Origin: Desulfosporosinus acidiphilus SJ4
GTDB taxonomy: Bacteria; Bacillota; Desulfitobacteriia; Desulfitobacteriales; Desulfitobacteriaceae
NCBI RefSeq assembly: GCF_000255115.2
Contig: NC_018068.1
Location: 682,001 to 746,000 of the forward strand
Reading direction: 5' to 3'
DNA: 64,000 nt
Shown piece by piece: positions 1-64,000 of the stretch. Both the position numbers and the translations under genes were made by a program. A model generated the notes under the pieces. That model was not told where the DNA came from and did not search any database. It worked only from the letters and a program-made list of their open reading frames with translations. Each line of letters starts with the position of its first letter. Within the stretch, counting starts at the first letter, position 1.

Positions 1-1267
1 TAGCTTTAGTTTCGGCTTTAAGCGTTATGACTCCATTGACTGGTGTATGCTGAATAGCGTTATGTACAAGGTTATAAATGATTTGTTTTAATTCGCCTGG
101 TTCCACCGGCAGGGATGTTTCCTCAACATCGACTTCTAATGTTCGGTATTCCAGAAGCGAATTAAGCAGGGGTAAGAGTTCCGGAAGAATGCTTTGAATG
201 GAGGTTTCTGGTTTTGACGAAGATTCCTGGTTGATCTGTTTAGTCAAGCGATTGAGAGTTAATAAATCCTCGGTAAGATGAATCAATCGTTCGGTTTCAG
301 TCAGCATTGATTTATGGGCTGAAGTTAAAGTTTCTGGGTCTGTTTCCTGGTTGCGCAGCAAGATTTCCAGAAATCCGCGTATGGAAGTCAATGGAGTCCT
401 TAATTCGTGGGAAGCATCGCCGATAAATCTTGCCATTTGTTCTCTCGCTTCTGTTTCAGTCGCTAAAGAACGGTTAAGAGTTTCTAACATTTGATTCAAG
501 GCAGATCTTAGATGTGCTATTTCCGAGGCCGAGGGCTCGGAAGGAATTCGCAGGGTATAATTGCCGGCAGCAATCTTGTCGGATATCTCAGACATGCGGG
601 ACAAGGGCTGAAGAGGTTTTTTCAATATATAAAATGTTAGAAGCCCGCCAATCACGAGGATTAGTAAAGTGCTGATAAGAAAAACCTGGAGTTGGTGGTC
701 GAGGATATTACTCATTTGCGTTAGCGGGGCAGATAGTATCGCATAGCCGATTAAAGTGCTGTTGGCAGTCAGGCTTATATTTTGTCCGGTTAAACTGGTT
801 ACCGGCTCTTGGTTGAGATATATAGGCCCGGAAATAACCAGATACCGGACTCCTTTTGGAGAAGTAAAAACGGCGGTAGTGCGAAGTTTGTTTTTAGCAA
901 TCTGTTTTAGAAAAAAGGACCTTTCCAAGGCGTAGGGCCTTTTGGCTTCAGTTTCTTGCCGGCCTAGTATGTCCTCTAATTTTTTATCCGGTGAAAAGAA
1001 ACCGGCAACAACCCCGGGACCAAGGTTTGTCCAAGCTTTGGGAAAGGACTCTTTATGGTTAATCCATAGCTTTAGTTGATTGACATCGAACGAACCGATC
1101 TGTGCTTGCAGTGCTTGGGTTTCACCTTTCATTAAAAACGAATGAAGTGCCTGATATTGTATTTCTCCCATAAATAGGGAAACTAGTATAAGGCTTAACC
1201 AAAATCTCAATAATAATTTTCCGGTTAAGGAATCCTTCCAAGATACTTTACCTTCAGCCCTCGTCAT
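1..1267 (-). CDS. Sensor histidine kinase, 3' end cut by window edge
   Basis: Membrane histidine kinase of an OmpR-type two-component system. Read on the minus strand from an ATG at 1267 preceded by AGAGGA; 422 codons are visible and no stop is reached, so the C-terminal ATPase region is outside the window. TM1 is about residues 20-36, an extracytoplasmic sensor about 40-190, TM2 about 194-214, then HAMP. The H-box reads DASHELRTPLTSIRG with phospho-acceptor His287, and the dimerisation helices and start of the ATPase domain follow (QIIYNLVHNAIQHTP, an N-box). The response regulator lies 58 bases upstream in the same direction, so they form one operon. The signal sensed is not evident. Kinase call is firm; I cannot place it in a named subfamily. 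Confidence 0.93.
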   Translation of the reverse strand, partial: MTRAEGKVSWKDSLTGKLLLRFWLSLILVSLFMGEIQYQALHSFLMKGETQALQAQIGSFDVNQLKLWINHKESFPKAWTNLGPGVVAGFFSPDKKLEDILGRQETEAKRPYALERSFFLKQIAKNKLRTTAVFTSPKGVRYLVISGPIYLNQEPVTSLTGQNISLTANSTLIGYAILSAPLTQMSNILDHQLQVFLISTLLILVIGGLLTFYILKKPLQPLSRMSEISDKIAAGNYTLRIPSEPSASEIAHLRSALNQMLETLNRSLATETEAREQMARFIGDASHELRTPLTSIRGFLEILLRNQETDPETLTSAHKSMLTETERLIHLTEDLLTLNRLTKQINQESSSKPETSIQSILPELLPLLNSLLEYRTLEVDVEETSLPVEPGELKQIIYNLVHNAIQHTPVNGVITLKAETKA

Positions 1268-1325
1268 TTTGCACCGTCCTCTTCTCTGAATCTTAGATCA
1301 CTGAAACATAAGCTGCAAGCAATAG

Positions 1326-2012
1326 CTATTTGAGTGCAGGGTTTAGGCGATAACCTGCGCCACGTACTGTCTCGATCCATCGATGTTCTTTGTCGCCCAG
1401 TTTATCACGAAGATAACGGACATATACTTCGACGATATTGTCCTCACCTTCAAAGTCATAGCCCCATACGTGGTTCAAAATAGAATTCTTGCTAAGTATT
1501 CGGCCAGGGTTCCAAAGCATGTAGGTTAACAGTTTATATTCGGTGGGAGAGAGGGGAAGGGAGCAGTTGTTAAGGGTAATGGAATGGTGCGCTTCATCTA
1601 AGCAAAACGCCCCTATAGTATGTTGTCCTGCTAATTCCGGGTAGCGGTTGCGCAGTTGAACCTCGATTCTAGCCAATAGTTCTTCGAAATGAAACGGTTT
1701 CGTCAGATAATCGTTGGCCCCTTGCCTTAAGCCTATAACAATATCGGTAGCTGAATTTTTTGCTGTTAACATAATCATTGGCGCTTGACTGATTTCTGGG
1801 ACAGCCTGACATAAGCTGTTTCCATCCATAACGGGCATCATTAAATCTAAAATAATCAAATGAGGATCAAAATCAGGAATGAGATCCAAAGCGATTTGGC
1901 CATTGGCTGCAGTTTTAACAATATATCCTTCCTTACGCAAGCCTAAATCTAACATTTGCCGGATCGAGAGGTCGTCATCGACAACTAAAATTCGAAATGA
2001 AAATGATGCCAT
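1326..2012 (-). CDS. OmpR/PhoB-family response regulator
   Basis: DNA-binding response regulator of 228 residues, partner of the kinase just downstream. The receiver domain (about 1-120) has the acidic pocket D12-D14, phospho-acceptor Asp56 in LDLMMP and Lys105 in LTKPF. The C-terminal winged helix (about 130-225) ends in the usual family pattern WIETVRGAGYRL. The ATG start at 2012 has AAGGATG upstream. It is the first gene of a two-gene operon. The regulated genes are not evident. Confidence 0.95.
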   Translation of the reverse strand: MASFSFRILVVDDDLSIRQMLDLGLRKEGYIVKTAANGQIALDLIPDFDPHLIILDLMMPVMDGNSLCQAVPEISQAPMIMLTAKNSATDIVIGLRQGANDYLTKPFHFEELLARIEVQLRNRYPELAGQHTIGAFCLDEAHHSITLNNCSLPLSPTEYKLLTYMLWNPGRILSKNSILNHVWGYDFEGEDNIVEVYVRYLRDKLGDKEHRWIETVRGAGYRLNPALK

Positions 2013-2557
2013 GAAGTCACATCCTTAATTGGATTTTTCATTGTCCGTTATCAATCCACAACGGATATTGGTTATTTATGGGGGAAATCAAATAGAAATA
2101 CTATAAATCCTGTGATTGAGCTTGTGTTTATTATACATCATATTGATCATCCGAAAAAAAGGGGCGATAACTAAATTCTTAAAAATGAGAGGTACTGGTA
2201 CTCTAATCATGAATAAATGGTCATTAATAAATCATATCACTAAAATCCGCTCTGCCTATAGACATTTCACCTTGTGAATGTTATTATTTGAACAAGAAAA
2301 GAAATTCAATGAACATGAGCAAGAACACACAAGCACAAGCAATAAGCCAAGAAAAGAAACAGGTAAAGGATAAAGGTAAGGTTAATTAAAAGTGCAGAAA
2401 AAGGAAATAATTCAAAAGGTTTTGTGATTGTATACACTATCTCAAGGCCGAAGACAATTTTCTTTAAGTTATTTAAAAAATTTACTCTTACTAAGGATTA
2501 GTCCTGGTTAAGTTGGATGGTTAATACGGTTAATGATATTTTAAGGAGGCGTTGTTT
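2013..2557. other. Intergenic stretch, no clear gene
   Basis: About 545 bases of A/T-rich sequence between the response regulator and a small membrane protein. A 26-codon reading frame at 2309-2389 (start MNMSKNTQAQ, very lysine and glutamine rich) has only a weak ribosome binding site and is not called. Promoters for both flanking genes must lie here, but no convincing -35/-10 pair was picked out. Confidence 0.5.
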
Positions 2558-2719
2558 ATGTTAACATGGATTTCAATGATTATCCTGAGTATTTTTCTTA
2601 TCTCCTGTGCAGTGGTAATAGTTACTTCCTGTTATCAGATTTTTAAACTGATACGACAGTTCCCGGGGGAAAGAGATATGGCAATAAAACAGCGGCAATT
2701 AAAAATTAGCCATGGCTAA
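2558..2719 (+). CDS. Small single-span membrane protein (53 aa)
   Basis: Reading frame of 53 codons with ATG at 2558 and a strong AAGGAGGCG ribosome binding site at 2542-2550. The first half is one hydrophobic helix (about residues 3-27, rich in I, L, V and F, with three cysteines) and the second half is basic (KLIRQF, AIKQRQLK), suggesting one membrane segment with a cytoplasmic tail. A hairpin terminator follows 14 bases after the stop, so it is probably a one-gene transcript. I do not recognise the family and assign no function. Confidence 0.6.
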   Translation: MLTWISMIILSIFLISCAVVIVTSCYQIFKLIRQFPGERDMAIKQRQLKISHG

Positions 2720-2732
2720 GCAGGATTTAGAG

Positions 2733-2766
2733 GGCTATCACTGTTAAAAAGTGATAGCCTATTTTT
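2733..2766 (+). terminator. Rho-independent terminator
   Basis: Perfect 10-bp stem GGCTATCACT (2733-2742) with AGTGATAGCC (2750-2759), 7-base loop, followed by TATTTTTTAT. Ends the transcript of the 53-residue membrane protein. Confidence 0.85.
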
Positions 2767-2807
2767 TATACGGTTTACGAAGGTGGGGTAGAGTCCTCAT
2801 CTGAAAA

Positions 2808-2840
2808 CCCGATGTTCAGCTTTAGCTGAACGAGTTCACT
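2808..2840. repeat. Dispersed intergenic repeat, copy A
   Basis: Thirty-three bases that recur at 26225-26257 with three differences. The core forms a hairpin, TTCAGC-TTTA-GCTGAA, followed by CGAGTTCACT. Both copies lie in non-coding DNA shortly before a gene on the plus strand. Function unknown. Confidence 0.6.
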
Positions 2841-2999
2841 CTCGGCCTCTTACTCTTAAACAAGCATTTGATCCTTCAAGGTATCTTGAGTAATGCTGGT
2901 TTTGGCACGGAGTTTTATGAAACCAAAACAAACTTCTAGCGTTAGGAGTGTATTCTTATGAAATTAATGGAGACCCTGATACTGGAGGTGACTTTATTA

Positions 3000-3590
3000 A
3001 TGTTCAAAATTAAAGATCGTATTGTAGTGGGGGCTATTAGCGGCATCCTCTCAGCATCTGTTGGAAGAACTGCAAATAAAGTTAATTATGCGCTTGGCTT
3101 GACCGATATTAGATATAATCCCATGGCAGCTAATTTATTTTTGCCCAAGAAAGTTATCCAGAGCCGGCAAGGTGTACTGCTTGGTTTGGTTGTTAACAAT
3201 ATTGGTGTAGCTGCCAACGGAATAGCACTGACCTATCTTCTGTCTGCAACGGGTAAAGACTATAAACTTTTAAAAGGTCTGGGGGCAGGTGCGTTTTCCT
3301 GGATTATGGTCGATGGATTCATCGGAAGTCAACTATTAAAAATAAAGAGCAGTAAACCGTTTGCGCCGACTATGCGTTTATTAGAACACCTATTATATGG
3401 AGCTTTGTGTTCAACGCTAATTACAAAGCTGGGTGATGATAGCCTTTTTCCCTCCAAAATTAATAGTTCCTCAAAACAAATTCCTTCAACTTATACGGGA
3501 ATAAGTCAATCAAGTAAATCAAAACTCTCACCTGAAATTATGTATAATCAGACGAATATTGGAAGTGAAAGTTTAAGTCGCTTACATTAA
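3000..3590 (+). CDS. Hypothetical membrane protein (196 aa)
   Basis: Not recognised with confidence. I chose the ATG at 3000 because GGAGGTG lies 9 bases upstream; an in-frame ATG at 2958 has only a weak GGAGTG. The protein begins MFKIKDRIVVGAISG and has hydrophobic or glycine-rich stretches near residues 8-20, 58-82 and 93-113, with a final one near 130-143. The last 50 residues are polar and serine-rich (SSSKQIPSTY, SQSSKSKLS). This suggests an integral membrane protein with a soluble tail. It stands alone, followed by a terminator at 3639-3679. No catalytic motif was seen. Confidence 0.7.
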   Translation: MFKIKDRIVVGAISGILSASVGRTANKVNYALGLTDIRYNPMAANLFLPKKVIQSRQGVLLGLVVNNIGVAANGIALTYLLSATGKDYKLLKGLGAGAFSWIMVDGFIGSQLLKIKSSKPFAPTMRLLEHLLYGALCSTLITKLGDDSLFPSKINSSSKQIPSTYTGISQSSKSKLSPEIMYNQTNIGSESLSRLH

Positions 3591-3638
3591 ACAAACAGCC
3601 AAACATAAGATAATGAGAAATCAAAAATTAACAAAGTT

Positions 3639-3679
3639 AAAAAAGCCGGTTATCCAAGATTCCGAAAAACGGCTTTTTT
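3639..3679 (+). terminator. Rho-independent terminator
   Basis: AAAAAAGCCG (3639-3648) pairs with CGGCTTTTTT (3670-3679). The A and T tracts make it usable in both directions. It ends the preceding membrane-protein gene. Confidence 0.75.
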
Positions 3680-3695
3680 AGCTTTGACTACAAAA

Positions 3696-3726
3696 AGGAA
3701 CCCCCAGTTAAATCTGCGGGGTTCCT
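3696..3726 (-). terminator. Terminator of the cit operon
   Basis: AGGAACCCC (3696-3704) pairs with GGGGTTCCT (3718-3726). On the minus strand the stem is followed by TTTTTG, and it lies about 60 bases past the citF stop, so it closes the citDEF transcript. Confidence 0.75.
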
Positions 3727-3787
3727 ATAGTAGCTACGAACTTGACGACTATGGATTATAAAATTAGACGGTACCGCAACAAAATGT

Positions 3788-5329
3788 TTAGAGTGGTTTT
3801 CTAACCACGTCAATAACGGTTCCATCCCGGTACTCAACAATGGCAACAATCTGATCAGATAGTTCGATTGGTTCCGGTTTGCCGGTTAAACGTTCGGCAA
3901 TGTTTTTTAATTCTTCAATCGGGACGATTGGAAGGTCAGTCTCTTTAAGTTTATCGATCAGATCTTGACGACCAGGGTTAACCGCTATCCCGCGTTCAGT
4001 AACAAGTACATCGATGGTCTCTCCGGGAGTCGTTACCGTGGTTACATGATCCTTGACAACAGGAAGGCGGCCTTTAGTTAGGTTTGTAACCACGATAGCC
4101 AGTTTTGAGCCTGCAGCGGTATCATTATGTCCGCCGGAAGCGCCAATAATAATTCCGTCAGAACCGGTGACAACATTGACATTAAAGTCGGTATCAATCT
4201 CTGTAGCACCTAAGATCATGACATCGAGGTTATTGACAACGGCTCCCCGGTTGTGAGGATTTCCATAAAGTGAACCGCTCATTTTTTGGTGTTTGGGATT
4301 ATCACGAATTGAAGCAATTGCTTTTAGGTCAAAACACTGAACATCAAAAAGTGAGCGAAATAGACCTTCATTGAGCATATCTACCATATAACCGGTGATG
4401 CCGCCGGCAGCAAAGCTTCCCACGACATTCTTTTCTTGCATGAACTTACGGACTTCGGCCGCTACTGCTAAAGATGTTCCTCCGGCACCCGTTTGGAAGG
4501 ACATACCCTCTTTAATATATCCCGTTGCTTCAATCACTTGAGCTGCAAGCTTAGCAATGCGCAAACCAACGGGATCTTTCGTGACGGTTAAAGTTCCCGA
4601 GACAATTCCGTTGGGATCACCGATTGATTCTATTTTAACGACATAATCAACATTATCCTGACTTATCTCAATAGGGCAAGCCGGGTAAGGTACGAGATTA
4701 TCGGTAACAGCAACCACATAATCCGCATATTGAGCATCCGAAACTGAATAAGCTAATGTGCCGCAGGCAGCCTTTCCCTGAACTCCATTCAGGTTGCCGT
4801 AAAAATCTGCCGTAGGTGCAGCAATAAAGGCAACATCGATATGCAGGTCTCCGCTCTCTATGGCACGGGGACGGCCTCCATGACTCATAAGAACTGCCGG
4901 TTTTTGTAAAAATCCTTTAGAGATTGCTGTGGCTACAGACCCGGGTGCGATGTAGTTTGCCGACATTCCGGTGATAATCCCACGTTTAATATAATCGGCA
5001 AGTGGTTCGTGAACTTTGAAAATACCGGAGGCAGCAACAGTAATGTCCTTAACCCCGCGTTTCGCAATGGCTTCCATGACTAGATTCATTACGTAATCTC
5101 CATTCCGGAGATGGTGGTGGAAGGAAACTGTCATGCCGTCTCGAATGCCGACTTTATCCAGGACTTCTTCAATAGTTTCTACGAGTTTGTTTTCACCTGG
5201 CTTTACCGAACGCAATTTTACCGATGTTTTAGTGCGCTCTCCATAATTTGCAAGAGCTCCGTCAAAAGGTTTTACTTGACCGTAACCCTTAATATACTCT
5301 GGAATTTCACGTCCTACTCTGTTCTTCAT
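3788..5329 (-). CDS. citF: Citrate lyase alpha subunit (citrate:CoA/ACP transferase)
   Basis: CitF swaps the acetyl group on the acyl carrier protein for citrate, giving citryl-ACP. The protein is 513 residues, the usual family length, and reads as CitF throughout: early region IPEYIKGYGQVKPFDGAL, HHHLRNGDYVMNLV, and glycine-rich CoA-transferase segments such as GASGGHNDTAAG near residue 400. ATG start at 5329 with GAGGGG upstream. It is last in the citD-citE-citF operon, 23 bases after citE. No citC ligase, citX or citG lies in the window, so maturation genes must be elsewhere. Its partner CitE looks abnormal, so citrate cleavage is not assured. Confidence 0.95.
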   Translation of the reverse strand: MKNRVGREIPEYIKGYGQVKPFDGALANYGERTKTSVKLRSVKPGENKLVETIEEVLDKVGIRDGMTVSFHHHLRNGDYVMNLVMEAIAKRGVKDITVAASGIFKVHEPLADYIKRGIITGMSANYIAPGSVATAISKGFLQKPAVLMSHGGRPRAIESGDLHIDVAFIAAPTADFYGNLNGVQGKAACGTLAYSVSDAQYADYVVAVTDNLVPYPACPIEISQDNVDYVVKIESIGDPNGIVSGTLTVTKDPVGLRIAKLAAQVIEATGYIKEGMSFQTGAGGTSLAVAAEVRKFMQEKNVVGSFAAGGITGYMVDMLNEGLFRSLFDVQCFDLKAIASIRDNPKHQKMSGSLYGNPHNRGAVVNNLDVMILGATEIDTDFNVNVVTGSDGIIIGASGGHNDTAAGSKLAIVVTNLTKGRLPVVKDHVTTVTTPGETIDVLVTERGIAVNPGRQDLIDKLKETDLPIVPIEELKNIAERLTGKPEPIELSDQIVAIVEYRDGTVIDVVRKPL

Positions 5330-5352
5330 GCATACCCCTCGTTTCCATTTGC

Positions 5353-6057
5353 TTAAACAAAGATTTTATGAATTGTATCAATTTGCCGGCCATCAATGGC
5401 AGCCTTGCCCGTGAAACCAAGATTACGAGCATTTAGAGAATCCTTCTCTAAGCCCTCGATATCGTTGACGTCAGTAAAGACGGTATCAAAACTCTTAATG
5501 CCTGCTGCTCGGCAAGCCATGGCGACTTTGCTCCGAGCATAGAGGATTTCGTCGCCTTCTTTGCTGCGGTTGATCCCAAGTTCTCGTGCTAAACCTTCTG
5601 CATTGAAAAAGACTCCGTTGACTCTGGGTGAAGCACTAAGAACTGAAGAGATGTTCTCAAGAGCCTCAACCGTTTCAATCACCGGGATCAATCCAATACT
5701 GCCTTGGTTAAGTCCGGCGTTCTTTTCAGACTCTGATAAAACTTTTTCAACGTTTTGCAGCTGTTCTGCGCTTGCCTGAGAAACTATGAAGGCAACCGGC
5801 TTTACAGGGGTGATGACTTCAATATCTTTAGCTCCCAAACCTGATTGCAGGGAGTTTATTCTCACTACAACTTGAACGTTTTCATAATCCATAAAGTTAA
5901 TGGCCTCTTTTACTAAGATACGGGCACTGTCTTTTTCGTCAATACTTACACCATCTGCCAAATCTAGGGCAAGCAAATCCGGATTAAACACCGGTGCATT
6001 TTGAAGACGTTGGGGATTGTTTCCTGGAATAATAAGCATACTCCTGTTTAAACTCAT
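5353..6057 (-). CDS. citE: Citrate lyase beta subunit-like protein, divergent and short
   Basis: CitE normally splits citryl-ACP into oxaloacetate and acetyl-ACP. This 234-residue copy keeps the family order: RSMLIIPGNN, VVVRINSL, IPVIETVEAL, KEGDEILYARSKV, FTDVNDIEGL and GFTGKAAI. It stops about 55-60 residues before the usual end, after IHKIF. Several expected residues differ: the DLED motif reads DLAD, the LPK lysine site reads IVSQ, GAED reads NAEG (losing a metal-binding Asp), and the NPRQ/HPRQ motif reads DGRQ. No frameshift explains the short end, because citF begins 23 bases later. It has a good GGAG ribosome binding site and an open frame, so it is expressed in context. It may be catalytically altered or structural. 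Gene identity is firm; activity is doubtful. Confidence 0.85.
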   Translation of the reverse strand: MSLNRSMLIIPGNNPQRLQNAPVFNPDLLALDLADGVSIDEKDSARILVKEAINFMDYENVQVVVRINSLQSGLGAKDIEVITPVKPVAFIVSQASAEQLQNVEKVLSESEKNAGLNQGSIGLIPVIETVEALENISSVLSASPRVNGVFFNAEGLARELGINRSKEGDEILYARSKVAMACRAAGIKSFDTVFTDVNDIEGLEKDSLNARNLGFTGKAAIDGRQIDTIHKIFV

Positions 6058-6098
6058 CTCGATACTCCTTTTGCATTCATCTTAGTGATTTTCCAAGC

Positions 6099-6371
6099 TC
6101 AAATAGAAGCTCTTTCAAGGGCGGTCAGAACTCTTGCTCTATAGGTATAATCTAAAGCACCTTTGTCTTGAGCTTTAATCAGTGCGTTATCAATTCCTTT
6201 TTGCTTTACGGTTTCCAGAATTACTTTTTCGATTTGTTTACCAAACTGTTTTTGAATGACACGTTTTGTTTCGAGCTCGACTTTAATACCGCCTTCAGGA
6301 TTAGGTGCAACTGTAACAAGAACATCACTTGATTCGATAGCTCCGGCTTGTGCAGTTTTGTTGATTTTCAT
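6099..6371 (-). CDS. citD: Citrate lyase acyl carrier protein (gamma subunit)
   Basis: CitD carries the phosphoribosyl-dephospho-CoA arm on which citrate is processed. The protein is 90 residues, close to the usual size. The N-terminal motif AIESSDVLVTVAPN contains the serine (Ser14 or Ser15) expected to hold the prosthetic group. ATG start at 6371 with AGGAGG upstream. It is the first gene of citDEF. Confidence 0.93.
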   Translation of the reverse strand: MKINKTAQAGAIESSDVLVTVAPNPEGGIKVELETKRVIQKQFGKQIEKVILETVKQKGIDNALIKAQDKGALDYTYRARVLTALERASI

Positions 6372-6541
6372 CGATTAATCCTCCTATTAGTTAATTGTCA
6401 AATATTTCACATATCCCCAAAAAACTTCTGCTCGGGCAAATAACCATCAACTTCTAACATACCCAAAAGTAAAGCCTTTATCAAGAAGTAGCGCAACAAA
6501 ATTTTGTGTTAACAGCATATTTCGGAAACTTTGCATTAGCC

Positions 6542-6569
6542 ATGTTTCATTCTACAAAACTATGTTTCA
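6542..6569 (-). promoter_or_regulatory. Direct repeats upstream of citD
   Basis: ATGTTTCA occurs at 6542-6549 and again at 6562-6569, exactly 20 bases apart, about two helical turns. The pair sits about 170 bases before the citD start in a region with no gene. Spacing fits a dimeric regulator on one DNA face, but no protein is shown to bind it. Confidence 0.3.
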
Positions 6570-6645
6570 AATGCTGGATGAAATCTCTCATTTTAAATAA
6601 AGCCTTACTTAGACAATGATTTGTCAATTAAGCAGCATAAAACAA

Positions 6646-7032
6646 TTATCTATCGGGGCTTAGCAACTCACTAAGGCGATGTGTAAAATAGGTTTTGATG
6701 TGCGATGCATATTCGGGTTTTAAACTGAATTTGCTGAAGTAACAGGTAAAATCCCTATCTAAGCCGTATGTTCCGGATTCAGCCCATTCTGCATCGAGGG
6801 AGCAGGTGGCTTTTACCTGATCGTATAAATAGGGGGAATTGGAGAATTTCTCAAGCAACGCTTGCAGTTCATGCTCTATCTGTGGGTGAGGGAAAAAAAG
6901 ATTAAAAAACTTTTTGAAGTTGCCATATCGATAGGAACCTTCTTCTTCCCAGACAAAAGGTTTATCACAAGATTCCAAGATATCCCGACACGTTTGAATC
7001 ATCTTATCATTATCTTTAATTTCTGATGACAT
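6646..7032 (-). CDS. Hypothetical soluble protein (128 aa)
   Basis: Start ATG at 7032 (MSSEIKDND) chosen because AGAGGTG sits 6 bases upstream; a GTG three codons earlier overlaps that site. The protein is acidic, rich in aromatic residues, with no membrane segment or signal peptide, and it holds paired aromatic stretches (KKFFNLFFPHP, CYFSKF). I do not recognise the family. It is monocistronic, with the nearest same-strand gene more than 270 bases away. No function is proposed. Confidence 0.65.
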   Translation of the reverse strand: MSSEIKDNDKMIQTCRDILESCDKPFVWEEEGSYRYGNFKKFFNLFFPHPQIEHELQALLEKFSNSPYLYDQVKATCSLDAEWAESGTYGLDRDFTCYFSKFSLKPEYASHIKTYFTHRLSELLSPDR

Positions 7033-7321
7033 TTGATACACCTCTATAAATTTATCCTTAGCTATTATACAACGACATTGTGTAGAAATGAACTTTACAA
7101 TATATTAAGAAAATTTGGAATAAGGCGTCTTATTATTAAATAATTTCTGGAAATCCCTAAGCTGATAGGACTATAAAATGCAAAAGGCATAATTTGAAAT
7201 TGGAGAAGTGCTTTTAGCATCAAAATCAATGACCTAATGTACTAATCATGCATTCGAAGAATTGCTACAATATTAACAAGAAAAATTGAATGCTTCCATC
7301 AGGGGAACATGAGGTGAAATT

Positions 7322-7672
7322 TTGAAAAGAGCATTGATTGTTAATAATTCAGCATCGGAAAGACGATCTATCAAGAAGCTTTTGGAAAATAGCGGCTTTG
7401 TTGTTGTGGGCGAAGCCGAAAATGGGTTAAGGGGTATAAAGTTTTATCATGAGCTGAACCCCGATTTTGTGACAATGGATATTTCAATGCCGGAGTTAGA
7501 CGGTATAGAGACGCTTAAAATAATTAAAAAAATAGATAAAGATGCCAGGATTTTCATTATTGCCTCTTCTGATCATGAACAGAAGGTACAAGAGGCCATG
7601 GAGTCAGGTGCTGTCGGATTTATTCTAAAGTCGTTTTCTGAAACCAAAGATGAATGCAAGAAGAATAAGTAA
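7322..7672 (+). CDS. Single-domain response regulator with altered acidic pocket
   Basis: CheY/Spo0F-like receiver of 116 residues with no output domain. Phospho-acceptor Asp53 is present in TMDISMPELDG, with Ser82 and Lys103 in the expected places. The two acidic residues that normally bind magnesium near the N terminus are both asparagine here (VNNSASERR, N8-N9), which may weaken phosphorylation. Start is TTG at 7322, 6 bases after GAGGTG; an ATG just upstream meets a stop immediately. It sits 20 bases before a Spo0E-like phosphatase gene, which suggests a link to a phosphorelay. Confidence 0.88.
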   Translation: MKRALIVNNSASERRSIKKLLENSGFVVVGEAENGLRGIKFYHELNPDFVTMDISMPELDGIETLKIIKKIDKDARIFIIASSDHEQKVQEAMESGAVGFILKSFSETKDECKKNK

Positions 7673-7692
7673 GTTTGAGGGAGGATTATATT

Positions 7693-7878
7693 ATGTTTGA
7701 AAGAATTGAAAAGCTAAGATCTAAGCTTCATTCAGCTTGGGGAAAAAGTTCTTCTGATGAAATATTAGCTCTCAGTCAAGAGCTGGATGTAGAAATTGTT
7801 GAATATATGAAGCATACATTAGCTTCCCAGAGGCAGCAGCTAAAAGTTCAGCTTCGGTTTGGCAGTGATTATGATTAA
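7693..7878 (+). CDS. Spo0E-like aspartyl-phosphate phosphatase
   Basis: Small protein of 61 residues with the Spo0E signature in ALSQELDVEIVEYMK. This family removes phosphate from Spo0A-type response regulators and so delays sporulation. The ATG at 7693 has GGGAGGA upstream. It follows the receiver-only gene in the same direction, so the two are probably co-transcribed, and its target could be that receiver or Spo0A. The last 15 residues are polar and unrelated to the core motif. Confidence 0.85.
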   Translation: MFERIEKLRSKLHSAWGKSSSDEILALSQELDVEIVEYMKHTLASQRQQLKVQLRFGSDYD

Positions 7879-7889
7879 TTTGAGAATAA

Positions 7890-9764
7890 TCACCGTTGGC
7901 TAGGGTCTTGCGGAACGGAAAATTGGGTCTCGTAAAGTATCTTATATAGGGGATTCGTTTGCACAAGATCTTGATGCTTGCCTGAGGCAATTATCTTTCC
8001 TTTGTCCAGAACAATGATCTTGTCTGCCGCAAGAACTGTTGACAGCCTATGAGCAATAACGATGGCAGTTCTTCCTTTTAATAAAAAGGCCAAAGCTTCC
8101 TGAATTTTTCGTTCTACAACTGTGTCCAAAGCGCTCGTTGCTTCATCCAACAAGACGATTCGGGGACTTTGGAGCAGTACTCGGGCAATCGCCAACCGCT
8201 GCCGTTCCCCGCCCGAGAGCCGGTATCCCCGTTCTCCGACGATGGTCTGATAACCTTGAGATAAACTGACGATAGTATCATGAATTTGGGCTGCCTTACA
8301 AGCTGCTTCCATATCTTCTTGACTTGCCTTTTCCTTGGCAAGAAGAAGGTTATTATAGACGGTATCATGGAAAAAGAAGGGGTCTTGGGGGACTAATCCC
8401 ATTTGTGACCTTAATGACTCTAAGGACAAGTTTCTGCTTTCAATGCCATCTAAAAATATTTGGCCTGATATTGGATCACTAAACCTGGGTATCATGTTTA
8501 AGAGCGTGGTTTTTCCGGCACCGCTTGGACCAACCAGTGCGACTGTTTGCCCGGGTTCTATGGTTAAGTTGATCTGATGTAAGGCCATTTTTCCTTCCTG
8601 GACTTGAGAGTCGCGCTGATAAGAGAAGGAGACGTTTTTAAATTCAAGATGTCCTCTGACGCTGTTGGGGGAAATCGTCTTAAAACCGCCTTGAACTTCA
8701 GGTTCAATGTCCATGACAGAATAAATTCTTCGGAATAGAGCAATAGACGAGAGGACATTGACATGAATTTGTGCTAACTGGCTTAGTGGGCCATACAATT
8801 TGGTTAACAAGGTCGTAAAGGCGACAATGACTCCTAGACGCATTTCCTGATGGATAACTAACCATCCGCCATATCCCCACAAAAGTGCCGGACCTATTGA
8901 AGAGAACATCCCCAGCCACATAAACAGCCAACGTCCAATAAGGCCTTGACGTACTTGTAAATCCCGTAAATTATCGTTAGCAACGATAAATTTTTTTTCT
9001 TCACTTGCCTCACGGTTAAATATTCTAATGAGAAGGGCTCCGCTGACTCCGAGAACCTCGCTGAGCTGGACAGTCATTGCCGACAGCCATTGTTGTATTT
9101 CTGCTTGGAGTATCTGCCTGAATTTGCCGACCTTTTGAGTGGGGATTACGAAACCAGGCACAACAATAAGGGCGAGTATTGACATTCGCCAATTCATTTG
9201 AAACATGAGAAGTATGGTTACAGAAATGGTAAGGATGTTGCTGATAAACCCTACCAACGTTGAGGTAATCACATTTTGTATTGCCGTAACATCGCTGATA
9301 ATCCGAGATACTAAGTCTCCGGACTGACGAGATGCAAAAAAATTCACGGTCTGTCGCTGGAGATTGCGAAATAATGACAATCGGTAATCCGCCATCACGC
9401 TTTGGGCGATTTGGTTGCTAAGCCAGTTTTGCCAAACACCGAGTAAGCCTGTGCTAATCGCAGCGGCAATAATCACGCATGTCAAATAAATAACCGTCAT
9501 CATTTGTCCTTTTTGGATACCGTCATCAATAATTTTCTGTGTCAGCCAGGCAGGGATGACACTTCCTATGGAGGTTATAAAAATAATGAGTGTGACCAGG
9601 ATAGCTTTCAGCCAATACGGTCTAAACGCCAGAAGGACCCGTTTAATGATCGGCCAGTCGAAATGTTCATGACTCGCCAGTTCTCTCAACTGCCAGCGCT
9701 TTCTTCCGGAGTCGTTACCTCCTGTGCCGGAACCAAGCCCCAGGCCTCGAAAATCAATACCCAT
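7890..9764 (-). CDS. ABC exporter, fused permease and ATPase
   Basis: Half-size ABC exporter of 624 residues, working as a dimer in the membrane, of the MsbA/BmrA-like type. After a soluble glycine-rich N terminus come six predicted membrane helices (about 45-330). The ATPase follows: Walker A GPSGAGKTT, Q-loop VPQDPFFFHD, signature LSGGERQR, Walker B IVLLDEATSALD and H-loop IAHRLST. ATG at 9764 with AGAGGTGATG upstream. It converges on the Spo0E-like gene with only 11 bases between stops. Substrate cannot be told; drug, lipid or peptide export are all possible. Confidence 0.95.
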   Translation of the reverse strand: MGIDFRGLGLGSGTGGNDSGRKRWQLRELASHEHFDWPIIKRVLLAFRPYWLKAILVTLIIFITSIGSVIPAWLTQKIIDDGIQKGQMMTVIYLTCVIIAAAISTGLLGVWQNWLSNQIAQSVMADYRLSLFRNLQRQTVNFFASRQSGDLVSRIISDVTAIQNVITSTLVGFISNILTISVTILLMFQMNWRMSILALIVVPGFVIPTQKVGKFRQILQAEIQQWLSAMTVQLSEVLGVSGALLIRIFNREASEEKKFIVANDNLRDLQVRQGLIGRWLFMWLGMFSSIGPALLWGYGGWLVIHQEMRLGVIVAFTTLLTKLYGPLSQLAQIHVNVLSSIALFRRIYSVMDIEPEVQGGFKTISPNSVRGHLEFKNVSFSYQRDSQVQEGKMALHQINLTIEPGQTVALVGPSGAGKTTLLNMIPRFSDPISGQIFLDGIESRNLSLESLRSQMGLVPQDPFFFHDTVYNNLLLAKEKASQEDMEAACKAAQIHDTIVSLSQGYQTIVGERGYRLSGGERQRLAIARVLLQSPRIVLLDEATSALDTVVERKIQEALAFLLKGRTAIVIAHRLSTVLAADKIIVLDKGKIIASGKHQDLVQTNPLYKILYETQFSVPQDPSQR

Positions 9765-10177
9765 GCGGCATCACCTCTTTAGTAGGATATTTTACATTAC
9801 TGCTTGTAAATTAAATCGAATATACAATGATTTTCTAATCTTAATGAGATCTCCATATAAATATCAAAGTGACTTGACAATATCTTAAAAGTTATAAACT
9901 ATGCTAAAGATACAGTTATGAATATATCTTATCATAGTATAAGCAAGTACTGTCGGCCTTAAATAATGATGGTGCAATTAGACAGCCGATTCCATGGATT
10001 ATCCTATACCCTAAAGCCAAAGCCAAAGCCTGGAATGGGAACATAGGATTGCTTGAGTTTTTAGAGGTTAACATGTAGTTTAAACAAAGTCTTTGGGCAT
10101 TAGTTATGGTTTTTTAGGCTTGGAGGTTGCCGTAGAAAATAGTGCTCGGGAAATGATCCAAAGAGAGGTATGTTTGC
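9765..10177. other. Intergenic stretch, no clear gene
   Basis: About 410 bases between divergent genes. A possible sigma-A promoter on the plus strand is TTGACA (9874-9879) with a weak AACTAT 17 bases later. The middle contains a short frame with lysine-alanine repeats (PKAKAKAWNGN) that starts and ends nowhere sensible, perhaps a decayed gene. Nothing else can be supported. Confidence 0.4.
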
Positions 10178-10837
10178 GTGCCAACTGATAGACTTAATTA
10201 TATTAATTGCAAATGTGAAGTGAACGTTGAGCATCTTAAGGCCCGAGACATCCCTATAGTTGCCCAGCTATATATGAGATCTTTTCAAAATCACTTTTTA
10301 GGTCATATGGGACAGAAGTTTCTCATGCTTTTTATTTCTGAGTTTGTTAATTCAAGAGGAAATTTTGGATATGTGGCAACCTTTAAAAATGAAGCAATCG
10401 GTTTCATTTTAGCAAGTACCTCAGAAAACCCATTTCGTAATTTTTATCGGGATAACTTTATAAGTTTAGTTTGCCTCACAATATCGGGATTTCTTAAGGA
10501 TGCCTTTATCCGAAAACATCTTAAGGAGAAGTTTGGACATATATTCTTAGCGCTGAAAGCGCTGGTTTCCTTTTCTGAAGGGTCTATCGATCACGTGGAA
10601 ATGAAGGGTGGGCAGCCAAGGCTATTGGCCATTGCAGTGGATCGAAGTTATAGAGGATTAGGTATAGCAAGTGACTTAACGGCTGAGTTTTGCAAAGAAA
10701 TGAAGGAACTTGGTTATGAGGAAGCAGGATTATCTGCTTTACCCTGGAATAAAAGAGCTATAAGATTTTACATAAAAGATGGATGGAAGGAAGAAGAAAG
10801 TACTGAAAACTCAATTTCTTTTTCCCGAATACTTTAG
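10178..10837 (+). CDS. GNAT-family N-acetyltransferase
   Basis: Transfers an acetyl group from acetyl-CoA to an unknown amine. The 219-residue protein has the GNAT pattern: an N-terminal strand and helix (LKARDIPIVAQLYMRSF), the acetyl-CoA pyrophosphate loop AVDRSYRGLGIASDL (about 150-165), and the C-terminal LSALPWNKRAIRFYIKDGW. A GTG start at 10178 follows AGAGAGG. A central stretch (about 85-125) is longer and more basic than in minimal GNATs. It stands alone; the substrate is unknown. Confidence 0.88.
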   Translation: MPTDRLNYINCKCEVNVEHLKARDIPIVAQLYMRSFQNHFLGHMGQKFLMLFISEFVNSRGNFGYVATFKNEAIGFILASTSENPFRNFYRDNFISLVCLTISGFLKDAFIRKHLKEKFGHIFLALKALVSFSEGSIDHVEMKGGQPRLLAIAVDRSYRGLGIASDLTAEFCKEMKELGYEEAGLSALPWNKRAIRFYIKDGWKEEESTENSISFSRIL

Positions 10838-11096
10838 ATGCTTCAGAGCTTTGAAAGTAACATAAGGCAGCAAAATACAGCACACTGGAGGGTGATCCTT
10901 TAACTTGTTGAACTTATATTCTACAATTAATTTTCAGTGAGTGCTTGGAAACGGCATATTGTTTTAATATTCAGCAGATAATTTAATATTGACTTCGTAG
11001 TTTCTCACAACTTTTACAAACATTTTATGATCATCGGGAAGTATATTTGTTATAATGTTTTGTATTAAGTTTTAACTGGTGGAGGAAGAGTTTTTT

Positions 11097-13154
11097 ATGT
11101 TCAAGCCTACTTTTAAGTTCTTTACTAAAAACAAGCCGCTTGTCATTGCTGTCGTGCCTTTGATCGCGTTATTAGCCCTGGAAGGTTTTTCGAATGGGAG
11201 CTTAATAAAAGCTATAACTTGGATTAGAAGTTATCCTTCGGAATTTTTCCTTAGTTATATTCTGATGTTCGGGATTATTAACATATTTTACATTTTGCCG
11301 AAAAGAGCCTACTTAGTGATTGCAACGATTTTTCTTTCCCTATTTTCTTGCCTCGGGTTTATTAGCCAGCAAAAATTAAAAGTTAAAGGAGACCCTTTGC
11401 TGCCTTCTGACTTTCTTTTGGCTAAGGAGGCGATTGGAATTTCTGATCATTTTCGAAATGTTTTTGTTGTCCTCGGAATTTTGCTTGCGGTGACAGTTGC
11501 CTTGGTAAGGCTGATCCTTAAACATATTGCTAGAGAAAGAAAGCAGCGTTATAGCTCAATAGTATTCGTTTCTTCATTCTTAGTCGTGTTTGTTTTCTAC
11601 TCCTTCTTTAACTCTATCCAAAATGTTTTTGCTCTCCAGCTCATTAGCTATAGCCAATCTCTGAATTATCAGCAGAACGGAACAATGCTGGGTTTTCTTA
11701 TGGATACAGAGTATCTCAAGATTGCCAAACCAAGTAATTATCAAGAGTCTACGATAAATGATATTATCCAAAAGAACACCCCTTCATACCCGGTGAATGC
11801 TGATTTTAAGCCCAACATTATTTTCGTGATGAGTGAAGCGTTTTGGGACCCAACTCTGATGAAAAACGTTTCTTTTAGTCAAGACCCGATTCCCTTTTTT
11901 CACTCCCTCCAAAAATCACAGACGAGCGGGACAATGCTTTCCGCTGTTTACGGCGGGGGTACGGCCAATACTGAATTTGAGGCCCTGACAGGCTTCTCAA
12001 CTCAGTTTTTACCTAATGGTTCTATTGCCTATGATCAATACGTAAATCGTCCGCTTGAAGCTTTACCCACAATTCTAAGCAGGCAAGGTTACGCGACCTC
12101 TGCCATCCATACTTATGATGATTGGTTCTATAGCAGGGATAAGGTCTATCAGCAAGAAGGCTTTGATAAATTCATCAGTAAGGAATTCTTAAACAATCCT
12201 GAGTACAAAGGTCCTTACATTCGCGATACAGTTCTGACTCAACAAATATTGAATCAGGTAAAAGAAACGAATAAACCTGATTTCATCTATTCGGTTTCCA
12301 TGCAAGACCACGGTCCATACGACACCACCGAGGACCCCGGAAATACGATCAAGGCAAGTTCAGCAAATTTAAGTCCTGACTCTCAAGCGATACTTGATAA
12401 CTATGCCAATCGAATTTCTGATGTTGATCAATCACTAAAGCAGCTTATTGATGGCTTGAAGCAAATCAATCAACCGACGATGGTCATATTCTATGGCGAT
12501 CATCTGCCTATGCTCGGTGATAATTACAGTGTATACAAAGAAGCCGGATTTATTGAAAACGGCAACACGTATCAAGATTATTTAAATCTTCATAGTGTTC
12601 CTTTCGTAACTTGGAATAACTTTTCGACAACTGTGCATCACAATCTCAATTTGTCTGCTAATTTTATGGGAACTTTTGCCCTTCAACTTGCTCAAAAGTC
12701 AGGAAGCCCCATGACTGATCTCCTATCCAATCTGATGCAAAACGGGACAGATATAATTATTAATAAGGATTACTGGAATGCAGCCAATATCCCTGCCAAT
12801 ACCTTCGCGGATTATGAATCGCTTCAATATGATCTGCTGTTCGGCAAAGAGTACAGCTATGATATTCTGCCGGATCATAGACCTCCATCGAAAACTAACT
12901 ATATTCAAGGTGATGCCTTGCCAACAGTTGCTGATGTTATACCCTCCGAGGGCTCGCTAATAATCGAAGGGAATAACTTCGTAGAAAATGACAAAGTATA
13001 TTTGAACGGTAAGGAAGTCAAAACGACTTATTTAAATCCTAACTCCTTAAGTATTGATCTGCCTGAGAGTCTGGTAAAGGCAACGATCCAAGTTAAACTC
13101 TCTGACAGCAGAAATAAGGTCATTTCCAAATCTAATGTTTATAAAAATAATTGA
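11097..13154 (+). CDS. LtaS-like membrane sulfatase with C-terminal IPT/TIG-like domain
   Basis: Membrane-anchored phosphoglycerol transferase or related alkaline-phosphatase-fold enzyme. The ATG at 11097 lies 7 bases after GGAGGAAG; an earlier in-frame GTG overlaps that site. Five membrane helices (about 15-175) precede an extracellular sulfatase domain (about 240-540): NIIFVMSEAFWD for the first metal site, GGGTANTEFEAL with the likely catalytic Thr, SMQDHGPY, and FYGDHLPMLGDN. The last 85 residues (VADVIPSEGSLIIEGNNF onward) look like an immunoglobulin-type IPT/TIG domain, which typical LtaS lacks. The gene is 685 codons and monocistronic. It could make lipoteichoic acid or modify another wall polymer. 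Confidence 0.9.
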   Translation: MFKPTFKFFTKNKPLVIAVVPLIALLALEGFSNGSLIKAITWIRSYPSEFFLSYILMFGIINIFYILPKRAYLVIATIFLSLFSCLGFISQQKLKVKGDPLLPSDFLLAKEAIGISDHFRNVFVVLGILLAVTVALVRLILKHIARERKQRYSSIVFVSSFLVVFVFYSFFNSIQNVFALQLISYSQSLNYQQNGTMLGFLMDTEYLKIAKPSNYQESTINDIIQKNTPSYPVNADFKPNIIFVMSEAFWDPTLMKNVSFSQDPIPFFHSLQKSQTSGTMLSAVYGGGTANTEFEALTGFSTQFLPNGSIAYDQYVNRPLEALPTILSRQGYATSAIHTYDDWFYSRDKVYQQEGFDKFISKEFLNNPEYKGPYIRDTVLTQQILNQVKETNKPDFIYSVSMQDHGPYDTTEDPGNTIKASSANLSPDSQAILDNYANRISDVDQSLKQLIDGLKQINQPTMVIFYGDHLPMLGDNYSVYKEAGFIENGNTYQDYLNLHSVPFVTWNNFSTTVHHNLNLSANFMGTFALQLAQKSGSPMTDLLSNLMQNGTDIIINKDYWNAANIPANTFADYESLQYDLLFGKEYSYDILPDHRPPSKTNYIQGDALPTVADVIPSEGSLIIEGNNFVENDKVYLNGKEVKTTYLNPNSLSIDLPESLVKATIQVKLSDSRNKVISKSNVYKNN

Positions 13155-13270
13155 TCCAATCGTGAGACACCCACTTCTTTATTGGGAGTGGTCCCCGGTC
13201 TCTGCTTCGGTGGGGGATTCCATCCTTCAGCGCGATAGCATGTGAAATGAACAAAACAACGGAGAAATTA

Positions 13271-13308
13271 TGTCGCCTGATCTCCATTTGTTGGAAATGC
13301 AGGCGACA
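13271..13308. repeat. Inverted repeat
   Basis: TGTCGCCTG (13271-13279) pairs with CAGGCGACA (13300-13308) across a 20-base loop, between two convergent genes. Probably part of transcript-end structure; there is no clear U tract. Confidence 0.4.
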
Positions 13309-13318
13309 TAAATACTCC

Positions 13319-13353
13319 AATTAAGCTTGCAAACTACGGATGCAAGCTTAATT
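13319..13353 (-). terminator. Hairpin over the stop of the methyltransferase gene
   Basis: AATTAAGCTTGCA (13319-13331) pairs perfectly with TGCAAGCTTAATT (13341-13353). It overlaps the stop codon of the minus-strand gene. A strong U tract is missing, so it may be a weak terminator or an mRNA 3' stabiliser. Confidence 0.5.
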
Positions 13354-13953
13354 GAATTTCGGCAAGAGGCGTCCGGTTTTTATCATATACTCCCGGTAGT
13401 CATCCCCAAATTCTTCAATCAGCATGGCTTCTTCTTTGTCTAAACGCATTATCAGCAAAAGAATAGCTGCAGTATGCGGGATGAGAATCAAGGCGCTGGC
13501 TGAGACTATTGAGATGCTAAGCATAAAGACAATGAGAATCGTATACATAGGATGCCTGACAATGTTGTAGGGTCCGCTAGTAATAAGCTTGTGGCCTTCT
13601 TTCAGATCAAGATCCGGCGAATAGTGACGTCCTAACGCACGATGCGCCCAATAGAGGAAAGGAAGTATGGCTATAGCCAGGCCTAAACCGGCAAGCCTTA
13701 AGAAATTTGGCAAGGGCAAGTTAAAAAACTGCAGCCATGATGGGCTTATACCATAAATTATAATACTAAGCAACATAATGAAGGAAAGAATTGAACGCAA
13801 GGTCATGCTTAGTCTTCCTTCACGTTGGAGTGCTAGGTTTTGCTCATCAAAATACTCGATAGCCTCTTTCCTATTCGGCTTCTTGTTTCCGTAACGTGAG
13901 CGGACAAGAAAAAAGGCAATATAAATTATTAAGAAAACTAATCTCCAGAACAT
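13348..13953 (-). CDS. Isoprenylcysteine carboxyl methyltransferase-like membrane protein
   Basis: A 201-residue polytopic membrane protein of the ICMT/PEMT type, which uses S-adenosylmethionine. Four or more membrane helices are seen (about 3-18, 47-70, 80-105, 138-165). The family motif HKLITSGPYNIVRHPMY (about 121-137), which binds SAM, is intact, and a DKEEAMLIEEFGDDYREY segment near the end is typical. The ATG start at 13953 follows GGAGGAG. Bacterial members methylate varied small molecules; the substrate here is unknown. It is not clearly in an operon. Confidence 0.85.
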   Translation of the reverse strand: MFWRLVFLIIYIAFFLVRSRYGNKKPNRKEAIEYFDEQNLALQREGRLSMTLRSILSFIMLLSIIIYGISPSWLQFFNLPLPNFLRLAGLGLAIAILPFLYWAHRALGRHYSPDLDLKEGHKLITSGPYNIVRHPMYTILIVFMLSISIVSASALILIPHTAAILLLIMRLDKEEAMLIEEFGDDYREYMIKTGRLLPKFN

Positions 13954-14115
13954 TATTTTTAAGACTCCTCCTTCGCAAAAATAGCCTTGTACAAATTACA
14001 CGACTGACTCCATAATTGGCCCTTAAACTACTTTATGAGGAGTGAAGCCTTTAAGTGAACTATTATGTAATTACTTCCAACCGAACTGATTGGAAGTATA
14101 GTGTGGGTTTCTTTT

Positions 14116-14748
14116 TCAATTGATTAATTCATAGATTCCTATAAGTATCAGCAGAGCCCCCGAAAGAATTTGGGAGCAGCGCTCGAAATGGTCTGAGGCA
14201 GTTTTCCATCCAGTCCAATAACCTGAACTGATGGTAACCATACTGAACAGACCCACCGAAATCGCCAGCGGTAAAGGTGCAAGTCCGGTTAGGCCGGCTC
14301 CTATTCCTGTAGCTATACAATTAAAGGATAGGGTTAATCCGAGGGCTGCTGCTTCCTTGGCAGAAATGTAGCCATTGGCATCAATGTCAGCCATTGAGGG
14401 ATTCTTGGTTATTTTAACAATGGTGCTGAGAGGTTTAATGGAAATAGAATAGGTTTTCATGGCTGGAATCGCTGCCGGTAAGGGTTGATCGACGGCTGGT
14501 TTATGAAAGGTAACCCAAATTCCGATCAGAATTATTAATATTGCGCCAATCATATTAGCGACGGTGATATAGTGACTCAAAAAATGACCGGTAAAAACAG
14601 CCGCGAAGGTAACGAGACCGGATAATAAGGCAATAAAAAAGTTGGAGAGGAAAGGAATACGGATTTTTTGAACTCCGTAGCTTACACCAACTCCAAAATT
14701 ATCAAGGTTTGCCGCGAGGCCAACGAATAAGGCAGTCATTATGTGCAT
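14116..14748 (-). CDS. ytaF: YtaF-like sporulation/MntP-related membrane protein
   Basis: A 210-residue membrane protein related to the MntP manganese exporters and to Bacillus YtaF, which is linked to sporulation. Six helices in two groups of three are predicted (about 4-25, 35-58, 63-80, 133-152, 155-175, 190-208), with the MntP-type start LFVGLAANLDNFGVGVSYG. The central loop contains DIDANGYISAKE (121-132), an exact match to the EF-hand calcium-loop spacing. The ATG at 14748 follows a GGGGGA site. Family placement is good; transport of a given ion is not shown. Confidence 0.82.
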   Translation of the reverse strand: MHIMTALFVGLAANLDNFGVGVSYGVQKIRIPFLSNFFIALLSGLVTFAAVFTGHFLSHYITVANMIGAILIILIGIWVTFHKPAVDQPLPAAIPAMKTYSISIKPLSTIVKITKNPSMADIDANGYISAKEAAALGLTLSFNCIATGIGAGLTGLAPLPLAISVGLFSMVTISSGYWTGWKTASDHFERCSQILSGALLILIGIYELIN

Positions 14749-14854
14749 TGAACTTTCCCCCTTCTCCTGAATCCATGGATAGAATATTCAGAGGGAAAAG
14801 CTGTGGTGTTTTTAAAAATAACTTTCCGTTGAATACTGCAAGAAAGTTATACGC

Positions 14855-14870
14855 GCGAAGACAGTGTCTC
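14855..14870. repeat. Short dispersed repeat GCGAAGACAGTGTCTC, copy 1
   Basis: Sixteen bases identical to 42530-42545, and sharing GCGAAGACA plus GTGTC with 51188-51207. Here it lies inside a hairpin whose arms are GCGCG-rich (ACGCGCG and CGCGCGC). Non-coding; function unknown. Confidence 0.5.
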
Positions 14871-14944
14871 CGCGCGCTCGTTGAATTTTCACATTATTAA
14901 TGTAAAGCCAAGAGTTGATTAGGGTTATAAAACATTTGTAACTG

Positions 14945-15844
14945 CTATTTTCCTGCGTTCATTTCTAATTCTTGGGGCGACAATGATGGTATGGAATCTT
15001 TTTCAACGGCAGATTTTTTATAGACTAACCAATAGATACCGGCTACAAAGACACAGCCCCCAACAATGTTTCCAAGAGTTACCGGAACTAAGTTGTTAGT
15101 GATAAAAGTACTCCAGTTTAGTCCGGCAAGTGCCTGAGGGCTTAAATGAGAGGCAGCCGCCCAACTTGGGTTTGCCTTAGCTAAGATTCCGGCTGGAATA
15201 TAGTACATATTGGCGACACTGTGTTCAAAACCTGATGTGATAAAGAGCCAGATTGGGAAGAAGATGGCAAGAATTTTGCCTGTCATGTCTTTGGCTCCAT
15301 ATGCCATCCAAACTGCTAAACAAACCAACCAGTTACACATAATCCCTAAATAAAAGGCAGAGGAGAAAGATAACCCAACTTTATAGGAAGCAATCTTTAT
15401 CGTGATTCCACCTAAGAGACCAACACTGCTGCTGAATAATCCGGATTGAACCATGAGGTAGGCAATAAATACTGAGCCGATAAAATTACCTATATAAACA
15501 AAAAACCAGTTTTTAAGCATATCGGTTATTTTAATTTTTCCTTCTAATACTCCAGCTGAGATCAAGGTATTACCAGTGAACAATTCCCCTCCGGCTATGA
15601 TAACAAGCATAAGTCCGGTACCAAAGATTGCTCCAGCCAAAACTTTCCCGAGGCCATAGGTTTCCGGTTTTGCAAATAAATTGAATGCTGCCATGTTTGA
15701 ACCTTCTGCGGCAAAGGCTATGAACGCACCTGCCAAAATCCCTAAAAGGATCTGTTTTGGAATAGGCAGGGCTACCTTTTTCATACCTGTCTGGATAGTG
15801 GATTGGGTTATTTCTGCCGGTGTTAAAAATCCCTTTGTCTCCAA
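14945..15844 (-). CDS. FocA/NirC-family formate/nitrite channel
   Basis: Pentameric channel for formate, nitrite or hydrosulfide in the cell membrane. About 299 residues with six membrane helices. The family motif GGELFTGNT (about residue 95) is present. The TTG at 15844 was chosen because GAAGGAG ends 8 bases before it; a farther TTG at 15874 lacks a ribosome binding site. The substrate is undecided between formate, nitrite and hydrosulfide. It lies 197 bases downstream of ytaF in sequence but upstream in transcription, so the two may be co-transcribed. Confidence 0.92.
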   Translation of the reverse strand: METKGFLTPAEITQSTIQTGMKKVALPIPKQILLGILAGAFIAFAAEGSNMAAFNLFAKPETYGLGKVLAGAIFGTGLMLVIIAGGELFTGNTLISAGVLEGKIKITDMLKNWFFVYIGNFIGSVFIAYLMVQSGLFSSSVGLLGGITIKIASYKVGLSFSSAFYLGIMCNWLVCLAVWMAYGAKDMTGKILAIFFPIWLFITSGFEHSVANMYYIPAGILAKANPSWAAASHLSPQALAGLNWSTFITNNLVPVTLGNIVGGCVFVAGIYWLVYKKSAVEKDSIPSLSPQELEMNAGK

Positions 15845-16036
15845 ATTAGCCACTCCTTCATTATGAAATTTCAATCCAACATTTCAGCGGCTCAGGGGGA
15901 GAGTAGAGGGCTGATAAGCTGATTGAGTTATTTTTAGTTTAGAGCTAATTATCTGAATTGTCTTGTTTATGAAAATTTAAAAAACCCTTATGTGAATATT
16001 GTAAGTTAGGAAAACATTCTAATTGGTTTTGTAAAT

Positions 16037-17934
16037 AAAGGGGCCGTTGCAAAACGAACTAAAATAGTTCGCAAGCAACAGCCCTTTTTCTTACTAAAAA
16101 TAGAAAACTGCGGGTCCCAAAGAACTCGCAGTTAGCGTATAATTTAAGTTATGCTAAAAACCAAATTACACACTAAGAATTATAACGAATTAGGTGGACA
16201 CTATCAATTAGCTTTGCCATTTAATTTTAACGTGTTAATACCAGAGGATGATTCCGTTCGACTACTAAGCCACATTTTGGAGGGATTAAATTACGAAGCG
16301 TTGTATAAGGCCTACTCTTCCACTGGAAGAAAACCGGTAGTCGAACCCAAAATCCTGTTTAAAGTATTGACCTATGCCTATATGAATAACATTTACTCCA
16401 GCCGAAAAATTGAAGTCGCCTGTAAAAGAGACATTAACTTCATGTGGTTATTGGCAGGATGCAAAGCACCTGACCACAGCACCATTGCTCGATTCCGAAA
16501 AGACTATCTGAAGGAAGCCATAGAAGACCTCTTTTTCCAAATGGTAAAGCATTTACATGAGCTTGGTGAAGTAGAGTTTAAGAACCTCTTTGTCGATGGA
16601 ACAAAAATTGAAGCCAGTGCTAACCGTTATACCTTTGTCTGGAAAAAAGTCGTTAACAAAAATGAGGCAAAGATGTTCTTGAAAATTCAGTCTTGTCTTG
16701 AGGAGATCAATTTGACCTATTTAAAGGACTTCAACGTAACCAAAGAGACGTTACTTAAGGATCTTAAGACTGCTATCTCTTACCTAGAAGAAAAATGTCA
16801 GCAAGAGCAGATTGAATTTGTTCACGGTATTGGAAAACGGAAATCAAAGCTGCAGAAATTTATAGAAAGCCTGAAGGAATTCTATACCCGGCAAGAAAAG
16901 TACAATGCACATCACCAATTCTTCGAAGGAAGAAATAGCTACTCTAAGACCGATCCTGATGCAACGTTCATGCATATGAAAGATGATCATATGCGCAATG
17001 CTCAGTTAAAGCCGGCTTACAATGTCCAGATTGGCGTGGAAAGCGAATATGTAACAGGGGTTGGGATCTTCCAGGATCGTAACGACATAGCCACATTAAT
17101 TCCTTTTTTAAACATGCTTGAATCAAAACTACAGGCGCATTATGAGAATGTTACCGCAGACTCTGGTTATGAGAGCGAAGAGAACTATCTTTATCTCGAA
17201 GGAAAACATCAGACCTGCTACATAAAGCCACAGACCTATGAACAATGGAAAAAGAAGAGCTTCAAAAAAGATATTAGTAAGCGAGAAAACATGGCTTACA
17301 ATGCGGAAATCGATGAATACACGTGTCATAATGGAAAACAACTCAAACCCGTTGGAATCACTCATCGAACATCAGCAACCGGTTACCAGTCCGAAATAAC
17401 AGTCTATGAATGTGAAGACTGCAGTGACTGTCCGTGTAAAAGTCGCTGTACAAAAGCTAAAGGCAATCGACGAATGCAAGTATCCAAAACGTTTGTGGCC
17501 AAACGCCAGATCTCGTATAGAAACATCACAACCAAAGAAGGAATACTGCTAAGAGTAAATCGGTCCATACAGGTTGAAGGAGCCTTTGGGGTCCTCAAAA
17601 ATGACTATAACTTCAACCGCTTTCTAACACGAGGCAAAAACAGTGTGAAAACTGAATTTATGCTGCTGTGTTTTGGGTATAACGTGAATAAACTTCACTC
17701 TAAAATACAAAATGAACGAATTGGGAAACCCCTTCATCCACTAAAAACCGCATAAAAAGGAGAGAAAAACGGCCTAATCCTGAAGGCTTATTTTGTTATA
17801 CTCAAATTTAAGAAGAAAGTAGAGATTAAGCATTTCAATCAAACCAATAAATATCTTTCAAGGGAAAAAGAAAAAGGGAGCATCGCTTGCTACTTTAGAA
17901 AAGTAGTTTTGCGACACCTCCTTTGTACTACTGC
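16037..17934 (+). mobile_element. IS1182-family insertion sequence, apparently intact
   Basis: One transposase gene flanked by imperfect inverted ends. The left end starts AAAGGGGCCGTTGCAAAAC at 16037; the reverse complement of the right end reads AAAGGAGGTGTCGCAAAAC, ending at 17934. Both ends carry a small subterminal hairpin (GAACTA/TAGTTC on the left, CTACTT/AAGTAG on the right) and then a shared CCCTTTTTCTT. I could not define a target duplication, so the borders are good to a few bases only. Confidence 0.85.
16151..17755 (+). CDS. IS1182-family DDE transposase
   Basis: Cuts and joins the ends of the surrounding insertion sequence. The protein is 534 residues, the usual IS1182 length, with an intact frame. 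The N-terminal helical domain contains YSSRKIEVACKRDINFMWL and PDHSTIARFRKDYL. The catalytic fold includes LFVDGTKIEA (first Asp), VTADSGYESEENY (second Asp) and a late VEGAFGVLKNDYNFNRFLTRG with the Glu. A cysteine cluster, CEDCSDCPCKSRC, precedes the last segment, as is common in this family. No internal stop or frameshift, so it may be active. Confidence 0.95.
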   Translation: MLKTKLHTKNYNELGGHYQLALPFNFNVLIPEDDSVRLLSHILEGLNYEALYKAYSSTGRKPVVEPKILFKVLTYAYMNNIYSSRKIEVACKRDINFMWLLAGCKAPDHSTIARFRKDYLKEAIEDLFFQMVKHLHELGEVEFKNLFVDGTKIEASANRYTFVWKKVVNKNEAKMFLKIQSCLEEINLTYLKDFNVTKETLLKDLKTAISYLEEKCQQEQIEFVHGIGKRKSKLQKFIESLKEFYTRQEKYNAHHQFFEGRNSYSKTDPDATFMHMKDDHMRNAQLKPAYNVQIGVESEYVTGVGIFQDRNDIATLIPFLNMLESKLQAHYENVTADSGYESEENYLYLEGKHQTCYIKPQTYEQWKKKSFKKDISKRENMAYNAEIDEYTCHNGKQLKPVGITHRTSATGYQSEITVYECEDCSDCPCKSRCTKAKGNRRMQVSKTFVAKRQISYRNITTKEGILLRVNRSIQVEGAFGVLKNDYNFNRFLTRGKNSVKTEFMLLCFGYNVNKLHSKIQNERIGKPLHPLKTA

Positions 17935-18088
17935 CAGCAAGGATAACCTTCAATTGCATACTTTTATATCGAAGTGCAATTTTGGATTGTATAATTTCCT
18001 CTTCAACTAAACCCGAATCCCGGTGTTTCGGTGGCGAACTCTTTCCGACGAGAAGTAAAAGTAGTAACCCCCATTTTAGAAATGGAGG

Positions 18089-19255
18089 TTAGATGGGGAT
18101 AAACAGTTTTACAGGTCGACCGACTCTTCCGTATTTTTGTTCGGATTTCACAAGTCCTTGTTGCTCAAGATACTCAAGATAGCGACGTACGGTGACTCTG
18201 GTCAATTTTACGCTTTCCGCGACTTCTTCTGCTGACAGAGGGCGCTGAGTTGTTTGGATAAATTGTACGATATGGTCAAGTGTTGCTTGATTTAATCCTT
18301 TTGGTAAATCTTCTTCACCTAATGAATCTGTTGGAGGTTGGGACATTGTAGATGTTGGTCCGGAAAGATCAGTTAAGAATGAAGGGGGTTCATAAAATTC
18401 TTCGCCCTTTTCTAGTATGACTTCGGGATTGTCGTCTTTTACCACTAAATTATTGTCAAAATCATCGGTCCTTCGATTCAGGTCATCTGTCAGTGATTGA
18501 ATTTTTTCTACCATTTGATTAAAAGCTTCCTCTAGTTCTTCGATTTCCTTAGCTCCGGAGACTTTAATCTTTTCGGTCAGATGTCCCGTTGCCACGTCTC
18601 TAGTGCCCAGTGTAATATTGTGCAGGGGGTTGATGACAAACTTTTGCAGGAAAAACCAAGCAATCAGTGATACGAATAACGTTAAAAAAAACCCTAATAC
18701 TGCAAAGGTAATTAATGAACCGTTAATAGTTTTTTGATCGTAGGAATGAGAAATACCTACGTAAAACATTCCTACTATAAGGCCGTTTTCGGCCCTCAGG
18801 GGCATGTATCCTGTCTCGTACCATTGACCGATGACATTAGCTTTACCCACGAAGTTTTGCCCATCCTGCAAAACGGTTTGGGCTACGCTGGCAGAAACTT
18901 TGGTTCCAATAGCTCTTTCATCGTTTGAGCCGCGCACTGTCGTCGCCACCCTTGTGTCACCCAAAAAGATCGTAACGGTATCTCCGGTAAGAGAAGATAA
19001 ATGATCCACTAAATTATTATTGAGGTTGATTTTTTCGGATCCTTTATATAGTTCTCCATTTTTTACAGCCCAAGAGCCGGGATAAGTTTTTTCAATAATT
19101 TCTTCACAGGTTGCCAAATCCGTTTGTGCCTTTATAAAAGCGGCTGCTTCAGCTTTATCCTTCATGTACCATCCGAGGATTGTGATGAAGCAAGCGGCAA
19201 GTAAAACTAGGGAACCAAGGAGCAATATAAGAATCTGTTGTTTTAGAGAACGCAA
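18089..19255 (-). CDS. Membrane one-component regulator: Cache-HAMP-CitT/DcuR-type HTH
   Basis: A 388-residue fusion that seems to sense outside and bind DNA inside with no kinase step. TM1 is about 8-30; the extracytoplasmic part (about 35-175) resembles a single Cache domain (YPGSWAVKNGELYKG, TVTIFLGDTRVATTV, GYMPLRAENGLIVGMFYVG). TM2 is about 180-205, then HAMP (about 206-260) and an acidic linker. The end (about 320-388) is a winged helix like the output domain of CitT/DpiA/DcuR response regulators (LTRVTVRRYLEYLEQQGLV, YGRVGRPVK). TTG start after AGAGGTG. No HisKA, receiver or MCP signalling region is present. The ligand may be a carboxylate, by analogy with the HTH family. Confidence 0.85.
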   Translation of the reverse strand: MRSLKQQILILLLGSLVLLAACFITILGWYMKDKAEAAAFIKAQTDLATCEEIIEKTYPGSWAVKNGELYKGSEKINLNNNLVDHLSSLTGDTVTIFLGDTRVATTVRGSNDERAIGTKVSASVAQTVLQDGQNFVGKANVIGQWYETGYMPLRAENGLIVGMFYVGISHSYDQKTINGSLITFAVLGFFLTLFVSLIAWFFLQKFVINPLHNITLGTRDVATGHLTEKIKVSGAKEIEELEEAFNQMVEKIQSLTDDLNRRTDDFDNNLVVKDDNPEVILEKGEEFYEPPSFLTDLSGPTSTMSQPPTDSLGEEDLPKGLNQATLDHIVQFIQTTQRPLSAEEVAESVKLTRVTVRRYLEYLEQQGLVKSEQKYGRVGRPVKLFIPI

Positions 19256-19352
19256 AAAATCACCTCTTTTACCGATTAGTGTGAGTTTTTTAAGTATTAA
19301 ATATTAAATTCGCGATACTTAGCGAAATACCTTTTAAGCGAATTAGGAATAT

Positions 19353-19453
19353 GAACATTCATTATGTTCAGGCAGAGGTGCGTATTAGATAATCTAGACT
19401 ATTAATGTTCAGTGATAGTCTAGATTATCCGGCGGCAGTGAACTTTAAGTTCA
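19353..19453. promoter_or_regulatory. Palindrome cluster between the two regulators
   Basis: Three inverted repeats lie in the spacer upstream of the Cache-HAMP-HTH gene: GAACAT/ATGTTC (19353-19369), a perfect 15-bp pair GATAATCTAGACTAT/ATAGTCTAGATTATC (19388-19429, 12-base loop), and TGAACTT-T-AAGTTCA (19439-19453). No U tract follows the long one on the minus strand, so operators are more likely than a terminator. The GTTCA/TGAAC half-site recurs. Confidence 0.5.
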
Positions 19454-19457
19454 TGAG

Positions 19458-20411
19458 TTATACTTCAGAAATAATCTGTCCCATAAGTGATAAGTCATAC
19501 CCTCCTATTCCTGCCACTTCATTTTGAAAAGAAGCCGACTTCAGGATGTTTATCATGGCCTGAAAATGAGGGCGTTCAAGATCCTCTTGACGAATTACCA
19601 GATCATAGCGTTCTTTTTTTAGGGGGATAAAATCGAGACCATTGACTTGCATAGCAACCTTTTCTATTCCTAAGCCAACATCCGCTTCCGATCGAGCAAC
19701 TTTGCTGGCAACGGCCAGATGAGTCATTTCTTCATCTTTATAACCAAGAATATCATGACGGCGGATTTTTAGAAGTTTTAACTGTTCGTCTAATAAAACC
19801 CTTGCCCCCGATCCTACTTCCCGATTGACAAAACGCACACCTGGTTTGGTCAAGTCGCTCCAAGTGACAATATTCTTAGGATTTCCTTTAGCGACATAAA
19901 AACCTTCAAATCGAAAAAGTAAGTTAATGATGTAGGTCGGATGACCAGGCAGAATTCTGCGCACATAAGGCAGATTATAGTCATCAGAGTCACTGTCCCA
20001 CAAATGGACCGCTGAGGCATTGGCGAGGCCGCGATAAAGGGACATAAGGCCATCAATGCTGCCTGTGTAACGGCGCAGAAAACGAACATGGGGAAATTGC
20101 TTTTCTAAATAACGAGTTAAGATATCTAAGACAATATCTTGGCCACAGATTACCAGGGCTTCCGCCGGCTCTTGCTGATATGATTCATTGAAGGGCAGGG
20201 GGGAACCGGAGCTTGATTCAGTTGCAGACGTCCTTGACATAGCTTTTGATTTTTGTTTGTAACTCTCGATATCTGCACCCTCTACTCGTACCTTGCGTCC
20301 TATATGATAGGCCTTCAGCTCACCTCGTTTGATGATTTCATAAACAGTAAACTTGGAAATTTTAAGGATTTTGGCAACTTCCTCAGGAGTATAAGAAACA
20401 TCATTTGGCAT
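19458..20411 (-). CDS. Excisionase-type HTH fused to a periplasmic-binding-like domain
   Basis: Cytoplasmic transcription regulator of 317 residues. Residues 1-55 form a MerR/excisionase-type helix-turn-helix (SYTPEEVAKILKISKFTVYE, ELKAYHIGRKVRV). After a serine-rich linker, residues about 85-315 match the PBP-like ligand domain found in molybdate- and oxyanion-responsive regulators (NREVGSGARVLLDEQL, ARSEADVGLGIEKVA, KKERYDLVIRQ). There is no signal peptide, so the ligand is sensed in the cytoplasm. ATG start at 20411. The gene lies upstream of the Cache-HAMP-HTH regulator on the same strand, with a palindrome cluster between. Ligand and targets unknown. Confidence 0.85.
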   Translation of the reverse strand: MPNDVSYTPEEVAKILKISKFTVYEIIKRGELKAYHIGRKVRVEGADIESYKQKSKAMSRTSATESSSGSPLPFNESYQQEPAEALVICGQDIVLDILTRYLEKQFPHVRFLRRYTGSIDGLMSLYRGLANASAVHLWDSDSDDYNLPYVRRILPGHPTYIINLLFRFEGFYVAKGNPKNIVTWSDLTKPGVRFVNREVGSGARVLLDEQLKLLKIRRHDILGYKDEEMTHLAVASKVARSEADVGLGIEKVAMQVNGLDFIPLKKERYDLVIRQEDLERPHFQAMINILKSASFQNEVAGIGGYDLSLMGQIISEV

Positions 20412-20613
20412 TGTTTACCGCACCTATCTCTCCTTAAAATGTTCGTATAAGCCATAAGCTATTGAGAATTAAGCATAAGGATTATTTTAGATCTTTATTA
20501 TGTATCAGCATCAGCTGAGTTTTTCTTAAATTATTATAGCATATCATAAAACTACGTTGTAATAATGAAGAAGTAATCCTTCATACTCCCAAGGAGAGAA
20601 AGCGGCGTAAAAA

Positions 20614-20655
20614 ATCATCCGGAGCAAGGTGTTTAGATCATTGCACAGGATGATT
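20614..20655 (-). terminator. Terminator after coat-like gene
   Basis: AATCATCC (20614-20621) pairs with GGATGATT (20648-20655); on the minus strand the stem is followed by TTTTTACG. It lies 20 bases after the stop of the coat-like gene. Confidence 0.6.
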
Positions 20656-20674
20656 AAAGTTATGGGATGTCGGA

Positions 20675-21604
20675 TCATATTTTAATCTTAATAAAAGCTC
20701 TTAATACTTTCAGCGTCATCGAAAAAAACGGATTGTGACAGTTCCCGGTATTTGAGTGATGATGATCATTTGGAGGGTGAGGGGCGGGCTGAGGGTTGAT
20801 CTCGGCCGGGAATGTCAGTTCAAGTTGGATTAGTATGACCATCTTTTCCTGAACAGTTCTAAATACACCTTCTTCAAAAGGACCGCCAGTCATCGGAACA
20901 CGATCAAGGGCATCATCCATTTCGTTAATTTGGCTAAAAATAAGTTCACAGCTCGGCAATGAATTCATGAATTGATGACTTACAACATTTAATTCCGTAA
21001 GGTCACCGGATATTAATTTATCCTTGGTTGAGAAACCGGAAGGCAGGGGTGCCGTGCTTGAAAATTCATACTCTTGCTGCTCACTAAAAAGAGTAGGTGC
21101 AATGGCGCGTATCCGGCCAAGGTCGATGACGCAGGAATAGGGCACATCAATAACAAAATCTTTGAGAGAGCTTTCAACTGTGGTTGCAGTCTGCCGAATC
21201 GGTTCGGAGTATTGGACATTTTTGCGAACATACCCGCCAAGGAATAATTTAGGGGTATCTTGAGGAATACAGCGCAGCGGCGGAGGGGAATTGAAAAAGC
21301 GGCATTGGGTTAATTTTAAATTCTTTCGGATCGTCTTAATTTCTAATGCCTTTGATGGTAACGTGATAATCGATTCTGCCGGGATTGAAACTGTGATTAA
21401 GACTGTACGTGGGCCGGTCTTCTTTAATTCTAAAGGGGTGCATGTTGGCAAGGCGGCATTCGTGGGAAAGATCGGGTTGGGTGTGACAGGGCGGGGAGTC
21501 TGCGGGCAGCAAGGTGTCTTAGGCATTTCTTGTACCCAGGCAGGTATAAAGGGAACGCTTTGTGTCCATTGATGAGGACAATGGTTATAATCAATCAAAT
21601 TCAT
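20675..21604 (-). CDS. CsxC-like spore coat/exosporium protein
   Basis: A 309-residue soluble protein. ATG at 21604 (MNLIDYNHC) chosen because AGGGGGAAG lies just upstream; a start 12 codons earlier lacks one. The N terminus is proline and cysteine rich (TPCCPQTPRPVTPNP). The middle contains segments I associate with clostridial spore-surface proteins of the CsxC type: LEIKTIRKNLKLTQCRFF and LFLGGYVRKNVQYSE, then FVIDVPYSCVIDL. The last third ends in a histidine-rich stretch (NDHHHSNTGNCH). This matches spore-coat proteins by pattern only; no enzyme motif. Monocistronic with its own terminator. Confidence 0.65.
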   Translation of the reverse strand: MNLIDYNHCPHQWTQSVPFIPAWVQEMPKTPCCPQTPRPVTPNPIFPTNAALPTCTPLELKKTGPRTVLITVSIPAESIITLPSKALEIKTIRKNLKLTQCRFFNSPPPLRCIPQDTPKLFLGGYVRKNVQYSEPIRQTATTVESSLKDFVIDVPYSCVIDLGRIRAIAPTLFSEQQEYEFSSTAPLPSGFSTKDKLISGDLTELNVVSHQFMNSLPSCELIFSQINEMDDALDRVPMTGGPFEEGVFRTVQEKMVILIQLELTFPAEINPQPAPHPPNDHHHSNTGNCHNPFFSMTLKVLRAFIKIKI

Positions 21605-21707
21605 TCTTCCCCCTAACGACCCAATTCCAAAATGAAACAAGTCCTAATCTAGACTACGTTAGGGGTTGAGTTTTTGTGCAAGCTTTTATAGGCATACGGT
21701 AAAGCAA

Positions 21708-22946
21708 TTATAGTTTATCTAAGTTTCCGTGGGGAAGATTGATGACAAACGTTGTTCCTTTTCCGGGAGAACTGGTTACTTTTATTCGGCCCCGGTGGCT
21801 TTTGATAATCCAATCCGCTATGGCCAGCCCCAGTCCGGTCCCTTCTTTTTGCTGAGAGCGTGCTCGATCCACACGGTAAAATCGTTCAAAAATTTGGTTT
21901 AAGTGCTCTTGCTCAATTCCCTCCCCCGTATCAGAGACCGTAATTTCCGCATGGGTACTCCAGTCCTGAAAACGAAGCGTGACCATTCCACCCGGGCGGG
22001 TGTATTTAAGAGCGTTATCCAAGAGAATGACAATGAGTTGTTTAATCCTGTTTTCATCTCCGTAATACATTCCTTCTTCGCGGAAGGAAGCTTCTAAAGA
22101 AATTCCGTTTGTTTGAGCCAGTGGTGTGAAAGATTCAATCACTTCGCTTAGTGCGGTCTTGAGAGAAAACATTTGAGGGTTTAAGGTTTGCTGTTGTGAA
22201 TCAGCTCGGGCCAGGAAGAGGAGGTCGTCTACTAATTTGGACATACGCCGTATCTCCAGCAGACTGTAATCTATCCATTTTGATTGGCTGGCCACAGTTT
22301 CCTCAGGGTTTCCTTTCACGATATCTAGATTGAGTTGTACGACGCTCAGAGGGGTTCGAAGTTCATGTGAGGCGTCAGCGACAAACTCCTGCTGACGCTG
22401 CCAGGAGCTTTTAATAGGAGCCATCGCCCGGTCGGCCATAAATCGGCTGCCGTAGTAGGCCAGACCCAGGCAAATAAACCCTCCGACGGTGAGAGACAGC
22501 AATAGTTCCTGGAGAATATCTTTATCCCGTTCAAGATCGACAAAGATAATGATAAACCCTGGAGTTTCCTTAAGAGGCACCTTTAGATAGCTATAGGTTT
22601 CATCGTGCAGTTCCAGTTCTCCCTGGGGATTAGGCTTGTGAAATGCCATATTAACTAAAGGAGTCAATTGGTCGAGAGTCATGGGGAGAGCGGAAGAACT
22701 ATCAGTGATTGTACCGGCATTATCGGTTTTTATATAAAAATATTTAGCAAGGTGCTTATCGTGCTCTCTGGGATTGACAATGGTGCCTGAACCGGCTTCG
22801 TTAGCGACGATCTGCATTAATTGCTGGGATTGATTAAAGACTTGAATCTTCATGACCAAGAAGGTGCCAATAATAAAGAACAACAGGAGCAAAGCCATGA
22901 TTCCAACGTTGATGAGTGTTAATTTAAGCCTTAATTCACGGAACAT
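21708..22946 (-). CDS. Sensor histidine kinase
   Basis: Membrane kinase of 412 residues. TM1 about 12-33, an extracytoplasmic loop about 35-145, TM2 about 148-165, a short linker, then the H-box DASHELRTPLSVVQLN with His194. The ATPase domain has the N-box IVILLDNALKYTRPGG, G1 VSDTGEGIE, F-box IFERFYRVDRARSQ and G2 GTGLGLAI. The start overlaps the response regulator stop by 11 bases, so translation is likely coupled. The lipoprotein gene on the opposite side of the operon might contribute a signal, which is only an inference. Confidence 0.95.
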   Translation of the reverse strand: MFRELRLKLTLINVGIMALLLLFFIIGTFLVMKIQVFNQSQQLMQIVANEAGSGTIVNPREHDKHLAKYFYIKTDNAGTITDSSSALPMTLDQLTPLVNMAFHKPNPQGELELHDETYSYLKVPLKETPGFIIIFVDLERDKDILQELLLSLTVGGFICLGLAYYGSRFMADRAMAPIKSSWQRQQEFVADASHELRTPLSVVQLNLDIVKGNPEETVASQSKWIDYSLLEIRRMSKLVDDLLFLARADSQQQTLNPQMFSLKTALSEVIESFTPLAQTNGISLEASFREEGMYYGDENRIKQLIVILLDNALKYTRPGGMVTLRFQDWSTHAEITVSDTGEGIEQEHLNQIFERFYRVDRARSQQKEGTGLGLAIADWIIKSHRGRIKVTSSPGKGTTFVINLPHGNLDKL

Positions 22947-23616
22947 TAGGCTCCTCCTTCATACAATAGCCAATTCCTCGTATCGTATCAATTTTAAGGT
23001 TAGGCGAGTTCAACTTTTTACGTAAATAGTGTATATAGATTTCTACGTTATTGGCTTCAACATCCGATTCCAGTCCCCAAACGCGGTCAAGGATCTGTTC
23101 TTTGGTAATTACTTGACCGGGGTTACGCATAAAGAGTTCTAAAAGTAAAGATTCTTTAAGCGTAAGTTTGATGGTGTGATCATCTTTTGTCAGTTCACAG
23201 TGTTGGGGTTTGAACATGACTCCAGCCATAGTAAGGGTGTCCCCCTGGATTTGTCCCTGAATTCTTCTTCCTAAGGCCCTTAAGCGAGCTAAAAGTTCAT
23301 CCGTGGAAAAGGGCTTAATGAGATAATCGTCTGCACCGGCGTCAAGTCCATCGATCCTATCTTGAATAGAATCTTTTGCGGTTAAAAGCAAGACAGGGAT
23401 ATGAATGCCCTGGCGGCGCAAATTTTTTAGTAGTTCAACCCCTTCTCTGCGGGGCAGCATTCGGTCGAGGATAATCAAATCATAAACTCCGGTTTCAGCC
23501 AACGTCTGTCCGGTTTCTCCGTCAAAGGCAGTATCCACGCCATAATTATTCTTTTTAAGTATGTAGGCCAGAGCCTCCGAGAGTCGCGGCTCGTCTTCAA
23601 TTAAAAGTAAGCGCAT
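22936..23616 (-). CDS. OmpR-family response regulator
   Basis: A 226-residue regulator with acidic residues E7-D8, phospho-acceptor Asp51 in LILDRMLPRREG and Lys101 in DYLIKPF. The C-terminal winged helix ends in IDTIRGIGYCM. ATG at 23616. Overlaps the kinase gene that follows, forming a two-gene operon, and is divergent from the Cache-type lipoprotein. Confidence 0.95.
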   Translation of the reverse strand: MRLLLIEDEPRLSEALAYILKKNNYGVDTAFDGETGQTLAETGVYDLIILDRMLPRREGVELLKNLRRQGIHIPVLLLTAKDSIQDRIDGLDAGADDYLIKPFSTDELLARLRALGRRIQGQIQGDTLTMAGVMFKPQHCELTKDDHTIKLTLKESLLLELFMRNPGQVITKEQILDRVWGLESDVEANNVEIYIHYLRKKLNSPNLKIDTIRGIGYCMKEEPNVP

Positions 23617-23771
23617 TACTGTTTCACCACCTGATTATAGTTTAAAGGAGTTACCTTTAAATATCCTTAGATTTCTGGGTAAGTCCGCATATTATACAAC
23701 TAGTTATGGACAAAGTATAGGGAAAGCTAGGATTCTGAAGTCTAAAATTTAAGGAATTAAAGGAGGAAACT

Positions 23772-24320
23772 ATGATAAAGAGAAAATGGCTGATCACCGC
23801 AGCTATTATGGTCTTGATGGCCTCTCAGACGGGCTGCTCCAAGGATCAGAATCTTGGAACCTCAAAGCCCTTGCCAACCAGCGCACAACTTTCGGAAAGT
23901 CATCCGGCGGAAACTCCGGATACGACCAGTGATAAGGGGAGTCAATTGGCCGTGGAATCAAAAATCAACGATTGGCTGGCTAAAAACTACCCGGGTAACT
24001 GGAATGTTGTGGGAACAACGCTAAGTAAGGGAAATTATATTGAAAATGGCCGTTATAAATTGGTGGACGGAATTGAAACGTTATTTCCCGGGACAATGGG
24101 CATCTCAATTTTCATTGGCGAGGAGAGAATTTCATCGAGCGTAAAAAAAGGGACGGAACGGGTCTTAAAAGGTTTCCCGACACCTGAGACAGTTAGAGAG
24201 GTTATGAAGAGCGGAAAGACAACGAGCTCCTTAAACAGCGGGTTCTTGAAAGTATATATGCCTTTAAAAGCTGGAGGTAAAACTCTCGCAGTTTTGACAG
24301 TGTCGGTACCTCATCAATAA
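23772..24320 (+). CDS. Lipoprotein carrying a Cache-like sensor domain
   Basis: A 182-residue exported protein. The N terminus MIKRKWLITAAIMVLMASQTGC looks like a lipoprotein signal, with Cys22 as anchor, though the residue three before Cys is Gln and not the usual Leu. A disordered S/T/P-rich linker runs to about 55. The rest matches, block by block, the sensor of the membrane regulator at 18089: YPGNW with YPGSW, ISIFIGEERISSSV with VTIFLGDTRVATTV, and VYMPLKAGGKTLAVL with GYMPLRAENGLIVGM. It has no signalling domain of its own. AAAGGAGGAAA precedes the ATG. Possible roles are ligand scavenging or signal delivery to the divergent kinase. Confidence 0.82.
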   Translation: MIKRKWLITAAIMVLMASQTGCSKDQNLGTSKPLPTSAQLSESHPAETPDTTSDKGSQLAVESKINDWLAKNYPGNWNVVGTTLSKGNYIENGRYKLVDGIETLFPGTMGISIFIGEERISSSVKKGTERVLKGFPTPETVREVMKSGKTTSSLNSGFLKVYMPLKAGGKTLAVLTVSVPHQ

Positions 24321-24380
24321 GCGTCCATCACCCAGCATAGGATATTATTATTTGAAATTTGGGTATTTTTAGAATAGTTC

Positions 24381-24410
24381 TTTACTCAAAGGAAATTGCT
24401 CCTGTATAAT
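24381..24410 (+). promoter_or_regulatory. Sigma-A-type promoter of the first sigma-54 activator
   Basis: TTTACT (24381-24386), 18-base spacer, TATAAT (24405-24410), 33 bases before the activator start. The same layout, TTTACT-N18-TATAAT, stands before the paralogous activator at 40831-40860. Confidence 0.65.
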
Positions 24411-24443
24411 GTTTATAAAAGAAACAAACGACGGAGGAATAGA

Positions 24444-25850
24444 ATGAGTGAGGGAGTGCACGCAGTCACTACCAGTAATATTCCCCGCTGGGACCGTGAC
24501 CTTTTATTCGAAATCCTAAATAATATTAATGATGTCGTTCTTGTAATTGATCTGGATACAACCATTGTATATGCCAATGAAGCCTATGCCAAGATTCTCG
24601 GAGTGCCGGTGGAAAAAGTATTAGGCCGAAGGCTGGACACCATTGAACCTGACTCTAAAACAATCACTTCCCTTCGGACAGGAAGAGTCAGCAATAATGG
24701 CAGATCGTACTTAGACTCTTTAAATATTGATGTTGTCGGTAGTTCCTTCCCCTTATACCATGGCAAAAAGATAATTGGGGCTGTTTCGATTTTTAAAAAC
24801 ATTACCGACGTTGTTCATCTTAATCGCGAGCTGGAACGGTCACAGGGCGTTGCAGATTACTTGAAGGAACAACTGGTACAGTGGGAGAAATTGCCCCTAT
24901 CCTTCAAAGAATATGTGGGTCAAAACAATCAATTAAAAGAAACCTTGATCTTAGCAGCAAAGGTAGCGCCTACCGACAGTACGGTCCTTATTCTTGGTGA
25001 AAGTGGTGTCGGTAAAGAAGTGTTGGCGAGAGCTATCCATAACAGCAGCCGGCGCCCGGATAAGCCAATGATCAAAGTGAATTGTGCGGCGATTCCGGAG
25101 GCTCTGCTGGAGAGTGAGCTGTTTGGGTACGAAGAAGGAGCTTTTACCGGAGCGAAACGAGGGGGAAAACTGGGAAAATTTGAACTGGCCCATGGCGGTA
25201 CTATATTTTTTGATGAAATTGGAGATATGAGCCTTACCATGCAGGCTAAATTATTGCGCGTCTTGCAGGAAAAGGAGTTTGAAAGGGTTGGAGGGACTAA
25301 AACGATAAAGGTTGATGTCCGAGTCATCGCCGCCACCAATCGTGACCTCAAAAGTATGATTGAAAATGAAACCTTTCGGCGGGACTTATATTACCGCTTA
25401 AATATTGTCCCCCTTCATCTAACGCCTCTGCGCCAGCGCAAAGATGACTTGTTGGCATTGGCCAAAACCTTCCTGGATCAAAACTCGCGGTTGGTAGGAC
25501 GCGAGCTGTCTTTGACTCCACAAGTTGTAAGGATTTTACAAGCCTATGAATGGCCGGGGAACATACGAGAATTGCAGAATGTTATAGAACATGCAAGTAT
25601 TGTTTGCAGTAACGGTTCTATTGAGGTTCATCATTTGCCTGCATATATTATCCCTGCTAATAATCAAAATCTAAATCAAATCGATGAAGAAAAGCCTTTT
25701 GATGTGAAAGCGGCCTTTTGCCGAGTGGAAAAAGAATTGATTCTGTCAGCCCTGGCTGCCTTCAATAATCGTACCAAAGCGATGCATGCCTTAGGAATTT
25801 CCAGGAGATCCTTTTACGAAAAGTTACGGAAGTATGGAATTGAACTTTAA
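24444..25850 (+). CDS. Sigma-54-dependent activator, PAS-AAA-Fis
   Basis: Enhancer-binding protein of 468 residues that drives sigma-54 RNA polymerase with ATP. The ATG at 24444 ([12 protein letters not shown]) was chosen by GGAGGAA 6 bases upstream and by alignment with the paralogue at 40896. A PAS domain (about 20-125) is followed by a coiled linker and an AAA+ domain: Walker A GESGVGKE, the sigma-54-contacting GAFTGA loop, Walker [10 protein letters not shown], and the R-finger region. The C-terminal Fis-type HTH includes [22 protein letters not shown]. It sits just before a -24/-12 promoter for the sucCD-like operon. The PAS ligand is unknown, perhaps an acyl-CoA or fatty acid. Confidence 0.93.
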
Positions 25851-25896
25851 CCTCTTGCGGCGGGTGTTTTTTTTGTAAACTAAATTATGAGCCCAG

Positions 25897-25919
25897 TATA
25901 GTTTTTTGTATAAACTATA
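25897..25919. promoter_or_regulatory. Candidate enhancer for the sigma-54 activator
   Basis: TATAGTTT, 7 bases, AAACTATA. It lies about 185 bases before the -24/-12 promoter, a normal enhancer distance. A related palindrome, AGTTTAC-TTT-GTAAACT, lies before the next sigma-54 promoter. Binding is inferred, not shown. Confidence 0.4.
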
Positions 25920-25942
25920 TACAGAATTCTAGAACTCCTTAA

Positions 25943-25975
25943 AACCCTCTCTTGACTGAAAAAGCAGAGAGGGTT
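25943..25975 (+). terminator. Rho-independent terminator
   Basis: AACCCTCTCT (25943-25952) pairs with AGAGAGGGTT (25966-25975), followed by TTTTTG. Ends the first activator gene. Confidence 0.85.
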
Positions 25976-26104
25976 TTTTTGTACCTATTTCTGGGCTGCT
26001 TTAAACCACATGGGGTCTCAAACGAGAGTGAATCTAGGCAACCGTCTCTAAGGGCGGTGGAGATCTCAAAAATCAGGCTGATGATAAGTATATCTAAAAT
26101 GTAT

Positions 26105-26120
26105 TGGTATAAATCTTGCA
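26105..26120 (+). promoter_or_regulatory. Sigma-54 (-24/-12) promoter of the sucCD-prx operon
   Basis: TGGTATAAATCTTGCA: GG at 26106-26107 and GC at 26118-26119 with exactly 10 bases between. The -12 part TTGCA matches consensus; the -24 part TGGTAT differs from TGGCAC at two places. It lies about 180 bases before the sucC-like start. Confidence 0.65.
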
Positions 26121-26224
26121 ATAATTTAGTCATAGCTGACATATTTAACATAATGTTGAAATAAAAATAGTTGGCTTGTTTCAGACAATCGTGAGACTTC
26201 CGAGGACACTTTCGTTACCGAAGC

Positions 26225-26257
26225 CCCGATTTTCAGTTTTAGCCGAACGAGTTCACT
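26225..26257. repeat. Dispersed intergenic repeat, copy B
   Basis: Thirty-three bases matching 2808-2840 with three differences, including TTCAG-TTTTAGC-CGAA and CGAGTTCACT. A nearby CAATCGTGAGAC (26188-26199) also occurs near 13157, suggesting a mosaic of small repeats. Confidence 0.6.
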
Positions 26258-26298
26258 TCTTAAAAATTTAAAATGCTCGAAGATGGAGGAGATATGGA

Positions 26299-27411
26299 TT
26301 GAAGTTATTCGAATATATGGGGAAGAAACTATTCGCCGAGTTCGGACTTCCAATTCCCAAAGGGCGCATGGTGGATAATCCGGAGGATGCCGCTCGGGCA
26401 GCTCAGGAAATGGGTGCTCCTGTGGTAATTAAGTCTCAAATTTTATCGGGTAAAAGGGGTAAAGCCGGGGGGATCAAGTTTGCCGATAATCCAGAAGAGG
26501 CACAAGCTGCAGCCCAGGAATTGTTGGGAATGACGATACAAGGTTTGCCGGTAAACTATCTTTTAGTGGAGGAAAAGCTAAAAATTGATAAAGAATTGTA
26601 CTTGTCACTCGCTATAGACGGAGTTGCCCAAAGGCCCGTTCTGATTGCCTCCTCCCATGGCGGTATAGATATCGAAGAGGTCGCCGAAGAGTATATTATT
26701 AAACGAACGATTGACATAGATTTAGGCATGCAGACCTTCATGGCCAAGGATATAGTCAGTAGAATGGGGATTGCCTTAAACAGCCCGCAGGGTAAGGAAT
26801 TAGTGAGAATTATCCTTATCTTATATAAGCTTTTCAGCCAAAGAGATGCTGAACTGGTTGAAATCAATCCTCTCGTAATCAGCGGAGACAGGGTCATTGC
26901 GGCTGATTCAAAAATGACGATTGATGATGAGGCCCTCTATCGACAATTGGATTTGCAGCGGGTGGAAGAACGCACTGCCACTGAAAAGGCTGCCCATGAT
27001 CTGGGACTTTCTTTTGTGGAATTGGATGGTGATATCGGAATAATGGCTAACGGGGCTGGGATTACTATGGGAACATTGGATACCGTTGCCTACTTCGGAG
27101 GAAAATCTGCAAACTTTTTGGATGCCGGCGGGGGAACAGGTGAAGAAGGAACGGCAAAAGCCTTGGAACTTATTTTGTCCCGAAATCCTAAATCAATCGT
27201 TATAAATATCTTTGGCGGAATTACGCGCTGTGATGATGTCGCCAGGGCTTTGGCCTCCGTTAAAAGGAAACGAGGAATTCCGGTTCCCGTTGTCATTCGT
27301 TTAGTTGGTACTAATCAAGAAGCTGGGCGAGCTATTCTTAATGAAGTTGGAATAGAAGCTTATGATTACATGCAAGATGCTATCAAGAAAGCTGTAGAAT
27401 TAGCAAGATAG
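26299..27411 (+). CDS. sucC: Succinyl-CoA synthetase beta-like acyl-CoA synthetase subunit
   Basis: Beta subunit of an ADP/GDP-forming acyl-CoA synthetase, which links a CoA thioester to nucleotide phosphorylation. 370 residues, slightly short of typical SucC. The ATP-grasp domain holds GAPVVIKSQILSGKRGKAGG and the Mg site VEINPLV; the C-terminal CoA-ligase domain contains MANGAGITMGTLD, GGGTGEEGTAKALEL and NIFGGITRCDDVA. The TTG start follows GGAGG. It is first in the operon with sucD-like and peroxiredoxin genes behind a sigma-54 promoter. Position among beta-oxidation genes suggests an acyl substrate other than succinate, which is inference. Confidence 0.9.
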   Translation: MKLFEYMGKKLFAEFGLPIPKGRMVDNPEDAARAAQEMGAPVVIKSQILSGKRGKAGGIKFADNPEEAQAAAQELLGMTIQGLPVNYLLVEEKLKIDKELYLSLAIDGVAQRPVLIASSHGGIDIEEVAEEYIIKRTIDIDLGMQTFMAKDIVSRMGIALNSPQGKELVRIILILYKLFSQRDAELVEINPLVISGDRVIAADSKMTIDDEALYRQLDLQRVEERTATEKAAHDLGLSFVELDGDIGIMANGAGITMGTLDTVAYFGGKSANFLDAGGGTGEEGTAKALELILSRNPKSIVINIFGGITRCDDVARALASVKRKRGIPVPVVIRLVGTNQEAGRAILNEVGIEAYDYMQDAIKKAVELAR

Positions 27412-27475
27412 TGGATGTGACTTTGCCGGTCAAACTTCTTGTGTTTTGGAAAAGAAGGCTAAAGGAGGGCAATAA

Positions 27476-28348
27476 GTGGCTATTATCATTGATGAAACAA
27501 CAAATGTATTGGTCCAGGGAATAACCGGTAAACAGGGACTTTTTCATACTAGACAAATGCTGGAGTATGGGACAAAGATTGTCGCCGGCATTTCGCCCGG
27601 GAAAGGAGGAACCCGTGTCGAAGGTATTCCTGTCTATGACAGTGTTCGTGCCGCCTGTGAAGACCATAAAATCGATGCCTCGGTAATTTTTATCCCGGCT
27701 TCGCTGGCCAAAGATGCCGCTTTGGAATCGTTAGAAGCCGGGATTAAGGCAGTCGTGGTAGTTACCGAACACATTCCCGTCCATGATGAAATGGCGATAG
27801 TCGCTTATGCTAAACGCGTTAAGGCTGTTGTTATTGGACCAAATACGTTTGGCATCGTTTCCTCAGGAAAATGTAAGATGGGTATCCCGCCTAACCAATT
27901 TTTTATTTCTGGGCCTGTTGGTGTTGTGGCTCGCTCCGGAACTTTAACTTACGAAATCGTGGGGAACTTAACCGCTAAGGGTATTGGTCAGTCCACCGTT
28001 GTGGGTTTGGGCGGGGATCGGGTTGTCGGTCTTTCTTTTACCGATGTTTTGGAGAAATTCGAACAGGACCCGGAGACCAAGGCAGTTGTTTTAATCGGGG
28101 AAATTGGCGGGAGCGCTGAGGAAGAGGCTGCCAAGTATATTCGAGGTATGACAAAGCCGGTGATAGCGTATATCGCCGGTAAAAGCGCACCTCCGGGAAA
28201 ACGCATGGGACACGCCGGCGCAATTATCGAACGAGGGAATGGGACTTATCAGGGCAAGGTAAAAGCTTTGACTTTGGCAGGGGCTAGAGTGGCCGAATTG
28301 CCCTTTCAAGTTCCGGAAATTGTTCAAGAAATCTTGAGTAAAAAATAA
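27476..28348 (+). CDS. sucD: Succinyl-CoA synthetase alpha-like subunit
   Basis: Alpha subunit that holds the phospho-histidine and the CoA site. 290 residues, normal length. The Rossmann-type CoA-binding start reads VLVQGITGKQG; the active-site loop KRMGHAGAIIERGNGT carries the phosphorylated His; GEIGGSAEEEAAKYI is the usual contact with the beta subunit. GTG start after AAGGAGGG. It lies 64 bases after the beta subunit gene, and the two form one enzyme. Substrate caution is as for the beta subunit. Confidence 0.92.
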   Translation: MAIIIDETTNVLVQGITGKQGLFHTRQMLEYGTKIVAGISPGKGGTRVEGIPVYDSVRAACEDHKIDASVIFIPASLAKDAALESLEAGIKAVVVVTEHIPVHDEMAIVAYAKRVKAVVIGPNTFGIVSSGKCKMGIPPNQFFISGPVGVVARSGTLTYEIVGNLTAKGIGQSTVVGLGGDRVVGLSFTDVLEKFEQDPETKAVVLIGEIGGSAEEEAAKYIRGMTKPVIAYIAGKSAPPGKRMGHAGAIIERGNGTYQGKVKALTLAGARVAELPFQVPEIVQEILSKK

Positions 28349-28426
28349 TCCGGGAGAATTCAATGTCAGAATTAAACCTTTGGGCGTAATGTAATTGTAA
28401 CCAAAATGATTTGGGAGGCATTTTTT

Positions 28427-28987
28427 ATGATTAAACCCACAATGCTTGCCCCCGATTTCTCAACCGATGCCTATTTCTTAGGAAATAGAATTACAATTAC
28501 CTTAAGCAGCTATAGAAAAGATTGGGTTGTTCTGTTCTTTTATGCCAGCGATTTTACCTTCGTTTGACCGACAGAGTTGGGAGCCGTGGCTGCCCATCAC
28601 CACCTTTTTGAGCAGTTAGGAGTTAAGGTATTGGCCATTAGTACTGACAGTGTATTTTCGCATAAAATTTTTGCTGAAGTATCTCCCTCTGCAAGGTCAG
28701 TACAGTATCCCTTACTCTCTGACAGAACGCATCGAATCTCTCTTGATTACGGTGTTCTGAGAGAAGAGTCGGGGGTGGCCTTTAGAGCAACATTCATTGT
28801 AGCTCCAGGCGGCGAAGTAAAATATTCCTGTCTATATCCCCCTGAAGTTGGCCGCAATGTAGGAGAAATTATTCGGGTCATTCAGGGACTTCAGTATGAG
28901 GAAGCAACCGGGTTTGGTGTTCAGGCGGGATGGTGCCCGGGACAACAAGGCATAATAAAAGATTTTAGCCGGGTAGGCAAAATATAG
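28427..28987 (+). CDS. Selenocysteine peroxiredoxin (in-frame TGA at the peroxidatic site)
   Basis: AhpC/Prx1-type peroxiredoxin that reduces peroxides with a selenocysteine. The frame opens at ATG 28427 after GGGAGG and continues across a TGA at 28565-28567, codon 47, to a stop at 28987 (186 residues). The TGA sits in FTFV-U-PTELG, exactly where other peroxiredoxins have the peroxidatic Cys. The sequence on both sides is normal Prx (FFYASDFTF before, ISTDSVFSH and GVAFRATFIV after). A stem-loop follows at 28578-28596. Near the C terminus the usual VCPA resolving-Cys motif reads VQAGWCPG, so the Cys is shifted. A sequencing error or true stop is the alternative; precise placement of TGA makes Sec much likelier. 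No sel genes are in the window. Confidence 0.9.
28578..28596 (+). promoter_or_regulatory. Candidate bacterial SECIS element
   Basis: TGGG-AGC, loop CGTG, GCT, bulged G, CCCA: a 7-bp stem with a 4-base loop starting 18 bases after the TGA codon. Distance, small G-containing loop and bulge fit bacterial SECIS hairpins that recruit SelB. Fold was judged by eye. Confidence 0.6.
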
Positions 28988-29017
28988 CACTAACTCGGCC
29001 TGATTCGAGTCCATCCT

Positions 29018-29614
29018 TCAGCGCAAAAATCCTAAGAGTTTCTGAGAAAATGTTGGCATATCATCGAAATAGCATGTGTGACCAAGATGATCGAAGGTCA
29101 ATAATTGGTTGTTAGGAATTTTCTCTTTAAGAATTAACGCATAGTTATATGGTGCAATTTGATCTTCTTTCCCCCAGACAATGAGGGTCTTAGCGTTTAT
29201 TTTATTTAATTGCATTTCATATTGGTCCACATTAATACTGTCAATCAAGGTTAATGACAAAAGCCGTTCCGGGTGCTTTAAGGCAAATTTTAAGGCAATT
29301 TCTCCGCTGAAGGAGGGGCCGACGAGGTGAAACGCCGGCAGGGTAAGCTGCTTAGTAAATTCACTGATAAAATCCTCAAAACTCAGTTCGTTCTGAAGCT
29401 TTTCGCTTGTCCCATAACCGGGAAGCTCTAAGGCAACGACCTTGTAATTTTCTTTATTCAGTTGATCGAGAAGACCGGATTCCTTCCAATCCTTTGCAGA
29501 AAAACGTTTGCCATGGAGTAAGACGACCCAGTCGCCGGGGTTTTCTGCACCGCAAATTAGGTAATGAACCATGCTGCCCTGGAAATTGACAAATTTATCA
29601 ACAGGAATACTCAT
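29018..29614 (-). CDS. Alpha/beta hydrolase
   Basis: Soluble serine hydrolase of 198 residues, small for the fold and lacking a large lid. Oxyanion region VVLLHGKRFSAKDW, nucleophile elbow LVGPSFSGE with Ser101, Asp in WGKEDQIAP (about 152) and His in DHLGHTCYF (about 175) make a full catalytic triad. ATG at 29614. It converges on the peroxiredoxin gene with 30 bases between. Substrate is unknown; an esterase or acyl hydrolase role is possible. Confidence 0.85.
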   Translation of the reverse strand: MSIPVDKFVNFQGSMVHYLICGAENPGDWVVLLHGKRFSAKDWKESGLLDQLNKENYKVVALELPGYGTSEKLQNELSFEDFISEFTKQLTLPAFHLVGPSFSGEIALKFALKHPERLLSLTLIDSINVDQYEMQLNKINAKTLIVWGKEDQIAPYNYALILKEKIPNNQLLTFDHLGHTCYFDDMPTFSQKLLGFLR

Positions 29615-29784
29615 AGCGTAACCTCTTCTCTTGATTTTTTTCCTTTAAGATTATCTTTAGTATTATCCTTAGTATGTTTGAAAACTGATGAAATATAAAG
29701 TGTATAAGACTTAAGGTAAGTACTACACAGCTTTAGTATTTCTGCAATTTAACAGAATTTCCTCTAAGAAATTAAATGTCCTTA

Positions 29785-29807
29785 AAAACCGCCAAACCGG
29801 CGGTTTT
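29785..29807. terminator. Rho-independent terminator-like hairpin
   Basis: AAAACCGCC (29785-29793) pairs with GGCGGTTTT (29799-29807), followed by ATTTTAATT. It stands apart from any called gene end, so the transcript it closes is unclear. Confidence 0.6.
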
Positions 29808-29989
29808 ATTTTAATTAGGCAGCCGCCAAGTTTTCTTTACTAGAATATGAAACCTACGAGCAATAGGAGCATTGGTTAGGAAGTTTTCGCAAATATTCAG
29901 CAAGAATCATAATATGCAGTATAACCATTCAAATTATTATAGGTACGGATTTCTTGTCAGGAACAAAAAACCTGAAAAGAGGGGTCTTA

Positions 29990-30067
29990 ATGATATGGGA
30001 ATTAATTTTCATGGAAATTGCCGCTGCTATTGTATTATTCATCGATTATAAGACAAGGACGGATTAA
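29990..30067 (+). CDS. Possible 25-residue membrane peptide
   Basis: ATG at 29990 preceded by GAGGGGTC; reads MIWELIFMEIAAAIVLFIDYK and four more residues. One hydrophobic helix with a short basic/acidic tail. A hairpin terminator follows 32 bases after the stop, so a short transcript with this as its only frame is plausible. Family unknown; could be chance. Confidence 0.35.
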   Translation: MIWELIFMEIAAAIVLFIDYKTRTD

Positions 30068-30099
30068 TAAACGCTTTGTTATCTTCTGGCAAGGTTTTA

Positions 30100-30135
30100 A
30101 ACCTCTCTATGCTGATTACGCATTTAAGAGAGGTT
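30100..30135 (+). terminator. Rho-independent terminator
   Basis: AACCTCTCT (30100-30108) pairs with AGAGAGGTT (30127-30135), followed by ATTATTTTTG. Ends a short transcript that includes the 25-codon frame. Confidence 0.7.
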
Positions 30136-30211
30136 ATTATTTTTGTCAGGCTGGATTTCTGCCTTAATTATGATCTGGTATTAATGCTACTAACGAGGGG
30201 CAGAAAGGAAT

Positions 30212-30228
30212 AGTTTACTTTGTAAACT
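30212..30228. promoter_or_regulatory. Candidate enhancer palindrome AGTTTAC-TTT-GTAAACT
   Basis: Perfect 7-bp arms, 128 bases before the -24/-12 promoter at 30356. Similar in core (TTTGTA, AAACT) to the palindrome at 25897-25919. Suitable place for a Fis-type activator dimer; binding is inferred. Confidence 0.45.
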
Positions 30229-30355
30229 CTAATTGGGGTTTTAAAGCCTATTTAGTTTTATTTTTATACAACTCTAAGGGATTGACAGGATGATATATGG
30301 ACTAATCGCACTATAAATTAAAGGCTCATGCTACTTTGAGCCGCAAAATATAAGC

Positions 30356-30371
30356 TGGCATGATTTTTGTA
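30356..30371 (+). promoter_or_regulatory. Sigma-54 (-24/-12) promoter of the main beta-oxidation operon
   Basis: TGGCATGATTTTTGTA: GG at 30357-30358 and GT at 30369-30370, 10 bases apart. Two differences from TGGCACG-N4-TTGCA. Located 100 bases before the crotonase start. Confidence 0.7.
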
Positions 30372-30455
30372 ATAGAAAGAGCAGAGGAGTTTGAAAAGAC
30401 CAAAAGGGGGGAGTAGGTCACAGTTTATCTTAAAACTATTTGGGAGGTAGTGGAA

Positions 30456-31235
30456 TTGGCGTTCGAAACAATTGTAGTGGAAATTGAAGATGGAATTGCA
30501 ACCATCACCCTAAATCGCCCGGAAGTTCTGAATGCTTTAAATAGCCAGGTTTTTAATGAATTGGCCGAGGTAGCCGCGAATTTGGGGGCCGATGATTCGG
30601 TTCGAGCAGTTATCATTACCGGCGGCGATAAAGTATTTGCGGCGGGAGCGGATATTAAGCAGATGGCCTCCTTAGGCGCTGTTGATGTCGCGACAAGTGT
30701 CAGACCTTCAAGGATTGCCTTTGACCGTCTGGAAAACATGTCCAAGCCGGTTATCGCTGCTATCAATGGTTATGCTCTTGGCGGAGGGTGTGAATTAACC
30801 TTGACGGCGGATATCCGCATCGCCGCTGATAATGCTCAATTGGGTCTGCCGGAAATTAAATTAGGCATTTTGCCCGGCGGAGGAGGGACCCAGCGCCTGC
30901 CGCGCTTGATTGGAGCCGGCAAAGCCAAAGAATTGATCTTCAGCGGAGATTTTATTAACGCCGAGGAAGCGTTAAGGATCGGCCTTGTTAATAAAGTGGT
31001 TCCCGCAGATCAGGTATTAGCGGAGGCTAAGAAAATGGCTAAAAAATTTGCTTCCAGAGGAGCCGTAGCCTTAAGTCTTGCGAAAACATGTATCAATGAA
31101 GGCCAACGCATGGACTTGGAAATGGGCTTACAGTATGAGCACAAATGCTTTAGCTTATTGTTTGCTACTGAGGACCAAAAAGAAGGCATGAAGTCCTTTA
31201 TGGAAAAACGTAAACCAAATTTTCAAGGGAAATAA
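30456..31235 (+). CDS. Enoyl-CoA hydratase (crotonase)
   Basis: Adds water to trans-2-enoyl-CoA in beta-oxidation. The TTG at 30456 lies 8 bases after GGGAGG; a GTG six bases earlier is too close. 259 residues, the usual length. The oxyanion motifs KVFAAGADIKQMA and NGYALGGGCELTLTADI are present, as are both catalytic glutamates, in GGGCELTL and LPEIKLGILPGGGGTQ. First gene of a long same-strand run of beta-oxidation genes behind a sigma-54 promoter. Chain-length preference cannot be read. Confidence 0.95.
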   Translation: MAFETIVVEIEDGIATITLNRPEVLNALNSQVFNELAEVAANLGADDSVRAVIITGGDKVFAAGADIKQMASLGAVDVATSVRPSRIAFDRLENMSKPVIAAINGYALGGGCELTLTADIRIAADNAQLGLPEIKLGILPGGGGTQRLPRLIGAGKAKELIFSGDFINAEEALRIGLVNKVVPADQVLAEAKKMAKKFASRGAVALSLAKTCINEGQRMDLEMGLQYEHKCFSLLFATEDQKEGMKSFMEKRKPNFQGK

Positions 31236-31409
31236 CGAGCATCTTCCAAAAATGTTAAGGAGTATTTCACAAAATCTACTTAATTCATGAAACAGTCAGA
31301 TGGTGCGTCCTCCCGCTATGACAGATAAATTAGAGTCTATTCGTTTAATTCCTTCAGAAAATCCAACAACGTCAAATCGTAACGAGTGTATAGAGGAAGT
31401 GTGTTTTAG

Positions 31410-33224
31410 ATGGCCAGTAACTTTAGATATAACACCCGAGATCATAAATTTATTATCAAAGAATGGCTTGATGGTAAAAAGATTCTTGGCTTAAAACGCT
31501 TTCGAGACATCTACAGCATGGAAGATGTGGATGGTATTCTTGAGCAAGCCTTAAAGGTCTGCAAAGATGTGGTTGCCCCGACTAATGATGACGGGGATAC
31601 GATGAAAGCAGTCTTTAAGAATGGAAACGTGATGGTTCCCCCCTCGTTCCATCATGCCTTCAAATACGTTGCCGACAATGGCTGGGGTGCCAGCAACAAG
31701 GATGTCGATGGAGAAGCTTCCCTGCCATCCCTTCTCTATGGTGCCGTGCATGAATATATGATTGCGGCCAACCCAGCTTTTGTGGCTTATTTAGGTTTGC
31801 CGGGCGGCGTTGCCTCCGTCATTAAACAGTTTGGTTCTAAGGAACAAATTGACTTTTTTACTCCCAAACTCTTCGCAACCACTTGGGGAGGAACCATGTG
31901 CCTCACGGAACCTGGCGGGGGTTCTGATGTAGGAGACATGTTAAGTAAAGCCTATCCAACAGATGATCCTAGGATTTACAAAATTAAAGGGACAAAATGT
32001 TTTATTACATGCGGGGATCATGATCTGACGGAAAACATTATTCACTTGGTCTTGGCGAGAATTGACGGTGGAGTGCCTGGAACGAAGGGTTTGTCCCTTT
32101 TCCTAGTCCCTAAAATTTGGGTCAATGAGGATGGGAGCCTGGGAGAGCCCAATGACGTTGTAACAGTGGGAATTGAACATAAGATGGGTCTTCAAGGGTC
32201 AGCGACTGCAGTGCTTAATTTCGGCGAAGAGGGTTTGTGCCGTGGTTTTTTGTTAGGTGCGCCCTTGGATGAAAAAGGGCAAGGTCAAGGTATGGCTCAA
32301 ATGTTTAAAATGATTAACGGTTCTCGGGTTGACACCGGTCATTGTGCTTTGTCTGTAGCAACTGTGGCCTATAATAACGCGGTTGCTTATGCTAAAGAAC
32401 GTATTCAAGGCAGACCTATCAACAATCCGAAGGGAAATAGGGTTCCTCTTATCCAGCATGAAGATATCCGCCGCATGCTGCTCACTCAAAAGGCCACCCT
32501 GGAAGCAATGCGAGCCATGATTTTTAAAGGGTACTATACGCTGGATTTAATTTCTTTCGGAGATGATCCGGAAGATGTTCGAAAAGCTAAACGTTATATT
32601 GAAGTTATAACTCCTTTAATTAAAGCTTACTGCTCGGATCAAGCCTGGCTCATGATTACGGAAGCCATTCAGGTTCATGGTGGTTACGGCTATACCGAGG
32701 AGTATCCCATTGCCCGCCAGGCCAGGGATTGCAAGATATATTCCATCTGGGAGGGAACGAATTTTATCCAGTCTCTCGATCTCGTTTTCCGCAAATGGGG
32801 CTTGGATAAAGGAAGCGTATTTAAGGATTGGCTGCAGGAAATCGTGGAATTTGTCAGAGAAAATTCTGCGAACCGCGAATTTCCTCGCGAATTTGCTATC
32901 CTGAGTCAGGCTTTAAAAGCCTATCAGGAGCTAATGGCCGCCGTGTTTGTATACATGAAAGAGGATATTCGCTTCGTTCCTTTGTATACCACGAGGATTT
33001 TACGGGTGACCGCTGAGCTTTATGGGGCCTTTTTATTGATGCAGCAAGCTTTAGTAGCTCGTGAAAAGTTAACTCAGGGAATCGTTGATGAAGATTTTTA
33101 TAAAGGCAAAATTAGTTCAGCCCAATTCTATTTGCGAAATATCCTGCCGGATGTCATGGCAACTGTTCAAATCATTAAGGATTATGATCCATCAGCCATC
33201 GAGATTCCTGAGGGAGCATTTTAA
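31410..33224 (+). CDS. Acyl-CoA dehydrogenase, long (about 600 aa) type, copy 1
   Basis: Flavoprotein that makes 2-enoyl-CoA from acyl-CoA and passes electrons to an ETF. 604 residues: unlike the 380-residue type it has an extended N terminus and a C-terminal helical domain, as in FadE5/DmdC-like enzymes. Motifs: MCLTEPGGGSDVGD (flavin/substrate), EHKMGLQGSATAVLNF, and KIYSIWEGTNFIQS, whose Glu is in the position of the catalytic base. ATG at 31410 with GAGGAAG upstream. Very similar over its whole length to the copy at 42744 (both begin MASNF), and less so to that at 38815, so it arose by duplication. Confidence 0.94.
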   Translation: MASNFRYNTRDHKFIIKEWLDGKKILGLKRFRDIYSMEDVDGILEQALKVCKDVVAPTNDDGDTMKAVFKNGNVMVPPSFHHAFKYVADNGWGASNKDVDGEASLPSLLYGAVHEYMIAANPAFVAYLGLPGGVASVIKQFGSKEQIDFFTPKLFATTWGGTMCLTEPGGGSDVGDMLSKAYPTDDPRIYKIKGTKCFITCGDHDLTENIIHLVLARIDGGVPGTKGLSLFLVPKIWVNEDGSLGEPNDVVTVGIEHKMGLQGSATAVLNFGEEGLCRGFLLGAPLDEKGQGQGMAQMFKMINGSRVDTGHCALSVATVAYNNAVAYAKERIQGRPINNPKGNRVPLIQHEDIRRMLLTQKATLEAMRAMIFKGYYTLDLISFGDDPEDVRKAKRYIEVITPLIKAYCSDQAWLMITEAIQVHGGYGYTEEYPIARQARDCKIYSIWEGTNFIQSLDLVFRKWGLDKGSVFKDWLQEIVEFVRENSANREFPREFAILSQALKAYQELMAAVFVYMKEDIRFVPLYTTRILRVTAELYGAFLLMQQALVAREKLTQGIVDEDFYKGKISSAQFYLRNILPDVMATVQIIKDYDPSAIEIPEGAF

Positions 33225-33250
33225 AGATTATTCATAGGGAGATGATTCAA

Positions 33251-34117
33251 TTGAAATTAGAAGACATTAAAACAATTTGTGTTGTCGGAGCCGGTAACAT
33301 GGGCCATCAGATTGCCCTCTGCTGCGCTTTAGCCGGCTATAACGTCACTTGTACGGATATAAGTCAGGATATGCTGGACAAAGCAGAGGCTTTTGCCAAA
33401 TCCTATTTGCCGGAACGGGTTAGTAAAGGAAAACTGACGCAAGAGCAGGCAGACAGTGCTTTGACGAAGCTGAAATTTACTGTGAGTCTAGAAGAAGCGG
33501 CAGGAAACGCCGATTTTGTTATTGAGGCGGCCGTGGAAAAAATGGATATTAAGCGGAAGCTTTTTGCCGATTTGGATAGAATTGCTCCTCCTCAGACAAT
33601 TCTTGTCACCAACAGCTCCTATATTGTCAGTTCGGAGATCGCCGATGTAACAAAGCGTCCTGACAAAGTCTGCAACATGCATTTCTTTAATCCGGCCTTG
33701 GTTATGAAACTGGTGGAGGTTGTACAAGGACCCCATACATCTGCTGAAACTGCGCAAATCACCATGGACCTAAGTGCTAAATTGGGCAAGACCGCTGTTT
33801 TGCTTAAAAAAGAAATTTATGGCTTCTTGGTCAATCGGATATTATCGGCCCTGTCTCAAGAGGCGTTGTTCCTCGCTGACATGGGAATTGCCACTCCCCA
33901 AGAGATTGACCTTGCTGTAACGAATGCCTTGGGGCATCCTATGGGGCCTTTCCGTTTAATGGATTTAACGGGTATTGATCTTGCTTACTATTCTTCTCTG
34001 GAACGCTATCAAAGGACTCGTGATCCTAAAGATAAACCTTCGCCGTTAGTTGTGGAGAAATTTGTTAAGGGCGAATGGGGCAAGAAAACGAAAAAAGGTT
34101 ACTACACTTACGAGTGA
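33251..34117 (+). CDS. 3-Hydroxyacyl-CoA (3-hydroxybutyryl-CoA) dehydrogenase, copy 1
   Basis: Oxidises 3-hydroxyacyl-CoA to 3-ketoacyl-CoA with NAD. The TTG at 33251 is 9 bases after AGGGAG; the ATG at 33242 overlaps that site. 288 residues. Rossmann motif VVGAGNMGHQIA, then EAAVEKMDIKRKLF, SNSSYIVSS-like segment, catalytic His in CNMHFFNPALVMKL followed by the paired Glu in VEVV, and the C-terminal HPMGPFRLMDLTGID. A near twin lies at 35383 after one thiolase gene. Could work in either direction in vivo. Confidence 0.94.
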   Translation: MKLEDIKTICVVGAGNMGHQIALCCALAGYNVTCTDISQDMLDKAEAFAKSYLPERVSKGKLTQEQADSALTKLKFTVSLEEAAGNADFVIEAAVEKMDIKRKLFADLDRIAPPQTILVTNSSYIVSSEIADVTKRPDKVCNMHFFNPALVMKLVEVVQGPHTSAETAQITMDLSAKLGKTAVLLKKEIYGFLVNRILSALSQEALFLADMGIATPQEIDLAVTNALGHPMGPFRLMDLTGIDLAYYSSLERYQRTRDPKDKPSPLVVEKFVKGEWGKKTKKGYYTYE

Positions 34118-34139
34118 GTGAAACTTAGGAGGGTTCTAA

Positions 34140-35309
34140 ATGAGTAAAGAGGCCGTAATTGTTTCAGCCGTACGAAGTCCAATTGGCCGTGCCGGAGGCA
34201 CTTTAGGCAAGGCTCCGCCAGAATATTACGGAGCGGAAGTTATTAAAGAAGCTGTAAAGCGCATAAATCTTGACCCCGCTGAAATTTCTGATGTGATCTT
34301 TGGCAATTGTCTCAATGCCGGCGGCAATATCGCACGCTTATGTGCTTTGATGGCGGGTTTGCCCTTGGAGACTCCGGGGATCACTGTGGATCGCCAGTGC
34401 GGGTCAGGGCTCAATGCCGTCAACCTGGCGGCTCAAGCCGTGATGGCCGGTATGGATGGGGTCTATGTTGCCGGTGGAACGGAGAGTTGTTCGCTTAAGC
34501 CTTATGTTATGGAACATATGGAGTTTTTCAGCAAGACACCGCCGAAGTTCCGCGCTGGGTTCCAGCTCTCCCCCGAGGAAATCGGGAACCCGCCTATGGG
34601 AATCACGGCCGAGAACTTGGCTGAAAAGTATGAGATCAGCCGTCTGGAACAAGATGAGTTCTCCCTGGGCAGCCAGCAAAAAATGGGTAAAGCCATGGAA
34701 GAAGGTTTATTTAAAAGCCAGATTGTTCCCTTGAAGATTCCCGTGGGTAAAGGTAAAACTGTTGTTTTCGATACTGATGAACATCCCCGCCCGCAGACGA
34801 CTCTTGAGGGGCTGAGCAAGCTGCCGCCGGCTTTTAAAGCGGGCGGAACAGTCACTGCCGGTAATAGTTCCGGTTTAAATGATGCGGCGGCGGCAGTGAT
34901 TGTCATGTCCCTTGACAGAGCAAAGGGTCTGGGTCTTATGCCTCTAGCCAAGATTCGGACCTTTGCCGTTGCCGGGGTCGATCCGAATATTATGGGGATT
35001 GGTCCTGTTCCTGCGACAAGAAAAGCTTTGGCTCAAGCCGGACTTGCTTTAGACGATATAGAGCTCATCGAATTAAATGAGGCGTTTGCGGCGCAAGTTT
35101 TGGCCGTTCATCGGGAGCTGAAGTTTAATATGGACAAAGTGAATGTCAACGGTGGAGCCATTGCCCACGGTCACCCCATTGGTGCTACCGGTGCCATCTT
35201 AACGACAAAACTGGTTTATGAGATGAGTCGCCGGGATGTCCAGTTTGGCTTGCTTACCGCCTGCATCGGTGGTGGTCAGGGTATCGCGACTATTTTGGAA
35301 CGGGTTTAG
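34140..35309 (+). CDS. Thiolase (acetyl-CoA acyltransferase), copy 1
   Basis: Cleaves 3-ketoacyl-CoA with CoA. 389 residues. Nucleophile Cys87 in DRQCGSGLNAV, catalytic His in GHPIGATGA near 345, and second Cys in TACIGGGQG near the end. ATG at 34140 with GGAGGG upstream, 22 bases after the first dehydrogenase, so co-transcribed. Chain length preference is unknown; a second thiolase follows at 37550. Confidence 0.95.
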   Translation: MSKEAVIVSAVRSPIGRAGGTLGKAPPEYYGAEVIKEAVKRINLDPAEISDVIFGNCLNAGGNIARLCALMAGLPLETPGITVDRQCGSGLNAVNLAAQAVMAGMDGVYVAGGTESCSLKPYVMEHMEFFSKTPPKFRAGFQLSPEEIGNPPMGITAENLAEKYEISRLEQDEFSLGSQQKMGKAMEEGLFKSQIVPLKIPVGKGKTVVFDTDEHPRPQTTLEGLSKLPPAFKAGGTVTAGNSSGLNDAAAAVIVMSLDRAKGLGLMPLAKIRTFAVAGVDPNIMGIGPVPATRKALAQAGLALDDIELIELNEAFAAQVLAVHRELKFNMDKVNVNGGAIAHGHPIGATGAILTTKLVYEMSRRDVQFGLLTACIGGGQGIATILERV

Positions 35310-35382
35310 GCCAATGGGGAAACGATTTAAGAGGTCCCCCGACTTGTAAAGGTTGGGGGATATGGATCAGGAGGGGATTAAT

Positions 35383-36255
35383 GTGGAGAAGCCTAAAACC
35401 CATCGTATCTGCGTAGTCGGAGCAGGGAACATGGGGCACCAGATTGCCTTGAGCGCAGCTTTAGCCGGTTTTAAGGTGAAGTGTACCGATGTTAATCAGG
35501 AGGCTTTACAAAAAGCTGAGCAATTCGTGGCCAACTATCTTCCGGAGAGAGTTGCTAAAGGAAAATTGCAGACCTCTGAGGCTGACGCTGCCAGAGCTAA
35601 TATTTTGTTTACCGGCAGTTTGGAAGAAGCTGCAGGGGATGCAGACCTAGTCATAGAAGCTGCGCTTGAAAAATTAGGGCTCAAGCGTCAATTATTCAGG
35701 CAGCTGGATAAGCTTTGTCCCTTGCACACAGTCTTGGCCACCAACAGTTCTTACATTGTAAGCTCCAAGATCGCAGATGTCACAAGCCGTCCGGAGAAAG
35801 TCTGCAATATGCATTTCTTTAACCCTGCCTTAGTTATGAAACTTGTGGAAGTGGTTAAAGGACCTCATACTTCGGAAGAAACCACGGACATCGTAATGGA
35901 TGTCTCTGTACGCATGGGCAAAACGCCGGTGTTATTGAAGAAAGAAATTTATGGATTTCTCGTTAATCGAATTCTGGCAGCCCTTAAAAATGAAGCTATC
36001 TTTTTGCATGATATGGGGATCGCCGGCCATGAAGAAATAGATCAAGCTGTCACTCTTGCTTTGGGTCATCCCATGGGTCCTTTCCGTTTGATGGATCTTA
36101 CAGGGATTGATCTGACCTATTACGTGGGAACGGAGCGTTATCAAGAAACCGGTGATCCGGCCTATCGTCCTTCTCCAACGATTGTGGAAAAGTATATCAG
36201 GAAAGAGTGGGGACGGAAAACGGGTAAGGGATTCTACGAGTATCCAGAAAAATAG
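35383..36255 (+). CDS. 3-Hydroxyacyl-CoA dehydrogenase, copy 2
   Basis: Same reaction and fold as the gene at 33251: VVGAGNMGHQIALSAALAG, NSSYIVSSKIADVT, CNMHFFNPALVMKLVEVV and HPMGPFRLMDLTGID. GTG at 35383 chosen because AGGAGGGG ends 6 bases before it and because it matches the other copy's N terminus. 290 residues. The second copy differs mainly on the surface and near the N terminus, so different chain lengths or expression are possible. It is followed by an acyl-CoA dehydrogenase after 118 bases. Confidence 0.93.
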   Translation: MEKPKTHRICVVGAGNMGHQIALSAALAGFKVKCTDVNQEALQKAEQFVANYLPERVAKGKLQTSEADAARANILFTGSLEEAAGDADLVIEAALEKLGLKRQLFRQLDKLCPLHTVLATNSSYIVSSKIADVTSRPEKVCNMHFFNPALVMKLVEVVKGPHTSEETTDIVMDVSVRMGKTPVLLKKEIYGFLVNRILAALKNEAIFLHDMGIAGHEEIDQAVTLALGHPMGPFRLMDLTGIDLTYYVGTERYQETGDPAYRPSPTIVEKYIRKEWGRKTGKGFYEYPEK

Positions 36256-36373
36256 CTTAAATGCTGTTGCTGTTAAAATGATAGCTTCCCTGTAAATTAG
36301 TAAAGAGGCAGAAGGTCATTGAAAGTGAACAACACGTTCAGCTAACTGAGATTGTCAGATTGGAGGAAACGTT

Positions 36374-37528
36374 ATGGCCGAATCTCAAGTCACAACAGAA
36401 GAGCTTAATATCATCCGGCAGACGGTGCATAATTTTATTGCCAAAGAAGTTGAACCCCTGGCTCAGCAAATGGAAGAAGAAGATATGGTTCCGCGAAGCT
36501 TACTGGATAAAGCTGCAGAGATTGGCTTATTCGGTTTAAGCACACCTCAAGAATACGGCGGCTTAGGTGCGGGAATGGTCGGCAAGGTCATGATTTACGA
36601 GGAATTGGGCAGAGGTCCCAATTGTTTCACCTCGATTATTGGCTGTCATAATGGAATTGGCAGTGTCGGAATTGTAGAGTGCGGCAGCGAAGAACAAAAG
36701 GAACGTTACTTGCCGAAAATTGCGTCAGGCCAAATGATAGGAGCCTTTGCCCTGACGGAAGCATCTGCCGGCTCCGATCCGGCTAGTTTGAAAACAACGG
36801 CTGTTTTGAAAGGCGACCGTTACGTTTTAAATGGAACTAAGCAGTTTATTACTAATGGTGATATAGCCAATATTTTCACTGTCATGGCCATCACTGATAA
36901 GAGCAAAGGGAGCAAAGGAATTACTTCCTTTCTCGTGGAACGGAATTTCAAAGGGTTTTCGGTAGGAAAATTTGAGAAGAAAATGGGTTTGCACGGGTCT
37001 CAAACAGCAGAGCTTATCTTTGAAGATTGCGAAGTGCCTGTGGAAAATGTCTTAGGCGAAGTGGGGCAAGGTTATGTTAATGCCCTGAGAATATTGGCTA
37101 ATGGACGAGCCGGGTTGGCTGCCCGTAATCTTGGTTCTTGCGAGAAACTGCTGGAAGTAAGTGTTAAATATGCTTTGCAGCGAATACAATTCGGCAAACC
37201 GATTTTTGAAAATCAAATTATCCAGCATTATTTAGCAAATATGGCTATCGACATTGAGGCTTTGCGCAGCTTGACCTATGATGTCGCCCGTAAAATTGAT
37301 GAGGGCCAAAAGGTGATAAAAGAAGCTGCCATTGTCAAAGCTTTTGGTTCGGAAGCCTTCGGGAGGGTTGCAGATTTAGCAGTGCAGATTCATGGCGGCA
37401 TGGGATACATGCGGGAATGTGAAGTAGAACGATATTACAGGGATGCTCGAATTGCCCGTATTTATGAGGGGACTTCAGAGATTCAGCGCAACATTATTGC
37501 GGCCCAATTAAGAAAAGAATTTGTCTGA
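36374..37528 (+). CDS. Acyl-CoA dehydrogenase, short (384 aa) type
   Basis: Classic acyl-CoA dehydrogenase such as butyryl-CoA dehydrogenase. Motifs in order: FALTEASAGSDPASLKT, FITNGDIANIFTVMA, KMGLHGSQTAELIFEDCEVP, and RIYEGTSEIQRNIIA, whose Glu is the catalytic base. ATG at 36374 with GGAGGAA upstream. The length and motifs fit the family exactly. It follows the second 3-hydroxyacyl-CoA dehydrogenase and lies 22 bases before a thiolase. Not accompanied by etfAB here, so the electron carrier is encoded elsewhere. Confidence 0.95.
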   Translation: MAESQVTTEELNIIRQTVHNFIAKEVEPLAQQMEEEDMVPRSLLDKAAEIGLFGLSTPQEYGGLGAGMVGKVMIYEELGRGPNCFTSIIGCHNGIGSVGIVECGSEEQKERYLPKIASGQMIGAFALTEASAGSDPASLKTTAVLKGDRYVLNGTKQFITNGDIANIFTVMAITDKSKGSKGITSFLVERNFKGFSVGKFEKKMGLHGSQTAELIFEDCEVPVENVLGEVGQGYVNALRILANGRAGLAARNLGSCEKLLEVSVKYALQRIQFGKPIFENQIIQHYLANMAIDIEALRSLTYDVARKIDEGQKVIKEAAIVKAFGSEAFGRVADLAVQIHGGMGYMRECEVERYYRDARIARIYEGTSEIQRNIIAAQLRKEFV

Positions 37529-37549
37529 TAAGAAAAGGAGGAGGGCAGG

Positions 37550-38740
37550 ATGAAAGAGGCAGTGATCGTTGCCGGGGTTCGCACGGCCATCGGCAAAGTC
37601 GGCGGAACCTTGAAGGATATCGAGGTCGATTACCTGGCAGCTCAGGTTATAAAAGAAATTATGACTCGCAGCGGAATTCCAGACAGGGATATTGATGAGG
37701 TTATCTTTGGGCATACGAAACAAAGCGGCGATAATCCAAATGTGGCCCGCTTAGCCTGGCTGAGGGCCAATATGTGCGAAGAGGTTCCGGCATATACAGT
37801 CCACCGGCAATGCGGTTCAGCCCTGACTGCGGTCAATAATGCGGTTATGTCTATTTGGGCGGGAGCTCAAGAAATTGTCCTGGTCGGTGGAGCAGAAAGC
37901 ATGAGTACCGCCCCCTACTATCTGAGAAAAGCTCGCTACGGTTTTCGCATGGGGAATGCCGAGATTTTGGATTCCAATACTGAGAGTCAGCCCCGCTGTC
38001 AACCTCAGGAACGCTACGGATATTTGAACATGGGATTAACTGCTGAAAATTTAGCTGAAAAGTATAATATTAGCCGTCAAGAGCAGGATGAATTTGCCCT
38101 AAGCAGTCAAGAGCGAGCTATGCGAGCAATTAAAGAGGGGTTGTTCAAAGAAGAAATTGTTCCTTATGAGGTTAAAGGGAAAAAAGGGACTATCACCTTT
38201 GATACGGACGAGCATCCCAGGGAAACGAATATCGAACAGCTTGCCAAATTGCCGCCGGTTTTTAAGGAAGAAGGCACTGTCACAGCCGGAAATTCCAGCG
38301 GGCGCAACGATGGGGCAGCTGTATTGCTTGTAACTACTCCGGAAAGGGCCAAAGGCTATGGCTTAAAACCGTTAGTTCGGGTGATCGGACTTGGTGCCAA
38401 AGGAGTGCCGCCTCAAATCATGGGCATTGGCCCTGTGCCCTCCTCACAAGCTGCTCTTAAGATGGCCGGACTGACGTTAGACCAAATTGATCGTATTGAG
38501 CTTAATGAAGCCTTTGCAGCCCAGTCCCTTGCGGTTATCAAAGAACTGGGACTGGATATGGCTAAGACGAATGTCAACGGTGGGGCGATTGCCCTAGGGC
38601 ATCCTTTAGGTGCCACGGGGGCAATCATCTTAATTAAATTAATCAATGAGCTGAAGCGCAGCGGAAAACAATACGGCTTAGCTACCATGTGCATCGGCGG
38701 CGGTCAAGGCATTTCTACAGTAGTAGAGAATCTCAGCTAG
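37550..38740 (+). CDS. Thiolase, copy 2
   Basis: Second thiolase of the operon, 396 residues. Cys88 in HRQCGSALTAV, His in GHPLGATGA, and final Cys in TMCIGGGQG are present. It carries a longer middle loop (TESQPRCQPQERYGYLN) than copy 1, which may change chain-length preference. ATG at 37550 with AGGAGGAGGG upstream. Confidence 0.95.
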   Translation: MKEAVIVAGVRTAIGKVGGTLKDIEVDYLAAQVIKEIMTRSGIPDRDIDEVIFGHTKQSGDNPNVARLAWLRANMCEEVPAYTVHRQCGSALTAVNNAVMSIWAGAQEIVLVGGAESMSTAPYYLRKARYGFRMGNAEILDSNTESQPRCQPQERYGYLNMGLTAENLAEKYNISRQEQDEFALSSQERAMRAIKEGLFKEEIVPYEVKGKKGTITFDTDEHPRETNIEQLAKLPPVFKEEGTVTAGNSSGRNDGAAVLLVTTPERAKGYGLKPLVRVIGLGAKGVPPQIMGIGPVPSSQAALKMAGLTLDQIDRIELNEAFAAQSLAVIKELGLDMAKTNVNGGAIALGHPLGATGAIILIKLINELKRSGKQYGLATMCIGGGQGISTVVENLS

Positions 38741-38814
38741 ATACTTAAACACAAACTGTTTGGGAGCTTGTCCAAAGACTGCAATTTAAGATGTCATAAT
38801 TGGGAGGCTTGGCT

Positions 38815-40632
38815 ATGGAGTTTAAATACAATGTCCGGGATTTAAAATTTATTTTGAAAGAGTGGCTGCCGACAAAGGAAGTCTTAGAGTGTGATAGATT
38901 CAAGGATTTATACAGTCTGGAGGATATTGACCAAATTCTTACGGAAGGCTATAAAGTCTGCCGTGAGGTTATTAGTCCAATTAACGTGGTGGGCGATAGA
39001 AATCCGGCGGTATTTAATAATGGAGTCGTTACATCTCCGCCAGGCTATAAAGAAGTTTTCCAATTTATTCAGAAGAATGGATGGGGTTCCAGCAGCGAGT
39101 GCAGCAAATTAGAAGGCGGCATGCCCCTGATTATTTACAAGTCAGTATTTGAGATGATCGCAGCGGCCTGTCCGGCTATGGGCTCGAATATAAAATTAAC
39201 GTCGGGAGCCGCTAATGTGATTATTAATTTTGGGAGCGAAGACGATAAGAAAAGGTTTCTTCCCAAGATGTTAAGCGGGGAATGGCAGGGAACGATGAAT
39301 CTTACCGAACCTTCTGCCGGTTCCGATGTGGGTGATGCCTTAACAAAGTCTTATCCCACAGATGATCCAAAAGTCTATAAAATCAAAGGTACTAAGATGT
39401 TTATTACTGCTGGGGATGGTTCAATTTGCGAAAATACCATCCACTTAGTTTTAGCGCGTCCTCCCCAAGGCTGCCAAGGTTCGGCAGGGTTAGGGCTGTA
39501 TATTGTTCCTAAGTTTTGGGTCAATGAAGACGGGAGTTTGGGTAAGCTCAATGATGTCACTACTGTAGCAGTTGAGCATAAGATGGGGCTTAAAGGTTCG
39601 GCTACCTGCATGCTGAACTATGGGGAGAATGACGAGTGTTTTGGCATTATGCTGGGTGCTCCGCCAGATGAGAAGGGACGATCTCAAGGTTTAGCGATGA
39701 TGTTTAGAATGATGAATGAATCCAGAATCGGAACAGGCCACAATGCTAACGCCCAAGCGTCTTCAGCCTATGCCCAGGCCTCTCTGTATGCTTGCCAAAG
39801 AATCCAGGGTTATATTAAAGGAGAACGTGTTCCCATTATAAAACACCCGGATGTGCGCAGAATGCTTATGGATATGAAGGCTCATACCGAAGGCATAAGA
39901 GCGATGATCTTTAAGGGCTATTTTAATTTAGATATCGCTGAAAATTCGGCAGATAAGGATAAGGCCCAAAAAAGTGCCGAAAGGGCAGCTATACTCACTC
40001 CTTTAATTAAGTGCTATGGCAGTGAGACAGCTGTTTTAATGAACTGCGAGGCGATGCAGGTATTAGGGGGAGTGGGCTATACTCAAGAGTTTCCCCTTGA
40101 ACAGTCCTTGAGAGATTCCAAAATCCTAACCATTTGGGAAGGAACGTCGTTTATTCATGCTCAGGACCTCGTTAAACGCAAAATGAGAATGGGTGATGGA
40201 AAGCCGTTTCTTAGCTGGATGAAGGATATAGAATCCTTTATTACTGTGAATGAAGGGACTGCAGGATTGGAAAGAGAGTTTATCAATCTTAGTCAGGCTT
40301 ATCATTGCCTGGCCGAAGTGAAAAATCTCTATGATTTTTGGCATCTTAACAAAAAGGACGAGTTAATCGGACTCTATGCTCTAAGAACGTTATATATATG
40401 TTCTATGGTTATGGTTGCATCCTGTTTGCTGGAGCAGTCTTTAGCTGCACAAAGAACAATGGCTGAATTGTCAGCAGACCACTATGATTTTAACTTCTAT
40501 CAAGGGAAAATTGCCTGCGCTAAGTACTATGCCAATAATATCTTGCCGGGTGTTTTTAACTTGACAGAAATAATAAGAAATACCGATCTTTCAATCCAGG
40601 AGTGTCCGGAAGACTCTCTTATCGTAAATTAA
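38815..40632 (+). CDS. Acyl-CoA dehydrogenase, long type, copy 3 (divergent)
   Basis: A 605-residue long acyl-CoA dehydrogenase. The ATG at 38815 (MEFKYNVRDLKFILKEW) lies 7 bases after GGGAGG; the earlier TTG overlaps that site. Motifs: MNLTEPSAGSDVGDALT, FWVNEDGSLGKLNDVTTVA, KMGLKGSATCMLNYGENDECFG, and KILTIWEGTSFIHA with the expected Glu. It differs from copies 1 and 2 in much of the C-terminal third, so its substrate probably differs. Last gene of the main operon; no terminator was clear before the next promoter. Confidence 0.94.
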   Translation: MEFKYNVRDLKFILKEWLPTKEVLECDRFKDLYSLEDIDQILTEGYKVCREVISPINVVGDRNPAVFNNGVVTSPPGYKEVFQFIQKNGWGSSSECSKLEGGMPLIIYKSVFEMIAAACPAMGSNIKLTSGAANVIINFGSEDDKKRFLPKMLSGEWQGTMNLTEPSAGSDVGDALTKSYPTDDPKVYKIKGTKMFITAGDGSICENTIHLVLARPPQGCQGSAGLGLYIVPKFWVNEDGSLGKLNDVTTVAVEHKMGLKGSATCMLNYGENDECFGIMLGAPPDEKGRSQGLAMMFRMMNESRIGTGHNANAQASSAYAQASLYACQRIQGYIKGERVPIIKHPDVRRMLMDMKAHTEGIRAMIFKGYFNLDIAENSADKDKAQKSAERAAILTPLIKCYGSETAVLMNCEAMQVLGGVGYTQEFPLEQSLRDSKILTIWEGTSFIHAQDLVKRKMRMGDGKPFLSWMKDIESFITVNEGTAGLEREFINLSQAYHCLAEVKNLYDFWHLNKKDELIGLYALRTLYICSMVMVASCLLEQSLAAQRTMAELSADHYDFNFYQGKIACAKYYANNILPGVFNLTEIIRNTDLSIQECPEDSLIVN

Positions 40633-40830
40633 ATAGGTAGCGGTCCTGAATTATCCTTAACCATAGATTGAACCCATCAATACGTTAGTGAGTGCCAAGG
40701 TTGTCGATGCTGATTATAAGAACGATGCTCTTTTAAAGGTTACAGTCATTATGGACGGCACCTACATAGGGTTGAAACAGTCGCAAGCAAGAGATATAGC
40801 CTCAATTATTAGACTATTGAAAATTGTTCC

Positions 40831-40860
40831 TTTACTTCGGTTGTCATCGTTCTATATAAT
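40831..40860 (+). promoter_or_regulatory. Sigma-A-type promoter of the second sigma-54 activator
   Basis: TTTACT (40831-40836), 18 bases, TATAAT (40855-40860), 35 bases before the activator start. Same layout as the promoter at 24381-24410. Confidence 0.65.
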
Positions 40861-40895
40861 GGTGATAGAAGATGCAATATAAGTGGGGGATAAAT

Positions 40896-42296
40896 ATGAG
40901 TACCGGAGTCCATGCTGTGACAACCAGTAATTTTCCGCAATGGGATCGAGAGCTCCTCTTCCGAATTATGGACAACATTCACGATGTGGTACTTGTTATT
41001 GATACCGATACGACCATTGTCTATGCCAACGAGGCTTATGCGAGGATATTAGGGGTACCGGTGGAGAAAGTCTTAGGCCGCAGGCTGGATAAAATTGAAC
41101 CCAAATCAGAAGCGATTAAGTTAATGCGCAGCGGAAAGTCCTTTCATATGGGGAAAGACTATTTGGATTCTTTGGGTATTGATGTCGTAGGCAGCTCCTT
41201 TCTTTTAAACGATGGACACGGAATCATTGGCTGTGTTTCAATCTTCAAAAACATTTCCGAAGTTATAGAATTAAATCGTGAGCTGGAGCAAACGAAAGGC
41301 GTGGCAGATTATTTGAAAGAGCAGTTAGAACAGTGGGAACAACTGCCTCTTTCTTTTAAAGAATACGTGGGACAAAACAGTAATTTGAAGGAAACCTTGG
41401 TGTTAGCGGCAAAGGTGGCTAAAACAGACAGCACCGTTTTAATCCGGGGGGAAAGCGGTGTGGGCAAAGAAGTATTAGCCAGGGCGGTACATAATAGCAG
41501 CCGCCGCAAGGATAAGCCTTTGATTAAGGTAAATTGTGCTGCCATCAATGATAACCTGATTGAAAGTGAATTGTTCGGGTATGAGGAGGGCGCCTTTACA
41601 GGGGCTAAAAGGGGAGGGAAGCTCGGTAAGTTTGAGCTGGCTCATAGCGGCACGATTTTCCTGGACGAAATCGGTGATATGAGTATTACTATGCAAGCCA
41701 AGTTACTGCGCGTACTGCAAGAAAAAGAATTTGAGCGGGTAGGCGGTACGAAAACAATCAAAGTTGATATACGGGTGATTGCTGCCACAAATAGGGACTT
41801 AGAAACCATGATTAAAGAAGGTACCTTCCGGCGTGATTTGTATTATCGCTTAAACATTGTCCCTCTAAATCTTGCTCCCCTCAGAGAACGAAAAGATGAC
41901 ATCTTAGCCTTATCTAAAACATTCCTGGAACGGTTTGCCCGGGAGATCGGCCATGAACTGACACTGTCTCCCCAAGTTGTAAGGTTTTTTCAGGAGTATG
42001 ACTGGCCAGGCAACATTCGAGAATTGCAAAACGTACTTGAACATGCAAGTATTGTCTGCAATGGCACATCGATTGAAATGTTTCATTTGCCATCACAGGT
42101 GCTTCACCTTAACGACGACCAGTTAAAAGTTAGGAGTAAGTCCCAAACTGTTAAGGAAATCGTTGCTTCCCTGGAAAAGGAACTTATTTTATCAGCCTTA
42201 GCAACTAATAAGAATAACCGGACTAAGGCTATGAAAGAATTAGGGTTTTCCAGGCGAGTGTTTTACGATAAATTGCGACGTTACGGTATTGAATGA
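40896..42296 (+). CDS. Sigma-54-dependent activator, PAS-AAA-Fis, paralogue 2
   Basis: A 466-residue enhancer-binding protein, close paralogue of the one at 24444 along its full length (both begin [11 protein letters not shown]). ATG at 40896 after GGGGGA. PAS domain about 20-125; AAA+ with GESGVGKE, the GAFTGA loop, [10 protein letters not shown]-terminal HTH with [22 protein letters not shown]. The PAS domains differ most (for example [13 protein letters not shown] against [12 protein letters not shown]), so the two may answer different signals while binding similar enhancers. It sits between the main beta-oxidation operon and the next one, which has its own -24/-12 promoter. Confidence 0.93.
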
Positions 42297-42392
42297 GCGG
42301 AACAGAGCGATCATAGACGAATTAGTAAGAGCAGATGTGTGTTTTACGCACAAATTTTAAATTAAAAACAGGTTTTTGTACCATAATCATAC

Positions 42393-42447
42393 ACCTATCA
42401 AAACACCTCCTGAGGTCATTAGTCTCTCAGGAGGTGTTTTGATAGGT
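42393..42447 (+). terminator. Perfect 22-bp hairpin after the second activator
   Basis: Arms at 42393-42414 and 42426-42447 pair without mismatch across an 11-base loop; the core is CACCTCCTGAG/CTCAGGAGGTG. About 100 bases after the activator stop. No U tract after the stem, so it may be a weak terminator or a processing or binding site. Confidence 0.55.
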
Positions 42448-42529
42448 ATATGAGCTAATCTCCACACCGTAACTCATCACGCATACTCCTGCTTGTGGAT
42501 TGGCCGAGTGTCTCTGAAGCCAAACAAGT

Positions 42530-42545
42530 GCGAAGACAGTGTCTC
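42530..42545. repeat. Short dispersed repeat GCGAAGACAGTGTCTC, copy 2
   Basis: Identical to 14855-14870. Followed by GGCCAGCTAAG-TTTTC, similar to GTCAGCTAAGCTTTC after the related site at 51188. Non-coding. Confidence 0.5.
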
Positions 42546-42571
42546 TGAGGGCCAGCTAAGTTTTCTATACT

Positions 42572-42587
42572 TGGCATAAATATTGCT
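42572..42587 (+). promoter_or_regulatory. Sigma-54 (-24/-12) promoter of the acd-fadN-fadA operon
   Basis: TGGCATAAATATTGCT: GG at 42573-42574 and GC at 42585-42586, 10 bases apart, -12 part TTGC matching consensus. About 160 bases before the acyl-CoA dehydrogenase start. The best match of the three in the window. Confidence 0.75.
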
Positions 42588-42743
42588 TAGAGAATTAGTA
42601 TAAAATTTCTAAGTTTTTCGGAAAAGGAGTGTTCAATAATTATGATCTAGGCTAATTAAAGAAGACCAGGAAATCCATGGATTTCTAATAACGATTGGTT
42701 AGAGATTCTGGAATATCAATTTTAAAATGAAAGGATGAGTCTC

Positions 42744-44558
42744 ATGGCAAGTAATTTTATTTACAGCAACAGGGATCATAAATTTATTTTCAAAGAATGG
42801 CTGGATTGCAAAAAGATTCTTGGTTTAAAGCGTTTTCGGGATTATCTCTCTATTGAGGATGTCGATGGAATCCTCGACCAGTCCCTGAAGGTGTGCAGAG
42901 ACGTGGTTGCTCCAACTAATGATGATGGTGACACCATCGGCGCAAGATTTCATGATGGAAAAGTAACAGTTCCGCCATCCTTTCACAAGGCTTTTCGATT
43001 TCTTCACGACAATGGGTGGGGGGCCAGCAACAATGACGTAGACGGAGAAGGAGCTCTTCCGGAGATCCTTAACCAGGCTGTCCGTGAGTATATTATTGGG
43101 GCTAATCCCTCCATGTCCCCCTATATTGGTCTGAGCGGCGGAATTGCTTCTGTGATCAAGGCCTTTGGCTCTCAGGAGCAGATTGCTCTTTATACTCCGA
43201 AAATGTTCGAAGGAGTTTGGGAGGGCACTATGTGCTTAACGGAACCCGGCGGAGGTTCTGATGTGGGGGATATGACTTCCAAAGCTTATCCCACCGATGA
43301 CCCATTAATTTATAAAGTCAAAGGAACAAAATGTTTTATTACCGGAGGAGATCATGATCTTACTGAAAACATCATTCATCTGGTGCTTGCTCGAATTGAC
43401 GGAGCTGCTCCGGGGACTAAAGGTTTGTCTCTATTTATTGTTCCCAAAATTTGGGTCAATGAAGACGGCAGTTTAGGCGAATCCAATGATGTTGCTACCG
43501 TGGGCATCGAACATAAAATGGGTCTTAAAGGTTCGGCAACCGCTGTACTTAGCTTCGGAGAAGAGGGGTATTGCCGGGGTGTCTTGTTAGGGAGCGCGCC
43601 TGATGAAAATGGCGTAGGACAAGGCATGGCACAAATGTTTAAGATGATCAATGGTTCCCGGATGGATACCGGACACAGTGCTTTAGCAGTAGCTACAGTG
43701 GCTTACAACAATGCTGTCAACTATGCCAGAGAGCGTATTCAGGGCCGCCCCATTACTAATCCTAAAGGGAATCGTGTACCCATTATTCAGCATGAAGATG
43801 TCCGGCGGATGCTTATAACACAGAAGGCAACGTTGGAAGCTATGCGGGCCATGATTTTCAAAGGATATTATTATATCGACTTAATCGAGCATGGAGATGA
43901 TCCGGAAGACATTCATTCCGCTAAACGTTCCCTTGAAGTTATCACCCCTCTGGTCAAAGCTTATTGTTCCGATCAGGGATGGCTCATGATTACGGAAGCT
44001 ATTCAAGTTTTAGGGGGCTATGGGTATACCGAAGAATATCCCATCGCTCGTCAAGCCAGAGATGTAAAAATTTATTCTATCTGGGAGGGCACTAATTTTA
44101 TTCAGTCCATGGATCTTGTGGGTCGTAAGTGGAATCTGGATAAAGGAAATGTCTTCAGGGAGTGGATGATGGAGCTGGCAGCATTTGTCCAAGCTAATCA
44201 GAACCATGACACCTTTGCCCGTGAATTCGCGGTATTAGGCAAAGCCTTATTAGCTTATCAAGACCTGGTGAGCACAGTTCTCGGTTACTATAAAGAAAAT
44301 ATCCGGCTGGTCCCGCTCTATAGTACAAGAATTTTGCGGATTACTGCCGAACTTTATGGAGGATGCTTATTAATGCAGCAAGCACTGGTCGCCAAAGAAA
44401 AGCTTGCTCAAGGAAATATTGACCAAGACTTTTACAACGGTAAGATTCAGTCGGCGAAATTCTTTGTGCTTAATATCGTCCCTGATGTAGCGGCAACCGT
44501 AAGAATTATTAAGGAAGCCGATACTTCAGCTATGGACATACCGGAAGCAGCTTTTTAA
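42744..44558 (+). CDS. Acyl-CoA dehydrogenase, long type, copy 2
   Basis: Close paralogue of the enzyme at 31410: 604 residues, same motifs (MCLTEPGGGSDVGDM, EHKMGLKGSATAVLSF, KIYSIWEGTNFIQSMD). ATG at 42744 (MASNF) lies 8 bases after AAGGA; a start three codons upstream overlaps the site. First gene of a sigma-54-type operon with fadN- and fadA-like genes, which gives a full set for one beta-oxidation turn. Confidence 0.94.
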   Translation: MASNFIYSNRDHKFIFKEWLDCKKILGLKRFRDYLSIEDVDGILDQSLKVCRDVVAPTNDDGDTIGARFHDGKVTVPPSFHKAFRFLHDNGWGASNNDVDGEGALPEILNQAVREYIIGANPSMSPYIGLSGGIASVIKAFGSQEQIALYTPKMFEGVWEGTMCLTEPGGGSDVGDMTSKAYPTDDPLIYKVKGTKCFITGGDHDLTENIIHLVLARIDGAAPGTKGLSLFIVPKIWVNEDGSLGESNDVATVGIEHKMGLKGSATAVLSFGEEGYCRGVLLGSAPDENGVGQGMAQMFKMINGSRMDTGHSALAVATVAYNNAVNYARERIQGRPITNPKGNRVPIIQHEDVRRMLITQKATLEAMRAMIFKGYYYIDLIEHGDDPEDIHSAKRSLEVITPLVKAYCSDQGWLMITEAIQVLGGYGYTEEYPIARQARDVKIYSIWEGTNFIQSMDLVGRKWNLDKGNVFREWMMELAAFVQANQNHDTFAREFAVLGKALLAYQDLVSTVLGYYKENIRLVPLYSTRILRITAELYGGCLLMQQALVAKEKLAQGNIDQDFYNGKIQSAKFFVLNIVPDVAATVRIIKEADTSAMDIPEAAF

Positions 44559-44705
44559 GGGGGAGCACTGAATGATCGGTCATTCAGCACGCCATTAATT
44601 TGAATTGGGAAACTTCATGACTCTAATTCTGGACTTGTTAAATCCATCTTGAACTGGAGCAGAAGTTTAGTTTCAGTTATCTCACAAAACGAGAGGGGGA
44701 TATCA

Positions 44706-47087
44706 ATGCAGATTCATAAAGTAGCGGTCATAGGGTCCGGCGTGATGGGAAGTACCATCGCTGCTCATTTGGCTAATGCCGGGATCCCAAGCCTATTGTT
44801 GGATATTGTCCCATCCAAGCTGTCTGCTAAAGAGGAAGCGGCCGGTTTAACACTTGAGGACAAAAGAGTCAGAAACAGTATAGCCGAACAAAACAAGTTA
44901 AATTTGCTGAATCCTGCTCCATTCCTGGTTCCGGAATTTGCAGAGCGAATCGAGGTTGGAAACATCAGTGATGATTTAGGGCGTTTAAACGAAGTCGATT
45001 GGGTTATCGAGGTCGTTGTTGAACGACTTGATATTAAGAAAGATCTCTTCAAAAAGGTTGCCGCAGTGGTTCGTCCGGGAACCATTGTCACTTCCAATAC
45101 CTCGGGGATTTCGCTGAAGGCTATGGTGGAAGGGCTGCCGGAAAGCTTCACGCGATATTTCTGCGGAACCCACTTCTTTAATCCGCCGCGCTACATGAAA
45201 CTTTTAGAGATTATTCCCGGGCCTGATACCGACTCGAATGTGATTGCGTTTATGAAAGAGTTTGGCGAACGCGTCTTGGGCAAAGGCGTGGTCATGTGTA
45301 AAGATACGCCTAACTTCATAGCTAATCGTATTGGAGCTATCGGTTCCCCTGTTCTGCTAAAGGAAATGCTCCGTTTGGGGCTGACAGTTGAGGAAGTCGA
45401 TGCTTTAACGGGACCTGTTATGGGACGCCCGAAGAGTGCATCCTTCAGGTTAATCGACCTCGTTGGTCTGGATGTTTTCATCCATTCTAATAATAATGTT
45501 GCCAACGGAGTTCCAGAGGAGAAAGATGATTTCGTTTTGCCAGAGTTCATCTTTACCATGCAGAAAAACGGCTGGCTAGGAGATAAAACGAAACAGGGCT
45601 TTTACAAGAAATCAAAAGGCCCCAAAGGCAAGGTCATTGAAGTTTTGGACGTCAAAACCATGACCTACGGTCCGCAAAAGAGTGTGAGTTTTCCCTGCCT
45701 GGAAAAGGCCAAAGCGGCTAAAGGCCTGCCCGAGAAACTCCGTACCTTAGTCAGCAGTGATGATGTCGGGTCAGAGTTTGCTTGGAATGTATTAAAACCA
45801 ACGCTTCTCTACGCAGCTAATTTAGTCAAAGACATTGCTGAGGATATTACCGGAATCGACGAAGGCATGCGCTGGGGTTATAACTGGGAACTGGGTCCCT
45901 TTGAATTATGGGATGCTCTTGGAGTAAAAGCAACAGCGGATCGTATTGCCGCTGAAGGCGGGAAACTGCCGGCTATTGTAGAAGAATTGCTCTCCAAAGG
46001 GTATGAGAGATTCTATCGCAAGACTGAAGCCGGTGAGATCACCTATTATGATCATGGCGAATATCGACAGAAAACGGTGAGCCAATATTCCTGCTCTCTG
46101 AAGCAGGCTCATAAGACCGGCAAAGTCATTATTGGCAATGCCGGAGCAAGCTTAATAGATTTAGGAGACGGGGTTGCCTGCTTAGAATTCCATTCTCCCA
46201 ACAACTCGATTACCACCGATGTTGTGGAGATGATCTACAAGTCGCTGGAAGAAGTCGAGAAAAATTACACAGGCATGGTCATTGGCAACCAAGGCAAGAA
46301 TTTCTGCGTGGGTGCTAACCTAGTGGATATCCTGCGGGAGGCAGAAAAAGGGAACTGGTCGGATCTGGATCAGGGCATTCGTCAATTACAGAATGCGACG
46401 ATGGCTTTGAAATATGCCAAAAAGCCTGTAGTAGCGGCTCCCTTTGGTATGACCCTGGGCGGCGGAGCGGAGGTATGTCTGCACTCTCATGCTATTCAGG
46501 CTTCCTCCGAAACCTATATGGGTCTTGTTGAAGTTGGTGTGGGTTTAATTCCTGCCGGTGGTGGAACGAAGGAAATGGCTGTTCGGGCCATGGAAGGAAT
46601 TTTACCGGGAGTTCAAGTTGCTCCGGACTATTTCTTCGCCAAACGCTTTGAAGTAATAGCAATGGCACAAGTCTCTACAAGTGCGGAAAAGGCTCGTCAG
46701 CTGGGCTTTTTACGAGACCACGACCGTTACAGCATGAACCCGGATCATATTATTATGGATGCTAAAGCACGGGTTGAGGATCTGGCTCAAAACTTCAGAC
46801 CTAATTTGTCGACGAAGGTGAAAATTGCGGGTCCAGGTGTTCGCGGTACTTTGGAATTGGCCATGTATGGAATGCTTGAAGGTCGTTACATCTCAGAGTA
46901 TGACCGGCATCTCGGCAATAAACTGGCTTATGCCATTACCGGCGGAGACCGCCCCGCAGGCATGCTCGTCGATGAGCAATATCTCTTAGATTTAGAGCGT
47001 GAAGTCTTTTTGAGTTTGCTTGGGGAAGCGAAGACCTTGGACCGCATTCGCCATATGCTCACTAAAGGCAAGCCATTACGGAATTAG
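44706..47087 (+). CDS. fadN: 3-Hydroxyacyl-CoA dehydrogenase/enoyl-CoA hydratase fusion
   Basis: Two-step enzyme of fatty-acid oxidation, FadN-like, 793 residues. ATG at 44706 ([15 protein letters not shown]) has GAGGGGGA upstream; an in-frame start 19 codons before it is unlikely. The dehydrogenase part comes first (Rossmann [26 protein letters not shown] with catalytic His, and C-terminal helical domains to about 480). A crotonase-like domain follows (about 490-700): [28 protein letters not shown] and [16 protein letters not shown] with expected Glu residues. Order is the same as in Bacillus FadN. It is 11 bases before the thiolase gene. Confidence 0.94.
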
Positions 47088-47098
47088 GGGGGAAAACC

Positions 47099-48256
47099 AT
47101 GCAAGAAGCGTACATTATCCAAGCGAAGCGGACGGCCATTGGAAAATCGGCCAGGGGAGCTTTAGCTCAGGTCCGCCCGGATGATCTAGGTGCCTTTGTA
47201 ATCCAAGACGTTGTAAAAAATGTTCCTGCCCTTAAAACGGAAGAAATAGAAGACCTTGTACTCGGCTGTTCTTTTCCGGAAGGCGAGCAGGGAATGAATA
47301 TGGCCAGAATTATAGCCCTGCGCGCCGGTCTTCCCATCGACGTTCCTGGCGTGACGATTAATCGATTTTGTTCATCAGGACTTCAGGCAATTTCCATGGC
47401 CGCGGATAGAATTCGCTTGGGTGAAGCTGATGTGATGCTCGCAGGCGGAGCAGAGAGTATGTCATTGGTTCCCATGGGCGGAAGTAAACCGGCCCCCAAT
47501 CCTTTTATGCTCGTTAATGCTCCGGAAGTCTATCTCTCCATGGGCATAACCGCTGAGAATGTGGCAAAAAAATATGAAATTACTCGGGAACAGCAGGATG
47601 CTTTTGCTGCACGAAGCCATCAAAAGGCCTGGGCTGCTCAAAGCAGCGGGCGCTTTGATGATGAGATTGTTCCGATTCCCTTGCCGACTTGGGGGAAGCC
47701 GGGGGAGAAATGGTTCACGAAAGATGAGGGGATACGCCCGGAGACCACAGCAGAAACTTTGGCTAAACTTCGGCCCGCTTTTATGAACGGAGGCTCAGTC
47801 ACAGCAGGGAACTCGTCCCAGACTAGTGACGGAGCGGCTATGACCCTTCTCATGTCAGAACAGAAAGTCAAAACTCTTGGCTTAAAACCCTTAGCGGTTT
47901 GGCGCGGATTTGCGGTTGCCGGAGTAGAACCGGAACTGATGGGAATCGGCCCCATCAAGGCTATCCCTAAAGTACTGAAGCAAGTCGGCTTAAAGCTTGA
48001 GGACATTGATATCTTTGAACTGAACGAAGCCTTTGCATCACAATCGCTGGCGATCCTTAAGACGCTGGACATTGACCCGGAGAAAGTAAATCCTAATGGC
48101 GGAGCCATTGCTTTAGGCCATCCTTTGGGCTGTACGGGAGCTAAGCTCACAGCAACCTTACTCCATGAATTGATTAAGCAGAAGAAAAAATACGGAATAG
48201 TTACCATGTGCATAGGCGGTGGTATGGGAGCAGCAGGAGTTTACGAATTGCTCTAA
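47099..48256 (+). CDS. fadA: Acetyl-CoA C-acyltransferase (FadA-like thiolase)
   Basis: A 385-residue thiolase that pairs with FadN. Cys91 in [12 protein letters not shown], His in GHPLGCTGA, second Cys in [12 protein letters not shown] at 47099 with GGGGGGA upstream, 11 bases after fadN. Different from the two thiolases in the main operon (NRFCSSG, not RQCGS), and nearer to the long-chain FadA type. Last gene before a strong terminator. Confidence 0.95.
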
Positions 48257-48310
48257 AAGCTAAATATTCAGCGAAGGAGCAAAAAAAGGCTTTAATAAAT
48301 AGACCCCAAA

Positions 48311-48347
48311 AGGGCGCAGCGGAACTTAAAGAAGTTCGCTGCGCCCT
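48311..48347 (+). terminator. Terminator of the fadN-fadA operon
   Basis: AGGGCGCAGCGGAACTT (48311-48327) pairs with AAGTTCGCTGCGCCCT (48332-48347) with one bulged base, followed by AATTGTTTTTT. Confidence 0.85.
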
Positions 48348-48447
48348 AATTGTTTTTTCGGTTTTATCGAGGAGAAAAGATAACCCCCACTTATAGAAGC
48401 ATGTTCATTCACCAGTTTATTAGATGTGATGGTATGTTGCTGAGCTG

Positions 48448-48795
48448 TCAATGAATTTCTGAGTTATGAGAATTCCGGCTGATTTCAATCAGCTTAAGAA
48501 CGCCCCAGGCGAGGACAGCATAGACAATCATGGCAATAATGGTTGAGGATTCTAACACCGACTGGGTTTCCAGGCCTTTGGTGACAGCTGATGGAAAAAT
48601 TCCCGAAAAAGGAGCTAAGAAAACTTGCGTAACTGCGTACATAAGAGAGACAAAGGGGCTTTGAGGATTTGCTCCAAGAAGTTTAAAGATAAGGCGGAAG
48701 GTGAAGAGGACTTCGAGAACCCCTAAAACATAGTAGACAATTTGTTTTGCTTTAAGATGTTCCGGCCCGGATTTCCTTACAGTACCTTCGTCCAT
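48448..48795 (-). CDS. YggT-family membrane protein
   Basis: A 115-residue protein with membrane segments near 20-40 and 82-102 and a hydrophobic middle (MYAVTQVFLAPFSGIFP). This is the YggT pattern, a family of small membrane proteins sometimes linked to cell division and osmotic stress; no reaction is known. ATG at 48795 after AAAGGAGG. Single gene, between the fad operon and the CODH homologue. Confidence 0.85.
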   Translation of the reverse strand: MDEGTVRKSGPEHLKAKQIVYYVLGVLEVLFTFRLIFKLLGANPQSPFVSLMYAVTQVFLAPFSGIFPSAVTKGLETQSVLESSTIIAMIVYAVLAWGVLKLIEISRNSHNSEIH

Positions 48796-48982
48796 GGTTA
48801 TACCTCCTTTAGTTGATACAAGTTATTTTCCCAAATATCCGGCAAGCTAAACAATAGTTTGACGCAACAACTTTTCACGGGGAGAATAATAATTTTGCAG
48901 GCATTCTTCATGTTCTAGCATGTACATATTTAGGTATTCTGATGTACAAACTTTGTATAGTAATTCAAAAGGAGGATAGGCA

Positions 48983-50896
48983 ATGACTGAAACAATCTTA
49001 GAAAGATCTGAAGGAAGGGTAAGTTATCACGATTCCGTTGAAGAAATGCTGCCCAGAATTCGAGAGGACGGAATGTCTAACGTTTTTGACCGTTGGACGA
49101 AACAGGAAAAAATCCGCTGTAATTTTTGCCTGCAGGGGCTTAGCTGTCAGCAGTGTTCCAACGGACCTTGCCGGATCAGCGAGAAGAGCGGTCAAGACAA
49201 GGGCGTTTGTGGAATTGGAGCCGATGCAATGGCTATGAGGAAACTGCTGCTGCAAAATATTATGGGCGCAGGGACCTACAGTCATCACGCTTACGAAGCA
49301 TTTCGTACTCTTCGGGCAACGGGAGAAGGTAAAACCCCCTTTAAAATCACTGATGTTAATAAACTAAAGTGGATGTGCGAAACTCTTGGCATTAATGCCA
49401 ATCAGGATGTTAATCAGATGGCAATTCAATTGGCAGACCTTCTCAACAACCAGATGAATATTGGCACAGAAGAACCTAACCTCATGGTGGAAGCCTTTGC
49501 CCCCAAAAAAAGAAAAAAGATTTGGAGAGATCTACATATCTATCCGGCGGGGACTGTGCATGAGGAACAGAACTGTGTGGCGAGCTGTCTGACTAATGTT
49601 GACGGAGATTATGTTTCCTTGGCCTTGAAAGCTCTGAGACTTGGATTATCAACCATCTATAATTCTCAGATTGGACTGGAAATGGTTCAGGATATTTTGT
49701 TTGGCACACCTCAACCTCATGAAGTTAATGTCGATCTTGGAATTATGGATCCTGACTACGTTAATATTGTTTTTAACGGGCACCAACCCTGGGCTGGGGT
49801 GGCGACGATTCAAAAGGCCAAAACTCCGGAAATTCAAGCCAAGGCCAAAGCGGCCGGGGCCAAAGGTTTGAGAGTTGTCGGTTCTATTGAAACCGGGCAA
49901 GAGCTGCTCCAAAGGTTTCCTGTAGATGATGTTTTTGTGGGACTTATGGGAAATTGGCTGTCCATAGAACCTCTACTGGCAACCGGTACCGTCGATGTCA
50001 TGGCTATGGAAGAAAATTGCTCTCCGCCGGCCATTGATATGTATGCGGAAAAATATCAAGTGACTCTTGTCAGTGTCAGCACAATTATCGGAGTACCGGG
50101 ACTTGAACATAAAATCCCTTACCATCCCAATGAAGTCGAGAGTATGGCAGATCAACTGATCAATTTGGGGATTGAAAATTTTAAAAAGCGTCATGGGAAG
50201 ATTACAGCTAAGGTTCCTAAAATCACCCAAAAGGCCATAGCTGGGTTTTCTACGGAAGCCGTTTTAGGAGCTTTAGGTAATAAGCTCGATCCTCTTGTCG
50301 ATGTGATAGCTGCAGGCAAGATCAAAGGGGTTGTTGCTTTAGCTAACTGTTCAACGCTGCGCAACGGTCCCCAGGATTGGAATACGGTGAACTTAACTAA
50401 AGAATTGATAAAACGAGATATTTTGGTTGTTGCAGGTGGCTGCGGAAATCATGCCTTGGAAGTAGCGGGGCTTTGCAATCTTGATGCCGTGAAGATGGCA
50501 GGCAAAGGTTTAGGCGAAGTATGCGGTTCCTTAAAGATACCGCCTGTGTTGAGCTTCGGAACCTGTACCGATACTGGGAGAATTTCCATGTTGGTAACAG
50601 CCTTAGCAGATCATCTTGACGTAGATGTTCCTCAATTGCCGATTGCGGTAACCGCTCCTGAGTGGATGGAACAAAAAGCCACTATTGACGGGGTTTTTGC
50701 TGTAGCCTATGGTGCCTATACGCACCTGTCTCCGACTCCTTTCGTGACCGGTGCTCCCCAACTCGTGAAACTCTTGACTCAAGATGTGGAAGGATTAACG
50801 GGAGGGAAGATCGCGCTTGGGGACGATCCTGTGGAAGTTGCCAATAATATTGAAGCCCATATTATTAGCAAACGAAAAGGGTTAGGATTAAGTTAG
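48983..50896 (+). CDS. cooS: CooS-type nickel CO dehydrogenase homologue with altered cluster C
   Basis: A 637-residue homologue of the CODH catalytic subunit. Cluster B/D cysteines: C46, C49, C55, C58, C63 and C76 in RCNFCLQGLSCQQCSNGPC. C46 and C49 form a CX2C pair in place of the wider spacing, which in some CODHs goes with a [2Fe-2S] cluster D. For cluster C, His267 (GHQP), Cys346, Cys456, Cys487 and Cys528 are present, as is the catalytic Lys565, but the first Cys ligand (second C of GMCCTG in Moorella enzyme) is Glu303 in GSIETG. That set resembles the hybrid-cluster ligands of HCP. ATG at 48983 after AAAGGAGG. No cooC, cooF, acs or hydrogenase genes nearby. May not be a CO oxidase. Confidence 0.93.
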   Translation: MTETILERSEGRVSYHDSVEEMLPRIREDGMSNVFDRWTKQEKIRCNFCLQGLSCQQCSNGPCRISEKSGQDKGVCGIGADAMAMRKLLLQNIMGAGTYSHHAYEAFRTLRATGEGKTPFKITDVNKLKWMCETLGINANQDVNQMAIQLADLLNNQMNIGTEEPNLMVEAFAPKKRKKIWRDLHIYPAGTVHEEQNCVASCLTNVDGDYVSLALKALRLGLSTIYNSQIGLEMVQDILFGTPQPHEVNVDLGIMDPDYVNIVFNGHQPWAGVATIQKAKTPEIQAKAKAAGAKGLRVVGSIETGQELLQRFPVDDVFVGLMGNWLSIEPLLATGTVDVMAMEENCSPPAIDMYAEKYQVTLVSVSTIIGVPGLEHKIPYHPNEVESMADQLINLGIENFKKRHGKITAKVPKITQKAIAGFSTEAVLGALGNKLDPLVDVIAAGKIKGVVALANCSTLRNGPQDWNTVNLTKELIKRDILVVAGGCGNHALEVAGLCNLDAVKMAGKGLGEVCGSLKIPPVLSFGTCTDTGRISMLVTALADHLDVDVPQLPIAVTAPEWMEQKATIDGVFAVAYGAYTHLSPTPFVTGAPQLVKLLTQDVEGLTGGKIALGDDPVEVANNIEAHIISKRKGLGLS

Positions 50897-51009
50897 TTCC
50901 CAATTCTAGGACAACAGACATTACAGAAATCAAACCTGTTTCGATTTGATGGAGAGAAAGGGGGCGTCTAAAACTTAACTATAAAAATCCAAAGTGAGTG
51001 TAAATAGCT

Positions 51010-51059
51010 AAGGCGTTCTCACGTCACTATTATTGTGTATAGTGGAGTGAAAACGCCTT
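51010..51059 (+). terminator. Terminator after cooS
   Basis: Outer arms AAGGCGTT (51010-51017) and AACGCCTT (51052-51059), inner CACTAT/ATAGTG, then TCTTTATCC. A long stem with internal mismatches. Confidence 0.75.
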
Positions 51060-51187
51060 TCTTTATCCAATTTAGAAAGTAACCTTCGGCAAAATACCGC
51101 AAAAAGGTGTAATACGTGCTTGGTCCACTAGCCCCAAGTGCTACTGACCTGCCGCTTTCGTCAGAGGCTGCGAGAAGGCTAATTCAT

Positions 51188-51207
51188 GCGAAGACACTTA
51201 GAGTGTC
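51188..51207. repeat. Short dispersed repeat, variant copy 3
   Basis: GCGAAGACAC-TTAGA-GTGTC: the repeat of 14855 and 42530 with a 5-base spacer in the middle. The palindrome GACAC/GTGTC is kept, and AGCTAAGCTTTC follows as in copy 2. Confidence 0.45.
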
Positions 51208-51261
51208 AGCTAAGCTTTCCTTAATGTTAGGCAAGTAAAAGTGGGATTGCAATGAAGGCCA

Positions 51262-52743
51262 TTAAGATCTATTCTTAGGTCTTAATCCTTCGGATATTCG
51301 TTTTTCAGTTTCCTGAGCCAAATGTTTTAGGGTATGTAAACTATTCTCTGTAGTTGGGATTTCATGGTGCTCTGCCGTACTTATAGGCCATTGAGACTTT
51401 GCTCCGAGCTTGTGGCGAACTGAGAAATAAACGCCTGCTGTAACAGCGATCAGGCTAAGCCCTAAAAAGAAGGAAGCCCTTTGGTCAGGAATTGCAAAAG
51501 CCGAGAAGAAAACACCTACAAAAATCGCTGTTACAATAAAATTGCTTGTTGGGTAACCGAGGACATGGGTTTTATAGTCTTGCCGTTTTTCCAGCAGCTT
51601 TTGACGTAAGCGCCAGTGTGCAAGACTAATGGTTAAGACATTAACGAGTGAGAGCAGGCCGCTGGCGCCGGTTACCAGCAAGTAAATTTTGTTAGGAATA
51701 ATATAGGAGAGGAAGGCGATGGCAATAAGAAAGGCATTTGTGAACAGGAGAGCACGTCTTGGAACTGCCTTTGGTGTGACTTTGTTAAAAAAATTCGGTG
51801 CTTCATTTTGTTGGGCAAGGGCATTTAACATCCGTGAAGTTCCGTACATGCTGGCGCTCATGGCCGATAAGGTAGCTGTTAGGATGACAAAGTTCATAAG
51901 AGATTGAACAATAGGGATTTTGTAAGGCAAGAGAGCGCTGACATAGGGGCTTGTACTGGCGTTATACGTAGTCCAGGGGTGGAGTAAAAGCAGGAAGAGA
52001 ACAGAAATAACATAAAAGAATGTGACTATCCCCGAAGTAGAGAGAACTACTTTAGGTACAGTTTTCTCCGGATCGGAAGATTCTGAGATCGCTAACCCAA
52101 CTACCGAAGTTCCTGAAAAAGCATAAAAGACAAGTAAAAGAGAGCCTGCGAAGCCTGAAATGCCATGAGCAAAAAAGGGAGTATTCGTAACATTGTGCCA
52201 ACCTGGGGCAGTTCCGAGAAGAGGGAAAAAGGCAAGAACTATTCCCAAAAGAATAAATCCGATAAGGGCGATGACCTTAATGATTGCCAGACCTGATTCT
52301 AATTTCCCAAACCAGCGCGGATCAGCAAGGTTTACCACTGTCAGAACAACCGAATAGATAAGCATGAAGGCCCAAAGCGGAATTCCTGGAAACCAAAGAG
52401 CGCTGAAAATTGCGGCGGCTGTTGCCTCACTGGACATAACCAGAATTCCGGAGATCCAGTAAAGCCAACCGATAACAAACCCGACTCCCGTTCCAAAAGC
52501 CTTGGAAGCATAGGTTTGAAACGAACCTTTTTCCGGATCGAGCAAAGAGAGATCTGCCAAAAAGGATAAGTTAAAATACATTAAGATACCCATGAGGGCG
52601 TAAGCGAGAATAATCGACGGACCGGCAAGTTTGATCGTTAAGCCGACTCCCAAAAACATTCCCGCGCCGATAATACTCCCTATGGCCAACATGGTTAAGG
52701 AAAATGCCGACATTTTGGAAGATTTGTTCTGTACCGAAGTCAA
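51262..52743 (-). CDS. APC-family amino acid permease
   Basis: Cation-coupled amino acid transporter or antiporter, 493 residues with about 12 membrane helices. The consensus start AIGSIIGAGMFLGVGL of helix 1 is present, as is SEATAAAIF, a typical helix 3 segment. The TTG at 52743 is 8 bases after AAAGGAAG and gives a normal N terminus; starts farther up lack a site. A hydrophilic tail of about 50 residues ends the protein. Lies downstream of the methionine operon but separated by a terminator and about 220 bases. Amino acid specificity not evident. Confidence 0.9.
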   Translation of the reverse strand: MTSVQNKSSKMSAFSLTMLAIGSIIGAGMFLGVGLTIKLAGPSIILAYALMGILMYFNLSFLADLSLLDPEKGSFQTYASKAFGTGVGFVIGWLYWISGILVMSSEATAAAIFSALWFPGIPLWAFMLIYSVVLTVVNLADPRWFGKLESGLAIIKVIALIGFILLGIVLAFFPLLGTAPGWHNVTNTPFFAHGISGFAGSLLLVFYAFSGTSVVGLAISESSDPEKTVPKVVLSTSGIVTFFYVISVLFLLLLHPWTTYNASTSPYVSALLPYKIPIVQSLMNFVILTATLSAMSASMYGTSRMLNALAQQNEAPNFFNKVTPKAVPRRALLFTNAFLIAIAFLSYIIPNKIYLLVTGASGLLSLVNVLTISLAHWRLRQKLLEKRQDYKTHVLGYPTSNFIVTAIFVGVFFSAFAIPDQRASFFLGLSLIAVTAGVYFSVRHKLGAKSQWPISTAEHHEIPTTENSLHTLKHLAQETEKRISEGLRPKNRS

Positions 52744-52899
52744 ATTTCTTGCTTCCTTTCCTATAAAATGTTTGTGATTTGACCTTTTCAGTATATGCAT
52801 GTAGATTTGTTCCTATCCAGAGGGTGATATCATCAGGCCGTTTCTAAGAAAGGCGGCCTTGTTTCATTTAGGGATCTTTTCAGTTATAAAAAATATTAA

Positions 52900-52947
52900 A
52901 AAAGCACACCTCAAATATTGGATAGCCAACATTTGGGGTGCGCTTTT
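52900..52947 (-). terminator. Terminator after metA
   Basis: A long imperfect stem: left arm 52900-52921, right arm 52926-52947 (core CAAATATTGG/CCAACATTTG). On the minus strand it is followed by TTTTTTAATATT. Ends the metY-metA transcript 19 bases after metA. Confidence 0.85.
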
Positions 52948-52965
52948 GAGATTGGCGGTTTCCTC

Positions 52966-53889
52966 TTAGCGGCCGCCAAGATCATAGGGCGTTTCTTGGT
53001 AGACGTAATAATTCAACCAGTTCTGAAAGAGTAAATTTGTATGTGAGCGCCACAGGTGAACGGGAGTTTTCGTGGGATCGTTGTTAGGGAAGTAGTTGTT
53101 GGGAAGAGCTATTGGGAGACCTTTGGCAAGATCCCGGTCATATTCTTCTTTGAGGGTTAAGGTATCATACTCAGAATGACCGGTGACAAAGACCTGGCGC
53201 CTATCCTTGGAAACAACAATGTAAACTCCTGCTTCGCTGGACTCGGATAAAATCTCTAATTCGGGATGCTTAGCGAGGTCGCTGCGTTTGGTTTCCGTAT
53301 GACGGGAGTGGGGAACATAGAATTCGTCATCAAAACCCCGCAGGAGCTGCATACCGTTGAAGCCGCTCTTATTGACATCATGTTGAAAGATACCGAACAA
53401 CTTTTCAGGCAAAGGGTATTTGGGAATACCATAATGGTGATACAATCCGGCCTGAGCTCCCCAGCAAATGTGAAACGTCGATGTGACGTGAGTTGTTGAC
53501 CAATCCATAATTTCCTGCAGGTCCTTCCAGTAGGTAACTTCTTCGAAGTCTAAGTGTTCTACCGGTGCCCCTGTGATAATCATGCCATCATAGTTGTGGT
53601 TCTTTATATCACTAAAACTTTGATAAAAAGCATCTAAGTGTTCTTGAGAGGTGTTTTTGGACTGATGGCTTTCAATTCGCAAAAGAACGATTTCGACTTG
53701 CAAGGGGGAATTTCCGAGCAGTCTTAAGAGTTGAGTTTCTGTGGTTTCTTTGCGGGGCATAAGATTAAGGATCACAATTTTCAAGGGGCGAATATCTTGG
53801 TGAAAAGCACGTTCGTAACCCATGACGAAAATATTTTCTTGATTGAGTATTTCCATAGCCGGTAAATGTTCCGGGATTTTAATCGGCAT
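52966..53889 (-). CDS. metA: Homoserine O-acetyltransferase (MetA-type)
   Basis: Activates homoserine in methionine synthesis. 307 residues of the MetA fold. The triad is Cys142 in [10 protein letters not shown], His238 and Glu240 in TGHSEYD. Residue 111 is Glu in [12 protein letters not shown]; in this family Glu at 111 goes with acetyl-CoA use, Gly with succinyl-CoA, so this is predicted to be an acetyltransferase. That fits the neighbouring O-acetylhomoserine sulfhydrylase. ATG at 53889; the GGAGG ribosome binding site can be covered by an upstream sequence. Second gene of the S-box operon. Confidence 0.95.
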
Positions 53890-53895
53890 TTAACT

Positions 53896-53997
53896 AAACC
53901 TCCGTTTCACTTCAGATAGATAAAGAATTTTGAAAACTCATTGATTTGGTATCTGCAAATTTATTGTTGCTGCTAAGATCGTGATAAAACGGAGGTT
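53896..53997 (-). promoter_or_regulatory. RNA structure that can hide the metA ribosome binding site
   Basis: On the minus-strand transcript AACCTCCGTTT (at 53987-53997) is the exact complement of AAACGGAGGTT (53897-53907), which includes the metA GGAGG. CAC/GTG on the inner side extends the stem. The loop is about 80 bases. Possibly a second layer of control for metA. Structure is read by eye. Confidence 0.5.
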
Positions 53998-54072
53998 CTA
54001 TCTTTCAATTCCTGATATTCAAGGCGAAATCGTTGATTCTTTTCCTTCTTTGCCCTTCTAAATTTACGATAT

Positions 54073-55362
54073 TTATATCTGGCTGGCACTAAGAGCTTGA
54101 TCCAGATCATAAAGAAGGTCATCGATAGTCTCTAAACCAATAGAGAGGCGGATCATGTCCGGTGAGATTCCGGCGGCGCGTTGAGAGGCTTCATCGAGCT
54201 GTTGATGAGTGGTACTTGCCGGGTGAATCACCAGGGATTTTGCATCGCCCACGTTGGCTAAATGAGAAAACAGCTGAAGCTTGTTGATGAATTTTTCTCC
54301 CTCGCGTAAACCGCCTTTGACCCCAAAGGTAAAGATTGAGCCGGCACCTTTAGGTAAATATTTCTCGGCAAGGGCGCGATAGGGGCTGTTAGGCAGGCTG
54401 GGGTAATTTACCCAAGTGACGAATTGATGCTGGTTTAGAAATTCTGCCACCTTCTGAGCATTTTCTACGTGACGTTCCATACGAAGCGGAAGGGTTTCTA
54501 AGCCCTGCAAAAATAGGAAGGAGTTAAACGGAGATAGGGCGGCTCCAGTATCACGCAGGAGAGATACCCGGGCCTTGGTGATATAGGCGGCTCTGCCGCA
54601 GGCTTCGGTATAGACAATTCCATGGTAGCTAGGATCGGGCTCGCTGAGTCCGGAGAATTTGCCGTTATTCCAGCTGAAGTTTCCGGAATCAACAATGACT
54701 CCTCCAATAGATGTCCCGTGCCCGCCGATAAACTTAGTCGCTGAATGAACAACGATATCAGCGCCATGTTCAATGGGGCGGCATAAGTAAGGGGAGGCAA
54801 AGGTATTGTCTACGATGAGCGGAAGATTATTTTCGTGAGCAATAATGGCAAGTTTCGTAATGTCGGCTACATTGATTTGAGGATTGCCAATGGTCTCGGT
54901 ATAGAGAGCTTTTGTTCGTTCCGTAATTTTAGCGCGAAACTCTTCGGGATGATCGCCGTTGACAAAGTGAGTTTTAATTCCCAATTTAGCTAAGGTGTAG
55001 GCGAACAAGGTATACGTACCGCCGTAAAGAGAGCCTGAAGCGACAATTTCATCTCCGGCTTGGGCGATGTTAAGGATAGCATACGTAATAGCCGCTTGTC
55101 CGGACGAGGTAGCCAGTGCACCTACGCCTCCTTCAAGAAGGGCAAGGCGCTGCTCAAAAACATCTTGGGTGGGATTCATGATCCGAGAATAAATGTTGCC
55201 GGGTTCCTTTAAAGAAAAGAGGTTAGCAGCATGTTCTGTGTCGTTGAAAACAAAGGAAGAGGTTTGGTAGATAGGAACGGCACGGGAATTGGTTGCAGAA
55301 TCGGGACTTTGTCCCCCATGTAATGAAACAGTCTCAAATCCAAATTGGTGTTTTTCGGTCAT
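54073..55362 (-). CDS. metY: O-acetylhomoserine sulfhydrylase
   Basis: PLP enzyme that makes homocysteine (or methionine with methanethiol) from O-acetylhomoserine and sulfide. 429 residues, typical of the longer O-acetylhomoserine type. PLP lysine is Lys210 in [18 protein letters not shown]; other motifs include [24 protein letters not shown] and [19 protein letters not shown] at 55362 after GGAGAG. Sits directly downstream of an S-box riboswitch and upstream of metA, so both enzymes of the sulfide route are under SAM control. Confidence 0.95.
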
Positions 55363-55503
55363 TGCATTTCTCTCCTTTTCGTAATAGGTTTTTCGGGGCA
55401 GTAATTTCCACTGAGACGTACTTTTGAGAATCTTGATTGCCGTTGAGTTTATATAGGTTATCAGGAGAGGGTAAGTTCAGCGAAGTTATTGATAAATAAA
55501 GAA

Positions 55504-55530
55504 AACGATCGCTTCAGAGAAGCGATCGTT
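55504..55530 (-). terminator. Riboswitch terminator
   Basis: AACGATCGCTTC (55504-55515) pairs with GAAGCGATCGTT (55519-55530). On the minus strand it is followed by TTCTTTATTTAT. It lies directly after the S-box aptamer, as the expression platform requires. Confidence 0.85.
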
Positions 55531-55547
55531 AAGTATTTAACACGCTG

Positions 55548-55657
55548 CTCTCATCTCTCAGAACCTAAGTAAGGTTCTGCTGGAATTAGCACCTTATAGC
55601 TTTGCTATCGGTTGCCGGGCATCATAGGGCCAGTCCCTCCGCCACTCTTGATAAGAG
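55548..55657 (-). promoter_or_regulatory. S-box (SAM-I) riboswitch
   Basis: On the minus strand: CTCTTATCAAGAG, GGCGGAGGGACTGGCCC, GATGCCCGGCAACC, AAGGTGCTAATTCCAGCAG and GATGAGAG, which is the ordered set of S-box conserved blocks. P1 pairs CTCTTATC with GATGAGAG. High SAM is expected to favour the terminator at 55504-55530 and shut off metY-metA. Confidence 0.95.
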
Positions 55658-55929
55658 ATTCAATATTTACTTGGAATCAAGATAATATAGCTACTATAAA
55701 GTAAACCCTTTTTTCTGTCAAGATGTAAATGGAGTAATAGTTTGAGGTAATTTATGGATTACCGCTAACTCCTCAGGTTCTGTAAACTGATGGTTGAATT
55801 TCCCTGATTTAGGGTTATGATGATAAGTAATCAGGCCGCAAAAGTGTCTGGAAGATGTTTTGCAAGGTAAATTCGGTTTAAAAAACAGAAATGAGATTAG
55901 AGATTAGAATTAGAATGGAGAGGCGTACA

Positions 55930-56442
55930 ATGAAATTCTCAAGTCCTTTGTTAGTCGTTTCGAATATGGAAACGGCAAAACATTTTTACTATGAAGTGCT
56001 TGGCCTAGAAGTTATTTTTGATTTTGGCGCCAATGTAACTCTAACAGGCGGTATTGCTTTACAAACAAAAGATACTTGGCTTAAATTTATTCGAAAAAAG
56101 GATCATGAAATTGTTTTCGGAGGAAATGCAGCGGAGTTATATTTTGAAGAAGATGATTTTGAGGGTTTTCTTCAAAAGATAAATGTTATTGCAGACATTA
56201 ACTATGTACATCCTTTGCTGGAACATTCTTGGGGACAGCGTGTTGTTCGCTTCTATGATCCAGACAAGCATATCATAGAAGTTGGAGAAAATTTGATGAT
56301 GGTTGTCCGGCGATTTATAAATAGTGGCCTATCGGTCGAAGAAACTGCTATTAGAATGGATGTGCCCGTTGATTATATAAAATCTTGTTTAGATTCCCAT
56401 GCTGCAATTGCAGCACCAGCGGATGATGAAAATAGATCATGA
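55930..56442 (+). CDS. VOC (glyoxalase/dioxygenase-fold) protein
   Basis: A 170-residue protein whose first 120 residues read as a VOC-fold domain: LLVVSNMETAKHFYYEVLGLEVIFDF at the start and VVRFYDPDKHIIEVGENL at the end of the domain. The last 50 residues (RRFINSGLSVEETAIRMDVPVDYIKSCL) form a small helical segment that resembles an HTH-like or helical extension. ATG at 55930 after GGAGAGG; an earlier in-frame ATG lacks a site. Many VOC proteins of this type have no known reaction. Stands alone. Confidence 0.82.
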   Translation: MKFSSPLLVVSNMETAKHFYYEVLGLEVIFDFGANVTLTGGIALQTKDTWLKFIRKKDHEIVFGGNAAELYFEEDDFEGFLQKINVIADINYVHPLLEHSWGQRVVRFYDPDKHIIEVGENLMMVVRRFINSGLSVEETAIRMDVPVDYIKSCLDSHAAIAAPADDENRS

Positions 56443-56452
56443 CTTTAGGTCG

Positions 56453-56528
56453 GGTAGCTTCGCCCAGAGCTTTACCGATTCTCCATGCAATGAGTTCACT
56501 ATTGTGGGCGAAGCTGCCTTCCTTTGAG
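56453..56528. repeat. Long-loop inverted repeat
   Basis: GGTAGCTTCGCCCA (56453-56466) pairs with TGGGCGAAGCTGCC (56515-56528), one G-T mismatch, 48-base loop, just past the VOC gene. Possibly transcript-end structure; no U tract. Confidence 0.4.
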
Positions 56529-56609
56529 GTCTATAGTGTTCGGGGCTATTTTTTAAGGAGATACTTAATAAACTCTGTAGTAATTGAGTTAAAGACAGTT
56601 GGATTAAAT

Positions 56610-56651
56610 AAATCGCCTCCTGTGCCAGGTACTTCGCACAGGAGGCGATTT
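56610..56651 (-). terminator. Terminator after the activase gene
   Basis: AAATCGCCTCCTGTGC (56610-56625) pairs perfectly with GCACAGGAGGCGATTT (56636-56651). On the minus strand the stem is followed by ATTTAATCC. It lies 18 bases after the activase stop; could serve both strands. Confidence 0.75.
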
Positions 56652-56668
56652 CCTTAGAAGTAGTTCAA

Positions 56669-59600
56669 TTAGAGGTTTTCCATGGCTACTGACAGCATTA
56701 GTTTAATCCGATTAAGCTGATTAACTTCGCTGGCTCCGGGATCGTAGTCAATAGGTGCAATGTTGGCCGCAGGGTATGAGCGCCGGAGTTCACGAATCAT
56801 ACCCTTTCCTGTAATATGGTTTGGTAAGCAGGCAAAAGGCTGCAAACAAATGATATTGTTGACTCCGCTGCGAATCAATTCCACCATCTCTCCGGTCAAA
56901 AACCAGCCTTCTCCTGACTGATTGGCAAGGGAAAGATGGTTTGAAGCGTATTTGGCTATTTCTTCAATAGGTTTGGGGGCTGTAAAGCGTTTACTGGCAT
57001 TGAGAGCCTTTTTCATCTCCCGGCGATAGGCTTCAATCCGACCGATGGAGAAATTGCCGGACACCATACTCCAAAAACTTCCGGATAATTGTTGGTATTT
57101 AATACGGTTATCAAAAGCACCGTATAATAGGAAATCTGCGAGGTCAGGTACAACTGCTTCCGCGCCTTCAGATTCCAGCAGTTCCACAATGTTATTATTA
57201 GCCGTGGGATGGAATTTAACAAGAATTTCACCCACAACCCCGACTTTAGGTTTGAGCCAATCTTCGTGAATCGGGAGGGAGTCAAAGTCCTCGACAATTT
57301 GCCGGATGTTTTTTTCATAGTCCTTGGTATTACCTGTCTTTAAGGATTCTTGACAGCGTGCTACCCAGGATTCATATAAGCGATTCGCTGAGCCTGGTTC
57401 CATTTCGTAAGGGCGCACTCGGTAAAGAACGCGCATCAGGAGATCTCCGTAGATCAATCCCTGCATCACTTTCTTAAAAATGGGAAGGGTAATTTTAAAG
57501 CCTGGGTTTTGCTCTAAGCTGGATGAATTTCCCGTATTTAAAGCAACTACCGGGATGTGTCCCAGATGGGCGTCCGCCAAGGCCTTGCGGATAAAGGCAA
57601 TATAGTTGGTCGCCCGGCATCCTCCACCGGTTTGGGAGATGATAACTGAGGTGTTGTTTAAATCATACTTGCCGGAATTTAAGGCTTTCATGATTTGTCC
57701 GACGACAATAATAGCCGGGTAGCAAGCATCATTATGCACGTATTTTAAGCCTTCATCAATGGCAGATTTATCGACGGAAGGTAAAATTTCAATCGTATAG
57801 CCTGCCATTTCAAAACCGGTTTGAAAAAACTGAAAGTGAATTGGGGACATTTGAGGTACTAAGAGAGTATGAGTTTTTTTCATTTCCTGAGTGAAAATTA
57901 CTCGCGAAGGTCTTGTGATCAGCTTTTCGGGGGTTACCTGACGTTTATCCCGTTCATTGATGGCAGCGATTAAAGAACGGACACGAATTCGGGCAGCCCC
58001 TAAATTATTAATCTCGTCAATTTTAATAACGGTATAAATCTTGCCGTATGCTTCGAGGATTTCTTTAACTTGGTCTGTCGTGACGGCATCTAAACCGCAT
58101 CCAAAGGAGTTTAGCTGTATCAACTCCAGAGAGCTCTGTTGGGCTACATAGCTTGCTGCCGCATAAAGTCTTGTATGATAGACCCACTGGTCCACAATCC
58201 GCAAAGGCCGTTCGACCTGGTTTAAGTGACTGATAGAGTCTTCCGATAAAATCGCAAACCCGTAGGATTGAATCATCTCCGGAATTCCATGGTTAATTTC
58301 AGGATCAAGATGATAGGGTCTTCCCCCCAGAACAATCCCTTTTATTTGATGATCTTTGATATATTGAAGGGCTTCTTCACCCTTCTTTCGGGAGTCCTCT
58401 TTATAGTTGTCTAACTCTGCATAAGCCTTTTCCATGGCCTTGAGAATCTCTTGGCTTGGGATTTTTTCCGGTGCTAACTCTTCAATTAAGCGTTTCCCCA
58501 TGCGACGGGGATTGTCAATCGGTAAAAATGGGTGATAAAAGGTGATCTCCGGGGTTCTCAGGATATCCATGTTAGCGTTAATGGTCTCCGGATAGGAAGT
58601 GACGATGGGACAATTGTAATGGTTATTGGATTCCGGGTCTTCTTGACGGTTATAGGGTATGCAAGGATAAAAGATTTTTTTTACCCCTTTTTTCACTAAA
58701 TCGGCAATATGACCATGGGCAAGTTTTGCCGGATAACAGGCCGATTCGGAAGGAATAGTATCCATACCACGTTCATAGAGGGGTTTTGAAGATCGCCCGG
58801 AGAGAATAACCCGGTAGTTTAACTCGGTAAAAAAGGTAAACCAGAAAGGATAATCTTCATAAATGTTTAAAACCCGGGGAATTCCAAGGGTGCCGCGAGT
58901 CGCTTTAGAGGGAGATAAGGGCACATAATTAAAGACCCGTTTATATTTATAGTCAAAAAGGTTGGGGATTTGAGATTTTGTGATGGTTTTACCCTCACCG
59001 CGTTCGCAGCGATTCCCGGAGAAAAATTCATTGCCGTTGGAAAAGCGTCGAATTGTAACCAGACAGTTGTTTCCGCAGAGGCCGCATCGTTTCATGGAGG
59101 TCTCTGAGGAGAGCTCTTGAAGTTCTTCAAGAGGCAGGAGTGTTGTCTGATAGCCGGTCTCCAAGCGATCTTTAGCTATTAGAGCAGCTCCAAAAGCTCC
59201 CATAATCCCGGCAATATCCGGACGCACCACTTCACGATTAACAAGCGTTTCGAGAGCCCTCAAGACTGTATCGTTATAGAACGTACCTCCTTGGACAACA
59301 ATCTTTTGACCCAGTTCATCAGCGTTCCGCAAACGGATGACCTTGAAAAGGGCGTTTTTAATCACAGAAATTGCGATGCCTGCGGAGATATCGCTGACCT
59401 CAGCACCCTCCTTCTGGACTTGTTTAACCTTGGAGTTCATGAAGACGGTACAGCGTGTGCCGAGGTCCACTGGATGCTTGGATTCTTGGCCGATCTTAGC
59501 AAATTCTTGGACACTCATATTCAGGGATTGGGCAAAGGTTTCCACGAAAGAGCCGCATCCTGATGAACAAGCTTCGTTTAACGTGATGGATTCGATGACT

Positions 59601-60898
59601 CCATTACGGATAACTAAGCTCTTCATATCTTGTCCACCGATATCCAACACAAAGTCAACGCCGGGAAGGAAGAAATTTGCAGCTGCATAATGAGCTACTG
59701 TTTCTATTTCTCCAATGTCGACTTTGAGAGCCGCTTTAATGAGATGTTCGCCGTAGCCGGTAACGGCAGAGTTAAGGATTTTAATCTTCGGATTCAGTTT
59801 GGCATAAAGGCTCTTTAAGGCTTCAGCCGTTGACTCAAGAGGATTCCCCTGATTACTATTGTAGAAAGAATAGAGCAAACCTCCCTGGTCGTCAATCAAG
59901 GCCAGCTTTGTCGTTGTAGATCCGGCATCAATCCCCAGGTAAGCATTCCCTTGATAAGATTCTAAATCTACGCGCTTAACCTTATGCTGGGCATGCCTTT
60001 GTTTGAAGGCCTCATAATCTTCCTCATCTTTAAAGAGGGGATTTAACTCTGCGTTTTCTTCATTGTTGATTTTGTAAATCATAGGTGCCCGTTCATAGAG
60101 ACACTCTTGAGTGACCGGTTGCTGATCGCGAGAGGAAAGGGCTGCACCGATGGCTACAAAGTATTGAGAGTCATCAGGGAAAATAATGCTTTCTTCATCC
60201 AAATTCAAGGTTTCAATAAAACGCTTTCTTAGTTCCGAAAGGAAAAATAAAGGGCCACCTAAAAAAGCCACGTTACCCGTGATCGGACGTCCTTGAGCTA
60301 AACCGCTGATGGTTTGGTTAACAACAGCCTGGAAAACAGAAACGGCAATATCTTCTTTTGCAGCTCCCTCGTTAAGCAAGGGTTGAATATCTGTTTTAGC
60401 AAATACGCCGCAGCGTGAGGCAATGGGATAAATGGTTTTGTAATTTTTCGCCAGTTCGTTTAAACCAAGAGCATCTGTTTGCAGCAAGGAAGCCATCTGA
60501 TCAATGAAGGCTCCGGTTCCTCCGGCACAGGTTCCGTTCATTCGCTGTTCAAGGGAATCGCCAAAATAAGTGACCTTAGCATCTTCACCACCAAGTTCTA
60601 TTGCCGCATCGGTGGCGGGGATAACAATTTTTATGGCGTTGGAGCAGGCCATAACTTCCTGAATAAAGGGAACGTCTAATGTTTGAGAAATGTTATATCC
60701 CCCGGAACCTGTAACCATTAAGGTCAAGGCATGTCCTTGGAGGATTGTTTTGGCATCCTCAAGCATCATAACAACTGTATTTCGTATATTGGAAAAATGT
60801 CGTAAATAATTCTTATAGACTATTTTTCGATTGTCGAGCACGACGAGTTTTACTGTTGTAGAACCTACGTCTAATCCGATATTTAAAACTCTACTCAT
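56669..60898 (-). CDS. Giant acyl-CoA dehydratase activase-like protein
   Basis: A 1409-residue protein of the BadF/HgdC activase family. The ATG at 60898 ([15 protein letters not shown]) is six bases downstream of GGAGG; an ATG two codons earlier is too close. Two ASKHA ATPase domains follow one another: [15 protein letters not shown] and later [17 protein letters not shown], each with the Cys-containing loop ([27 protein letters not shown]) that binds a [4Fe-4S] cluster in HgdC. After about 640 comes a CxxCxxxC-like cluster (RCGLCGNNC) and a DUF2229-type region, then a segment like HgdB subunits. Small activases are about 260 residues, so this is a fusion. No separate dehydratase is next to it. 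Substrate unknown. Confidence 0.9.
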
Positions 60899-60945
60899 TT
60901 TCATCCTCCACTGACGTATTATGCAAAATCATCTCCATAGGTAGG

Positions 60946-61314
60946 TTATCTTGGGAGGTGGTTACAATGGTTGAGCGCTTCTTCTAAGATAATTTTTACG
61001 TGCTCATCATGGATACAATAGCGCACGTGTTTTCCTTCTTTATGCGAGCGGGCGAGTCCCATGTTCTTAAGCAAGCGTAAATGGTGAGAGGCTCCTGAAA
61101 TCGTCAATTCAGTAATCTGAGCAAGATCGCAAACGCAAAGATTTGGTTCTTGGAGTAAAGCATAAATAATTTTCACCCGAGTTTCATCGGCTAAGGCCTT
61201 AAAAATAGGGGTTACGCCTTCCATTTGGGAGAGTGAGTGAGACAACTCCTTTGAACGGTTAGGGGGAATGTGGCAATCCGGATTGCACAAGTGTTGATTA
61301 ACTAGACGTTTCAA
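60946..61314 (-). CDS. ArsR/SmtB-family metal-sensing repressor (CadC-like)
   Basis: A 122-residue winged-helix repressor. The helix-turn-helix core reads LADETRVKIIYALL, ITELTISGASHHLRLLKNMGL and HKEGKHVRY. The metal-site motif LCVCDLA (Cys pair) together with cysteines near the N terminus (LCNPDCH) is the CadC type alpha3N thiolate site for Cd, Pb or Zn. TTG start after GGGGGGA. Only 47 bases separate it from the activase start, so they are one operon. No efflux pump is present, so it may control the activase, which is inference. Confidence 0.9.
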   Translation of the reverse strand: MKRLVNQHLCNPDCHIPPNRSKELSHSLSQMEGVTPIFKALADETRVKIIYALLQEPNLCVCDLAQITELTISGASHHLRLLKNMGLARSHKEGKHVRYCIHDEHVKIILEEALNHCNHLPR

Positions 61315-61683
61315 AAATATCCCCCCTTATTTAGTTTACTTAATAAACATTATAATGTTTGCTTGAATGTTTGTAAATAATTTTGGCAGGTTTGGTTATG
61401 CGAAGATGATAATTATTAGGTGTGGAGATTGATTACCTATAGTTTCTTTGTATGCCGGATTAAGGGGTTTTAGGACAGGGTCCTTCTAGAATTAGAGGAT
61501 CGTTTGATCCCTTTTCAACAGTTCGAGCCTTCAAAATAATGATCTGGTGAAATATCAGTGTGAAAGAAAAATGATTAATTTAACGTTGATTTTTATTTTC
61601 GCAAAGATCTTAATTAACAAGGTTTTAAGTCTGTTTATGTCGAATAATGTAAGCTGAAAATCCTTTCCGTTGGGAGGAGAAGT
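61315..61683. other. Intergenic stretch between divergent ArsR and GGDEF-EAL genes
   Basis: Holds the ArsR operator (61345-61360) and about 300 bases in which no gene is seen. The plus-strand promoter was not identified. Confidence 0.5.
61345..61360. promoter_or_regulatory. Probable ArsR operator
   Basis: AAACATTATAATGTTT, a perfect 16-base palindrome 31 bases upstream of the arsR-like start, with a further half site GAATGTTTG at 61365-61373. This is the normal place for autoregulation by ArsR/SmtB repressors. Confidence 0.65.
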
Positions 61684-64000
61684 ATGGATGTGTTTTTAAC
61701 GAACGAGTTTCAGTTTCAGTCACTGACCTATGCTTTAGCAGAGGGCTTGCTGCTGTTTGATCAGGAAGGGATTCTTCGTTATTTGAATATGGAAGCTGAG
61801 CGTCTTTTGGGTTGGAATGCGGCTAAAGACATAGGGGTGCGATCTTTCAAGGATTTGTTTGACCCTGCTCAGATTTCTCAAGAAGAATGCTGTTTTTTTC
61901 AGAGTTCGCTAATTTCTTCAGAACCTGTCAAAGCTAAAGAAAAAGAAATCCTTCGCTCAGATGGGACCAATATTTCCGCTTTAGTTATTACTTCTCCAAT
62001 TTTAAAAGATGATCTGATGTTAGGCTGCGCTGTCGTTGTGAAACAAGACATCAGTGAACGCCTAACAATTCAAAATGAGCTGCTGCGGCAGGAAGAACTA
62101 TATCGTGATATGTTTGAAAACATGAGCAGTGCGGTGGTGATTTTTGAACCTATTAACAATGGAGAAAATTTTATCTGCACGGCTCTTAATCAGACGGCGG
62201 AGCGAGTTGAAAATATTCCCAGGCAGCAAGGGATTGGGGCATTGATCACTGAACTATTTCCAATGATCAAAGAATTAGGTGTCTGGGACCTTGTGCTTGA
62301 AGTATATCGCACTGGAGAGAAGAGACATTTCCCGGCCGTTTATTATAATAATCCGCGCTGTTCAGGATGGAGCGAAGGGGTCATCTATAAACTCGCCACT
62401 GGGAACATTGTCTTCTTGTATGATGATGTAACTCACCGTAAACTTAACGAAAAAGCTCTTTGGCAAGAAAAAGAACGTGCTGAAGTGACCCTGGCCTCGA
62501 TCGGAGATGGTGTAATTACCACGGATGTTCTTGGGAATATAACCTACCTTAACCCTGTTGCTGAAACGATAACGGGCTGGAACGGTCAGGAGGCTGTCGG
62601 TCTGAGGATTGAGCAGGTATTTGATATTTGCAGTGAAAGTGCGGAGACAGCATTAGTTCAGCCGGTTCGTCAATGCCTGCGGGAACATAAAGTCATCACT
62701 GTGACAAATCCGGCCATGATTAGGCAGCGACATAGCCAACAGTACTTTCATATTGAAGTTTCTGTAGCTCCTATGCGCGACCGGGAAGAAACGGTGGTTG
62801 GGGCAGTTTTAGTTTTTCGCGATGTGACCGAAAAACGAACGTTGCTTTATCGCTTAACCCATCAGGCTAATCATGACTCATTAACAGATTTGCCCAATCG
62901 CTTATTGTTTAAAGACCGCTTACAATTGGCTATTTTGCAGGCCTGCCGTCGTCAAGAAAAGATTGCCGTCTTTTTCGTTAACATGGACGATTTTAAACTT
63001 ATCAATGACACCTATGGACATGAGGTAGGTGATACTATACTTTGCCAGATAGCCGAACGACTGCAAAAAGCTTTGAGGCCTGATGATACGGTCGCCAGAC
63101 AAGGGGGTGATGAATTTCTTATTTTATTGCCGGAACTGTCTTCTGAGCAGCAAGCTGCTCAAATCGCGCGAAAACTGCTAAAGGCCCTGAATTCCCCCTT
63201 TCAGATTGGTGATCAAGAAACTTATATATCGGCCAGTTTGGGTATTGCCCTCTATCCTGTGGATGGCGAAGAACCGGAGGTTCTGATTCAACATGCTGAT
63301 GTGGCTATGTATCAGGTTAAAGCTGAAGGACGCAACCATTATCACTTCTATACGGAAGCGCTTAATGAGCGTCTGTCGGAACGGTTGAAACTGCAAAATG
63401 AAATGCGTCGTGCTTTGAAAAATAATGAATTCTTTCTTGAATATCAACCTCAATATTGTCTGAAGAATGGACGGATTTGTGGCATAGAAGCGTTAGTACG
63501 CTGGCGGCACCAGGAAAGAGGAATTCTTTATCCGGGGAAATTTATTCCCTTGGCTGAAGAAAATGGCCTTATCTTGCCCTTAGGAGAATGGGTTCTACGC
63601 TCAGCCTGTACTCAGAATAAACTTTGGCAGGATTTGGGTTACCCCCCCGTGAGCATTGCAGTAAATCTATCGCCACGTCAATTTCGTCAGAAGGATCTCA
63701 TTGGAAAAATTACCCGGATCTTAGATGATACAGGGCTGGAACCGCATTGGCTGGAATTGGAGATTACCGAGAGTTTGAGTATGGAAGACGTAGAATTAAG
63801 TTCGGAGATTCTTCGAAAAATGAAATCTATGGGAATCCGTCTTTCCATTGACGATTTTGGGACTGGATTTTCATCACTGAGTTATCTTAGCCGGTTTTCT
63901 CTGGATACATTAAAAATTGACCGCTCTTTTATTTCCTCTTTGAGTGAATATGCAGACAAACAAGCTATTGTTCTAACGATCATCCAGTTAGCTAAGAATT
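61684..64000 (+). CDS. PAS-PAS-GGDEF-EAL cyclic-di-GMP protein, cut by window edge
   Basis: Makes and/or breaks cyclic di-GMP in response to PAS signals. ATG at 61684 after GGGAGGAG; 772 codons are visible and the frame runs off the end. Order: PAS (about 15-130), second PAS-like region (about 135-255), third PAS (about 265-385), GGDEF (about 395-560) and EAL (from about 575). The GGDEF motif is intact (RQGGDEFLIL), with the RxxD inhibitory site (RPDD) five residues before. The EAL domain has IEALVRW and IDDFGTGFSSLSYL. Both domains look active so far; later EAL residues are outside the window. Opposite strand to the ArsR gene. Confidence 0.93.
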   Translation, partial: MDVFLTNEFQFQSLTYALAEGLLLFDQEGILRYLNMEAERLLGWNAAKDIGVRSFKDLFDPAQISQEECCFFQSSLISSEPVKAKEKEILRSDGTNISALVITSPILKDDLMLGCAVVVKQDISERLTIQNELLRQEELYRDMFENMSSAVVIFEPINNGENFICTALNQTAERVENIPRQQGIGALITELFPMIKELGVWDLVLEVYRTGEKRHFPAVYYNNPRCSGWSEGVIYKLATGNIVFLYDDVTHRKLNEKALWQEKERAEVTLASIGDGVITTDVLGNITYLNPVAETITGWNGQEAVGLRIEQVFDICSESAETALVQPVRQCLREHKVITVTNPAMIRQRHSQQYFHIEVSVAPMRDREETVVGAVLVFRDVTEKRTLLYRLTHQANHDSLTDLPNRLLFKDRLQLAILQACRRQEKIAVFFVNMDDFKLINDTYGHEVGDTILCQIAERLQKALRPDDTVARQGGDEFLILLPELSSEQQAAQIARKLLKALNSPFQIGDQETYISASLGIALYPVDGEEPEVLIQHADVAMYQVKAEGRNHYHFYTEALNERLSERLKLQNEMRRALKNNEFFLEYQPQYCLKNGRICGIEALVRWRHQERGILYPGKFIPLAEENGLILPLGEWVLRSACTQNKLWQDLGYPPVSIAVNLSPRQFRQKDLIGKITRILDDTGLEPHWLELEITESLSMEDVELSSEILRKMKSMGIRLSIDDFGTGFSSLSYLSRFSLDTLKIDRSFISSLSEYADKQAIVLTIIQLAKN

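Follow-up and report, generated by a model that had tools for sequence, protein, structure and literature searches.

The gene at positions 48983-50896 of the 64,000-nucleotide stretch of Desulfosporosinus acidiphilus SJ4 DNA analysed here (the window) very probably encodes a CooS-V-type homodimer in which the CO dehydrogenase (CODH) fold carries a nickel-free Fe/S/O hybrid cluster and acts as a low-potential reductase, not as a CO dehydrogenase. The protein is an ordinary, typical member of an already characterised group, and the novelty implied by an earlier sequence-only reading of this DNA falls away, as the same properties are already published for CooS-V of Carboxydothermus hydrogenoformans (CooS-V Ch). 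Being one more representative of such a group, the window protein carries little weight by itself. Databases continue to label the group as CO dehydrogenase, and tallies of CO-using bacteria are misled as a result. The features on which the argument draws are:

48924..48953, + strand: conserved bipartite promoter-like element ACATA-N18-CAAACTT, a possible forespore sigma-F/G promoter (upstream comparison)
48956-48961, + strand: TATAGT, just after the bipartite element
48970..48975, + strand: ribosome binding site AGGAGG (by eye)
48983..50896, + strand: cooS-V-type gene, 637 aa, CODH-fold hybrid-cluster protein of clade D structural group D-1 (ORF, homology, tree, predicted fold)
49118..49129, + strand: CX2C C46/C49 of a type III D-cluster (motif, alignment)
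49889..49891, + strand: codon GAA for Glu303, replacing cluster-C Cys295 in CODH-II numbering (alignment)
51010..51059, + strand: intrinsic terminator, a hairpin with a T-rich tail behind it (-25.9 kcal/mol, z -6.7)

The reading frame opens with ATG, runs for 637 codons and is free of defects. Its product is a member of the prismane/CO dehydrogenase family (PF03063) and scores 898 bits against a cut-off of 478 with the CODH model TIGR01702, which cannot separate CooS-V from true CODH, while the hybrid-cluster protein (HCP) model TIGR01703 gives 48 bits against a cut-off of 360.8. The best match in the PDB is CooS-V Ch (7b7q), with 62% identity over 625 residues and a phmmer E-value of 1.5e-263, compared with 9.6e-128 for the next PDB protein. 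An AlphaFold model of moderate confidence (mean pLDDT 72.9, with low values over residues 1-76 and in some loops) returned 'CooS-V with oxidized hybrid cluster' as its top Foldseek match (TM 0.87). The suggestion in the sequence-only reading that CODH-V of Carboxydothermus is a related case is thus confirmed by the best PDB match, the best fold match and a shared clade (SH-aLRT 100). These sequence comparisons identify the window protein as an orthologue of CooS-V or a close in-clade relative; one point that tells against our assignment is that the two proteins are 62%, and not 90%, identical.

We aligned the protein with CooS-V (7b7q), CODH-IV (6elq), a CODH of Thermococcus (6t7j) and both further CODHs that its own genome encodes. 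The segment GSIETG lies opposite GICCTG/GMCCTG of the CODHs without a gap, and Glu303 therefore corresponds to Cys295 of CODH-II, the position at which the sequence-only reading had placed it. That reading would have fallen had moving the gap brought a Cys to the ligand position. The Cys residues of the protein are at positions 46, 49, 55, 58, 63, 76, 132, 198, 202, 346, 456, 487, 498, 514 and 528, and because there is none from 203 to 345 no gap shift can restore the ligand. The five Cys and one His of functional Ni,Fe-CODHs are consequently incomplete, with Glu303 in the place of Cys295, and the remaining five cluster-C ligands (His267, Cys346, Cys456, Cys487 and Cys528) are kept; these positions and Lys565 had all been numbered correctly. 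Two further features had gone unmentioned: the acid-base His is replaced by Tyr99, and Glu563, which precedes Lys565 by two residues, is the equivalent of the second HCP carboxylate ligand. The resemblance to the HCP ligand set, noted earlier as His, Glu and four Cys, thus takes in a second Glu as well, so that one His, two Glu and four Cys occupy the hybrid-cluster positions. The unusual cluster D suspected from C46/C49 likewise proves to be the type III motif C46-X2-C49-X5-C55. All cluster ligands are identical to those of CooS-V, including E303, N345, E563 and the C-X2-C-X5-C D-cluster.

This combination was described before the CooS-V structure was determined. Inoue et al. (PMC6344411) defined the clade D structural group D-1 by a type III D-cluster, a Glu for the first C-cluster Cys, a Tyr for the acid-base His and an HCP-like Glu before the Lys, and pointed out that HCP has identical residues at the catalytic site. 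Nothing in the window protein departs from this group: it has Glu at Cys295, the type III D-cluster, Tyr99 and E563/K565, and falls in the clade of CooS-V Ch. The Glu two residues before the Lys is not itself diagnostic of D-1, as it is also found in D-2, D-3/4 and clade C-motif rows.

To place the exchange among relatives we compared 173 fetched loci and reference chains, a set whose rows are not independent, with some genomes occurring twice. Glu occupies position 303 in all 137 Glu-type rows, and 134 of them match the window protein at every one of 17 signature positions (two of the other three are truncated and one is degenerate); the 38 rows that belong to other clades all have Cys at position 303. 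A tree of 88 rows, a phylogeny that the sequence-only reading had itself proposed, groups the Glu-type proteins in a single clade (50 rows, SH-aLRT 100) that contains both CooS-V and the window protein, the latter among Desulfosporosinus. Rows that keep Cys303 and have D-2, D-3/4 or clade C motifs likewise carry Glu563 and Asn345, so these features probably predate the Cys-to-Glu exchange. Orthologues are near-universal in the bacterial family (most of 46 sampled genomes, 83-97% identity) and common in Clostridia, with many Clostridium species carrying one of about 80% identity. The gene is under strong purifying selection, with dN/dS of 0.016-0.019 against its nearest relatives, values that are approximate, dS being high for the more distant ones. 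An in-frame TGA in one relative (G158) was considered as selenocysteine and rejected, as it is a normal stop near residue 637. A CooS-V-clade protein found in one genome (L134, G213:C21:59435-61324) has an intact 637-residue frame in which all four hybrid-cluster Cys are lost (C346S, C456G, C487S and C528S, plus E563D and N345G), leaving a cluster-less active site, while the D- and B-cluster Cys, Tyr99, His267, Glu303 and Lys565 are kept.

The chemistry that we propose leans on the published characterisation of CooS-V Ch. In its structures (PDB 7B7Q, 7B7T, 7B95, 7B97 and 7B9A) Cys295 is replaced by Glu, the active site holds a nickel-free [4Fe-3S-nO] hybrid cluster and cluster D is a bridging [2Fe-2S] (PMC9311411). 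Both CO oxidation and CO2 reduction are absent, hydroxylamine is reduced very slowly (kcat 0.13 s-1) and NO reductase activity was not found; the active-site channel opens upon reduction, as for a reductase (PMC9311411). The low hydroxylamine activity and the negative NO result count against our assignment. The window protein shares with CooS-V Ch the fold, the Cys-to-Glu exchange, the second Glu (Glu556 in CooS-V Ch, Glu563 here), the B- and D-cluster motifs and the lack of C1 genes nearby, and differs from it in its sub-branch of the clade and in 38% of residues. The cluster itself, the absence of nickel, inactivity towards CO and the substrate class of the window protein are predicted from this homology, its regulation is likewise a prediction, and the earlier proposal of a nickel-free 4Fe-hybrid centre with redox chemistry other than CO oxidation is supported to that extent. 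In such a model the single Cys-to-Glu exchange at cluster C would enable the site to accommodate an iron-sulfur-oxo hybrid cluster that lacks nickel, in place of a Ni,Fe cluster. Electrons would enter at the bridging [2Fe-2S] (C46/C49) and pass through the cluster-B [4Fe-4S] (C55/C58/C63/C76) to a [4Fe-3S] site (H267, E303, C346, C456, C487, C528 and E563), which would be open to substrate only when reduced and would then bind a small oxidised molecule, presumably of the N-O or O-O type. The site would thereby be oxidised to a persulfide/oxo form and then re-reduced.

HCP (prismane), of which the genome has its own copy, shares with the window protein PF03063, the His/Glu/Cys ligand set, the predicted cluster type and the context of the second Glu (MEQKA versus YEQKA), but is only about 24% identical to it, and the window protein has a CODH-type D-cluster; that Glu303 pairs with the HCP Glu is taken from published structures, with MAFFT placing a gap there and hhalign covering residues 311-602 only. 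The Ni,Fe-CODHs of clades E/F (CODH-II, CODH-IV and AcsA) share the fold, the B-cluster, five of the six cluster-C ligands and the Lys, whereas the window protein has Glu for Cys295, Tyr for His93, a CX2C D-cluster and no adjoining Ni chaperone.

The gene is solitary, with a YggT gene divergent upstream and an amino acid permease convergent downstream, and its terminator makes it monocistronic. As had been noted from the sequence, cooC, cooF and acs do not adjoin it, nor do the Ni chaperone genes cooC/cooJ/cooT lie beside it. Elsewhere in the genome (an assembly of three contigs, 4.99 Mb) AcsA adjoins cooC and acs genes, and there are a second CODH with an FAD oxidoreductase (pyridine-nucleotide oxidoreductase) and the HCP. 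A conserved operon partner was rejected, as no conserved neighbour family emerged in 102 loci beyond local synteny, the largest cluster (22 of 102 loci) consisting just of response regulators and kinases merged via shared domains. According to a genomic-context study from 2026, 64% of clade D genes are without a neighbour; the study discussed redox sensing or stress roles (PMC13056359). Within the window, positions 38800-48256 hold a beta-oxidation type cluster that stops before the YggT gene (two acyl-CoA dehydrogenases, a sigma-54-type activator, a 3-hydroxyacyl-CoA dehydrogenase/enoyl-CoA hydratase fusion and a thiolase), and no link between it and cooS-V was seen.

Across the genus the upstream region carries the bipartite element ACATA-N18-CAAACTT, located 60 bp upstream of the cooS-V gene. 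When up to 2 mismatches are allowed, 21 of 22 other Desulfosporosinus upstreams contain it, compared with 0.22 expected from shuffled sequences, and a related form, GAAAACTT, occurs in 16 of 53 Clostridia orthologue upstreams (0.27 expected), 12 of the 16 with ACATA at the right distance. It is absent upstream of the gene at locus L174, which is identical to the CooS-V Ch gene. This element is a new finding and a concrete regulatory lead on the physiological role of cooS-V, and its resemblance to forespore promoters of Clostridium SASP genes is suggestive only.

If the resemblance is meaningful, the protein of Desulfosporosinus and many Clostridium could be transcribed by sigma-F/sigma-G and could protect or prepare the spore against oxidants or N-oxides, a possibility that we put forward tentatively. 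It is compatible with the reductase assignment, as it concerns the time and place of protein action. Besides the conservation of the element in the genus and of the GAAAACTT form in Clostridia, there is no sigma-A -35 at the proper distance from TATAGT, and a matrix trained on cooS-V upstreams gives higher scores to those of SASP (p 6e-4) and spoIIR (p 1e-3) than to controls; gpr upstreams were left out because their start codons were too ambiguous, as was TIGR02871, which is ylbJ (mother cell). CAAACTT itself occurs in 5 of 20 Clostridium SASP upstreams versus 2 of 499 control upstreams (p 1e-6), but this comparison was picked after the motif had been seen and its rows share descent, and the motif is found in 0 of 10 SASP upstreams of the same genus and is not enriched across the window's own genome. 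Among the Bacillota genomes sampled, 44 of 45 that have the cooS-V gene carry SpoIIR, compared with 164 of 204 others, a contrast that ignores phylogeny, most CODH-bearing Bacillota being sporeformers anyway. Wider clade D is moreover reported in non-sporulating archaea (PMC13056359), and our literature search found no paper linking CODH with forespore expression and no transcription data. Forespore expression of cooS-V is conceivable but unlikely, and the general proposal that Clostridia CooS-V-type proteins are sigma-F/sigma-G forespore proteins, with the Fe/S/O CODH scaffold serving spore formation, dormancy or germination, is if anything more doubtful. If true, this general proposal would account for the solitary gene, the absent CO response and the missing vegetative phenotype. 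A genome-wide regulon of the full element was rejected, as nothing rose above control and the genome has just one copy of the full element. At another locus (L077), AAAACTT and GCAAACTA boxes lie upstream of a Ku-like DNA-end-binding gene (named by eye). Bacillus subtilis expresses its Ku in the forespore, and these boxes favour forespore expression anecdotally.

A different role, advanced for clades C and D (eLife 2026, PMC13056359), is that of a redox sensor or regulator, in which rearrangement of the hybrid cluster is the signal and turnover is incidental. The very slow turnover of CooS-V (PMC9311411), the active CODHs in the same genome and the solitary gene all point this way, but no sensor or output domain has been added to the protein, the 102 loci lack a conserved partner gene, and the reductase-like opening of the CooS-V channel on reduction (PMC9311411) tells against it; we regard this role as improbable but not negligible. 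That the protein is instead a true Ni-CODH, with Glu303 replacing Cys as the pendant-iron ligand and slow CO oxidation retained, is highly improbable despite the five of six cluster-C ligands and Lys565 that are kept and hints from genetics that certain D-1 proteins of Methanosarcina acetivorans are involved in CO oxidation (Inoue et al., PMC6344411), since CooS-V with like residues is without Ni and without CO/CO2 activity (PMC9311411), the published C295E variant of CODH-II loses both Ni and CO oxidation, Tyr99 replaces the acid-base His, and no cooC/cooJ/cooT lies alongside, whereas the genome's AcsA adjoins cooC.

Finally, we compared the control of cooS-V, as the gene of the proposed hybrid-cluster reductase, with that of the HCP gene. 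An HcpR/FNR-type palindrome was considered for cooS-V and rejected, being absent from its upstream region. The genome's own HCP gene (L004) is preceded by a perfect CRP/FNR/HcpR-like palindrome, GTGTGA-N6-TCACAC (G000:C3:4657180-4657197), and the genome contains no other exact match to this extended palindrome (core TGTGA-N6-TCACA). It is therefore probable that the two hybrid-cluster proteins are regulated differently.
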